A stretch of 37,009 nucleotides of DNA from a virus. Position numbers and translations under genes: made by a program. This document shows, in pieces, positions 1-37,009 of the stretch (position 1 is its first letter; every line of letters starts with the position of its first letter). Location: the IMG/VR virus record IMGVR_UViG_3300025886_000077, positions 1 through 37,009 of that record; one strand, given 5' to 3'. The notes beneath the pieces were generated by a model, which saw nothing but the letters and a program-made list of their open reading frames with translations, was not told the DNA's origin and did no database searches.

Positions 1-195
1 ATATGCGAAGGAACCGCTGACATGGTAAAGGGTACAGGTAATACTCGTAACGGATCATGGGTACTAGATCATTGTCACAACACACAGGAGTTTAGAGGTT
101 GGTTGTGTCACAAATGTAACCGAGCACTTGGCGGATTCAACGACAATATACAGACTTTAATTAATGCTATTGAATATCTTAGAGGCGAGAAATAA
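1..195 (+). CDS. Recombination endonuclease VII, C-terminal part (5' end outside window)
   Basis: The open frame from base 2-3 region (codons begin at base 1) gives 64 residues before the stop. It carries a D-H-C-H motif (fragment residues 23-26) and, 10 residues on, C-H-K-C-N (36-40), followed by a LGGF-N-D segment. This matches the endonuclease VII family: in T4 gp49 the same D-H-x-H supplies catalytic residues and the CxxC pair is half of a structural zinc site. Family members cut Holliday junctions and branched DNA before packaging. The first CxxC pair is only partly visible (C2) because the gene starts upstream. The stop TAA shares its last base with the ATG of the next gene (TAATG), which suggests translational coupling. 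Identification as the family is firm; the exact cellular role is inferred. Confidence 0.88.
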   Translation: MCEGTADMVKGTGNTRNGSWVLDHCHNTQEFRGWLCHKCNRALGGFNDNIQTLINAIEYLRGEK

Positions 196-1055
196 TGAGC
201 AAGCTATCAAACGTAGTACCTGACATCTACAAACATCTTAACTCTTTATCTAACGGCACAGCCTTGCCGCTCACTGATGAAGATATAGATTTTACTACTG
301 AGAGTATCCGTGAGGTGTTAAAGTCTTGGGCAACTCCAAGAGCTAAAGATTCCAAGTTCCATCTACGTATGTCTAATGTAGGTAAAGCTGCACGACAACT
401 GTACTACGAGAGTAAGAAAGAAACAGGAGCACCTTCTAACATTGATGCACCAACGCAGATTAAGTTCTTGTACGGTCATCTACTAGAAGAGATTGTTCTT
501 ATGTTAGTACGTATGGCAGGACATAAGGTTACAGATGAGCAGAAAGAGATTGACGTAGAAGGTATCAAAGGTCACATGGATTGTAAGATTAACGGTGAGG
601 TAGTTGATGTTAAGACTGCATCACGGTTTGCCTTCCAGAAGTTCCAGAGTGGGCGACTACCTAACGATGATCCCTTCGGCTACCTTGCACAGCTTTCAGG
701 ATACGAAGAAGCTGAGGGTACATATGAGGGTGGCTTCTTGGTTATGAACAAGGAGAGCGGTGAGTTATGTATGTACACTCCTGAACAAGAAGACAAGGTT
801 GACATCGTTACTAAAATTAATTACCTCATCCCTGCATTAGAGCTTGACAATGAGCCAGAAAGATGTTATAGTCCTGTTCCAGATGGGGTAAAAGGAAACA
901 TGAAGCTTCCTAAAGATTGTAACTGGTGCGAGTTTAAGTTTAAGTGTCATGCCGATGCGAACGATGGTGAAGGTCTACGTACTTTCAAATACTCAAACGG
1001 CCTATCATATTTAACTAAGGTAGTCAACACACCAAAGGTGGATGAATTATTATGA
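195..1055 (+). CDS. PD-(D/E)XK nuclease of the RecB/Cas4 type
   Basis: The 286-residue product has the ordered motifs of RecB-family nucleases: G-H-L-L-E-E at 94-99, G-H-M-D with D129, V-V-D-V-K with D138 and K140, and a downstream Y-L-A-Q-L-S-G-Y carrying the motif Q. These residues would bind the metal and cut DNA. A cysteine group (C-N-W-C then C six residues on, near 240-250) resembles the C-terminal Fe-S cysteines of Cas4/AddB nucleases, but I cannot show that four ligands are present. Related proteins in marine podoviruses sit in the replication/recombination block and are thought to act as exonucleases, in the place of T7 gp6; that role is inferred. It starts at the TAATG junction with the endonuclease VII gene and overlaps the next gene by 4 nt. 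Confidence 0.85.
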   Translation: MSKLSNVVPDIYKHLNSLSNGTALPLTDEDIDFTTESIREVLKSWATPRAKDSKFHLRMSNVGKAARQLYYESKKETGAPSNIDAPTQIKFLYGHLLEEIVLMLVRMAGHKVTDEQKEIDVEGIKGHMDCKINGEVVDVKTASRFAFQKFQSGRLPNDDPFGYLAQLSGYEEAEGTYEGGFLVMNKESGELCMYTPEQEDKVDIVTKINYLIPALELDNEPERCYSPVPDGVKGNMKLPKDCNWCEFKFKCHADANDGEGLRTFKYSNGLSYLTKVVNTPKVDELL

Positions 1056-1330
1056 ACGGAAGAAAAGCAAAACAAATCAGGGCGCATGTTGATACATTGT
1101 CAGTCGCTTGGATTCAAGGGTTACTGAGTGAAGAGGAGGCAGCGAAAGTGAATAAAGATAACTATAAAGTTTCGCTCCCTAAGAAGCCTTATGTATATTT
1201 AAAACAAGCAGTCCGTTTAAATGCTTTCCATCCTCGATGGGTAGCTAAGAAGATTAAGAAGATTTTAAAGCGTGACCCATCAACAGACATTCAGTCAATA
1301 ACAGTAGGTGATATAGATGAAACTAAATAA
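1052..1330 (+). CDS. Unknown basic protein, 92 residues
   Basis: I do not recognise this protein. It starts by a 4-nt ATGA overlap with the nuclease stop, so it is probably co-translated with it. The N-terminal half looks helical (residues 5-35); the C-terminal half is lysine-rich (KKIKKILKR around 67-75), which would suit nucleic-acid binding. There are no cysteines, no membrane segment and no signal peptide. Its last 14 nt overlap the next small gene in another frame. Its place between two DNA nucleases suggests an accessory role in DNA metabolism, but that is only context. Confidence 0.75.
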   Translation: MNGRKAKQIRAHVDTLSVAWIQGLLSEEEAAKVNKDNYKVSLPKKPYVYLKQAVRLNAFHPRWVAKKIKKILKRDPSTDIQSITVGDIDETK

Positions 1331-1487
1331 GAAAGATCTTAGCGCCGAGGACATGTTAATTGGTGTAGGTATGTGGCTACTTGAACGCCCTGATCGAACC
1401 ACCTCTGACGTAGACGATGGTTACTTAGCTGACCTACTATTAAAGTTAGAGCATGTGTTAGCTGCTAAGAGGGGGTCTATCCATTAA
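1317..1487 (+). CDS. Unknown small acidic/helical protein, 56 residues
   Basis: An ATG at 1317, inside the end of the preceding gene, opens a 56-residue frame ending at 1487. The product is mostly helical by composition, with a leucine-rich C-terminal half (LADLLLKLEHVLAA). It fills what would otherwise be a 170-nt gap in a region where every other gene abuts its neighbour, and the overlap style is the same as in the flanking genes; this is the main support. The upstream sequence has only a weak purine stretch as ribosome site. No family recognised. Confidence 0.6.
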   Translation: MKLNKKDLSAEDMLIGVGMWLLERPDRTTSDVDDGYLADLLLKLEHVLAAKRGSIH

Positions 1488-1500
1488 TAAATTTACTAAG

Positions 1501-1965
1501 ATGAAACGTGGCTACCGAAAACCTAGAGTAGCCCGACCCAAGGAGAAGGATGTACCGAAAGGTTATGACTCTAACTGGGAATGTGAGTTACACCAAGGGA
1601 TCTTAGATGACTGGTCGTTCCATACAGACACGGTGTCTTATACAATAGATCATAAATATGAACCAGACTTTTTGAGGGAGATAGATGGAAAGAAAATATT
1701 ACTGGAGGCCAAAGGTAGATTTTGGGACTTCGCAGAGTACACTAAATATATCTGGGTTGCCAAAGTATTGCCCTCAGACACAGAGTTGGTGTTTTTATTC
1801 GCTAACCCCAACGCCCCAATGCCAGCAGCAAAGCGAAGAAAAGATGGAACCAAAAGATCCCACGGAGAGTGGGCTACAGCAAACAACTTCCGATGGTTCA
1901 GTGAAGACACCATCCCAGACAACTGGATTAACCCGACTAAGAGAGAGACCTTTGATGACAAATAA
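1501..1965 (+). CDS. Endonuclease I, T7 gp3-like Holliday junction resolvase
   Basis: The 154-residue product aligns by eye with T7 endonuclease I (149 residues). The catalytic set is intact: E27 in S-N-W-E (T7 E20), D56 in Y-E-P-D-F (T7 D55), and E69/K71 in L-L-E-A-K-G (T7 E65/K67). The C-terminal block H-G-E-W followed by I-P-D-N-W-I also matches T7. This enzyme cuts four-way junctions and branched DNA, and in T7 it helps degrade host DNA and clear branches before packaging. ATG at 1501 gives the family's usual length and keeps a short basic N-terminus. Its last 11 nt overlap the start of the next gene. With the endonuclease VII gene upstream, the phage encodes two unrelated junction resolvases. 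Confidence 0.93.
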   Translation: MKRGYRKPRVARPKEKDVPKGYDSNWECELHQGILDDWSFHTDTVSYTIDHKYEPDFLREIDGKKILLEAKGRFWDFAEYTKYIWVAKVLPSDTELVFLFANPNAPMPAAKRRKDGTKRSHGEWATANNFRWFSEDTIPDNWINPTKRETFDDK

Positions 1966-2464
1966 ATATTATAAGTTCGACTTTGACAGCTCAGAAGATG
2001 TACTAAAGCCTATAAATGCAAATGACTTTGATAGTATAGATGAGTTTATAGATGCTTTAAACTCCGCTGCGCATGGTGAGACTCAACGCTTTGATGATAT
2101 GGAAAAGGAAAGGTTGAAGGAGCTTAGAGAGCCTGACTATTATAAACAGGAGGAATCCGTTGATAAGCATATAACAGGCGAGGCAGGGCAAGGGTCGGTC
2201 GATGCGTTCTTGGAAGAGTTCAGACTAGACGACCCAGTAAATAATCCTGAGCACTATACTATTGGCAGCATTGAGACTATTGATTACATTACAGATGTGT
2301 TAGGTGAGTATCACGCAGCTATCTTTTGCCACGGTAATGTGTTAAAGTATACAGGTACTAGGTTGTTCGGTAAGGGCAAGCCTATTCAAGACGCTAAGAA
2401 AGCTGTATGGTATCTCAACAAAATGATTGAGCTACTTGAATTCACTGAAGACACTAACTGGTAG
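1955..2464 (+). CDS. DUF3310 protein (T7 gp1.7-like)
   Basis: The 169-residue product has a C-terminal DUF3310 domain at about 95-160: V-N-N-P-E-H-Y, then I-E-T-I-D-Y-I, C-H-G-N-V-L-K-Y and A-K-K-A-V-W-Y-L, the hallmark blocks of the family. T7 gp1.7 is the best studied member and is a nucleotide kinase acting on dTMP/dGMP; whether that activity is conserved here cannot be read from the sequence. The N-terminal 90 residues are acidic, variable and look linker-like. I placed the start at ATG 1955, inside the endonuclease I gene; the frame is open back to 1685, but that stretch lies wholly within endonuclease I and reads as a shadow. A place just upstream of ribonucleotide reductase fits a nucleotide-supply role. 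Confidence 0.83.
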   Translation: MTNKYYKFDFDSSEDVLKPINANDFDSIDEFIDALNSAAHGETQRFDDMEKERLKELREPDYYKQEESVDKHITGEAGQGSVDAFLEEFRLDDPVNNPEHYTIGSIETIDYITDVLGEYHAAIFCHGNVLKYTGTRLFGKGKPIQDAKKAVWYLNKMIELLEFTEDTNW

Positions 2465-2472
2465 GGCTTGTA

Positions 2473-2622
2473 ATGGACGACAGTAGAAAAGATGAGAGAC
2501 GTGATCGCTTTGACCGTAAGAAGAAATTCAATAAAGTGCAAACGTCTTCCAAGCTAAAAGCTGTGAGACGTAAAGAAAACAAAAACCTTAAAACACAAAT
2601 AGAGAGAGAGTTATTAGAATGA
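2473..2622 (+). CDS. Unknown very basic protein, 49 residues
   Basis: A small frame from ATG 2473 to TGA 2622 encodes a protein made almost wholly of Lys, Arg, Asp, Glu and Asn, predicted as one charged helix. Its stop overlaps the ATG of the reductase gene by 4 nt (ATGATG), so translation may feed into that gene. Such peptides could bind nucleic acid, but there is no recognisable motif. The evidence is the snug fit in the gene chain and the overlap; it is too short for a family call. Confidence 0.6.
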   Translation: MDDSRKDERRDRFDRKKKFNKVQTSSKLKAVRRKENKNLKTQIERELLE

Positions 2623-4529
2623 TGGATTCATATCAGCAGTACATTCACAAGTCACGATATGCACGATGGCGTGAAGATGACAATCGTCGTGAGACGTGGG
2701 CAGAAACAGTTCAACGCTATGTAGATTTTTGGTATGATCGTGGACAGATTGATCTTGCTACTTCTGATCGTATCTATGATGCTATCTATAATTTAGATGT
2801 TATGCCTTCTATGCGTTGCTTAATGACAGCAGGTGAAGCCCTTGATCGTGACAACATGGCAGGCTTTAACTGTTCTTATGTTGCAGTAGATCATCCAAGA
2901 GTGTTCGATGAGATCTTATATGTACTGATGTGTGGTACAGGTGTAGGCTTCTCAGTTGAACGTCAGTCAGTAAATAAATTGCCAGAAGTGGCGGAGGAAT
3001 TCAATGAAACAGATACTACAATCCATGTTAGCGACAGTAAAATCGGTTGGGCTAAAGCTTTCCGTGAGCTGGTTAGTCTTTTGTATACGGGTCAAGTACC
3101 TAGTTGGGATATTTCAAAGCTACGTGCGAAGGGTGAGAGACTCAAAACATTTGGTGGGCGTTCTAGTGGGCCTGATCCTCTTGTTGCTCTGTTTCATTTT
3201 ACTATTAATACGTTCCGCAAAGCTGCCGGTCGTAAGCTAACGAGTATTGAATGCCATGATATTGTGTGTAAGATTGCTGAGATTGTTGTCGTTGGTGGCG
3301 TTCGTCGCTCTGCTCTTATTAGTTTGTCTAACTTATCTGATGACCGTATGCGTCATGCTAAGTCTGGTCAATGGTGGGAGACTGATACGCAACGTGCTCT
3401 CGCTAACAACAGTGCGGTCTATGATGAGCGTCCTGACTTCGAAACTTTCTTAGAAGAGTGGACAGCTCTTTATAAATCTAAAGCAGGTGAGCGTGGTATC
3501 TTCTCTCGGAAGGCTGCAAAGAAACAGTCAGCCCGTCACGGACGTAGAGATATTGAGCACGACTTCGGCACCAACCCTTGTAGTGAGATCATCCTACGCT
3601 CTGCACAGGTTTGTAATTTGTCAGAAATAGTGGTTCGTAGTACCGATACGTTCGAGAATTTACTACGCAAGGCTGAGATTGCTACTATCTTAGGTACGCT
3701 ACAGTCTTCGTTGACCGACTTTCGCTACGTTCGTAACATCTGGAAGAAGAATACACAAGAAGAATGTTTACTTGGTGTAAGTATGACAGGTATTATGGAT
3801 CATGCTGTCTTATCAGGCAGACAGAAGACTGGTGCATGGTTTGAACAGTCAGGGTACGATGAGCTACCTGAGATCTTAGAAGCCTTGAAAGCTAAGACAG
3901 TTGCGGTTAACGAAGTCTGGTCAACACGTTTAGGTATCAACCAATCTACGGCTATTACCGCCGTGAAACCTTCAGGTACTGTCTCTCAGTTAGTCGATAG
4001 TGCGTCAGGTATCCATGCTCGTTTCTCTCCGCAGTACATTCGGACAGTACGTAGTGACGGCAAAGATCCTATCTCAGAGTTCCTCAAAGACGCTGGAGTC
4101 CCTTGGGAAAAAGATGTAATGAATGATGATAACTATGTGTTCTCATTCCCTATCAAAGCTCCTACTGGATCTACAAGCGTTGATGACCTTAACGTACAGC
4201 AGCAGTTAGACTTATGGGAGATCTACCAGAACCATTACTGTGAGCATAAGCCCAGTGTAACCATCTACTACTCGGACGAAGAGTTCTTAGCAGCAGGACA
4301 GTGGTTATGGGATCGGTTAGATAGTTGTTCAGGTATTAGTTTCTTACCACGTACAGACCATGTGTATCAGCAAGCACCGTATACAGCTATCACGCCTGAA
4401 GCGTACAAAGAAGCCTTGGCTCTAATGCCTAAGACTATTAACTGGGATGACCTTGGTAAGTTTGAAACTGAGGATACTACTACAGGAACGCAAGAGCTTG
4501 CTTGTGTAGCGGGGCAGTGTGAGATATGA
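2619..4529 (+). CDS. Class II (adenosylcobalamin-dependent) ribonucleotide reductase, monomeric type
   Basis: The 636-residue enzyme converts ribonucleotides to deoxyribonucleotides with a B12-generated radical. The active-site layout follows Lactobacillus leichmannii RTPR: C85 in F-N-C-S-Y and C332 as the redox pair, N319-x-C321-x-E323 in N-P-C-S-E with C321 as the thiyl radical residue (the C321-C332 spacing of 11 equals C408-C419 in RTPR), and the C-terminal shuttle pair C629/C634 (CxxxxC, as C731/C736). It is about 100 residues shorter than RTPR. No small subunit gene and no glutaredoxin lie nearby, which agrees with an oxygen-indifferent class II enzyme using host thioredoxin. B12 must come from the host or its surroundings. 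The start may be ATG 2619 or the adjacent ATG 2622. The stop overlaps the next gene by 4 nt. Confidence 0.95.
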   Translation: MMDSYQQYIHKSRYARWREDDNRRETWAETVQRYVDFWYDRGQIDLATSDRIYDAIYNLDVMPSMRCLMTAGEALDRDNMAGFNCSYVAVDHPRVFDEILYVLMCGTGVGFSVERQSVNKLPEVAEEFNETDTTIHVSDSKIGWAKAFRELVSLLYTGQVPSWDISKLRAKGERLKTFGGRSSGPDPLVALFHFTINTFRKAAGRKLTSIECHDIVCKIAEIVVVGGVRRSALISLSNLSDDRMRHAKSGQWWETDTQRALANNSAVYDERPDFETFLEEWTALYKSKAGERGIFSRKAAKKQSARHGRRDIEHDFGTNPCSEIILRSAQVCNLSEIVVRSTDTFENLLRKAEIATILGTLQSSLTDFRYVRNIWKKNTQEECLLGVSMTGIMDHAVLSGRQKTGAWFEQSGYDELPEILEALKAKTVAVNEVWSTRLGINQSTAITAVKPSGTVSQLVDSASGIHARFSPQYIRTVRSDGKDPISEFLKDAGVPWEKDVMNDDNYVFSFPIKAPTGSTSVDDLNVQQQLDLWEIYQNHYCEHKPSVTIYYSDEEFLAAGQWLWDRLDSCSGISFLPRTDHVYQQAPYTAITPEAYKEALALMPKTINWDDLGKFETEDTTTGTQELACVAGQCEI

Positions 4530-4681
4530 ATAAGTCAAAGATTAAAATGTTTTTTCTTGGGTTGCTTCACCTTATTATCTCGCCAGTCTACATACCTGCG
4601 ATGATACTGTGGGAAGAAAGAGATGAAATTAAAGATTATTATTCTCAGTGCTTTCGAGCAATAACATTTAAGGAAATGTAA
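4526..4681 (+). CDS. Small single-span membrane peptide, 51 residues
   Basis: ATG 4526 overlaps the reductase stop by 4 nt. The product has a short basic N-terminus (NKSKIK), one hydrophobic segment at about 8-29, and a charged C-terminal tail, typical of an inner-membrane peptide. The stop overlaps the next ATG by one base (TAATG). I do not recognise a family. Chained position after the reductase suggests co-translation rather than a related function. Confidence 0.62.
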   Translation: MNKSKIKMFFLGLLHLIISPVYIPAMILWEERDEIKDYYSQCFRAITFKEM

Positions 4682-4869
4682 TGTGGGTATTTAGATTAAG
4701 CACCTCAGCTAATGATGCAGCGTTCGATACTCTTGGAAGCGCACAGCGTTATATGTCGGTTTTTGTACCAGAAACAATGGAAGAGAGCCGAGAAGCAAAA
4801 CAAGTTTTAAAATCAATTAAAAACCTACTTAAAGAAGTACACAACAGAGAAAGGGAAAGCAATGACTAA
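4681..4869 (+). CDS. Unknown protein, 62 residues
   Basis: The frame starts at the TAATG junction with the previous gene. The first half is mixed and the second half (about 32-60) is a charged helix rich in Glu and Lys. No membrane segment, no cysteine and no motif are seen. It overlaps the next gene by 8 nt. Support comes from position in the overlapping chain. Confidence 0.62.
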   Translation: MWVFRLSTSANDAAFDTLGSAQRYMSVFVPETMEESREAKQVLKSIKNLLKEVHNRERESND

Positions 4870-5014
4870 GACAAAGAGAAGAAAACTCAAAGCATTCATT
4901 CAAGATAATCGAGATACCTTTGAAATGTTTACATGGTTTTGGGGAGCTAACCTTTTAATGGCTTGCTTTTTTATTATTGTTTACAAATCAATGATGGGAA
5001 GCTGTGTCTTATGA
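4862..5014 (+). CDS. Small single-span membrane peptide, 50 residues
   Basis: ATG 4862 lies in the tail of the previous gene, just after an AGAAAGGGAAAG purine run that can act as ribosome site. The product has a strongly basic N-terminus (KTKRRKLK), then a helix, then a hydrophobic segment at about 23-41 rich in Phe, Trp and Ile. The positive-inside rule would place the N-terminus in the cytoplasm. Its stop overlaps the next start by 4 nt (ATGA). No family recognised. Confidence 0.62.
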   Translation: MTKTKRRKLKAFIQDNRDTFEMFTWFWGANLLMACFFIIVYKSMMGSCVL

Positions 5015-5241
5015 GCAATAAACAAGAAGGGAATCTAATATCTTTCAAGCTCCTTGTAGACAAGGGAGGGGTTGTCGTTACTGAACTTAGCGGCATCCCC
5101 GACAAGGACATGTCTAAGGTCTTTAAAGGTGACGACCTCGTATTGATGAGGGCTTTGTTGAGGCTGTGCAATGATAAGCTACAGCCCCTACATAGTCAGT
5201 TAGAGCAAGAACTGGATGCTCTTAACCACGCTACCACTTAA
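5011..5241 (+). CDS. Unknown protein, 76 residues, last gene of the plus-strand arm
   Basis: I chose ATG 5011, which forms an ATGA overlap with the upstream stop; an in-frame TTG at 4963 would run back through the upstream peptide and is less likely. The product starts with beta-type sequence (residues 9-30) and ends in a charged helix. No family is recognised. It is the last gene on the plus strand: its stop is 5 bp from the stop of the first opposing gene. Confidence 0.65.
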   Translation: MSNKQEGNLISFKLLVDKGGVVVTELSGIPDKDMSKVFKGDDLVLMRALLRLCNDKLQPLHSQLEQELDALNHATT

Positions 5242-5246
5242 CCTCA

Positions 5247-5612
5247 TTAATCTATGTTTATTTCTACACCAGCTTCTACGGCAGCTATGCGTAACTTTAA
5301 GTCTGTTAACGAATCTTTAAGTTTTTCAGTGGAGCTGGTTTGCTTTTGTTGCTGAGCACTAAGATACTCTAAAAGCATATCTTGTCTAGCATCAGCAGGG
5401 AGTGACCCCAACTCACCTCTGGGCCATTTTATTCTAAACTCGCTATTCTGAGTTATATCTATTTGAGTTTTATCTAAAGCATGTTCCAAGAGGTTTAGCC
5501 GCTCTTGTATACCGAAGTAAGCCATAGTTGAAACGCAAGTAAAAACAATCATAGCGATTAGGTTTCTGATTGGTATTGTTATACCTGTATTCTCATTTAG
5601 CTCCATTACCAT
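5247..5612 (-). CDS. Membrane-anchored coiled-coil protein, inner-membrane spanin candidate
   Basis: The 121-residue product has a short N-terminus, one hydrophobic segment at about 17-35, and a long polar region with helical, coiled-coil-like stretches (about 38-50 and 85-115). This N-in, C-out single-span layout is that of inner-membrane spanins (lambda Rz class), which bridge to an outer-membrane lipoprotein in the last step of lysis. A lipoprotein candidate lies two genes upstream, nested in another gene (5964-6221). The family is not proven by sequence; a plain membrane-anchored structural protein is the alternative. ATG 5612 overlaps the previous gene by 7 nt; a second ATG two codons on (5606) is also possible. 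It is the last gene of the minus-strand arm. Confidence 0.6.
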   Translation of the reverse strand: MVMELNENTGITIPIRNLIAMIVFTCVSTMAYFGIQERLNLLEHALDKTQIDITQNSEFRIKWPRGELGSLPADARQDMLLEYLSAQQQKQTSSTEKLKDSLTDLKLRIAAVEAGVEINID

Positions 5613-5902
5613 TTCACCTTATCTGCCCAGTAAGCCGCAGACATCTTCCCCTTTGAAATGTTCTTAGCGTGTCTAGCTTTAAAGCTGGCACGTTTTGCTT
5701 TCATGCGGGCAGACTCTCCGGCTTTTGGTTTACCTGCCGTACTCGCTCCTTGTTCTCCAAAGCGTATAGTCTTCGTCTGATCCCCTACCTTAGCTACAAC
5801 CACATGTGATTTAGTCTTGTGGCTTGGAGTCTTCTTAGGCTTATTATATCCTGAGACTCCTGCGTTCTTTAACTTAGAATCTTTTCCTTTAGCTGTGCTC
5901 AT
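5606..5902 (-). CDS. Conserved basic phage protein of unknown function, 98 residues
   Basis: The product is highly basic and rich in Lys, Ala and Gly. The N-terminal half is lysine/proline-rich; the middle has a short beta-like segment (VVVAKVGD and T-I-R-F-G); the C-terminal 35 residues hold R-M-K-A-K-R, S-F-K-A-R-H and a final A-Y-W-A-D-K-V-K-W. The pattern of a phosphate-like basic loop followed by F-x-A-R-H and Y-W-x-x-K-x-W is one I associate with small conserved proteins of tailed phages, but I cannot name a proven function; DNA or RNA binding is a guess from charge. It starts at ATG 5902 within a duplicated start region described separately, and overlaps the spanin-like gene by 7 nt. 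Confidence 0.75.
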   Translation of the reverse strand: MSTAKGKDSKLKNAGVSGYNKPKKTPSHKTKSHVVVAKVGDQTKTIRFGEQGASTAGKPKAGESARMKAKRASFKARHAKNISKGKMSAAYWADKVKW

Positions 5903-5931
5903 GCTTTACGCTCCTGTGTGCTCATGCTTTA
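5894..5931. repeat. 15-bp direct repeat around a start codon
   Basis: The 15-mer TGTGCTCATGCTTTA (plus-strand reading) occurs at 5894-5908 and again at 5917-5931, start to start 23 nt. On the minus strand each copy holds TAAAGC-ATG-AGC-ACA, so the start codon and first two codons of the 98-residue gene are duplicated. The CAGGAG ribosome site lies between the copies. Confidence 0.85.
5899..5925 (-). promoter_or_regulatory. Possible 9-codon leader mini-ORF
   Basis: The upstream copy of the duplicated start opens a frame ATG-AGC-ACA-CAG-GAG-CGT-AAA-GCA-TGA (8 residues, MSTQERKA) whose TGA overlaps the ATG of the 98-residue gene in the ATGA form. The mini-ORF contains the gene's own CAGGAG ribosome site. 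Ribosomes reading it would cover that site, so it could couple or damp translation. It may also be just the remnant of a small duplication; there is no direct evidence of translation. Confidence 0.35.
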
Positions 5932-6417
5932 TCTTTTACCGCCCGGAGTAAAATAGAAACCTATTATAGCTCCCAGAGTGGTGATTGAGACAAGAGAAAT
6001 ATGTCCTGTCGTAATGGCTGTCGTGATGCCTTGGTCGATTGGCATTCTATAGAGTCCCCACAGGATGCTGATTTCTTTTGCTTGCTCTGGTGGTATGAAT
6101 GTGATGAGTTCAACTGTTGGGTAGAGGGTACAGAGAATTGAAACTGTGGCAAAGTTGAGCATCCCGATAAGAGCAATAATCCTACGAGTAGTACGGGTAA
6201 ATATAGTTGCTTCTGGGTCATTGCTTGCGTCTCCGAATATAGCCTTTTGAAACTCAAGATCAGCACCTTTCATCTGCATATCTCGAATCAGTTCTCTTTT
6301 AGCCTCAGCTTCCTTAGCTTCGTTGCGGGCCTGTACAGCACCACCAAGCATCTTCAGCATCGAACCCATGCCGGTAGCACCGAGGGTCGATAGTAACATT
6401 GTAATCAATCCAAACAT
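5929..6417 (-). CDS. Three-span membrane protein, holin-like
   Basis: The 162-residue product has hydrophobic segments at about 3-26, 79-108 and 138-156, with an Ala/Glu/Lys/Arg-rich helix (27-60) between the first and second, and a short basic C-terminus. This resembles the three-span holins of tailed phages and gene-transfer agents, which form lesions in the inner membrane at lysis; I infer the function from topology and from neighbours that look like spanins. A minor virion or injection membrane protein is the alternative. The ribosome site GAGG sits 6 nt before ATG 6417, and the upstream gene ends one base earlier. A second frame inside this gene encodes a lipoprotein candidate. Confidence 0.6.
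   Translation of the reverse strand: MFGLITMLLSTLGATGMGSMLKMLGGAVQARNEAKEAEAKRELIRDMQMKGADLEFQKAIFGDASNDPEATIFTRTTRRIIALIGMLNFATVSILCTLYPTVELITFIPPEQAKEISILWGLYRMPIDQGITTAITTGHISLVSITTLGAIIGFYFTPGGKR
5964..6221 (-). CDS. Nested lipoprotein, outer-membrane spanin candidate
   Basis: Wholly inside the holin-like gene, in another frame of the same strand, an 85-residue frame starts at ATG 6221 with GGAG 9 nt upstream. It begins with a classical lipoprotein signal: MTQK, a Leu/Val stretch, then L-L-S-G-C-S with lipobox C21. Serine at +2 predicts sorting to the outer membrane. The mature part (about 65 residues) is polar, rich in Gln, Ser and Pro, with two more cysteines (C-G-D-S-I-E-C). Small lipoproteins nested in another lysis gene are known (lambda Rz1 inside Rz). 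Here the host gene is not the spanin partner but the membrane protein 162 residues long, with the single-span coiled-coil protein two genes on. A chance hydrophobic frame opposite a membrane segment is the alternative, but the signal, lipobox and ribosome site together make that less likely. Confidence 0.6.
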   Translation of the reverse strand: MTQKQLYLPVLLVGLLLLSGCSTLPQFQFSVPSTQQLNSSHSYHQSKQKKSASCGDSIECQSTKASRQPLRQDIFLLSQSPLWEL

Positions 6418-6418
6418 A

Positions 6419-6688
6419 TTAAACCTCTACTTTAAGCTCTTCTATTTTTAACACCCAAGTTGTAGGTATTGCAATATGAGCGCCTCCCTCGTTTAACTGA
6501 CTATCCTTTTCGACTATCCTTGAACGCATTACAATTACTTTATTGTCATCATGGTGAATTAGCCAGCCTACCTCTTGACAAGTGGCGGGTTCGTGTGCTA
6601 CAATATCTTCTATTCCAGTCCACGCCCCATCACTGTCTTGAGCGTCCTGCCAAGTCAACCGTACCATAGGTATGTTGTCTATGTTCAT
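6419..6688 (-). CDS. Unknown small protein, 89 residues
   Basis: I chose the ATG at 6688, preceded by AGGAG 6 nt away; the in-frame ATG at 6721 would overlap the tailspike gene and has no such site. The product has a beta-rich look: V-R-L-T-W-Q-D-A near the N-terminus, then C-Q-E-V-G-W-L-I, a D-D-N-K-V-I-V-M strand and an I-P-T-T-W-V-L-K-I-E strand at the end. Small phage proteins with W-x-D-A and G-W-L-I blocks are common in marine phages, often near lysis or tail genes; function is unknown. No membrane segment. Confidence 0.72.
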   Translation of the reverse strand: MNIDNIPMVRLTWQDAQDSDGAWTGIEDIVAHEPATCQEVGWLIHHDDNKVIVMRSRIVEKDSQLNEGGAHIAIPTTWVLKIEELKVEV

Positions 6689-6704
6689 TAAGTCTCCTTT
6701 TATT

Positions 6705-8357
6705 TTATACTTTCCAAGCAATTTCTTTAGTAAGTCTTGAAGTCATAGATTTTGCAACATCTCTTTTAATGATGTTGGTAGTATGGAAGGTTATATCAGT
6801 ATCTGCAAGAGCCATTGCTTCATCAAAAGTTGCGGTAGGTGCATACTCAAATAAAGTTGTGTCTCCTAGCTTCTCTAAACCATAATAATAGTTATTATCT
6901 ATAGTCACTTCGTCTAAATCAGAAGGGTTTATGTTAATAATAATATACTCTTCGCCGCTTGTACGTGGCGCACCTAAGTATACAAAACTATTTCCTTTTA
7001 TAGTTACATTATTAGTGACACCGACATGTAATCTAATACAAGTACCTTCTTCTTCTATAAAGAAAGTATTGTTTTTTATAGTGCCTCCGTTACTTTCAAT
7101 TACATAAAGACTAATAGCTAGAGTATCTCCATTAATACCAAAGTTATTATTACCTGCATTTTTAAAGATGTTATCTTCAATAACAAAAGGAGTATTTTGC
7201 ATATCATTTAAAACCATAAAATCTTGATACTTTTCAAATTTATTACCGATACAATTAAACTCAGTAGCTTTCATACTTGTTGTATCAAGTACTTGGTTTG
7301 AGGTGTTATTCTGCATCTCAGCATTGCCCACAAAGGTATTATAATTAAAATTAACTACAGTAGTATTTTCAGGGTAAAGAGTTGACCTGTAAAACTCTAT
7401 AGTATCACCCCTACCTGTATTATTATTAAACGTATTCCCTATTATATTTATAAGGTTTGTTGTTCGTCCTGCTTGGGTGGTAGTAGCGGGTCTAATTGTG
7501 TCTATTATTCTGTTTGACTGTATATTCGTAGCTTCAAAGTTAAACGTGTTCCCAATAAAGTGCATCTCATTAAAATACTCAGGCTGCATAACTATAGTAT
7601 CGCCAGACATACCATCTGAAAAAGTATAATTAACTGTATTTTTACTGAAAAACAATTTTGATACTTGACTGTTAACTGCGTTCTGCCTACCTGCAAAAGC
7701 AAACATAGCTAATCTATCATCATCGGTTGCGGGAGCAACTAAATTAAACGTATTATTTTCTACGACTACTCCTATTTGATTAGAAAGAGTTAGTGCCTTC
7801 TGATCTACAATATTAAACTCACAATTCTTTATTTCGACTGAAGCTATATTTGATATGCCAGCATAGACTCCACCTCGAACTATATCAATTTCTGTACCTA
7901 GTTGTGTAAAAGTGCAGCCGTCAACTATAAACTTATAGAAAGTAGAAGCACTGTTAGATTGTGTGTTATATATAAAGCTTTGACTTACAGCAGTGGTAGC
8001 GCCATTTCTGAATTGTATGTTCTTTACAGTATACACGTCATCGTTGCTACTACCGTTGACATTATTAAACCCTAACAAATAGTCTTCATTTACAGGCATC
8101 TCAAACACTACAGTTTCATCTCCATACGCCTCCATAGAAATATGCTCAGTAGGAGTATCAAACTCCATGTAAATTAAAGTTTCAGCTACAGGGCCATAAG
8201 ATAGCTCAGTTGTATAAGTCCCTGCCCTAAAGACTATTTTATCTGCGGGGGTAAAAGCTCCTATTGCTTGAACCGAAGCCACAGTAGCTTTAGGTGTACT
8301 TAACGACAGCCCGTCATTAGAGTCGTTGCCGTCTTTTGCTATATAAAAATCAGTCAT
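6705..8357 (-). CDS. Right-handed beta-helix tailspike-type protein
   Basis: The 550-residue product begins directly with F-Y-I-A-K-D-G-N-D-S-N-D-G, the opening found in many secreted or phage beta-helix proteins, and then shows repeated short strands with Asn/Ile/Phe ladders (for example I-K-N-N-T-F, I-K-G-N-S-F, I-I-G-N-T-F, I-D-N-N-Y-Y) spaced about 20-30 residues through to about 490. This is the pattern of a parallel beta-helix as in tailspikes and pectate-lyase-like depolymerases. It would bind or cut a surface polysaccharide. No catalytic residues can be assigned by eye, and no recognisable virion-anchoring domain precedes the helix. AAGGAG lies 6 nt before ATG 8357. It follows the ejection-protein genes, far from the main fibre gene. 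Confidence 0.78.
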   Translation of the reverse strand: MTDFYIAKDGNDSNDGLSLSTPKATVASVQAIGAFTPADKIVFRAGTYTTELSYGPVAETLIYMEFDTPTEHISMEAYGDETVVFEMPVNEDYLLGFNNVNGSSNDDVYTVKNIQFRNGATTAVSQSFIYNTQSNSASTFYKFIVDGCTFTQLGTEIDIVRGGVYAGISNIASVEIKNCEFNIVDQKALTLSNQIGVVVENNTFNLVAPATDDDRLAMFAFAGRQNAVNSQVSKLFFSKNTVNYTFSDGMSGDTIVMQPEYFNEMHFIGNTFNFEATNIQSNRIIDTIRPATTTQAGRTTNLINIIGNTFNNNTGRGDTIEFYRSTLYPENTTVVNFNYNTFVGNAEMQNNTSNQVLDTTSMKATEFNCIGNKFEKYQDFMVLNDMQNTPFVIEDNIFKNAGNNNFGINGDTLAISLYVIESNGGTIKNNTFFIEEEGTCIRLHVGVTNNVTIKGNSFVYLGAPRTSGEEYIIININPSDLDEVTIDNNYYYGLEKLGDTTLFEYAPTATFDEAMALADTDITFHTTNIIKRDVAKSMTSRLTKEIAWKV

Positions 8358-8366
8358 GATGACTCC

Positions 8367-8639
8367 TTATGTGAAACGAGTTTCGCTAATGTATACTTTG
8401 CTTGTGCCGATTGTCGTAGTCTGATCTGTAGCCGATCCACTAATTTTGAATCTGTCACAAAGTACAAGCTCTTTAATAGTGTTAATTGAAAAAGTTTCAA
8501 TGAGTACATAATCAGTACCGTTTAAACTTGCGTAAAGGTGTACATTGGTATCGCCTTTTACGATCTGAATAATACCTTGACCGCCTGCATTTTTCATGTT
8601 AGGGTTAAATTCTGTACCTACTGCTAATTGTGTTGCCAT
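8367..8639 (-). CDS. Small beta-rich protein, 90 residues, possibly virion-associated
   Basis: The sequence alternates hydrophobic and polar residues with few helix formers (V-H-L-Y-A-S-L-N-G-T-D-Y-V-L-I, then F-K-I-S-G-S-A and T-S-K-V-Y-I-S), suggesting a small beta-sandwich. A 'sequence of measured sample' layout with N-G-T-D-Y is often seen in small phage structural proteins, but I do not recognise a family. It lies between the ejection protein and the tailspike, so a role linking the spike to the virion is possible. It has no signal peptide. The ribosome site is GAGG upstream of ATG 8639. Confidence 0.68.
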   Translation of the reverse strand: MATQLAVGTEFNPNMKNAGGQGIIQIVKGDTNVHLYASLNGTDYVLIETFSINTIKELVLCDRFKISGSATDQTTTIGTSKVYISETRFT

Positions 8640-8662
8640 AATGTGTTGCCTCTTATTGGTTA

Positions 8663-8860
8663 TTAAATATCAAAGTCTGTGTTGGTAAAAATTATAACTG
8701 ATTTAACCCAGTCTAAAACTCCCACCGCTTCTGTCGGACTGATTGCTCCGTCCTCAACGTGAGTTGTTATAAGTTCTAATATAGCCATATACATTGCGTC
8801 AGTCTTTCCGTCTGTACGTGCGAAGGCTTTGTGGTCTTTTATGTTTTTAATGTCAGGCAA
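8663..8860 (-). CDS. Unknown small protein, 65 residues, TTG start
   Basis: The frame starts at TTG 8860, with GGGGAG 6 nt upstream formed by the last codons of the 1805-residue gene; the first ATG in frame (residue 23) would leave a 43-residue remnant, so TTG is preferred. The product is helical and acidic with hydrophobic faces (M-A-I-L-E-L-I-T-T-H and V-G-V-L-D-W-V-K-S-V-I-I-F). No membrane segment of full length and no family recognised. Confidence 0.6.
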   Translation of the reverse strand: MPDIKNIKDHKAFARTDGKTDAMYMAILELITTHVEDGAISPTEAVGVLDWVKSVIIFTNTDFDI

Positions 8861-8861
8861 A

Positions 8862-11800
8862 TTATTCTCCCCGTTCCATATTGCGTGTATGCTGTAGTTT
8901 CTGTACTATTACAGCGGCAGAAAACAAAGCATTAAGTTTATCATCGTTTAATAATTTATCTTGTAACTGCGTTCTACTCATATTATTAAGTTCATCTAAA
9001 GTATACCCAGCCGCCTGAGCCGCCTTCGGGCCGAACTGTTTGTTCTCTAATACACTTCTAGCTGTACTTTCAATTACTTGGAATAAGCCTTGTGCGCCTG
9101 TTGAACTAACCTGACTTTCTTTAGGTAAGTTACCACCAGCAGATTCAATTTTAGAAATATCAACCATGCCAGTTTTAAACTCTTCTTTCGGTAAGTTTAA
9201 ATCAGCCATCTCATAATCAAAAGCTCCGCTTTCTAAGGCTGAGTTTACAGAATTCACTACTTCATCTGTGACTTCAATATTCTGAGCTGCATTATAATCT
9301 GCAACTCGATCTTCAAGCGGGCGATCTTCAGCATTATAATCTCTAGCCCAGAGCATTGACCAATCTCTTTGACTTGGCTGACCACCTTCATTAAACATCA
9401 TACGTTTATCTGCCTTATCAAACGTACTAGCATTGATAGATTTGTACTGCTCAGGTCGGAATAAGATATAAGAGTCGCTAGTCTTTTCACCTTTCAATGA
9501 AGGCTCGACCATATTACGATACTTAATAGAATCAAAACCCATGTCTTCTAAAAGCTTTTGTAGCTTTTTAGTTAGCGTCACTTGTCGTAAGCTGCTTGTT
9601 AGTAACTGCTCTGAACTGTTAAAGATGTCAGGGAGAGCAGGAACTTCTAAAGCATCTACCATTAAAACATTTAATCTATCTTGGAATTTCTTAGGTATCT
9701 TCTTCCCTAATCCAGACTTGAGTGCGTCCATAAGTTGATCAGAAGATGAGCTTAAAAGGTTCTCTGCTGACCAGTTAGAAGCGTCTGTAGGGAAGACCAA
9801 TGGGTTCTTAACGTTCACATAGCCTTTCATTATACTAACGCTAGGCATGTCACTAGAAGGCGCTAAGTCCATTGAGCCTACTTGATCTAGTTCATCTGAA
9901 GTTATGTTATCAAAGTCTACATCTTCCATAGTCATCCCCTCACGACGAGCCTGCTCATCTGCAAAGAACCTATCCATTTCAGAACGTTCCATTTTACCAC
10001 CACCAGAGCCGGGGATTGATAATACGTCTTCAGCTTTACGGTCGTTGATCCCTCTGGCTGCCATGTAGTTTGCTTGGCCTTCAGTACCTACGTGTACACC
10101 CATTTCTCTAGGGGATACAAATGCTACCTCAAAGTCTTTTTCTGCGAAGTCAGAGATGCCTCGGAACTTAGGAGTCTTTTCAATAGATGATGCTAAGTAA
10201 GCGTCGAGGTTTTTAAGCCTTGCATCGTCAGAGATTCCGCTTGCTTGACCTACTTCTGTTCGAGGCGAATCAGCTTGCATAGACTTTAAAGTTGTCATCA
10301 GTTCAGCGTTATCAGAATTGTTAGCAATGTAGTTAGTTATAATCTTACGTCTACCTTCATCGGTAATCTCATCAGAAGGTATAAACTTACTATTCCTAGC
10401 AAAAATATCTATAACGTCTTCTAGTCCTTGTACCTGTTCTAACTTATCTGAAGGCGCTAACGTACTTACGTGTGCTTTAGACGCTTCACGAGCTTCCGTT
10501 AGATAGAAAGCAATATCTGCAAACAAGCTCTGGTCAGGATCAGCTTCATCGCCCATCTCAGCTTGATAACTAAAATCGTCTATCTCATCTTGAGTGTATC
10601 CACGAGAGATCTGGAAGTCTTCGCCGTATTCTCCATTACTCTTTTCCTGTATAGCTAAAGTTTCTTTAGAATAAGGCTTGACATCTTGATCCTTTTCCCT
10701 TAAAATAGTCTTCATACTTAACGCTATGTATTCCTCAAGCTCTTCTTCACCACCAAACTCATCTGCTTGTGAGCCAGCAATAGCTCCGAAGTCAGCTTGG
10801 TCTGGGTCGTAAAACTCATCAGCCTGTCCTTTAGCGCCGCTTAAACCAGCAGACTCTTTAATACTATCGACAGCATCGTTAATTAATCGAGGATCTAAGA
10901 TGCCATCTGTTGCATCATTAATAGTCTCAGCTAAGTAACCTGAAAGCTTTGTAGCCCCTTTAGTTACAAGTGAACCGACACTAAAGCCTTGTCGCTCTAC
11001 TTTCTGAGGGTCGAGTTCGTCCATGAAAGCTGAGCCAGCTTGGTAGTTGTACGGCAAACCAGTGACTTTATTAATTCTTTCATCTGGTTCTTTAGGAGCG
11101 TTAGGTACTTCAACAACACCGCCTTTAAGGAACTGTTGTCGTTGTATGTCATACTCAAACTTAGGAACAAAACCTTTTAAGTCTTTATCTCTTTCACGCA
11201 ACATGGTTTTATACTTACGCATGTTCTCAGGGCCAACTACAGTAGAGCCTGCCGCAAAGAAAGGAATCTTAGTGCCTAATACTTGATTATATTTACCGTA
11301 AGCTAAACCTAAAGCGTCAGTAGCTATAGGCCCAAAAGGTGCAGTAGCATATCCGGTTATCGTGCCTGAATACTTTGCAGCATCACCGGCCCGTTGTAAG
11401 TTGTCAAAAAGTAAACCGTTACCACCCCAACGCTTTATAGCTGAAAGACGAGCCTCTGTAGGCGTGGTGTCTCTTTCACTTTTACCATTACTGCGGTAGT
11501 AATTAGTCATGCGAGCTGTTTCAGTCATTAACAAACCAGCCATTGCCAGCTTAGGTACGTTGCGTCCTGCGTCTTTTGTTACAGCTTTAGCAGCCCCTTT
11601 AAGGATTGTGTTTGTAAATGCTGCGGGGTAGCCTAATAGTTGGAAAGCTATTGTAGTTCTAGGGTTAGTGTGTAGTAGCGGCTTTAAACCTGACATTGCA
11701 GAGGGCTGTAAGATTACTGAGTTAGTATATCGTGCAGCTCCGTTATTTATTTGACCAGTAAAAGCGTCTTCTTTTTTAGCGCCTCCTTTAAACCAAGCAA

Positions 11801-14279
11801 TACCGTCATCAGGGTCGATGTTAAGTTCCAAGAGTTCGCCCCTTAAAGTCTCAATGCGTGGTGTAGGAGGTTGATTACCATGGATTGCAAGCTTCTCTAT
11901 ATTTTCTTCAATCAAGTTCCTACCGCTTATATACGAAGTTGTCTGTACAAACTTAGTCCACTGATCTAGGAAGTTCATGCGGAAAAACTTATTACTTACT
12001 TTCTGCATAGTGTCTGAAGCAAAATCGTCACCACCTAAGCGGTTCCCTGCTTGAGATTGTGCTTGCTCCATTGCGAGGCTATGTTTCTTTAACTCTCTAA
12101 AAGCTTCATTAGCTGTCATGCCTTTCTTGGTCATTAGCTCAGAATGTAAATCACCTGTCATCTTTTTAAAGCTTAACTCAGATGCTTCAGCAAAACCTTT
12201 AACAGAGTTTAACACTCCAGCTTTACCGATGTTAATAAATACTTCTGTTAAACTACCAATAGTCGCTAAAGGTAGTAGAGCTAAACGTGTACCGAGTGAA
12301 TAGGTATCTGCTGCTGTCTGCATCTTTGAACCATAACGCTCCATGTTTTCACCAGTAGCAGATCTATAAAGCTCTCGAATTTGTTCCCGCTCTTTCTTAT
12401 CAAGAGTTTTACCAGCAGATTTCATTTCTTTTACAATGGGATTAATCCACTGACTCATAAATTCTTTTTCATTAGAAGCCATCAATACTTTCTTTTTAGC
12501 CAGAGCTTTACCAGCTTGATAGTTATAATCCGCAGTCATGCCAATTAAATCAGTATTTAAAAAATCTGTAAATACAGAATCATCTTCAAATGTAAACTTA
12601 CGTTTAGCCGCAAAGAACTGACCGCCTGAACCGCCGTCGAGTTGATTTTCAATATCTAACATGCTCTCTGTAATTCGTTTAGCTTCGGCTGCATTTTTAG
12701 CTTCACCAGATTTCATGAGTAGTAATTCAAATCTTTCAGGGTCAGATTCAATAGCTTTCCTATTCCACATACGGGGAATATAGTTTTCTATTTTATTAGC
12801 TATAACGCCTTCAGAGTATAATTGATCACCTATAGTTTTATATAGACCTTGAATCTGTTTAGCTGCAATACCTATTTCTTTTGGTACGCCTTTAAAGTCT
12901 CCACGAATAGCTTGGTTTAGTAGATCGTTAACCTTGTCTGAGACATCACCTTTAATTGTATTTAAAGCTAAAGGCTCTACGATTTTTAAGTATCGTGTAT
13001 TAAACTCGCCCGTGTATCGTGCTTGAGCTTCGCTTAAATCCATCCCAATACGTGTTTTAGTTTTTCCAAAGCCTTCTGCAAACTCATGACTTAAACGTGT
13101 TTGTAAAGTCTTAGCTGTTTTAGAGAACTTAGTATATGGAGTTAAGACTCCAGCACTCTTACCAAATAAATTACCAGTTAAGTCTGTAGTAAACTGCCAG
13201 ACACTAAAAGCTAATTTATTTTTAATCTGCTCGCCAGTAGCGCCAGAGTTTAATGCTCCAGTTACTACCGCTTTAAATTCTTCTTTAGTGGCATCACCGC
13301 CACCTATGTCGTTTACAAAATCGTTAACAACATTATCTACATCCACGTCTTTCATGTTTATCACAGACCCTTCAGGGCCTTCTAGTAAACGATCAGCAGC
13401 GTTGACAACCTTACTACCACTAGCCGGTATCCATTCACCGTCGATGCCTTCATCAAACAAAACCATACCTTTACTTTCACTCATTACAGGCGCTTTTTCC
13501 AAATCATCAGCAAGTCTTTTAGTCGCATACTTACTAGCTACTTTACCTATACCGTATGAAAGAGCACCACCCATTAATGCACCTGCTCCAGTTGCCGTAG
13601 CTGCTTGACCTAAATCAATGCCATCTTTACGCTCGCCAATTTCAACCTCAAGATCTTGAACTGCTAAGTCTTGGATGCCTGAAATAGCGCCTGTATAAGC
13701 AGCAGTGCTCTTAATGGGGTTGGATGATGCCTTAGCTAAGACTTTAGCAAGCGCTGTTTTAGCCCCAGCACGTACAGAAGCTTGCGCCGTAGCGCCTCCC
13801 ACATTACCGAATATTAAAGAAAGAGCAGTGGGTAATGTTTCGAAGTTAGCTAGTACGTCCATGCCGTAGTCTTTAGCAGCGTCAATCGTTTCTTTTGTTC
13901 CTGTAACTTCAGTGTCTTCCCACTTAGCTCTGAGATCTCTATAAGCTCGTTTAACATCTTCAGGTGCGTCCGACAAAGCAGCAGCTTTACCCGCTACAGC
14001 AGTGATGCGTAAAAAATCATCACGCAAGAACTCAGCAGGGCCTGAATCACTGTCAAGCATTTTAGTTGCAAAGTCTTGATGATCACCTAAGTAAGAGGTT
14101 AGAATATCATAATCTCTAACGACTTCAGAATCATTTTCAAAGTTGGTTACAGTCGGGCGCTTGTAAGAGGTTACTCTATTTATTTCTTCCTCAGATAATA
14201 AAGGCTCTGTAGGCCCACCCTCAAAGTTATCTAAACTAGAGTGCATCTGTTCCATTCTACTTAATAAGGTATCTGACAT
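8862..14279 (-). CDS. Large internal virion/ejection protein with ADP-ribosyltransferase and lytic transglycosylase domains
   Basis: The 1805-residue product holds the place of T7 gp16, the largest core protein injected with the DNA. Order of parts: acidic N-terminus (1-100); Ala/Gly-rich amphipathic helices (about 140-250) suited to crossing membranes; a long helical body (about 350-1000) with N-Y-I-P-R-M-W near 500 and a T-N-P-R-T-T-I-A-F block near 873, as in large polyvalent phage proteins; an acidic linker (about 1150-1250); an ADP-ribosyltransferase-like domain (about 1377-1620) with H1396 in G-V-H-V-G-T, Y-V-N-V-K-N-P-L at 1487, G-F-D-S-I-K-Y at 1581 and F-R-P-E-Q-Y-K-S-I at 1607; and a C-terminal transglycosylase-like domain with E1712 in I-E-S and G-A-Q-G-L-F-Q at 1728. 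In T7 the transglycosylase is N-terminal, so the order is reversed. It overlaps the 630-residue gene by one base. Confidence 0.85.
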   Translation of the reverse strand: MSDTLLSRMEQMHSSLDNFEGGPTEPLLSEEEINRVTSYKRPTVTNFENDSEVVRDYDILTSYLGDHQDFATKMLDSDSGPAEFLRDDFLRITAVAGKAAALSDAPEDVKRAYRDLRAKWEDTEVTGTKETIDAAKDYGMDVLANFETLPTALSLIFGNVGGATAQASVRAGAKTALAKVLAKASSNPIKSTAAYTGAISGIQDLAVQDLEVEIGERKDGIDLGQAATATGAGALMGGALSYGIGKVASKYATKRLADDLEKAPVMSESKGMVLFDEGIDGEWIPASGSKVVNAADRLLEGPEGSVINMKDVDVDNVVNDFVNDIGGGDATKEEFKAVVTGALNSGATGEQIKNKLAFSVWQFTTDLTGNLFGKSAGVLTPYTKFSKTAKTLQTRLSHEFAEGFGKTKTRIGMDLSEAQARYTGEFNTRYLKIVEPLALNTIKGDVSDKVNDLLNQAIRGDFKGVPKEIGIAAKQIQGLYKTIGDQLYSEGVIANKIENYIPRMWNRKAIESDPERFELLLMKSGEAKNAAEAKRITESMLDIENQLDGGSGGQFFAAKRKFTFEDDSVFTDFLNTDLIGMTADYNYQAGKALAKKKVLMASNEKEFMSQWINPIVKEMKSAGKTLDKKEREQIRELYRSATGENMERYGSKMQTAADTYSLGTRLALLPLATIGSLTEVFINIGKAGVLNSVKGFAEASELSFKKMTGDLHSELMTKKGMTANEAFRELKKHSLAMEQAQSQAGNRLGGDDFASDTMQKVSNKFFRMNFLDQWTKFVQTTSYISGRNLIEENIEKLAIHGNQPPTPRIETLRGELLELNIDPDDGIAWFKGGAKKEDAFTGQINNGAARYTNSVILQPSAMSGLKPLLHTNPRTTIAFQLLGYPAAFTNTILKGAAKAVTKDAGRNVPKLAMAGLLMTETARMTNYYRSNGKSERDTTPTEARLSAIKRWGGNGLLFDNLQRAGDAAKYSGTITGYATAPFGPIATDALGLAYGKYNQVLGTKIPFFAAGSTVVGPENMRKYKTMLRERDKDLKGFVPKFEYDIQRQQFLKGGVVEVPNAPKEPDERINKVTGLPYNYQAGSAFMDELDPQKVERQGFSVGSLVTKGATKLSGYLAETINDATDGILDPRLINDAVDSIKESAGLSGAKGQADEFYDPDQADFGAIAGSQADEFGGEEELEEYIALSMKTILREKDQDVKPYSKETLAIQEKSNGEYGEDFQISRGYTQDEIDDFSYQAEMGDEADPDQSLFADIAFYLTEAREASKAHVSTLAPSDKLEQVQGLEDVIDIFARNSKFIPSDEITDEGRRKIITNYIANNSDNAELMTTLKSMQADSPRTEVGQASGISDDARLKNLDAYLASSIEKTPKFRGISDFAEKDFEVAFVSPREMGVHVGTEGQANYMAARGINDRKAEDVLSIPGSGGGKMERSEMDRFFADEQARREGMTMEDVDFDNITSDELDQVGSMDLAPSSDMPSVSIMKGYVNVKNPLVFPTDASNWSAENLLSSSSDQLMDALKSGLGKKIPKKFQDRLNVLMVDALEVPALPDIFNSSEQLLTSSLRQVTLTKKLQKLLEDMGFDSIKYRNMVEPSLKGEKTSDSYILFRPEQYKSINASTFDKADKRMMFNEGGQPSQRDWSMLWARDYNAEDRPLEDRVADYNAAQNIEVTDEVVNSVNSALESGAFDYEMADLNLPKEEFKTGMVDISKIESAGGNLPKESQVSSTGAQGLFQVIESTARSVLENKQFGPKAAQAAGYTLDELNNMSRTQLQDKLLNDDKLNALFSAAVIVQKLQHTRNMERGE

Positions 14280-16171
14280 TAAACAGCTCCACTTTTATCA
14301 GCTAAGAATTTTTCTTTTTCAACTTTTGATTTTAATGAATCGTATACTAATTTATCTGTAGCACTTAAACGGTTAATTGCTTTTTGTTTTTGACTAGCAG
14401 ATTTAAAAACTTTAACAAGTTTATCAGTCCTTGCTTGCTTTCTACTATCTGAATCTAAAATACTTTGTCCACCCACAGCATTAAAGATCTGTGTTTTTTG
14501 GTCAAGGTTTCCAGCCAAAGCAGCTTTCTGTTTAGATGCGTTTGTTCTAAAGTGATACTTCAAAGCTTTATTAATTTCATCTTCAGTATATGTTTTAAGA
14601 GCAGCTACAGGTGTAGTTGATGTTGATACAACAGGTTCTGGAACTTCAGGTACTCCAAGAATATTCTCAAGCGCCAGTGCAGCTTCTGGTCTGTCGCCGA
14701 GCATTGTTCGAACTCTTGATCTCGCTTGCGTACTTAATTTAGAATCATAGAAAGCGCTATTCTGAGCGTAATCAGTTAAGAAGCCTCTTTTAACATTATC
14801 ATTAAAAGAAATAGAAGATGTACCACCGTCTTCAATATCTGTTGCAGCCATGTAAGCTACTAAAGGATGATAGCCTTTTGAGTCTGTTAAAAGATTATTT
14901 TCTTCTCTTATAGATGTACCCCAACCTGCTTCATCTAACATTCCTTCTGTGTTTATTACGTGCATTACGGCTGCTAGTTCCTGAGATTGTCTTGGACGTA
15001 AACCTATTTCAGACAAAGAATCTTGAGTAATCATTATTTTTGCATACTGATTATTGGCAACAGCTTTAACCCTGTCTTCGTCGGTAGCGTCTTGAACAAG
15101 AAGTGAATTATATTTACCTAATACATCTCTTTGACCTACAGTTAAAACTTGAGCTACCGCAACTTTATGCTGCTCTACTTGATCAGGATTATTTTTAATA
15201 AGTTTAGCGGCTGTCTCAACATAAGTTAAATCAGTAGGAGTTACTTCACTTCCAGTGTTTATAGACATAATTTTAATTGTGCCATCAGCTAATTTAATTT
15301 CTCTGAAGCTCTGATCAACTGATTTAGGCTCACCATACTTAGAACCCACTGAGGTTGTTATCTTGACAATTTCGTTGCTTACAATTCCAACACTCATTCC
15401 GCCTGCTGCTTTAGTCCATTCTTTTATTTTTTCTTCAGACTTAAATGGCGATAATCCAGCTCGACGCAACTCTCCGTAGGCTGCTACGTTTTCTGAGCTT
15501 TTGAACAGCTCATTAGCTTTGACACTGTTGTCTAAAGGATCTCCACCTTGTCTAAACAAACCTTTAAACTTACGCATAATGGCGCTGCCGACATCTGTAC
15601 CTCGGCTAGTGGTTAAAGCCTTAGTATATGCGTCAGCACCATCTGTGCCTACACGCTCTAGTAACAGTTTATCTTGATCGGCTGACGAGTTGTATAGTTT
15701 TTTAAGTTCCTTGCCAGCTTTCATAGTTTCATTATAAAGCAACTGCTCACGTTGAGTAGCATTATATGATGTTGGAACCGCTTTATTAAAAGAAGTTGTT
15801 AACTCAGCAGCGGCTTTCTGTCTCCAGAACTCTTCTTCGCCACCTTCGAAAACAAGCGCCTGCTGCCTGTCGTTCATTCGTCCAGTAGCTCCTTGCACAG
15901 CCGACTTGAACTTAATGTTCTTTTGAAGCACTGGCTCTTGATTCAAGAAGTTTTCTGTGGCTGATCTAACCATAGAGTTACCAATAGACAGTAAAGCCTT
16001 TGCGCCATATCCGTACAAAAGTTGTTTTCTTTCTCGCTTACGTGCTTCCGAGGCTTGACGATCTCTATCGTCTACAGATCTTTGATACATATCGTCACGG
16101 CGTTTGCGGCTATCGGCAAGCATTGATGTAGCAAATTGTGTAATATCTTTTCGTTTACTCAAGTCAGTCAT
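14279..16171 (-). CDS. Internal virion core protein (T7 gp15 position)
   Basis: The 630-residue product is mostly helical. The N-terminal 50 residues are very basic and charged (many Arg/Lys/Asp/Glu), followed by an Ala-rich segment near 55-75 and a long body with coiled-coil-like stretches; there are no cysteines of note and no signal peptide. By size, helical nature and its place directly before the giant ejection protein it corresponds to T7 gp15, which forms the periplasmic tube with gp16. This is an assignment by position, not by motif. The stop and the next start share one base, and the ribosome site for the partner lies in its last codons. Confidence 0.68.
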   Translation of the reverse strand: MTDLSKRKDITQFATSMLADSRKRRDDMYQRSVDDRDRQASEARKRERKQLLYGYGAKALLSIGNSMVRSATENFLNQEPVLQKNIKFKSAVQGATGRMNDRQQALVFEGGEEEFWRQKAAAELTTSFNKAVPTSYNATQREQLLYNETMKAGKELKKLYNSSADQDKLLLERVGTDGADAYTKALTTSRGTDVGSAIMRKFKGLFRQGGDPLDNSVKANELFKSSENVAAYGELRRAGLSPFKSEEKIKEWTKAAGGMSVGIVSNEIVKITTSVGSKYGEPKSVDQSFREIKLADGTIKIMSINTGSEVTPTDLTYVETAAKLIKNNPDQVEQHKVAVAQVLTVGQRDVLGKYNSLLVQDATDEDRVKAVANNQYAKIMITQDSLSEIGLRPRQSQELAAVMHVINTEGMLDEAGWGTSIREENNLLTDSKGYHPLVAYMAATDIEDGGTSSISFNDNVKRGFLTDYAQNSAFYDSKLSTQARSRVRTMLGDRPEAALALENILGVPEVPEPVVSTSTTPVAALKTYTEDEINKALKYHFRTNASKQKAALAGNLDQKTQIFNAVGGQSILDSDSRKQARTDKLVKVFKSASQKQKAINRLSATDKLVYDSLKSKVEKEKFLADKSGAV

Positions 16172-16183
16172 TATTTTATACCT

Positions 16184-16822
16184 TTAAACTTGTGGGGGGG
16201 CCATTAAACTTTCTTGTTCAGGAGCTGGTGCAGCTTCAGGAGCTGGTTCAGCTTCAGGAGCTGGTGCAGCTTCAGTAACTGGTGCAGCTAAAATACTTTC
16301 TGTGTCTGGTAAGCCTTCTAGTTCTTCTAACATTGTAGGTGTAACAATATTTGTAGGGACACTACCAGACTTTGAAGACTGCATCATGTTTCTAATTTTT
16401 TCTTCTTCAAAACTTACACCAAGGATTTCTTCAGTTTCATCTACGTCATCTAACTGTCCTTGATATACAACCATTTCAATATCTGCTCTTTCTGCTAAAG
16501 CAATCAGCATGTAAGCAGTAGGTTCAATAAGCATTAACATTAGATCTGGGTTCCACATCCCTTTCTGAAAGCCATCAGTAAGCAATGCTTGGGTAATGCT
16601 CATGATAGGGACACCTTTGTCTATAGTTTGCATCATCGAAACATAAGCTTTTGGTTGGATTAGTTTTACCCACACAAACTCAGACGCTTCGTGTACATCT
16701 ACAAACTTTGGAGGTAGGCTGGAAGGCATAGGGTTTTTTGGATCACTGGTTAATGACGATCCGGGAATTGCTCTTTTCCTAGAGCCAGCTTGTTTTTCTA
16801 TTTGTTTTTGAAGATCAGACAT
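16184..16822 (-). CDS. Virion-module protein with Pro/Glu/Ala-repeat tail, 212 residues
   Basis: Residues 1-170 form a mixed helical domain, including a hydrophobic helix at about 88-108 (M-L-M-L-I-E-P-T-A-Y-M-L-I-A-L). Residues 180-212 are a low-complexity Pro-Ala-Pro-Glu tail encoded by 18-bp tandem repeats. The order of small core genes suggests a counterpart of T7 gp14, which forms the outer-membrane channel during ejection, but no sequence motif shows it. A run of seven C (minus strand) lies five codons before the stop. The gene sits 12 bp downstream of the 370-residue gene. Confidence 0.62.
   Translation of the reverse strand: MSDLQKQIEKQAGSRKRAIPGSSLTSDPKNPMPSSLPPKFVDVHEASEFVWVKLIQPKAYVSMMQTIDKGVPIMSITQALLTDGFQKGMWNPDLMLMLIEPTAYMLIALAERADIEMVVYQGQLDDVDETEEILGVSFEEEKIRNMMQSSKSGSVPTNIVTPTMLEELEGLPDTESILAAPVTEAAPAPEAEPAPEAAPAPEQESLMAPPQV
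16221..16292. repeat. 18-bp tandem repeat, three copies plus one degenerate
   Basis: GGAGCTGGTGCAGCTTCA (plus strand) occurs at 16221-16238, with one change at 16239-16256, exactly again at 16257-16274, and degenerately at 16275-16292. On the minus strand each unit encodes a Glu-Ala-Ala/Glu-Pro-Ala-Pro type hexapeptide. Such units expand and contract by slippage, so tail length may vary between related phages. Confidence 0.9.
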
Positions 16823-16834
16823 TTCAATACCTAC

Positions 16835-17947
16835 CTATACTTTTTGAGGGTTATATAATTGTGACATTCGCTGACCGTACATGTTTGACTGAGTTGCACT
16901 ATATCCCCAGTTGCCTCGGTTGGGCTGCCATGATGAAGTAAAACGGGATGGATCTATAGGTTGAGAATACGATTGAATAGTCCCTGTTCGTGCTATGTTA
17001 CTGCCGTCAAACCCTACGTATTGATTTCCTTGAGCAGCGTCGTAGTTAACAGGCTCAAACTCTTCTTCACCAAAGATTGCTTTATTTAACTCAGCTTTTA
17101 CATACTCTGTCGCTATGGTTGTAGGGGCCTCAGTAACTATTTTTACAGCTTCATCTTTACCCGCTTTTGCGCCTTTAACAAGAGCGTTTTTAGTACCCTC
17201 GTAGCCTCTTTGAAGTAAGCTAGGATTAACTGCGTCCTCTAACCCTACAGCCTGACCTAATGTTTCTTCACCTAAACCTAACGTGCGATCTAAATTCGCA
17301 GGCTCAGCAATTGCTCGATCAACGTTAGCTGAAAGACTTGCAGATTTAGAGTAATCGTCAAACTTAAAAGGCTCAAAGTTCACAACTGAATCAGAGTCGG
17401 CTGCGGAATTAAATGCAGAAGTTAACGCATCAATATCTGCTTGACTTTTAGTTAAGTTAGAAAATCTTGATTTGTCTCCAAAGCTTTCACTGAAAGCAGA
17501 GTTGTCACCGAAGAAATTAGCCGATGCACCCTTAACGTCAAAGCCCATTTTCTTAGCGGCTGTTTTAGAAAAAGCAGAAACAGTTTCAACAACACCTTTA
17601 GTTATGTTTGAAAAAGTGTTAGCGCCTGTTGTGACTACCTTTGCTGTGAAATCCATTAAAGCTTGAACGCCTGTAGTTATAGCACTGTCCTGCCCAAATA
17701 TAGCTCCTGTCGTGGCTACAAGCCCATCAGCAAATGCAGCTCCGACTCCCGGCAGCGCAGTCATCAATCCCATAGCTCCTGTTGTGGCTACCTCACCCAT
17801 AAATTTCCCTGCATTTACACTTTGAGTAACTATTTTTTTACCTATGTCAACACCGACTTTAGCCACCGCAGTAGCGCCTGCGTAAACAGCTTTACCGCCT
17901 GACTTTACTACTCCCCAAACATCTCCTAAAAAATCTAAATCTATCAT
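16835..17947 (-). CDS. Ala/Gly-rich core protein with membrane-active segments, 370 residues
   Basis: The first 140 residues are rich in Gly, Ala, Val and Thr with several weakly hydrophobic stretches (for example 55-85, T-T-G-A-M-G-L-M-T-A-L-P-G-V-G-A-A-F), like pore-forming or membrane-inserting virion proteins. Residues 140-240 are polar and Ser/Asp/Phe-rich; the C-terminal 80 residues are Gly/Ser/Tyr/Asn-rich and probably disordered. Placement between the giant repeat protein and the other ejection proteins suggests a core/ejection role, possibly the T7 gp14 equivalent. No family motif is recognised. The ribosome site GGGGAA lies just before ATG 17947. Confidence 0.62.
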   Translation of the reverse strand: MIDLDFLGDVWGVVKSGGKAVYAGATAVAKVGVDIGKKIVTQSVNAGKFMGEVATTGAMGLMTALPGVGAAFADGLVATTGAIFGQDSAITTGVQALMDFTAKVVTTGANTFSNITKGVVETVSAFSKTAAKKMGFDVKGASANFFGDNSAFSESFGDKSRFSNLTKSQADIDALTSAFNSAADSDSVVNFEPFKFDDYSKSASLSANVDRAIAEPANLDRTLGLGEETLGQAVGLEDAVNPSLLQRGYEGTKNALVKGAKAGKDEAVKIVTEAPTTIATEYVKAELNKAIFGEEEFEPVNYDAAQGNQYVGFDGSNIARTGTIQSYSQPIDPSRFTSSWQPNRGNWGYSATQSNMYGQRMSQLYNPQKV

Positions 17948-17961
17948 ATCATTCCCCGTTA

Positions 17962-20900
17962 TTAATTATTGTTTGACTCTTCGTCATCACCTAAACCAAC
18001 AGCATCTAACGTTTGTACAAGGCTCATTGCTGGTGTCACACCGATAGCCGCATAAGATGTATCAGCTGCCATGGTTGCAGTAGCAATTTGAATTATTCTA
18101 TTTTGATTATTTTCATAGTTATTGTTTGCAAACATAATTTCATCTTGAAGTTCCCGCCACACCTGAGCTTGTTTTTGTTGAGACATTGCAAAGGCATTTG
18201 CTACGTTCTGACGATTAGCATCATTGATAGCTGCTGTATCCGCAGTGTTTGCATTTCTACGCCAAGTTAAATCTCCTTGCTGTATAGTTTGTGCATTAGA
18301 AGCGTTCCACTGCTCACGTTGGTTAGCCATGTTTAAATTAAATTGCTCTGTGTCAGACGCTAGTGTAGCATTAGCAATAGAAGCTTGTAATTGATTGCCT
18401 GCATTCTCAGCGTTGATTTTGTTTTCTTGTTCTACATTAAACTTAGCCATTGATGAAATAGCAGTAGCGTTATATTGATCTATCTGAGCACCTAACGTAG
18501 CCATAAACTGATCTGTTTGCGCTACGCTCTCAGCATTAAACTGATTTGTAGCATTTGCTGCTGCCGTATCAGCTAATAGAATTTGTTGCTCCTGCTGAGA
18601 ACCTAGAATTTCTACTTGCTGTTCATTAGACATATTAGATAAGTCCATCTGTAGAAAGTTTGAAGCGTTCTGCACAGAGACCTTAGTGCGGTTATCTGCG
18701 TTTGATAAATCCATAGAGGCTTGGTTAGTCGCATTCTGTAAGATAGCTGTGTTCTTAGCATCAAACTCATTCATAGTCATTGTTTGTGCAAACTTACTAT
18801 TAACCAATTCAACCTGAGATGCTGCATCAAACTTAGCTAAATCAATGTTTGCATTAGTTTGGGCGTTAACAACAGCTCGTTGTTGATCTGCGTTTAACTG
18901 GGCAACACCCATATTGCTTGCAATGTCGGCTTGAGTTAAGTTGGTTTTTAACGTAGCTTCTAAGTTTGCTAATTCAGTTTGTTGTGTAGCTGTTAAGTTG
19001 TCTGAGCTTGCTTGGTTCTGAGCTTTTAAGTTTGCAAGCTTCATCTGAGACTCAGTGCTCATGTTAGCAATGTCCATAGAGTTTTTCAACTCAGCGTTCT
19101 TAGACAAGAATTCTGCCGCAACGTTCATTTCTGCAAGCTTTCTTTGGTTGTCTGCTGTCATGTTATCTCGATCAGACGCAGCTTCAAACTCTAAATTAGC
19201 AAGAGTCATTTGCTGTTCGTTACCCAGATTTAATGCCATTGTTTCTTGACGGTTTCTGTTGTTCTGTTCAGCAGTACGTTGACGATTCTCTAAGTTTTGT
19301 ACTCGTACTTGTTGCTCTTGTGCCGCAGTAGAGATCACAGCTTCTTGGGTGAAAGAGCTTTGAAGCTTCTTCATCTCATTAGCCATTTGAGCTGTCTGAC
19401 TTACAGCAGTTTGTTGGTTAGCTAAGTTAGCTAAACGTCGATTCATATCTAACGTAGCTGTTGTGATATTAGCTTGCTGCTCGTTATCTAAATTCTGAGC
19501 TGCTCGTTTCTGTAAAGCGTTAGCATTGTTTTCAGCAATAGGTAAAGCACTTTGAATAATTGCATTGAATAAAGAATCACGACCGATGGTAGAAGATGAT
19601 AAACCTCTTTTAGCTAACATTGCATTGGTTGCATCTACGGCAGGTCTTGCCCACGCTGGAACTTTATTTTCTTCTAACGAACCTAACAAGTTCTCCATCT
19701 GCGAAGACATTAAAGCTTCTTTAGGTAACGCTGCAATAGCTGCTCTTACTTCAACAGGTTGGTTATCTAACTGGGCTTCTACTTTTTCAGGGTCTTCTAC
19801 AATAGCTGCTGTGATTGCTGGTGGTAGATCACCTACTTCTGCAAGCATCTCAGAGGCTGCACCTACAGCGGCTTCGCCTTTAACTGGACGAGTTTTAGTA
19901 ATGTCGTAACCTAGTACTGCTGTAATCTGTGCGGCTTCCATAGGTGTAAAAGTATCGTCAGTAATTGCATCACGTTGGGCCGCTTCTGCCGCAGGTGTTG
20001 CCGCTACTATGATCTTCTCACCCGTCACAGGGTCTACTGTGGACTTCGTAGAGACATCAAAGCCTACGTTCTGTGCTAATGCTGCCTGCTCTGCTGCTGT
20101 GTTACGGTCAGCTACTGTAGCCTCTGTAGACATCGTTGCGTCAGTTGAAACGGCAGTAGAGCCTTCGGAGATTTCGCCTGTAACAGCTTTAGCATCTCCG
20201 TAGGTAGACATAAACTCTCGTTGTTTGCCCTGAAAGGTTTGAGCCTGTGCGATAAAGTCTGAATCAAAAGCTTTTAAATCTGCTTGAGCTTTAGCCAGCG
20301 CACCTTCATCACCTGATGCGCCTGCTGTTTGATAAGCTTGTGCTAACGCAGCTCGCTCAGGGTTAGCCATATGTGCATCACTTGCTTCTTTGAACGCAAC
20401 AGCTTCAGGTGTTAGGTTAAAAGCCTCGGAAGCTTTTTGCTGCTTTACTTGATCCGCTGAAACTGTGTTTACTGTCTGAGCTACTACAGGTGCGGCTTGA
20501 GTAGTTGTAGCGGCTTGAGCAGCGTCAACAGCTTCTAAATTAGTTGCTCCGACCGTAGGCGCTGTAGCTTGAGTCATAGTACCTAACTCTTTAATATCGT
20601 CTTCAGCGGTAACTAAAGTCTTATCTGTTTTAGCAACAGTATCTAAAGCGTCTATAGGGGCTGCTGTATCTGCTAAATCAGTTACATCGTCAGTTATTTC
20701 ATTAAGTGCCATGCCGTCATCTCCGTTTGTCCCGCCAAGATTTAAACCTTCTAAAACTTGTCCGAGATCAGAATTATCATATGTTGTTGAATCTGTGTTT
20801 GAATCTTCTTCTTCATCTTCTGTTACTTCAAGGTCTTCAGGCTCTGGGTCTGGAACCGTGATCGGGTTTGTATCTGCGGTAACTGTACCCCCAGTAACAA

Positions 20901-22389
20901 TTGGATTATCTGATGAAGCTGTACCTGCTCCGTTGCTTACAGTCCCTGCCCAAGCAGTGCCACCACCAAGTTGAATGTTGCCCGCAGAGTCGTAGCCTAT
21001 GTTTGTATTAGTTGTCCAGCCTGACGTGTCTAACATTGTGGTACTTGGTGCGCTTATTGAGTTCCATATATCTGCCGGAATGTCTTTTACACCGTCTCTA
21101 AAATCTAGTATTGCTTGAAGTGGAGCACCTACAATTGGAAGTCCTGTAGCAATATCAAGTATAGCGCCTGTTGCTTCATCTATTACAGCGCCTTTAAAAG
21201 CTTCTTTGCCCATGAGTTTTGCCAGCATGGTTTTTGAAAAGCCGTAATAATCACCAATAGCTGCACCTACTGCTGCACCTACTACAGTTTTAACAAATAC
21301 TCCTTTAGCTGCATCCCACACCTTGCCCTGCCAAGATAAGCCCTCGTCACCAGCATTAACAATCTCATCTCCTGCTGATAGGTCTCCTCCTAAATCTGGC
21401 CCGTCCTGACCGTCTAAACCTAAATCTGCATCCATGTTAGAAAGATTAAGAGTTCCGTCATCGTTATACACGTCTGTTGAATCTACAGGAGCCTTCCATG
21501 ATTCGCCGTCTATAGTATTAAAATACCCGCTTTCTTCCAACTCTTGTAACTTATCTTTATCGCCCCCAGTAAGACGCATTAAATCATCTTTACTATACGT
21601 AGCGCCGCCACGAGAAGTATATACCTTATCAAAAGGGTTCGTATCCACCGGAGCAGCTTCAGGATTAAATGTACTGCCATCCTCATTAACAAACTTAGTT
21701 TTGGGTTCAGCTATATCTACATCTAAATCTGTGCCGGTAAGATCTGTACCGCCTGTAGTTGTTTCTTTTTCTTCTTCGACAATTGGCTTTATAGGAGGGG
21801 CAGCTTGTTCATCACCGCCATCACCACCGCCACCGCCTCCCTCTCCATCGTTTTCAAGGGTTCCGTCATTTGTAGCGTCAGCTTCACCACCTTCATACTC
21901 ACCTTCAGCAAAGCCCATTTCAACCAGTTCGTCATGTAGCTCTTTAGGTGTTTTTTCTGGCTTCGGTTCTGGAGCTGGCGCTCTATTTCTAGCGCCCATA
22001 CCACTGCCGTCACCAGCACTGCCTGAGCCTGAGCTAGATGAAGTACCGCCGCCCGGAGTTCCATAAGTAGTCCCTAACGGATTGTACCCACCAGTGCCTG
22101 TACCCATACCAGTATAGTATCCACCATCTCCATAATCAACATTATTGTTGTCCGCAGGTCTGTTAATAGTTGTCACGCTTTCAGCGCCTATACCAATTGT
22201 AGTAGTAGGGAGGCTAGAATACTCACCCTCACCAACTCCTCCAAATTGTCCACCCCTATTTTCACCATAGTTTATAGGTGCAGAACTAGCTGGAGCGCCG
22301 CCATAACCACCATAATAAAATTTCTGGCGTTTAGCTTTAAGGCTTTTTAAATACTTTTTAGTATTCCGTTGACTTCTTTTCTTACTCAT
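17962..22389 (-). CDS. Giant low-complexity/hendecad-repeat virion protein, 1475 residues
   Basis: Residues 1-35 are very basic; 35-340 are Gly/Ser/Thr/Glu/Asp-rich and probably disordered; 350-440 contain Ala/Gly hydrophobic stretches (T-V-V-G-A-A-V-G-A-A-I-G and T-G-L-P-I-V-G-A-P-L); 520-900 are acidic or Ala-rich and helical; 900-960 hold a compact helical segment (V-P-A-W-A-R-P-A-V-D and S-T-I-G-R-D-S-L-F-N-A-I-I-Q); 964-1403 are an unbroken 11/22-residue repeat rich in Asn, Gln and Ala; the last 72 residues leave the repeat and end in an acidic Asp/Glu/Asn tail. Marine podoviruses carry long Ala/Gln-rich proteins at this place, presumed internal core proteins. T7 has no equivalent of this size. 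Start ATG 22389 overlaps the glycosyltransferase stop by 4 nt. Confidence 0.72.
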   Translation of the reverse strand: MSKKRSQRNTKKYLKSLKAKRQKFYYGGYGGAPASSAPINYGENRGGQFGGVGEGEYSSLPTTTIGIGAESVTTINRPADNNNVDYGDGGYYTGMGTGTGGYNPLGTTYGTPGGGTSSSSGSGSAGDGSGMGARNRAPAPEPKPEKTPKELHDELVEMGFAEGEYEGGEADATNDGTLENDGEGGGGGGDGGDEQAAPPIKPIVEEEKETTTGGTDLTGTDLDVDIAEPKTKFVNEDGSTFNPEAAPVDTNPFDKVYTSRGGATYSKDDLMRLTGGDKDKLQELEESGYFNTIDGESWKAPVDSTDVYNDDGTLNLSNMDADLGLDGQDGPDLGGDLSAGDEIVNAGDEGLSWQGKVWDAAKGVFVKTVVGAAVGAAIGDYYGFSKTMLAKLMGKEAFKGAVIDEATGAILDIATGLPIVGAPLQAILDFRDGVKDIPADIWNSISAPSTTMLDTSGWTTNTNIGYDSAGNIQLGGGTAWAGTVSNGAGTASSDNPIVTGGTVTADTNPITVPDPEPEDLEVTEDEEEDSNTDSTTYDNSDLGQVLEGLNLGGTNGDDGMALNEITDDVTDLADTAAPIDALDTVAKTDKTLVTAEDDIKELGTMTQATAPTVGATNLEAVDAAQAATTTQAAPVVAQTVNTVSADQVKQQKASEAFNLTPEAVAFKEASDAHMANPERAALAQAYQTAGASGDEGALAKAQADLKAFDSDFIAQAQTFQGKQREFMSTYGDAKAVTGEISEGSTAVSTDATMSTEATVADRNTAAEQAALAQNVGFDVSTKSTVDPVTGEKIIVAATPAAEAAQRDAITDDTFTPMEAAQITAVLGYDITKTRPVKGEAAVGAASEMLAEVGDLPPAITAAIVEDPEKVEAQLDNQPVEVRAAIAALPKEALMSSQMENLLGSLEENKVPAWARPAVDATNAMLAKRGLSSSTIGRDSLFNAIIQSALPIAENNANALQKRAAQNLDNEQQANITTATLDMNRRLANLANQQTAVSQTAQMANEMKKLQSSFTQEAVISTAAQEQQVRVQNLENRQRTAEQNNRNRQETMALNLGNEQQMTLANLEFEAASDRDNMTADNQRKLAEMNVAAEFLSKNAELKNSMDIANMSTESQMKLANLKAQNQASSDNLTATQQTELANLEATLKTNLTQADIASNMGVAQLNADQQRAVVNAQTNANIDLAKFDAASQVELVNSKFAQTMTMNEFDAKNTAILQNATNQASMDLSNADNRTKVSVQNASNFLQMDLSNMSNEQQVEILGSQQEQQILLADTAAANATNQFNAESVAQTDQFMATLGAQIDQYNATAISSMAKFNVEQENKINAENAGNQLQASIANATLASDTEQFNLNMANQREQWNASNAQTIQQGDLTWRRNANTADTAAINDANRQNVANAFAMSQQKQAQVWRELQDEIMFANNNYENNQNRIIQIATATMAADTSYAAIGVTPAMSLVQTLDAVGLGDDEESNNN
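18181..19500 (-). repeat. Protein-level hendecad (11/22-residue) repeat, about 40 units
   Basis: Residues 964-1403 of the 1475-residue protein can be cut into 19 blocks of 22 residues and two of 11 without any gap. Many blocks begin L-A-N-L, L-A-E-M, L-S-N-M, V-A-Q-L, I-A-N-M or I-A-N-A, with hydrophobics at positions 1 and 4 and small residues near 8. DNA copies have diverged, so this is a protein repeat rather than a recent DNA tandem. Confidence 0.85.
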
Positions 22390-23252
22390 TTATATACCTG
22401 TAATGTAGGAAGTGTCGTATTTTTGTGTAACTGTCCAGCTACTTTCATTTCTTTCATCTTAGTAAGATATGGTTTAAGCCATTCAAAGTTAGTCATATTA
22501 TTTGTTACTTGACAAAGCGTCCCATTTTGTGTATAATCATATATATAGCTTATGGGGTTTTCATTATAAGTATACATGTTTAAATTATTTATAAGGGCTT
22601 CGTGTTTTAACCTTAACATTTGTAAGGTATCTTCACCTATTACAAGTTCTTCATCAAATCTAAACTCAGCTGCCTTTTTACTATACCATGTTACTCTACA
22701 ATGTATTTCATTCCCTTCACTATAATCCCTTTGCACCATGAAATACTTCTGTCTCCAAAGCGCAAAACGTAAAGCGGTCTGGTGGTCATGTCCAGCATAC
22801 TTCTTTAGACTTTCATAGTTAAAATCTTTTATAAGATTTTTGTAGTTCACAGTGAAAGGTTTAGTTCTCTTACCTTTACTCATACCTACTTGATTCTTTA
22901 AACATACTGCATCTGGTGGCGCAGGTAAGTTTGCAATGTCTTTATAAACTTTAACGCCTTGAGCAGTTAAGTAATCATCCCCATCTACTAACACACAATA
23001 ATCATTATCAGAGGCTAGGAAAAGATCAAGGACTGAGTTCTTACCTTTAGCCGGTGTGCCGTTGCTTTCAGTGATGTAGTATTCAATCTCTTCTTTCTCG
23101 CAGTGAGCTTTAACTTTTTCTTCGTATGCTTTAGATAAAGAATTAATTACTATTACTGTATTTTCTTTCGGTATGTTGCTATACTCAGGGCTATTATGTC
23201 TTAGTAGAGCTTTGAAGTCCCTTGATGTTAATACATAAAATTTTAACTTCAT
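22386..23252 (-). CDS. Glycosyltransferase, GT-A fold (family 2-like)
   Basis: The 288-residue product starts with beta strands M-K-L-K-F-Y-V-L-T-S and T-V-I-V-I-N-S-L-S, then has C-V-L-V-D-G-D-D-Y-L at about 86-95, the DxD metal/nucleotide-sugar motif (D90, D92, D93) in its usual setting after an A-S-D-N-D segment. A C-terminal W-Y-S-K-K and G-E-D-T-L block (about 187-210) fits the acceptor side, with E-D as possible catalytic region. It would move a sugar from a nucleotide sugar to an acceptor that cannot be read from sequence: a virion protein, or a host surface glycan. It sits inside the virion operon, 4-nt overlapped on both sides by the holin-like gene and the giant repeat protein gene, so it is made late with them. 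No signal peptide or membrane anchor. Confidence 0.82.
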   Translation of the reverse strand: MKLKFYVLTSRDFKALLRHNSPEYSNIPKENTVIVINSLSKAYEEKVKAHCEKEEIEYYITESNGTPAKGKNSVLDLFLASDNDYCVLVDGDDYLTAQGVKVYKDIANLPAPPDAVCLKNQVGMSKGKRTKPFTVNYKNLIKDFNYESLKKYAGHDHQTALRFALWRQKYFMVQRDYSEGNEIHCRVTWYSKKAAEFRFDEELVIGEDTLQMLRLKHEALINNLNMYTYNENPISYIYDYTQNGTLCQVTNNMTNFEWLKPYLTKMKEMKVAGQLHKNTTLPTLQVYK

Positions 23253-23428
23253 TCTTTGTTTAACAACTTTTGAATAGTTTCAGATTCATAGATCCGAATC
23301 CCTAACCACACTATTGTAAACAACGATGCTGTAGGCGGCAACCAAGCCGCTAAAGCCATGATGCCTGTAGAAGCTGCTGCTACGTCTACAACTTCTTTTA
23401 CTGTTTCTGGACTAGGGACTCCTGACAT
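23249..23428 (-). CDS. Small holin-like membrane protein, 59 residues
   Basis: A frame from ATG 23428 to TGA 23249 has a strong AGGAGG ribosome site 5-6 nt upstream. The product has a helical N-terminus (S-P-E-T-V-K-E-V-V-D), hydrophobic segments at about 20-31 and 33-46 broken by a P-P pair, and a charged C-terminus (I-Y-E-S-E-T-I-Q-K-L-L-N-K-E). This matches the short holins of marine podoviruses in size and topology and has the late-operon place after the fibre gene that gp17.5 has in T7. The W-L-P-P and G-I-R-I-Y-E blocks recur in that group to my knowledge. The stop overlaps the glycosyltransferase ATG by 4 nt. A second holin-like gene lies at 5929-6417. Confidence 0.68.
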   Translation of the reverse strand: MSGVPSPETVKEVVDVAAASTGIMALAAWLPPTASLFTIVWLGIRIYESETIQKLLNKE

Positions 23429-23441
23429 AACTACCTCCTAC

Positions 23442-23684
23442 TTAATCTAAAGCTGCTGTGGCTGCTTCGATAGCAGTGTCAACGTTTGTAAAATCTTCTG
23501 TTGTCCAGAAGGGCCTACGCTTCATGTAAGTAAGATGATCTAAATTAGCCTGTAAGATAGATTGAAGAGAATCCTCAGAGCTTCCTGCATCCAGCTCAAC
23601 AATTGTTTCGTTAATTGCAGTTACGGAATCCCCTAAAGCATTATACGTTTTTAAAATCTCTTCAAGTGTTAATTCTTCTGACAT
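23442..23684 (-). CDS. Unknown acidic helical protein, 80 residues
   Basis: The product is acidic and helical, with coiled-coil-like N-terminal half (L-T-L-E-E-I-L-K-T-Y-N-A-L) and a W-T-T-E-D motif near 60. Its ribosome site GGAG is in the last codons of the fibre gene, just before ATG 23684, so it is translated with the fibre. A chaperone or a small fibre-associated protein would fit this place, but no motif shows it. Confidence 0.68.
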   Translation of the reverse strand: MSEELTLEEILKTYNALGDSVTAINETIVELDAGSSEDSLQSILQANLDHLTYMKRRPFWTTEDFTNVDTAIEAATAALD

Positions 23685-23685
23685 G

Positions 23686-26600
23686 TTATGCCTCCAATGC
23701 GCTAATGCGCTCTTCTAGTTGTTCGATTTTTTCTATAGCTTCTTGGAGTGCAGCAGTTAAAAGAGGCACAAGTCGTGAAGTATCTAATCCTTGAGCATCT
23801 ATATCACCATTTTCATCTACAGCATCTTTATCGCCACTCACAGCTTGAGGCACAACTTCTTGAATTTCATGAGCTATGAAGCCTTCTTCGTTTTTAGTAG
23901 GCTCTGTAATAAAGTTAAATGTGCAAGGCTTTAAAGCTTTTAATCTGTTAATAGATTCTGTTAACGGAGATACATTTTCTTTTAAGCGATAGTCTGAGCT
24001 AGTGTTATAAGCCACTCCAGTAGTAGTAGTTATTATGTTTCCAATCTCGGCGTTATTATGGTGAAAACGAGCAAAATAAATACTGCCTGTTTGTGTTGAT
24101 GGCCTAGACCATTGTAGATATGTAGTTCCGGCAATGCCACTAAAACGTAAACCCCCAGTTGTGGTAGTCCATTCTATATCTGTCGCTCCCCCCGGAATTG
24201 TTACAGCTGATCCAGAGCCATAAAGTATAGGTCTTGCATCCGCTGCACCAGTAGACAATACAACTTTATTTCCGTTAGTTCTAAGGTCTAAACCGTGACC
24301 AAACCCCGAAAAACCACCTATAATTACATTGTTATCCGCTGTTGTAATATCTTCGCCAGCTTTATAACCTATAAGAATATTATTATCCCCTTCAGAAACT
24401 AATGTCCCACTAGAGCCACCTACAGCAATATTTTGTCCGCCCGTGGTTAAAGCTTGTAAAGATTCATACCCCACAGCAACTGTATAAGCCCCAGTAGCCT
24501 CAGTAATTGCAGAGCCCATGCCTGCCTTTCTACCTATTAATGTAGCGCCATTAGCAGAACTCCACTGTCCAGCAGATTTACCTACACAAACTCTATAGCT
24601 TGCTGTATATTGACTAGCAGCAAAAGCACCTAAAGCAACGTTCTCTGTCCCTGTTGTATTAGTAAATAAAGCGTTATGCCCCAAAGAACTATTGCTTGTA
24701 CCAGTTGTAATATTCTTGCCAGCATTAGTACCAATAATTGTATTAAGACTACCTGTTGTTATAGCAAACGCTGAGTAAAACCCCAAAGAAGTGTTATTTG
24801 TAGCTGTTGTTGTACTGCCTTGAGAAAAATAACCTATAGCAATACAGTTATCACCGCCTGTAAAATTAACAGTTTCCCCTGTTGGTGCTGCCCCTCTTCC
24901 AGCATCCCTGCCTATTGAAATCCCATAAGATTGATCGTCTGCGTTGTAGCCAGCGTTCAGACCTATAAAAATATTACTTGTACCGGCTGTGAGTCGTCTT
25001 GCAGAGTTCTCACCCATAGCTACATTGAAATTACCCGCAGTTAAAGAATAAAGAGCATTGCTACCTATAGCTGTGTTACTGCTTGCTGATACTCCGGTAT
25101 AGAGAGATGATTTACCTATAGCTATATTATCAGAGCTAGTAGCTGATGAGTACCCTGCCAATTTTCCTAGAGCTACGTTGTTTGATCCAGTTGTTAGAGA
25201 TGCTAAAGCTGAACTACCTATAGCCGAATTATCATCTCCAGTAGTTAAAGATCCCAGAGCGGTAGAGCCTACACCTACGTTATGGCTAGTAACTCCTGTC
25301 AAAGCTGTTCGTGTAGCCGCACCTACAAAAGTGTTTTCAGTACCAGTAGGGTATGAACTATTTAAAGTTAAATCACCTGTTACGTTCAAAGCGCTTAACG
25401 TGCCTACAGAAGTGATTTGAGTTTGCTCCTCATTGACACTAAACTCATCACCTTCACTCAACGTTAGACCAGTTCCAGCCGTATAAGTTGTATCAGTATT
25501 AGCAAAAGTTAAGTCATTATTAAATGCACTAAGGTCGATTTCGCTGATAGCCTTTCGAGATTCAGTGTTATCATCATTTAAAATAATTTCAGTTGTGCCC
25601 GCTACATTTGCAGTCATGTCTGTGAGCTCAGTGAAGTCTAAATCTAAAGAGTCTGTACTGGCTGTAATACCTATACCACCCACTACATTTACTGTGGCAT
25701 CGCCTGAAGTTGCGCCGCCTGTTAAGCCGTCTCCAGCTACAACGCTTGTGATGCCACCTACGTTACTATCGACATAAGCCTTAACAGACTCAGCAGTAGG
25801 AACATTAGTATCTGTTGCAGTGCCAAATGTATCGTCGTCAATAAAGTCAGTTACAATTACAGAACCAGTGCCATTAAAACCTTCGGCTACTACTTTGCCT
25901 GTTACGTCTAAGACATACTTAGCACTACCGGCTATGCTCGAATTTGGTTTTATTTGTACTGCATTTACATAATCTGCAACTCCATCTTCGTAATGATCGA
26001 ATCTAAATCTAAAGGAGTCTGCGTCATCATCTCGAAGTTTAAAGTCTAAATGTGTAGCTGTTTCGGTTACAGTTGTTGCGATAGAACAAGAATCAGAATC
26101 AGAAGATGGCAATGTTATCTGTCCTCCTACTGTTATGCCATCTTTGGTTGCTTCCAAAGCATTGACATAACCAGCACCGTTTCTAGCTTGAATAACTACC
26201 TTGCCTTGCTCAGCGCCCTCGCTTACATCTACTTGTTGTGCATAAATATCTGCATATAACTCTAAGGTTGGGGTTGAAGCATTGTTATAACCCCTAAAAT
26301 GAATCATACCGAGGTTTTGTTCGTCAACGGCGGTTTCTAAATTAGTCAGATAGAAGTCTGGCATTGCGTGACCAGATGAACCAGTACTTTGTATTTGTAA
26401 GCTAGTGTCGCATTCGATTGTACCTGTTACGTCTATGCCTGTTTCTGTAGTTTCTAGTTTAGTACCTGTGCCTGTGCTTCCAGCCCAGCTCAATGACGTT
26501 GTGCCGCCAGTGTTAAACTGAGCCATTGTTCTAGCGTTGACGCTATCGACCATTGTAATAGAATCGCCATTACTTTGAATGCTTAGTATGCCTGTGCCTA

Positions 26601-27912
26601 CATCTTGAATATAACTATTAGTGCCATTGTGGAATATCTGTAAGTCGTCAGAATTACCAAAACCTGCGTACTCACCGTCATCCATTCTTAAGCCGTCACA
26701 GTCAACCGTACCTGTTACGTCTATGCCTGTTTTTGTTGCTACCAGTACGTCTACTTGCCCTACGCCAGCATCATGACTCCGAAGAACTATACTGTCGTCT
26801 GCATCATCTTTACATTGAATTACTAATGCTGTTGTCGTACCCGTTAACTCTGTAAATATCTGAGCGTTATCAGTAACGTCAGTAGTAAATTTTATAGCGT
26901 CAGCTTCAACCGTACCTGTTACGTTTATGCCATCTGTACTTGCTGTTAAAGCATCTACTAGAGTGCCAGTACCACCACTACCAAGTCTTAATTTAATATA
27001 ATCCGCTTCATTATCAGCTTGCTGAATAATTAAACTAGAATCGTTACTGTCTACGGAATTTGCTTCAGTAAAAATTGTAGATCCGTCACTTAGATCGTTT
27101 GAAGAATCGTTTAAAACAATCATCTTACAAGCTATAGTGCCTGTAGTTGTTGTAGTCTCACCACCAGTTAGATCAATGTAGTCAGTAGTAACACCTCCTG
27201 TTACGTCTACGCCTGTCTCTGTGGTTTCTAGCTTAGTATTTGCACCGCCGTGTTGTAAGGCTACTTTTGCACCCGATCTTAAAAATAAGTCATCGACTAA
27301 GGAGTTGATTATTGAAAGGTCTGATACTTCAGAATGAGATATTCTTAAATCGTAATCATCAGAGTTAGGAGTTTTTAAATCTAAGTGTGCGAGGTTTTCT
27401 GCACCAATTTCAATTGATGCTTCTTGGTCGGCTACTTCTCCGTCAAAGGTACTTGCTACTTGGAATACAGCTCTTCCTGTTGTGCTTGTTACTGACGCAA
27501 CAGCGTTTCCGCTAGAAGTCTGAACAGCCAAACTATCAGCAGCAACCGTACCTGTTACCGTAGCACTATCGACATACAAGTCTTTAAAGCGCTTAGCAGT
27601 TGTACCAATATCTACATCGCTATCTAAACTCGGTTCAATAACACCATCTTTAAACGAAAGCTGAAGTGCTGCCGCACCGCTTACATTTGTATAGAAGTTT
27701 AATTGGTCAGTAGCTTCAGTAGTTGTGATCTTAGTAAAGGTATCAGCAGAACTAATCAGAGGAACATAAGCACCTGAGTCTACGTCACCGTTATGAGTGT
27801 GACCTGTGCTCTCATCAAAAGCTACTGAAACATTATTAAACTCAGTAGTAAAGTCCTCTGCGTCAATAGTCTCACCATTTGTAAAAGTCTTTGTTTTAGT
27901 ATAACCTGTCAT
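23686..27912 (-). CDS. Tail fibre with YadA-like head repeats and C-terminal S74 intramolecular chaperone
   Basis: The 1408-residue product begins with a short virion-attachment type N-terminus (M-T-G-Y-T-K-T-K-T-F, then D-A-E-D-F-T-T-E-F and H-T-H-N-G-D, residues 1-55). Residues 60-700 are beta-rich with repeated T-G-I-D-V-T-G-T-V modules; about 860-1205 contain some 20 copies of N-x-A-I-G/N-V-A-L-G blocks like the left-handed parallel beta-roll head of YadA-type trimeric adhesins. The C-terminal 104 residues are a peptidase S74 chaperone: S-S-D-Y-R-L-K-E-N with catalytic Ser1306 and Lys1311, F-I-A-H-E-I-Q-E-V-V-P, and a final coiled coil ending L-E-E-R-I-S-A-L-E-A. S74 domains drive trimer folding and cut themselves off. 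The mature fibre would bind the host surface. Confidence 0.93.
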   Translation of the reverse strand: MTGYTKTKTFTNGETIDAEDFTTEFNNVSVAFDESTGHTHNGDVDSGAYVPLISSADTFTKITTTEATDQLNFYTNVSGAAALQLSFKDGVIEPSLDSDVDIGTTAKRFKDLYVDSATVTGTVAADSLAVQTSSGNAVASVTSTTGRAVFQVASTFDGEVADQEASIEIGAENLAHLDLKTPNSDDYDLRISHSEVSDLSIINSLVDDLFLRSGAKVALQHGGANTKLETTETGVDVTGGVTTDYIDLTGGETTTTTGTIACKMIVLNDSSNDLSDGSTIFTEANSVDSNDSSLIIQQADNEADYIKLRLGSGGTGTLVDALTASTDGINVTGTVEADAIKFTTDVTDNAQIFTELTGTTTALVIQCKDDADDSIVLRSHDAGVGQVDVLVATKTGIDVTGTVDCDGLRMDDGEYAGFGNSDDLQIFHNGTNSYIQDVGTGILSIQSNGDSITMVDSVNARTMAQFNTGGTTSLSWAGSTGTGTKLETTETGIDVTGTIECDTSLQIQSTGSSGHAMPDFYLTNLETAVDEQNLGMIHFRGYNNASTPTLELYADIYAQQVDVSEGAEQGKVVIQARNGAGYVNALEATKDGITVGGQITLPSSDSDSCSIATTVTETATHLDFKLRDDDADSFRFRFDHYEDGVADYVNAVQIKPNSSIAGSAKYVLDVTGKVVAEGFNGTGSVIVTDFIDDDTFGTATDTNVPTAESVKAYVDSNVGGITSVVAGDGLTGGATSGDATVNVVGGIGITASTDSLDLDFTELTDMTANVAGTTEIILNDDNTESRKAISEIDLSAFNNDLTFANTDTTYTAGTGLTLSEGDEFSVNEEQTQITSVGTLSALNVTGDLTLNSSYPTGTENTFVGAATRTALTGVTSHNVGVGSTALGSLTTGDDNSAIGSSALASLTTGSNNVALGKLAGYSSATSSDNIAIGKSSLYTGVSASSNTAIGSNALYSLTAGNFNVAMGENSARRLTAGTSNIFIGLNAGYNADDQSYGISIGRDAGRGAAPTGETVNFTGGDNCIAIGYFSQGSTTTATNNTSLGFYSAFAITTGSLNTIIGTNAGKNITTGTSNSSLGHNALFTNTTGTENVALGAFAASQYTASYRVCVGKSAGQWSSANGATLIGRKAGMGSAITEATGAYTVAVGYESLQALTTGGQNIAVGGSSGTLVSEGDNNILIGYKAGEDITTADNNVIIGGFSGFGHGLDLRTNGNKVVLSTGAADARPILYGSGSAVTIPGGATDIEWTTTTGGLRFSGIAGTTYLQWSRPSTQTGSIYFARFHHNNAEIGNIITTTTGVAYNTSSDYRLKENVSPLTESINRLKALKPCTFNFITEPTKNEEGFIAHEIQEVVPQAVSGDKDAVDENGDIDAQGLDTSRLVPLLTAALQEAIEKIEQLEERISALEA
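24300..25350 (-). repeat. YadA-head-like N-x-A-[ILV]-G repeat array in the fibre
   Basis: About 20 degenerate units of roughly 14-25 residues centred on N-x-A-I-G, N-V-A-L-G, N-I-F-I-G and similar, with L-T-T-G or S-L-T-A-G turns between them. Known for YadA and related adhesins to form a trimeric beta-roll. Limits are approximate. Confidence 0.8.
26411..27240 (-). repeat. Diverged repeat modules of the fibre shaft (G-I-D-V-T-G-T)
   Basis: A near-identical 20-mer (plus-strand CCTGTTACGTCTATGCCTGT) appears near 26423 and 26711, with one or two changes near 26916 and 27197. It encodes V-T-G on the minus strand, with preceding L-E-T-T-E-T-G-I-D in two copies. The modules are about 70-95 residues long and look like shaft duplications. 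Confidence 0.7.
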
Positions 27913-27916
27913 TCTT

Positions 27917-29518
27917 TTATCTCCTGCCTGCTGGCACGTAATCTATGAAAAGACCATTAATACGGTAAGAACCTTTTTGGTCGTCACTTATAATTGAAAA
28001 GTTTGCTGTGTGTCCACTGCCCTGAACAGCCTGTCTAACCATCGGATCACCGATACCGCCATAAGCGCTTTCCCCATACCTTGAAAGTCCATATACAGAA
28101 GGTACAGGAATCGTAGTCATTACATAAGGGGTTGGTTGCGGAGCCTCTACGCTGTTATAATCGTATCTAACATGTAGTGTTGGGATTACAGTAGACTCAG
28201 GGCTGATTGAGACTTTTACATAGTGTAGTGTTTTTCTGCTACCCACGTCTCCGAAATCATAGAACGGGGTGACGTACCTAGAGTTTATATTGAAAGCAAC
28301 CCCTTCGTTATAAAAACTTTTACCTTGATCATGTAAATATACATAACCGTTTTTATCACCATGATAATATTTTTCTACACCATCTGTATCAAAACTTGAA
28401 TCCAAAGCATGAGCTTGAATACCTACTGTTTCTGACCACTCAAAACCGTTATTAGTTAGTGTGCCTATGATGCCTTTAGAGCCTGATACAAGCTCGTCAG
28501 CTTCTGAGTAGAAAAGTCTATATTGATTTTTACTTCGAATGACAGCGCTTGAAACAATAAGATTATTAATATTTTTTGCAAGCTTTGCAAATGTGGGCTG
28601 GACTTGACGACTGATTGAGCTTAACTCTACGTCACCAATACGGGCTGTACCTGCAACTGTGCGTATGCCATCAGAACTCAGAAATACTAAATCGCCGCCT
28701 ATCTCTTGTATACTACCGGCTGCAATGCACCCTACGTTTGTAGTAATAGGTACTATAGCTTCCCCGTCATTTACGCCAGCTCCCATGTTAACAAACTTAT
28801 GGATGCTGTTAGCACAAAATATAATAACGTCATTACGGAAACTTTTTAAACCTACAATAGTATCTCCAAGAACTAAGTGTGCTCCTGTCGAAAAGTTAGT
28901 GACGCTACCTACAGAACTATAATATAAAGAAGTTCCTGCTCCTACCACGAGGCGTGTTTCGTGTCGAGTACCTACAGACGGTGTGGTGGCTGAGTCTACT
29001 ACGAATTCATGGCCGTTATAAGTTCGAGTATCTAAATCGCCAGTGCCTTTAATTGTAAGAGTAAACGGCAGGTTATCACCGTCTAAAATAACTACAGTTC
29101 CATTGTCTCCTATACCTTCTTCATACACAAAGCTTGTCTGGCCTTGACCTGTTCTATCTACAAGAGTTTTACCACCACCAGTTACGAAATACTCAGCATA
29201 CGTGTGATCTGTATTAGTTTGTCCGGCTCTAGCTACATTGACCCAAGTTATACCGTCTATTGTAAACATAATAGCGCTGCCGGAACAAACAAGTAGTCCT
29301 CCCGCATAAGCCATGATACCTTTAATATCCGCAGTTCCATTTGGCTTAGCTGTACCGTAAGGAGTGTAACCATTAATTCTACGGTATCCGGAGTCTGAAT
29401 CGACCTCAAAGTTTTGAAGCTCTATAGCTGTTCCGGGCGCACCCAAAGCAGCGAGCTGATTAGTATTAGTATCTAATCCGCCTTTACATACAAAACCAAA
29501 AGGTTGTGAAGCAGCCAT
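27917..29518 (-). CDS. Tail tube/nozzle protein (T7 gp12 position)
   Basis: The 533-residue product is beta-rich with repeated G-x-x-V/I-x-x-x-D/G strands, as in a propeller-like nozzle protein. It opens with F-V-C-K-G-G-L-D-T-N-T-N and E-L-Q-N-F-E-V-D, the type of start seen in podovirus tail-tube B and P22-gp10-like DNA-stabilising proteins. It is shorter than T7 gp12 (about 790 residues). Position after the tail-tube A-like gene and before the fibre fits the tail tip role: closing the tube and holding the fibres. There is one base of overlap with the upstream gene. Assignment rests on position plus general beta composition. Confidence 0.68.
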   Translation of the reverse strand: MAASQPFGFVCKGGLDTNTNQLAALGAPGTAIELQNFEVDSDSGYRRINGYTPYGTAKPNGTADIKGIMAYAGGLLVCSGSAIMFTIDGITWVNVARAGQTNTDHTYAEYFVTGGGKTLVDRTGQGQTSFVYEEGIGDNGTVVILDGDNLPFTLTIKGTGDLDTRTYNGHEFVVDSATTPSVGTRHETRLVVGAGTSLYYSSVGSVTNFSTGAHLVLGDTIVGLKSFRNDVIIFCANSIHKFVNMGAGVNDGEAIVPITTNVGCIAAGSIQEIGGDLVFLSSDGIRTVAGTARIGDVELSSISRQVQPTFAKLAKNINNLIVSSAVIRSKNQYRLFYSEADELVSGSKGIIGTLTNNGFEWSETVGIQAHALDSSFDTDGVEKYYHGDKNGYVYLHDQGKSFYNEGVAFNINSRYVTPFYDFGDVGSRKTLHYVKVSISPESTVIPTLHVRYDYNSVEAPQPTPYVMTTIPVPSVYGLSRYGESAYGGIGDPMVRQAVQGSGHTANFSIISDDQKGSYRINGLFIDYVPAGRR

Positions 29519-30288
29519 TAAATAAATCTCACTCTGTCGTCTTTGAAGTACGAAGGCGTAGGCTCAATAAGATTTGAACGCATAGACTTCATTCCTTTTT
29601 TATAGTCATCAAGTGCAAATGCAGCCGACTGTGGATTGTCTTTAAACTGCCAGATGTAGTAACGTGCTTTAGCAAGTAAGACAGAGGTGTACATTTCGGG
29701 GAATACGATTACGTCAGTAGACGCTGAAAGCTTTGTAGGTAGTACCCACGCAGTAAACCATATTTTATATACTTTATCGGGGAGGGGGCTTAGACCGAAC
29801 TTGCGTCCATCAGGGCTTCTGATCACACGAGCAGGTTCGCCGTAAGTTTGTGCATCCGCATCATCTAAGTTTTCGCTGATACGATAATAATCTTTCCACT
29901 CTTCTGTGGTTGTGTAGCGTAAGTTATTCGCTGAGTAAGGTGCAGTCTCTCCTGCTACTCCTACTGTTGTCATATAGAATGTATCCCAATCTATAGAACT
30001 ATAATCTTGTGTGTGTGAGCCGTTTGTTTTTAGCTCATAGAATCTTTGACCTGCAACAGTATCTACAGATATATTTCCTAACATCGGGTCGTTAACACCA
30101 CCTGATTCAGTAACAGTTAGAAAAGGCCATTGAGGTTCTTCATTGATAATATCGAAGTACGCACGATTAACGCAGTCTTTAACGTATGCTTGGATGCCAA
30201 GGGCTTGTCCAAAGTCACCCGTTGTTAACGGTACTTCATTTAACTCACGAAGAAGTTCATTAGTCAAATCTAAATATGATGTTGCCAT
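29518..30288 (-). CDS. Tail tube A-like/head-tail adaptor protein (T7 gp11 position)
   Basis: The 256-residue product begins with a helix-rich block (D-L-T-N-E-L-L-R-E-L-N-E-V) and has C-V-N-R-A-Y-F-D-I-I-N near 37-48, a middle beta region, and an ending helix-rich A-K-A-R-Y-Y-I-W-Q-F-K-D-N-P-Q-S-A-A-F. This overall plan is typical of gp11-like tubular A proteins, which form a 12-fold ring joining portal and nozzle. Marine podovirus homologues share the W-P-F-L block near 54. It follows a short gene directly, with no spacing, and leads into the tube B gene. Confidence 0.8.
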   Translation of the reverse strand: MATSYLDLTNELLRELNEVPLTTGDFGQALGIQAYVKDCVNRAYFDIINEEPQWPFLTVTESGGVNDPMLGNISVDTVAGQRFYELKTNGSHTQDYSSIDWDTFYMTTVGVAGETAPYSANNLRYTTTEEWKDYYRISENLDDADAQTYGEPARVIRSPDGRKFGLSPLPDKVYKIWFTAWVLPTKLSASTDVIVFPEMYTSVLLAKARYYIWQFKDNPQSAAFALDDYKKGMKSMRSNLIEPTPSYFKDDRVRFI

Positions 30289-30453
30289 TTACTTTTCCTC
30301 GGTAGTTTTTTTATCTTTCTTTTTAAAGATTGCATCCCAGTTGTCGTCAAAGTTCTTTTTAGACTCTCCAGTATATACTGAACTATTTACTTTAACTACT
30401 TTTCTTATATTCATCACTGCTGGTTTAGTTGGTGAACCTATTACATTAGACAT
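30289..30453 (-). CDS. Unknown small basic protein, 54 residues
   Basis: A frame from ATG 30453 to a TAA that abuts the ATG of the tail-tube gene. It has AGAGG 7 nt upstream. The product is lysine-rich, with a beta-like start (V-M-N-I-R-K-V-V-K-V) and a C-terminal charged helix (A-I-F-K-K-K-D-K-K-T-T-E-E-K). The place between the capsid gene and the tail-tube gene suggests a small head or connector accessory protein. No family recognised. Confidence 0.6.
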   Translation of the reverse strand: MSNVIGSPTKPAVMNIRKVVKVNSSVYTGESKKNFDDNWDAIFKKKDKKTTEEK

Positions 30454-30465
30454 TTCAATACCTCT

Positions 30466-30494
30466 AAAAAGATTGAGGGGCTTTTACACCCCTC
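30466..30494 (-). terminator. Rho-independent terminator after the capsid gene
   Basis: On the minus strand GAGGGG (30494-30489) and CCCCTC (30480-30475) pair perfectly around an 8-nt loop and are followed after four bases by TTTTT. It lies 16 nt after the capsid stop codon and before the 54-residue gene. The short stem and delayed U-run suggest partial termination, which would leave the capsid transcript more abundant than downstream tail messages. Confidence 0.65.
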
Positions 30495-30510
30495 GCTCTT
30501 AGTCTACATA

Positions 30511-31494
30511 TTAATCTAAAGAAGATACATATGCTTTTGCTAGTGCTTCAGGGCGTAAAACTTTCGCACCGAATACATGCAAGCCACGACAGATGTCGCC
30601 GAAGCTAGTCTGACTACGCAAGACTTCAGTGTTCACGATAGTCTGTGCAGTAGATACCGCAGACATGTGACCAGCCAAGATTTCTTGCACTGCGCCGCCT
30701 TGAGTAGCAGCCGGAGTGTTATTCGACTTATACATTTCAAAGCCTCGTAACTTACCAGAGCTTACTAGACCGTTGCGGATTGAGCCTTGGCCGCCGTTAA
30801 AGTCAACAGACATTAACTTAGAGCTAGACTGGCTTAATTGCTCGTAGAACCAAGGTGGAGCTACGAAGTAACGACCTTCTTCTGGAACATTTTGCTCATC
30901 AAGAATACGAGCTAAACGAGCCATGATGTCAAGAGGATCTACAGCACCGCCAGTAACACCAGAGATGTCGATTGGTTTATCAGCAGCATCAGCACCGTCA
31001 ATAGTGTCTACGTCAGTTGTATCGTCACCGCCAACAATGCCACCAGTACCTACACCAGCAAACATTTTTGCTAGTACTGCTGTGTCATACGCATCTTTCA
31101 AAGCGTAAGCAGCAGATGAAGCAGCTACTTCTTTGAAGTTTACGTGAGACATTTTGCTTTCAATATCATCAACGACGAATTTGAATGCTTTTGCTGTATC
31201 AACAACTAACGAAGTTTCTTTGTCAGTTAAAGGTGTTGCATCAGTGTCCGCACCACGAGTGTAATCATGCACAGTGATTTCTGGTTCTTTGATGATCTGT
31301 ACAGAGTCACCGAAAGATGAGATTTCACCAGCGTAATCAGTGTTAGTGATTGCTTCTACTACTGAAGCTTTACGGAAAAAGTTTTGTACTTTTTTCGAAT
31401 AGACTTCTGGTAAGAAAAGACCGTTAGTTTGGCCTGCGATTTGTGTGTCAAAGTTACCGGGTGCTGGATTACCTGCGCCTTGGAATTTAGCCAT
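30511..31494 (-). CDS. Major capsid protein
   Basis: The 327-residue product follows the scaffold gene and has the features of an HK97-fold podovirus capsid protein: a Gly/Pro/Asn-rich N-terminal arm (1-25), F-L-P-E-V-Y-S-K-K-V near 27-36, a beta-rich E-loop-like part with V-Q-I-I-K-E-P-E-I-T-V, an Ala-rich helix (A-A-S-S-A-A-Y-A-L-K-D-A-Y-D) as the spine helix, a P-E-E-G-R-Y-F-V-A-P-P-W-F-Y block and a C-terminal V-L-R-P-E-A-L. Pattern V-P-E-E-G-R-Y-F-V is characteristic of T7-like marine capsids. It has a good ribosome site (AGGAG, 9 nt before ATG 31494) as expected for the most abundant protein, and a terminator behind it. Confidence 0.9.
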   Translation of the reverse strand: MAKFQGAGNPAPGNFDTQIAGQTNGLFLPEVYSKKVQNFFRKASVVEAITNTDYAGEISSFGDSVQIIKEPEITVHDYTRGADTDATPLTDKETSLVVDTAKAFKFVVDDIESKMSHVNFKEVAASSAAYALKDAYDTAVLAKMFAGVGTGGIVGGDDTTDVDTIDGADAADKPIDISGVTGGAVDPLDIMARLARILDEQNVPEEGRYFVAPPWFYEQLSQSSSKLMSVDFNGGQGSIRNGLVSSGKLRGFEMYKSNNTPAATQGGAVQEILAGHMSAVSTAQTIVNTEVLRSQTSFGDICRGLHVFGAKVLRPEALAKAYVSSLD

Positions 31495-31528
31495 GAGATG
31501 TTACTCCTAAAAAAAGAAAAGTTTAGAA

Positions 31529-32365
31529 TTAACGCACTCGTCCTTCCATGATAGCTTGATCAATTTCTTGTTCGTGCTTATCATACTGGTCGAGACTAAG
31601 CGAATTAATTTCCCGTTGTGTCCAGATCTTAGCTTCATCAGTGCCTACATTAGTTGTTTTAGTAGATACCATGTCCGCTGCTGATCCAGTGGTTTGTGAC
31701 GCTTTAGCCCTACGTTTACCTTTAGTAGAAATTCCAGATTCCATTTTATAAAGATCAATAGCTTTAACTGCAAGTTGTACATTGTCTGGGTTATCGTAGA
31801 TCCAACCTTGAATTGCTTCAGGTTGTTCTTTAGCCCAGCTATGAAAATTGTCATCACCTCGAATATCTTCGAAGTCAGGATGACGATCCCGTAAAGTTTC
31901 TTCAGCTTCTCTTCGTGCTATCGTGTTTTCACGATCTTGGATCATGTCCATTTTAGCTTGAAGTGCTTTAGTTTGTGTCTCAGTTTTCATGTGAGCCACA
32001 GTCTCTACTGTATCATATAGGTCAGGGTATTGGTTTTTAAATGCTTCTAAATCTTCTGCGCTTTTTAACTGGACGTTTGGAGCAGTGCTCTCAGCCGCAG
32101 CTTGCAGTTCTAATTCTCGCTGTTTAAAACCAGAAACCTTCTCATCATAATGTTTCTTTAAGTCATCGTATCGTTTCTTATAGTTGGTTCTTTGCTTCTT
32201 CTCAGTAGCTTCTTCAGGGGCCTCTTCGGGGGTAGCCTGTTTACTATCTGGTCGTTCAAAGAATACTCCGTCTGCTGATCCTGAACTTCCTTCATCTGGC
32301 GTATGCCAAGACTTTTTAGAGTTGTAAGGGTTTGCAGTTTCTTCTACTACTTGTTCGTTAGACAT
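31529..32365 (-). CDS. Capsid assembly scaffolding protein
   Basis: The 278-residue product lies directly upstream of the capsid gene. It is highly charged: an unstructured N-terminus with E-E-A-P-E-E-A-T-E (about 45-55), long coiled-coil helices with K-K-R-Y-D-D-L-K-K-H-Y (about 62-160), a middle R-R-E-A-E-E-T-L-R-D-R-H-P-D-F segment, and a basic stretch K-G-K-R-R-A-K near 213-219. The length, charge and gene order match podovirus scaffolds such as T7 gp9. AGGAG stands 6 nt before ATG 32365. It would build the procapsid and leave before packaging. Confidence 0.85.
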   Translation of the reverse strand: MSNEQVVEETANPYNSKKSWHTPDEGSSGSADGVFFERPDSKQATPEEAPEEATEKKQRTNYKKRYDDLKKHYDEKVSGFKQRELELQAAAESTAPNVQLKSAEDLEAFKNQYPDLYDTVETVAHMKTETQTKALQAKMDMIQDRENTIARREAEETLRDRHPDFEDIRGDDNFHSWAKEQPEAIQGWIYDNPDNVQLAVKAIDLYKMESGISTKGKRRAKASQTTGSAADMVSTKTTNVGTDEAKIWTQREINSLSLDQYDKHEQEIDQAIMEGRVR

Positions 32366-32408
32366 ATTGTCACACTCCTATTGGGGCTTTTCGTCTTTCA
32401 AGGTGGCT

Positions 32409-32424
32409 GTTTAGTTAGCTAAAC
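32409..32424 (-). promoter_or_regulatory. Perfect hairpin in the scaffold leader
   Basis: GTTTAG-CTAA-CTAAAC on the minus strand is a perfect 6-bp stem with a 4-nt loop, 44 nt before the scaffold ATG. It is flanked by direct copies of AAGGTGGC (plus strand, 32400-32407 and 32445-32452). It has no U-run so is not a terminator; an RNA processing site, operator or promoter element is possible. Confidence 0.4.
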
Positions 32425-32460
32425 GTAACAGGGTCTCGAATTAAAAGGTGGCCTCTAGGT

Positions 32461-32500
32461 TAAAAGTTAGTAAGGGGCTAAGGGTCTAGGTAGCCTTACT
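32461..32500 (-). terminator. Putative terminator between the portal-side genes and the scaffold gene
   Basis: On the minus strand AGTAAGGCTA pairs with TAGCC-CC-TTACT (stem of about 10 bp with a two-base bulge, loop of 10 nt, 32500-32469), followed by AACTTTTAA. The stem starts only 3 nt after the stop codon at 32503. The U-run is short, so partial read-through is likely. The rest of the 137-nt gap (32366-32460) holds the hairpin at 32409 and the scaffold ribosome site; no sigma70-type promoter stands out. Confidence 0.55.
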
Positions 32501-32502
32501 GA

Positions 32503-33087
32503 TTATAAAAGACTTGGCATTTGATTAGCAGACATCATTTGTTTTTTAATGTCTCTATTCGTGTCGTCAACTTCAGTTACTCCGTATGTTTTTTCATTTT
32601 GGAGTGGGTCTTCAGTTAAACCGCCAAATGCTTTAGGTACTCGACCGCCTTCATCAAAAGCTTGCTCTGCCTCATCCATCATAAGTTGGAGGTTTTCAGC
32701 GCCAATTGAATCAACAGCCTTTTTGGTGAAAACAAATTCACCGTCCGATAACCTAGCTGGTATCGAATCTGATACTCCAGTACCAATTCCTTCTACGGAA
32801 CCTTCACCAGAGAATTCTGCTGCAACGTCTAAGACTTTATCAAAGACCATTGCTAATTCTACATTGCTTTCTAAAGCTTCTGAAAGCATGTCTTGTTCGT
32901 CTTCTGTAAGAGCTTCGCCTAATACGAAGTCTTGGAAAGTGTCTACCATTTCATCATCAGGTAGTTGTGAAGCTTCTGCTGCTTCTACTTCATCTTCAGG
33001 GATGTTAGAGTATGTATCTTCTAATTCCATTTCAGGCGTAGTGAGCATTGAGCCTTCATTATATTTAACTTTCATTTTATCATACAT
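32503..33087 (-). CDS. Acidic head-module protein with DSIPARLSDGEFV motif, 194 residues
   Basis: The product is acidic (residues 20-100 rich in Asp/Glu). Residues 101-139 hold G-T-G-V-S-D-S-I-P-A-R-L-S-D-G-E-F-V-F followed by A-V-D-S-I-G-A-E-N-L. This block is known from the ends of tape-measure and other virion proteins of many tailed phages, with unknown function; here it is carried by a stand-alone protein between the portal-side and scaffold genes. No homologous T7 gene lies at this place. It ends just before a terminator-like hairpin. A role in head assembly or as an internal head protein is inferred from position. Confidence 0.68.
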   Translation of the reverse strand: MYDKMKVKYNEGSMLTTPEMELEDTYSNIPEDEVEAAEASQLPDDEMVDTFQDFVLGEALTEDEQDMLSEALESNVELAMVFDKVLDVAAEFSGEGSVEGIGTGVSDSIPARLSDGEFVFTKKAVDSIGAENLQLMMDEAEQAFDEGGRVPKAFGGLTEDPLQNEKTYGVTEVDDTNRDIKKQMMSANQMPSLL

Positions 33088-33091
33088 ATTA

Positions 33092-33316
33092 TTATGTCCT
33101 GTTCTTAGCTTCAGAAACTTGATCTTGAAGTGTCTCTAGGTTAACCAGAGAATTCACTCTCCCCTGCCTGCGGTACATTTCCTGTTCCGATGTTGCCGCC
33201 ACCAGTGCCTGTAGCTCCAAGGTCTTGAGGTTGTTCAGGTGCTCCAGCAGGGCCTGCCATAGCTCCCTGTTGCTCGTTAGGGGCGAGAGCTTCGCCGCCA
33301 GTTGCTTGTCCAGCAT
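33092..33316 (-). CDS. Small helical protein overlapping the portal gene, 74 residues
   Basis: The frame starts at ATG 33316, inside the portal gene, with AGGAG 6 nt upstream, and runs 176 nt in another frame of the portal end before continuing alone to 33092. The product is a well-formed helical protein with W20, L-L-E-H-L-N-N-L-K-T-L-E-L-Q-A-L-V-A-A-T, Q-E-M-Y-R-R-Q-G-R-V-N-S-L and a final L-Q-D-Q-V-S-E-A-K. Small proteins with a Y-R-x-Q-G-R block after the portal gene are common in T7-like and marine podoviruses. The portal frame there is low-complexity Gly/Ala/Pro/Gln, so the overlap is carried by a region with weak constraint. Confidence 0.75.
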   Translation of the reverse strand: MLDKQLAAKLSPLTSNRELWQALLEHLNNLKTLELQALVAATSEQEMYRRQGRVNSLVNLETLQDQVSEAKNRT

Positions 33317-35336
33317 TCTGTGCTCCTATAATTTGTGCCATAATTGCGGCTTCTTCAGGATCGTTTAAGATCTCATCAGGGTCTAAGTCTAAGCTGTATG
33401 CAAGCTCGCTGACGATCTTAGAGATCTTAACGAAAGGTGCAATAGCGGGATTCTGTGCAGTTTGTAAGAACATTGTTAGTCGTTGACTACGTACTTCTTT
33501 CTGCATTAAGCTATTTGTACCCATAGCTTTAATTTCTAAATCGCCTTCTACATCTAGTTGGCCTTCGAAGAACTGCATGTTCCACTGGTAATAAGCCTCA
33601 CCAAGAGGTTTAAGCAAGAAGTCATCTAAGTTCTTAACTACTGTTTTAATATTCAATGACGCTGCACCTAGAAGCATAGACATGCCTGATGCAGTACGTG
33701 TCATAGACTGTACGCCTGTCTGACCGTGTGAGTAACTAGGAATACCTGTTTGCTCATCTGCTAACTGACGGAACTTGTCAAACATCATCATGTTTTCTTG
33801 TGATGTGTTAGGAAACTTCATGCCATAGATACTCTGACCGGCCTGTCCTGCCTGACGGCGGAACACTTTTCCGGGATAGATCTCCATGTTCTGACCGCCA
33901 ACAAGAGCTGATTCATCTACGTCAAAGACTAGAGAGCCGCTTAGTGCTAAGTTGTCAATAGCCATGCGAGCATGACCATTCATGATTTGTTGCGAGTCAT
34001 CCATATTTTCCGCAACGCCAATACCAAAAAAACTATAAGGATTGCGCTCATAAGAAAAAGCGTTGTACGGAATTCGGTGAGGAGTAAATGGATTGACAAC
34101 ACTCCTGAGCAGCTTGCCGTTGCTAATCCAAGCATTGATTTGAACTTCATCTAAGTCATCTACCTCGTCTGGTAATTCCATTCCGACTTCACGAGCATAC
34201 TCTGCATCCATAACGCCCCAGTATTCGAGGACTTCGTACTGCCCTGAACCTGTGTCGTCTGAACCATTATCGTCCTTTAGTTCGTGTTCGTAGTCTTTTT
34301 CTTCGTAGTTAGGCCCCATTTGGAGACACTCACGAATAGCATCCTTATCGAAGTAAGGCATCTTAGCTAAAGCTCTAAGTTGACTACGGTTGTACTTGTG
34401 TCTATGTACGATGTACTCGCACTCTTCAATTGTAGTTGCACTGGGGTCTGGAAAGAAATCCCAGATGCTTACAAACTCAAGACGGGGGACACGCACAGCG
34501 ATAGGATCATAAACACGATTCCCTTCTTCATCTGTACTCCAACGTCCGATTGTCTTATTGAAATTGAACGGGCCTTTAACAATACCTGTGCCAAACAACG
34601 CAGATTCAAAGATAGCATTACGAAGCTCACTAGAACCACTAGACTCTTCAATCTGATCGTGGATAAGCTTCTGCATCTTACGTGCAGCTTCTTTAGCCGG
34701 TGCAATCTCTAAGACTTGTGGGTCTGCACTGGGGCCTTCAGCAAAAGAAATCACACCTTCTTCTTCTGCCGCTTTAATCTCTTCTTCAAATAAAGATGTA
34801 CCTGCTGACAAAGTTGCTCCAGCTTTTAAGACTTTACCATCACCGACATAGCCTACATCGTATGGGTTAACTGGGGTCTCAATTACTTCTTCTTCTGGGA
34901 CTTCTTCGGCTTCAGACGTTTCAATGCCTGCTCCGCCTGTTGATACATGCTTATAAGTAGCAATGCCTTCAGGTAATTTAGTTTCTGTAATACCAATTGG
35001 GAACTGACCAGTACCGAAGATAACATCTACTAACTGACCAAAGGCTGCTAGGACTTTTGTCTTAGTAACCTTAACGAATACTTTAGATTTTTCAGACTCA
35101 CGAAACTTAACATTGCGGCCATATAAGCCTCTGAAGTTATGGTAAGCTGTTAACCAACGTTGCTCATCTGTATCTCGTGCATCAGACGCTTCCATGAAAC
35201 GGTCTTCAACTAAGCCGACTAAACGATTACGGATCTCTTCGTCGAGGTCAAGCTCGTAGCTACTTTCGCCTTCATTGCGTTTAAAGTAGATTTCGTTAGC
35301 TGTGTCAAATAGGCTATTGCCTGTTTCGTTAGTCAT
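33141..35336 (-). CDS. Portal (head-tail connector) protein
   Basis: The 731-residue product is larger than T7 gp8 (536). Residues 20-110 form a charged helical start with F-V-K-V-T-K-T-K-V; about 130-200 is an acidic insert (E-E-V-P-E-E-E-V-I-E); the core (about 260-600) has P-R-L-E-F-V-S-I-W-D-F-F-P-D-P-S-A and R-I-P-Y-N-A-F-S-Y, both typical of P22/T7-like portals, and M-T-R-T-A-S-G-M-S-M-L near 555, the conserved helix loop of the tunnel. The end (about 670-731) is Gly/Ala/Gln-rich and disordered. The protein forms the packaging vertex that holds the terminase and tail. It has AAGGAA 7 nt before ATG 35336 and lies 10 nt from the terminase stop. Confidence 0.93.
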   Translation of the reverse strand: MTNETGNSLFDTANEIYFKRNEGESSYELDLDEEIRNRLVGLVEDRFMEASDARDTDEQRWLTAYHNFRGLYGRNVKFRESEKSKVFVKVTKTKVLAAFGQLVDVIFGTGQFPIGITETKLPEGIATYKHVSTGGAGIETSEAEEVPEEEVIETPVNPYDVGYVGDGKVLKAGATLSAGTSLFEEEIKAAEEEGVISFAEGPSADPQVLEIAPAKEAARKMQKLIHDQIEESSGSSELRNAIFESALFGTGIVKGPFNFNKTIGRWSTDEEGNRVYDPIAVRVPRLEFVSIWDFFPDPSATTIEECEYIVHRHKYNRSQLRALAKMPYFDKDAIRECLQMGPNYEEKDYEHELKDDNGSDDTGSGQYEVLEYWGVMDAEYAREVGMELPDEVDDLDEVQINAWISNGKLLRSVVNPFTPHRIPYNAFSYERNPYSFFGIGVAENMDDSQQIMNGHARMAIDNLALSGSLVFDVDESALVGGQNMEIYPGKVFRRQAGQAGQSIYGMKFPNTSQENMMMFDKFRQLADEQTGIPSYSHGQTGVQSMTRTASGMSMLLGAASLNIKTVVKNLDDFLLKPLGEAYYQWNMQFFEGQLDVEGDLEIKAMGTNSLMQKEVRSQRLTMFLQTAQNPAIAPFVKISKIVSELAYSLDLDPDEILNDPEEAAIMAQIIGAQNAGQATGGEALAPNEQQGAMAGPAGAPEQPQDLGATGTGGGNIGTGNVPQAGESEFSG

Positions 35337-35346
35337 TTAGTTTCCT

Positions 35347-37009
35347 TTAGTAGCCAAAGTTGGAGTCAACTGGTCTATAAATCTGCTCTCTTTTAATGTC
35401 TCTCATACGGTCTAAGGGATTTGCATTCCTCGGCCTAGCCATTATAAGGTAGCGTAACGCATCATATGCGTGATCAGATGCTCTGGTATCTACGTCTTCT
35501 GGGTTTGATTTATCCAGAGGAATTCCTTGAAGTTCTCGTATCAGGTTCGGGCATGTATTAAATATTTGTATGCGTGGTCTACCGCTTTGAGTAATCTTCA
35601 AGTATTCGTGGATTTGTATTTTTCCTTGAATCCTGTTCTTATCAGCTCTACGTAGTTTATGTCCTTGCTGCTGCAAAGTCTCACCGACTGTAGGGCCTGT
35701 TGTTCCTGTTCTTGACCAACATGCTGTATCTAGGACTCCTTGGACTGAAAAGGGGTCTTCTAGTTCCATGTTGGTTATAAGCTCTCCGAGTTCTGTGCCT
35801 AGTAAGTTCTTTTGGTACAGTTCTCTATATATAATTAGTGTGCCATCACTGGGGTCTACTGCTCCCCATACACAGGCTGATTCAGAAGCATAACCATAAT
35901 CTATTCCTTTTATACGTTCCCAATGTACTGGGATCTCAAAGGGGGTTATCACATGGTCTAATCTACTGAACTCTGTGAAGGCTGCTCCTTCCGCTACATC
36001 CCAATCACCGTCTAGTAGTTGTCTACGTTGTGTGGGTGGCAGAGCCTTTAGCATCTGCTCGTAACGTCCATCCTTAGCTAAGTAAGGGTTATCCTGCAAA
36101 CTAGCTGGGATAAACTTCCTTGTGAGGCCGTCTTTGCCCATGAAAGGCTCATGAGGCGGGTAAGGCTCAATGTATCTCTTCTTTACCCAATGCGCTCCAG
36201 CACCACCGGGGTTAGCTGTGCAACGCATGTAAGGAACTATCTCAGGGTCTGTAGTCCGTAGACGTGACGCTAAGTAGTTCCATGCAAATTCTGTCGGTAG
36301 ATGTGTGATCTCATCAAAGCCTATCCAGCTATATGCTTGACCCTGATAACGATAAACATCTGCATCTCGTTCCAAGAAGCCGAACTCTACTTTAGCCCCG
36401 CTAGGGAAAGTCCACATCTTCTCTACTTCTTTGTACTTAGCCCCATGGAAGGCTTTCGGGTAGAGTTCACGGCTCTTGTCTATAATCTCTCTTAGCTCTG
36501 GCATTGATCGTCTAAGGATCAACGCTCTGTGAGCAGACCTGTGCGCATAACGCAACGGATCAACAATCATTGCATATGACTTACCGCCACCTGCTGCTCC
36601 ACCAAACAATACATCCGTCTCTGAAGCGGCAAGGAAGTCCTCTTGAGGGCCTTCGTTAGCCTTGAAGATAACACTCTCTTCAGCTTCTTCTCGTAAGCTC
36701 TTTGGTAGGGCTTCTAATTCTTCTGCGCTAAACAGCTTTGACTTCTCTGAGTCGCTCAAGACATCCAAGGTCTTCTTAGTATTCTCAATAGACTTCTTGT
36801 AGTTGTCTACCTTGCCCTGTGCCGCCTTGAGCTTCTTCTGTTTAGCTCTAACTGTACGCTTAGCAGACAGTTTAGCTTTAGTCTCTGAGTGGTAGTTGTA
36901 ACCTTTACCCTTAGATCCCTTTGCTCTGCCTGCTTTCTTCTTGGGGGTGCCGTCCTTTTTCAGGACGAACTCACCGTTCTCATCTGTCGCATAGTTCTCT
37001 GGGTTAACT
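35347..37009 (-). CDS. Terminase large subunit, N-terminus outside window
   Basis: The motor and nuclease that packages DNA. Numbering from the first TTG inside the window (36768): Walker A G-G-A-A-G-G-G-K-S at 56-64; Walker B I-G-F-D-E with D152/E153; a C-T-A-N-P-G-G-A-G coupling motif near 183-191; RNase H-like nuclease aspartates D290 (G-I-D-Y-G-Y) and D432 (S-D-H-A-Y-D-A-L-R-Y). The frame stays open upstream of that TTG for 80 more codons to the window edge, with no stop and no ATG, encoding a Lys-rich stretch (K-K-K-A-G-R-A-K-G-S-K-G-K-G and more). The true start is therefore probably beyond 37009, and the TTG is not a start. The small terminase subunit is not in the window. Confidence 0.93.
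   Translation of the reverse strand, partial: VNPENYATDENGEFVLKKDGTPKKKAGRAKGSKGKGYNYHSETKAKLSAKRTVRAKQKKLKAAQGKVDNYKKSIENTKKTLDVLSDSEKSKLFSAEELEALPKSLREEAEESVIFKANEGPQEDFLAASETDVLFGGAAGGGKSYAMIVDPLRYAHRSAHRALILRRSMPELREIIDKSRELYPKAFHGAKYKEVEKMWTFPSGAKVEFGFLERDADVYRYQGQAYSWIGFDEITHLPTEFAWNYLASRLRTTDPEIVPYMRCTANPGGAGAHWVKKRYIEPYPPHEPFMGKDGLTRKFIPASLQDNPYLAKDGRYEQMLKALPPTQRRQLLDGDWDVAEGAAFTEFSRLDHVITPFEIPVHWERIKGIDYGYASESACVWGAVDPSDGTLIIYRELYQKNLLGTELGELITNMELEDPFSVQGVLDTACWSRTGTTGPTVGETLQQQGHKLRRADKNRIQGKIQIHEYLKITQSGRPRIQIFNTCPNLIRELQGIPLDKSNPEDVDTRASDHAYDALRYLIMARPRNANPLDRMRDIKREQIYRPVDSNFGY

Follow-up and report, generated by a model that had tools for sequence, protein, structure and literature searches.

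The window examined here, the whole 37,009-nucleotide stretch of IMG/VR record IMGVR_UViG_3300025886_000077, came from a podovirus-like phage with relatives in the HMO-2011 group; its portal protein is 63% identical to that of Pelagibacter phage HTVC115P. On its minus strand, a gene for a membrane protein (hereafter the container) held a second, complete open reading frame in its +1 frame, with the product MTQKQLYLPVLLVGLLLLSGCSTLPQ...SPLWEL (Table 1). The container possessed two strong hydrophobic segments (residues 80-98 and 140-158) and a weak one (residues 3-21), the third forming the end of the protein, in agreement with the three spans and 162 residues given in a first-pass annotation. 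Arg/Lys clusters, among them those at residues 31-58 and 75-79, lay ahead of the second segment and behind the third, and the C-terminus was charged (GGKR). Under the positive-inside rule the middle helix and the C-terminus are predicted to be cytoplasmic, in the N-out/C-in orientation of class I holins.

Table 1. Features of the container locus and its neighbors in the window.
Feature	Position	Strand	Description
Container gene	5929-6417	-	162 aa; three-span, holin-like membrane protein
Nested +1-frame lipoprotein gene, candidate o-spanin	5964-6221	-	85 aa: 20-aa signal peptide + 65-aa mature part
Shine-Dalgarno-like GGAG	6231-6234	-	9 nt 5' of nested ATG
Lipobox L-S-G-C of nested protein (Cys21)	6159-6170	-	Out-of-frame reading of container L83-I84-G85-M86 codons
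98-aa basic protein between container and 121-aa gene	5606-5902	-	phrog_7595
121-aa protein, candidate i-spanin	5247-5612	-	One N-terminal span (residues 17-35), coiled-coil-like rest; phrog_20984

The nested frame matched its first description as an 85-residue minus-strand frame with a GGAG site, a hydrophobic core and an L-L-S-G-C-S lipobox (L18-S19-G20-C21, with serine at +2). The "basic start" of that description was present only as one lysine (K4), the sole basic residue of the n-region ahead of the hydrophobic core. Signal peptides were called by rule, and by this rule a Sec/SPII signal peptide with a lipobox near the N-terminus, a feature of outer-membrane spanins (o-spanins), was found across three clades of homologues. 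The product reads MTQKQLYLPVLLVGLLLLSGC|STLPQ...SPLWEL, and serine at +2 predicts sorting to the outer membrane. The mature part was of low complexity and evolved fast, and tandem stops closed the frame just short of the container end. A six-frame lipoprotein scan of the window returned the nested frame as its only plausible match; the two other matches had no credible lipobox or signal peptide and were set aside.

Container homologues, gathered from viral contigs and bacterial genome contigs, were found in more than 200 marine viral contigs and fell into three clades with amino acid identities to the window protein of 85-100% (clade A), 61-76% (clade B) and 34-39% (clade C). We scored 148 distinct homologues (34-100% amino acid identity) under a strict rule that demanded a start codon, a K or R, at least 9 hydrophobic residues in 12, a lipobox and at least 45 amino acids after the cysteine. 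A +1-frame lipoprotein passed in 131 of them, bearing out the expectation that homologues keep the second frame open with its lipobox, and in 35 of 38 members of an extra clade C set; the signal was present in all three clades. The viral contigs overlap in origin, so that sequence counts are not counts of independent events, and an analysis of 41 representatives below 85% nucleotide identity, together with the three clades, is a safer basis than raw sequence counts. Among these representatives, 36 carried the +1-frame lipoprotein and none (0/41) had one in the +2 frame under the same rule. When the same proteins were recoded, the rule was passed at a rate of 0.0011 (synonymous codon shuffle) or 0.0 (codon-usage resampling), and a +1 stretch free of stops for 85 codons or more, found in 41/41 representatives, occurred in 11% or 0% of these nulls. 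Many clade B members had no ATG, so that GTG or TTG would have to serve as the nested start, and two of them (L070 and L079) had no good nested start.

A related family offered a natural control. The container profile aligned to the family of gp50 of HTVC103P (phrog_38283, from pelagiphages and roseophages) with an hhalign probability of 97.2% (E 2.9e-11), and the two share an N-terminal pattern, a TRRIIAL segment and an IIG(F/L)YF end. HTVC103P gp50 also occupies the same genome position as the container, and the nearby gp48 is a homologue of the window's 121-residue protein. A nested lipoprotein was found in 0 of 74 distinct members of phrog_38283, each of which had at least nine stops in the +1 frame; therefore, the nested gene was either gained in one part of the wider family or lost in the other.

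Selection on the shared DNA was assessed from synonymous differences between sequence pairs within a clade, with permutations that assume exchangeable codon columns and take no account of the tree. In clade A, synonymous differences in the container fell to 0.12 of expectation at codons 77-87, a value as low in 0 of 20,000 permutations, and in clade B to 0.48 of expectation at codons 81-91 (p 0.004); both minima coincide exactly with the nested signal peptide and lipobox. The tightest block in clade C lay over the nested C-terminal part (p 0.00075). Across all three clades the nested body was slower than the container 5' part (permutation p 0.0038, 0.0052 and <0.0001). Upstream of the nested start, the container Gly62 codon that spells the GGAG site was GGA in 24 of 25 clade A sequences and GGG in the other one. 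Stops per sequence in the nested region were strongly depleted against expectation in each clade (A, 0.00 versus 5.15; B, 0.38 versus 6.01; C, 0.37 versus 5.20), and in the container 5' part they came close to expectation in clade A (5.40 versus 4.05) and in clade C (2.31 versus 2.73); the 5' part of clade B, with 2.00 stops versus 3.78 expected, was somewhat depleted too, to about half. The dNN/dNS ratios were mixed. The anticipated bias against nonsynonymous change in the nested frame was seen in clade A (0.19 in the signal region and 0.27 in the body versus 0.56 outside) and in the clade C body (0.44 versus 0.86 outside), but not in the clade C signal region (1.48) or in clade B, where the nested region did not differ from the rest; we therefore relied on synonymous constraint and stop avoidance.

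The lipobox codons gave a more specific view. The third base of the container Gly85 codon sets position -1 of the lipobox (GGG gives Gly, GGC Ala, GGA Glu and GGT Val), and among 81 clade A and B sequences this codon was GGG in 73 and GGC in 8, with GGA and GGT absent; glycine codons elsewhere in the same gene were GGT (201), GGA (141), GGC (114) and GGG (65). Leu83 was CTT in 76 of the 81, and Ile84 was never ATA, which would be a +1 stop. In some clade C sequences the lipobox was shifted six codons upstream (LLGGC-SH, LVGC-SR). GGA or GGT appeared at codon 85 in 16 clade C sequences, all 16 of which had the shifted box, and the 43 with the box at its old place used only GGG or GGC. Both boxes occurred in 16 clade C sequences and at least one in 67/67. 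Read at the codon level, this pattern is one that conservation of the container's own motif cannot produce. Four clade C sequences (L115, L116, L129 and L145) carry two lipoboxes in succession, spaced by six codons, and resemble relocation intermediates.

These results bear on two explanations that would dispense with a nested gene. The frame might be a chance shadow, its lipobox mirroring the conserved IALIGM motif of the container: regions that code for membrane segments yield hydrophobic shadow frames, a concern raised when the frame was first noticed, and the container Met86 codon partly forces the cysteine codon. Recodings that preserve the container, however, produced the nested lipoprotein in only about 0.1% of cases, the related family yielded none despite similar TRRIIAL segments, and the lipobox has relocated yet stays kept in DNA where synonymous sites are frozen and stops avoided. 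Simulation, control family and relocation together rule chance out, and we give it a very small probability. The constrained block in clade A was short and near-invariant at the nucleotide level, as it would be if the synonymous constraint came from an RNA or DNA element at codons 76-88, such as a promoter, a packaging signal or a regulatory structure. Such an element would not predict constraint at the ribosome site, start and C-terminus, nor the GGA/GGT pattern tied to lipobox relocation, and it is ruled out by stop avoidance that spans the entire nested frame, making it very improbable.

On this comparative evidence, selection on the DNA common to both genes was shown to preserve the nested frame, from its ribosome site and start through the signal peptide and lipobox to the C-terminal end. 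Constraint, stop avoidance, null simulation and the control family all indicate a true coding gene in an alternative frame, as embedded o-spanins have; stops or lipobox loss in most homologues, or a lack of extra constraint, named beforehand as grounds for rejection, were not observed. We consider the overlapping gene almost certainly real, and its product very probably a lipoprotein.

The identity of the container was approached through structure, family searches and topology. Pfam and PHROG searches gave no usable family for either the container or the nested protein, and the container had no significant match to known holin families. The AlphaFold model of the container was poor (mean pLDDT 59), and a Foldseek search with it against viral models gave no significant match. 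Queried by tblastn, cultured phages showed no match to the container, to its homologue from clade C or to the nested protein. Pfam PF11351 (GTA_holin_3TM) shares its layout with the container, including an N-terminal hydrophobic stretch, a charged helix, an Arg-rich start of the second span and a third span near the C-terminus, but without a significant sequence relation (hhalign 16%; weak, marginal matches in 3 of 33 members); membership was rejected, as the window protein had no match and 0 of 30 records scored above the cut-off. What the container does have is the build of a holin, a small membrane protein with one to three spans and a charged C-terminus. The assignment draws on topology and context only, and we regard the container as probably a holin.

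Genomic context in relatives points to lysis. The gene directly after the container encodes a Pesticin-type lysozyme in L022 (Pfam Pesticin, 5.8e-30), and in L012 the product of the following gene is lysozyme-like. L027 has a SleB-type cell-wall hydrolase upstream, and in L036 the gene directly downstream matches an Rz-like-spanin family (phrog_739, 6e-5). Owing to these lysozyme, hydrolase and Rz-like neighbors, the view that container and nested gene belong to a lysis cassette of a holin-like protein and an o-spanin is supported, with lysis as the presumed function. The first-pass suggestion of a lysis cassette with a different nesting plan was partly supported: the evidence for the nested gene is strong, and the container adjoins a lysozyme gene in some relatives, while its role as a holin draws on topology and context. 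In the window, no endolysin was seen beside the container and no clear one was found elsewhere. A 533-residue protein (27917-29518, minus strand) has a full-length match to a PHROG named amidase and may be a virion protein rather than an endolysin. Another large protein of the window (1805 residues, 8862-14279, minus strand) showed a weak ART-PolyVal (ADP-ribosyltransferase) match at residues 1482-1619, below the family cut-off. Six clade B loci (L027, L031, L036, L055, L064 and L077) have a recurrent pair of single-span proteins of 94 and 90-98 residues downstream of the container (MTGDILNF... and MSG.(D/E)F..WAD...), the first of which looks holin-like.

We favor, with reasonable though limited confidence, a role for the nested product as an o-spanin. 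After export and lipidation at Cys21 it would be directed to the outer membrane and form the outer-membrane half of a two-part spanin. There it would join a single-span, coiled-coil inner-membrane partner (i-spanin), which in the window would most likely be the 121-residue protein, and the pair would fuse or disrupt the outer membrane once holin and endolysin have acted. Nesting would couple this outer-membrane lysis protein to the holin mRNA, making a similar time and level of synthesis probable, much as in lambda Rz1 within Rz but with another gene as host. The 121-residue protein was as first described, with a single span, and a homologue lies directly upstream of the container in two distant clade C loci (L114 and L125). 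The gene is absent beside the container in the close relatives L001-L004, however, and a homologue is present in HTVC103P, in which no convincing lipoprotein ORF was found; because of both, its proposed role as partner is only plausible. No single family always adjoined the container, and other single-span coil proteins lay elsewhere with none constant, so a universal i-spanin beside it was rejected.

This inconstancy leaves room for a different partner or a different function. If the container were itself the partner, an unusual multi-span inner-membrane spanin rather than a holin, the locus would follow the classical plan of Rz1 in Rz, and the lack of any other constant partner would be explained. 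A long helix predicted at container residues 2-60 could then serve as a periplasmic coil, and one family member had a marginal Rz-like PHROG match (0.12). Against this, the positive-inside rule, applied to the Arg/Lys clusters (residues 31-58 and 75-79), puts the helix on the cytoplasmic side, the two or three spans do not fit a type II i-spanin, and two strong hydrophobic segments plus a weak one are not the layout of an i-spanin, with its single N-terminal span and periplasmic coil. Moreover, the HTVC103P relative has been kept although no convincing lipoprotein ORF was found there. We consider the container an improbable partner.

The nested protein could also be a genuine lipoprotein other than a spanin, for instance one that bars superinfecting phages at the outer membrane, or one that modulates the holin-like container protein. 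All the coding evidence would fit any lipoprotein, the partner gene is inconsistent among relatives, and in podovirus-type clade C members (L086, 5001-5465; L101; L112) the container gene sits, oddly for a gene of lysis, between the scaffold-like gene and that of the major capsid protein. Nesting of an antiholin inside a holin gene is, in addition, already known (PMC9025707). Several lineages, however, have genes for a lysozyme or a cell-wall hydrolase next to the container, and small size, a low-complexity mature domain and an embedded layout are traits of Rz1-type o-spanins. An antiholin-like modulator is further disfavored by the nature of embedded antiholins, which are membrane or cytoplasmic proteins and are not known to be lipoproteins. 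Overall, a lipoprotein of another function is possible but the less likely outcome, and an overprinted +1-frame lipoprotein gene acting as an o-spanin with a separate i-spanin is, in our judgment, the best account of the locus as a whole, and a fairly likely one.

Each known arrangement resembles this locus in part. As in lambda Rz/Rz1, a small lipoprotein gene lies wholly within a lysis gene in the +1 frame and has a consensus lipobox and a short, fast-evolving mature domain; lambda Rz1, however, sits in the gene of its partner, the single-span i-spanin Rz, whereas the container here is three-span and holin-like and the candidate partner is separate. As in T4 (pseT.3/pseT.2), the candidate o-spanin and i-spanin occupy different genes, but the T4 o-spanin has its own DNA, while here it is overprinted and a 98-residue gene separates it from the candidate partner. 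A second lysis-related product within a holin gene recalls the antiholins reported in PMC9025707, where an antiholin embedded in a holin gene is stated. The nested gene differs from these in its frame and product: it is a lipoprotein in another frame, while antiholins commonly share the holin frame or are membrane or cytoplasmic proteins. In the full-text literature available outside subscription papers, we looked for holin genes that enclose the gene of a spanin or other lipoprotein, and only antiholin cases came up. Nested lipoprotein genes appear hitherto to have been described solely inside the gene of the partner protein, and we found no earlier account of such a nesting plan in the literature searched.

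Two-component spanins have been classed as embedded, overlapped or separated, with the embedded o-spanin lying in the i-spanin gene; about 13% of the surveyed phages, with many marine ones among them, yielded no spanin, and phage lipoprotein genes, being rare, served as a route to spanins (Kongari et al. 2018, PMC6139136). Surveys that define the embedded o-spanin in this way may miss one inside a holin-like container. We lean, with less assurance than for the o-spanin role itself, toward the view that a large group of marine phages carries an o-spanin inside a holin gene, a third embedded layout besides Rz1 in Rz and antiholin in holin, overprinted after divergence from related phages in which no lipoprotein gene was found. 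If so, some of the marine phages counted as "spanin-less" would be accounted for, and the outer-membrane step would be linked to the holin mRNA. The nested gene would also add a new example of a gene born de novo through overprinting, the sister family representing the empty state. Together with the container it makes a putative lysis cassette of abundant ocean phages open to direct testing. Within the sister family, a relaxed six-frame scan that covered Skadi-4 (L203, 34.9 kb) and the initial 50 kb of HTVC103P (L204) returned no convincing lipoprotein ORF, and both cultured pelagiphages seem to lack a spanin of the usual kind. The 143-residue, three-span, holin-like gp50-family protein of Skadi-4 (18794-19225) and related Skadi records is annotated as "peptidase M15", a label at odds with the protein's sequence and probably wrong.
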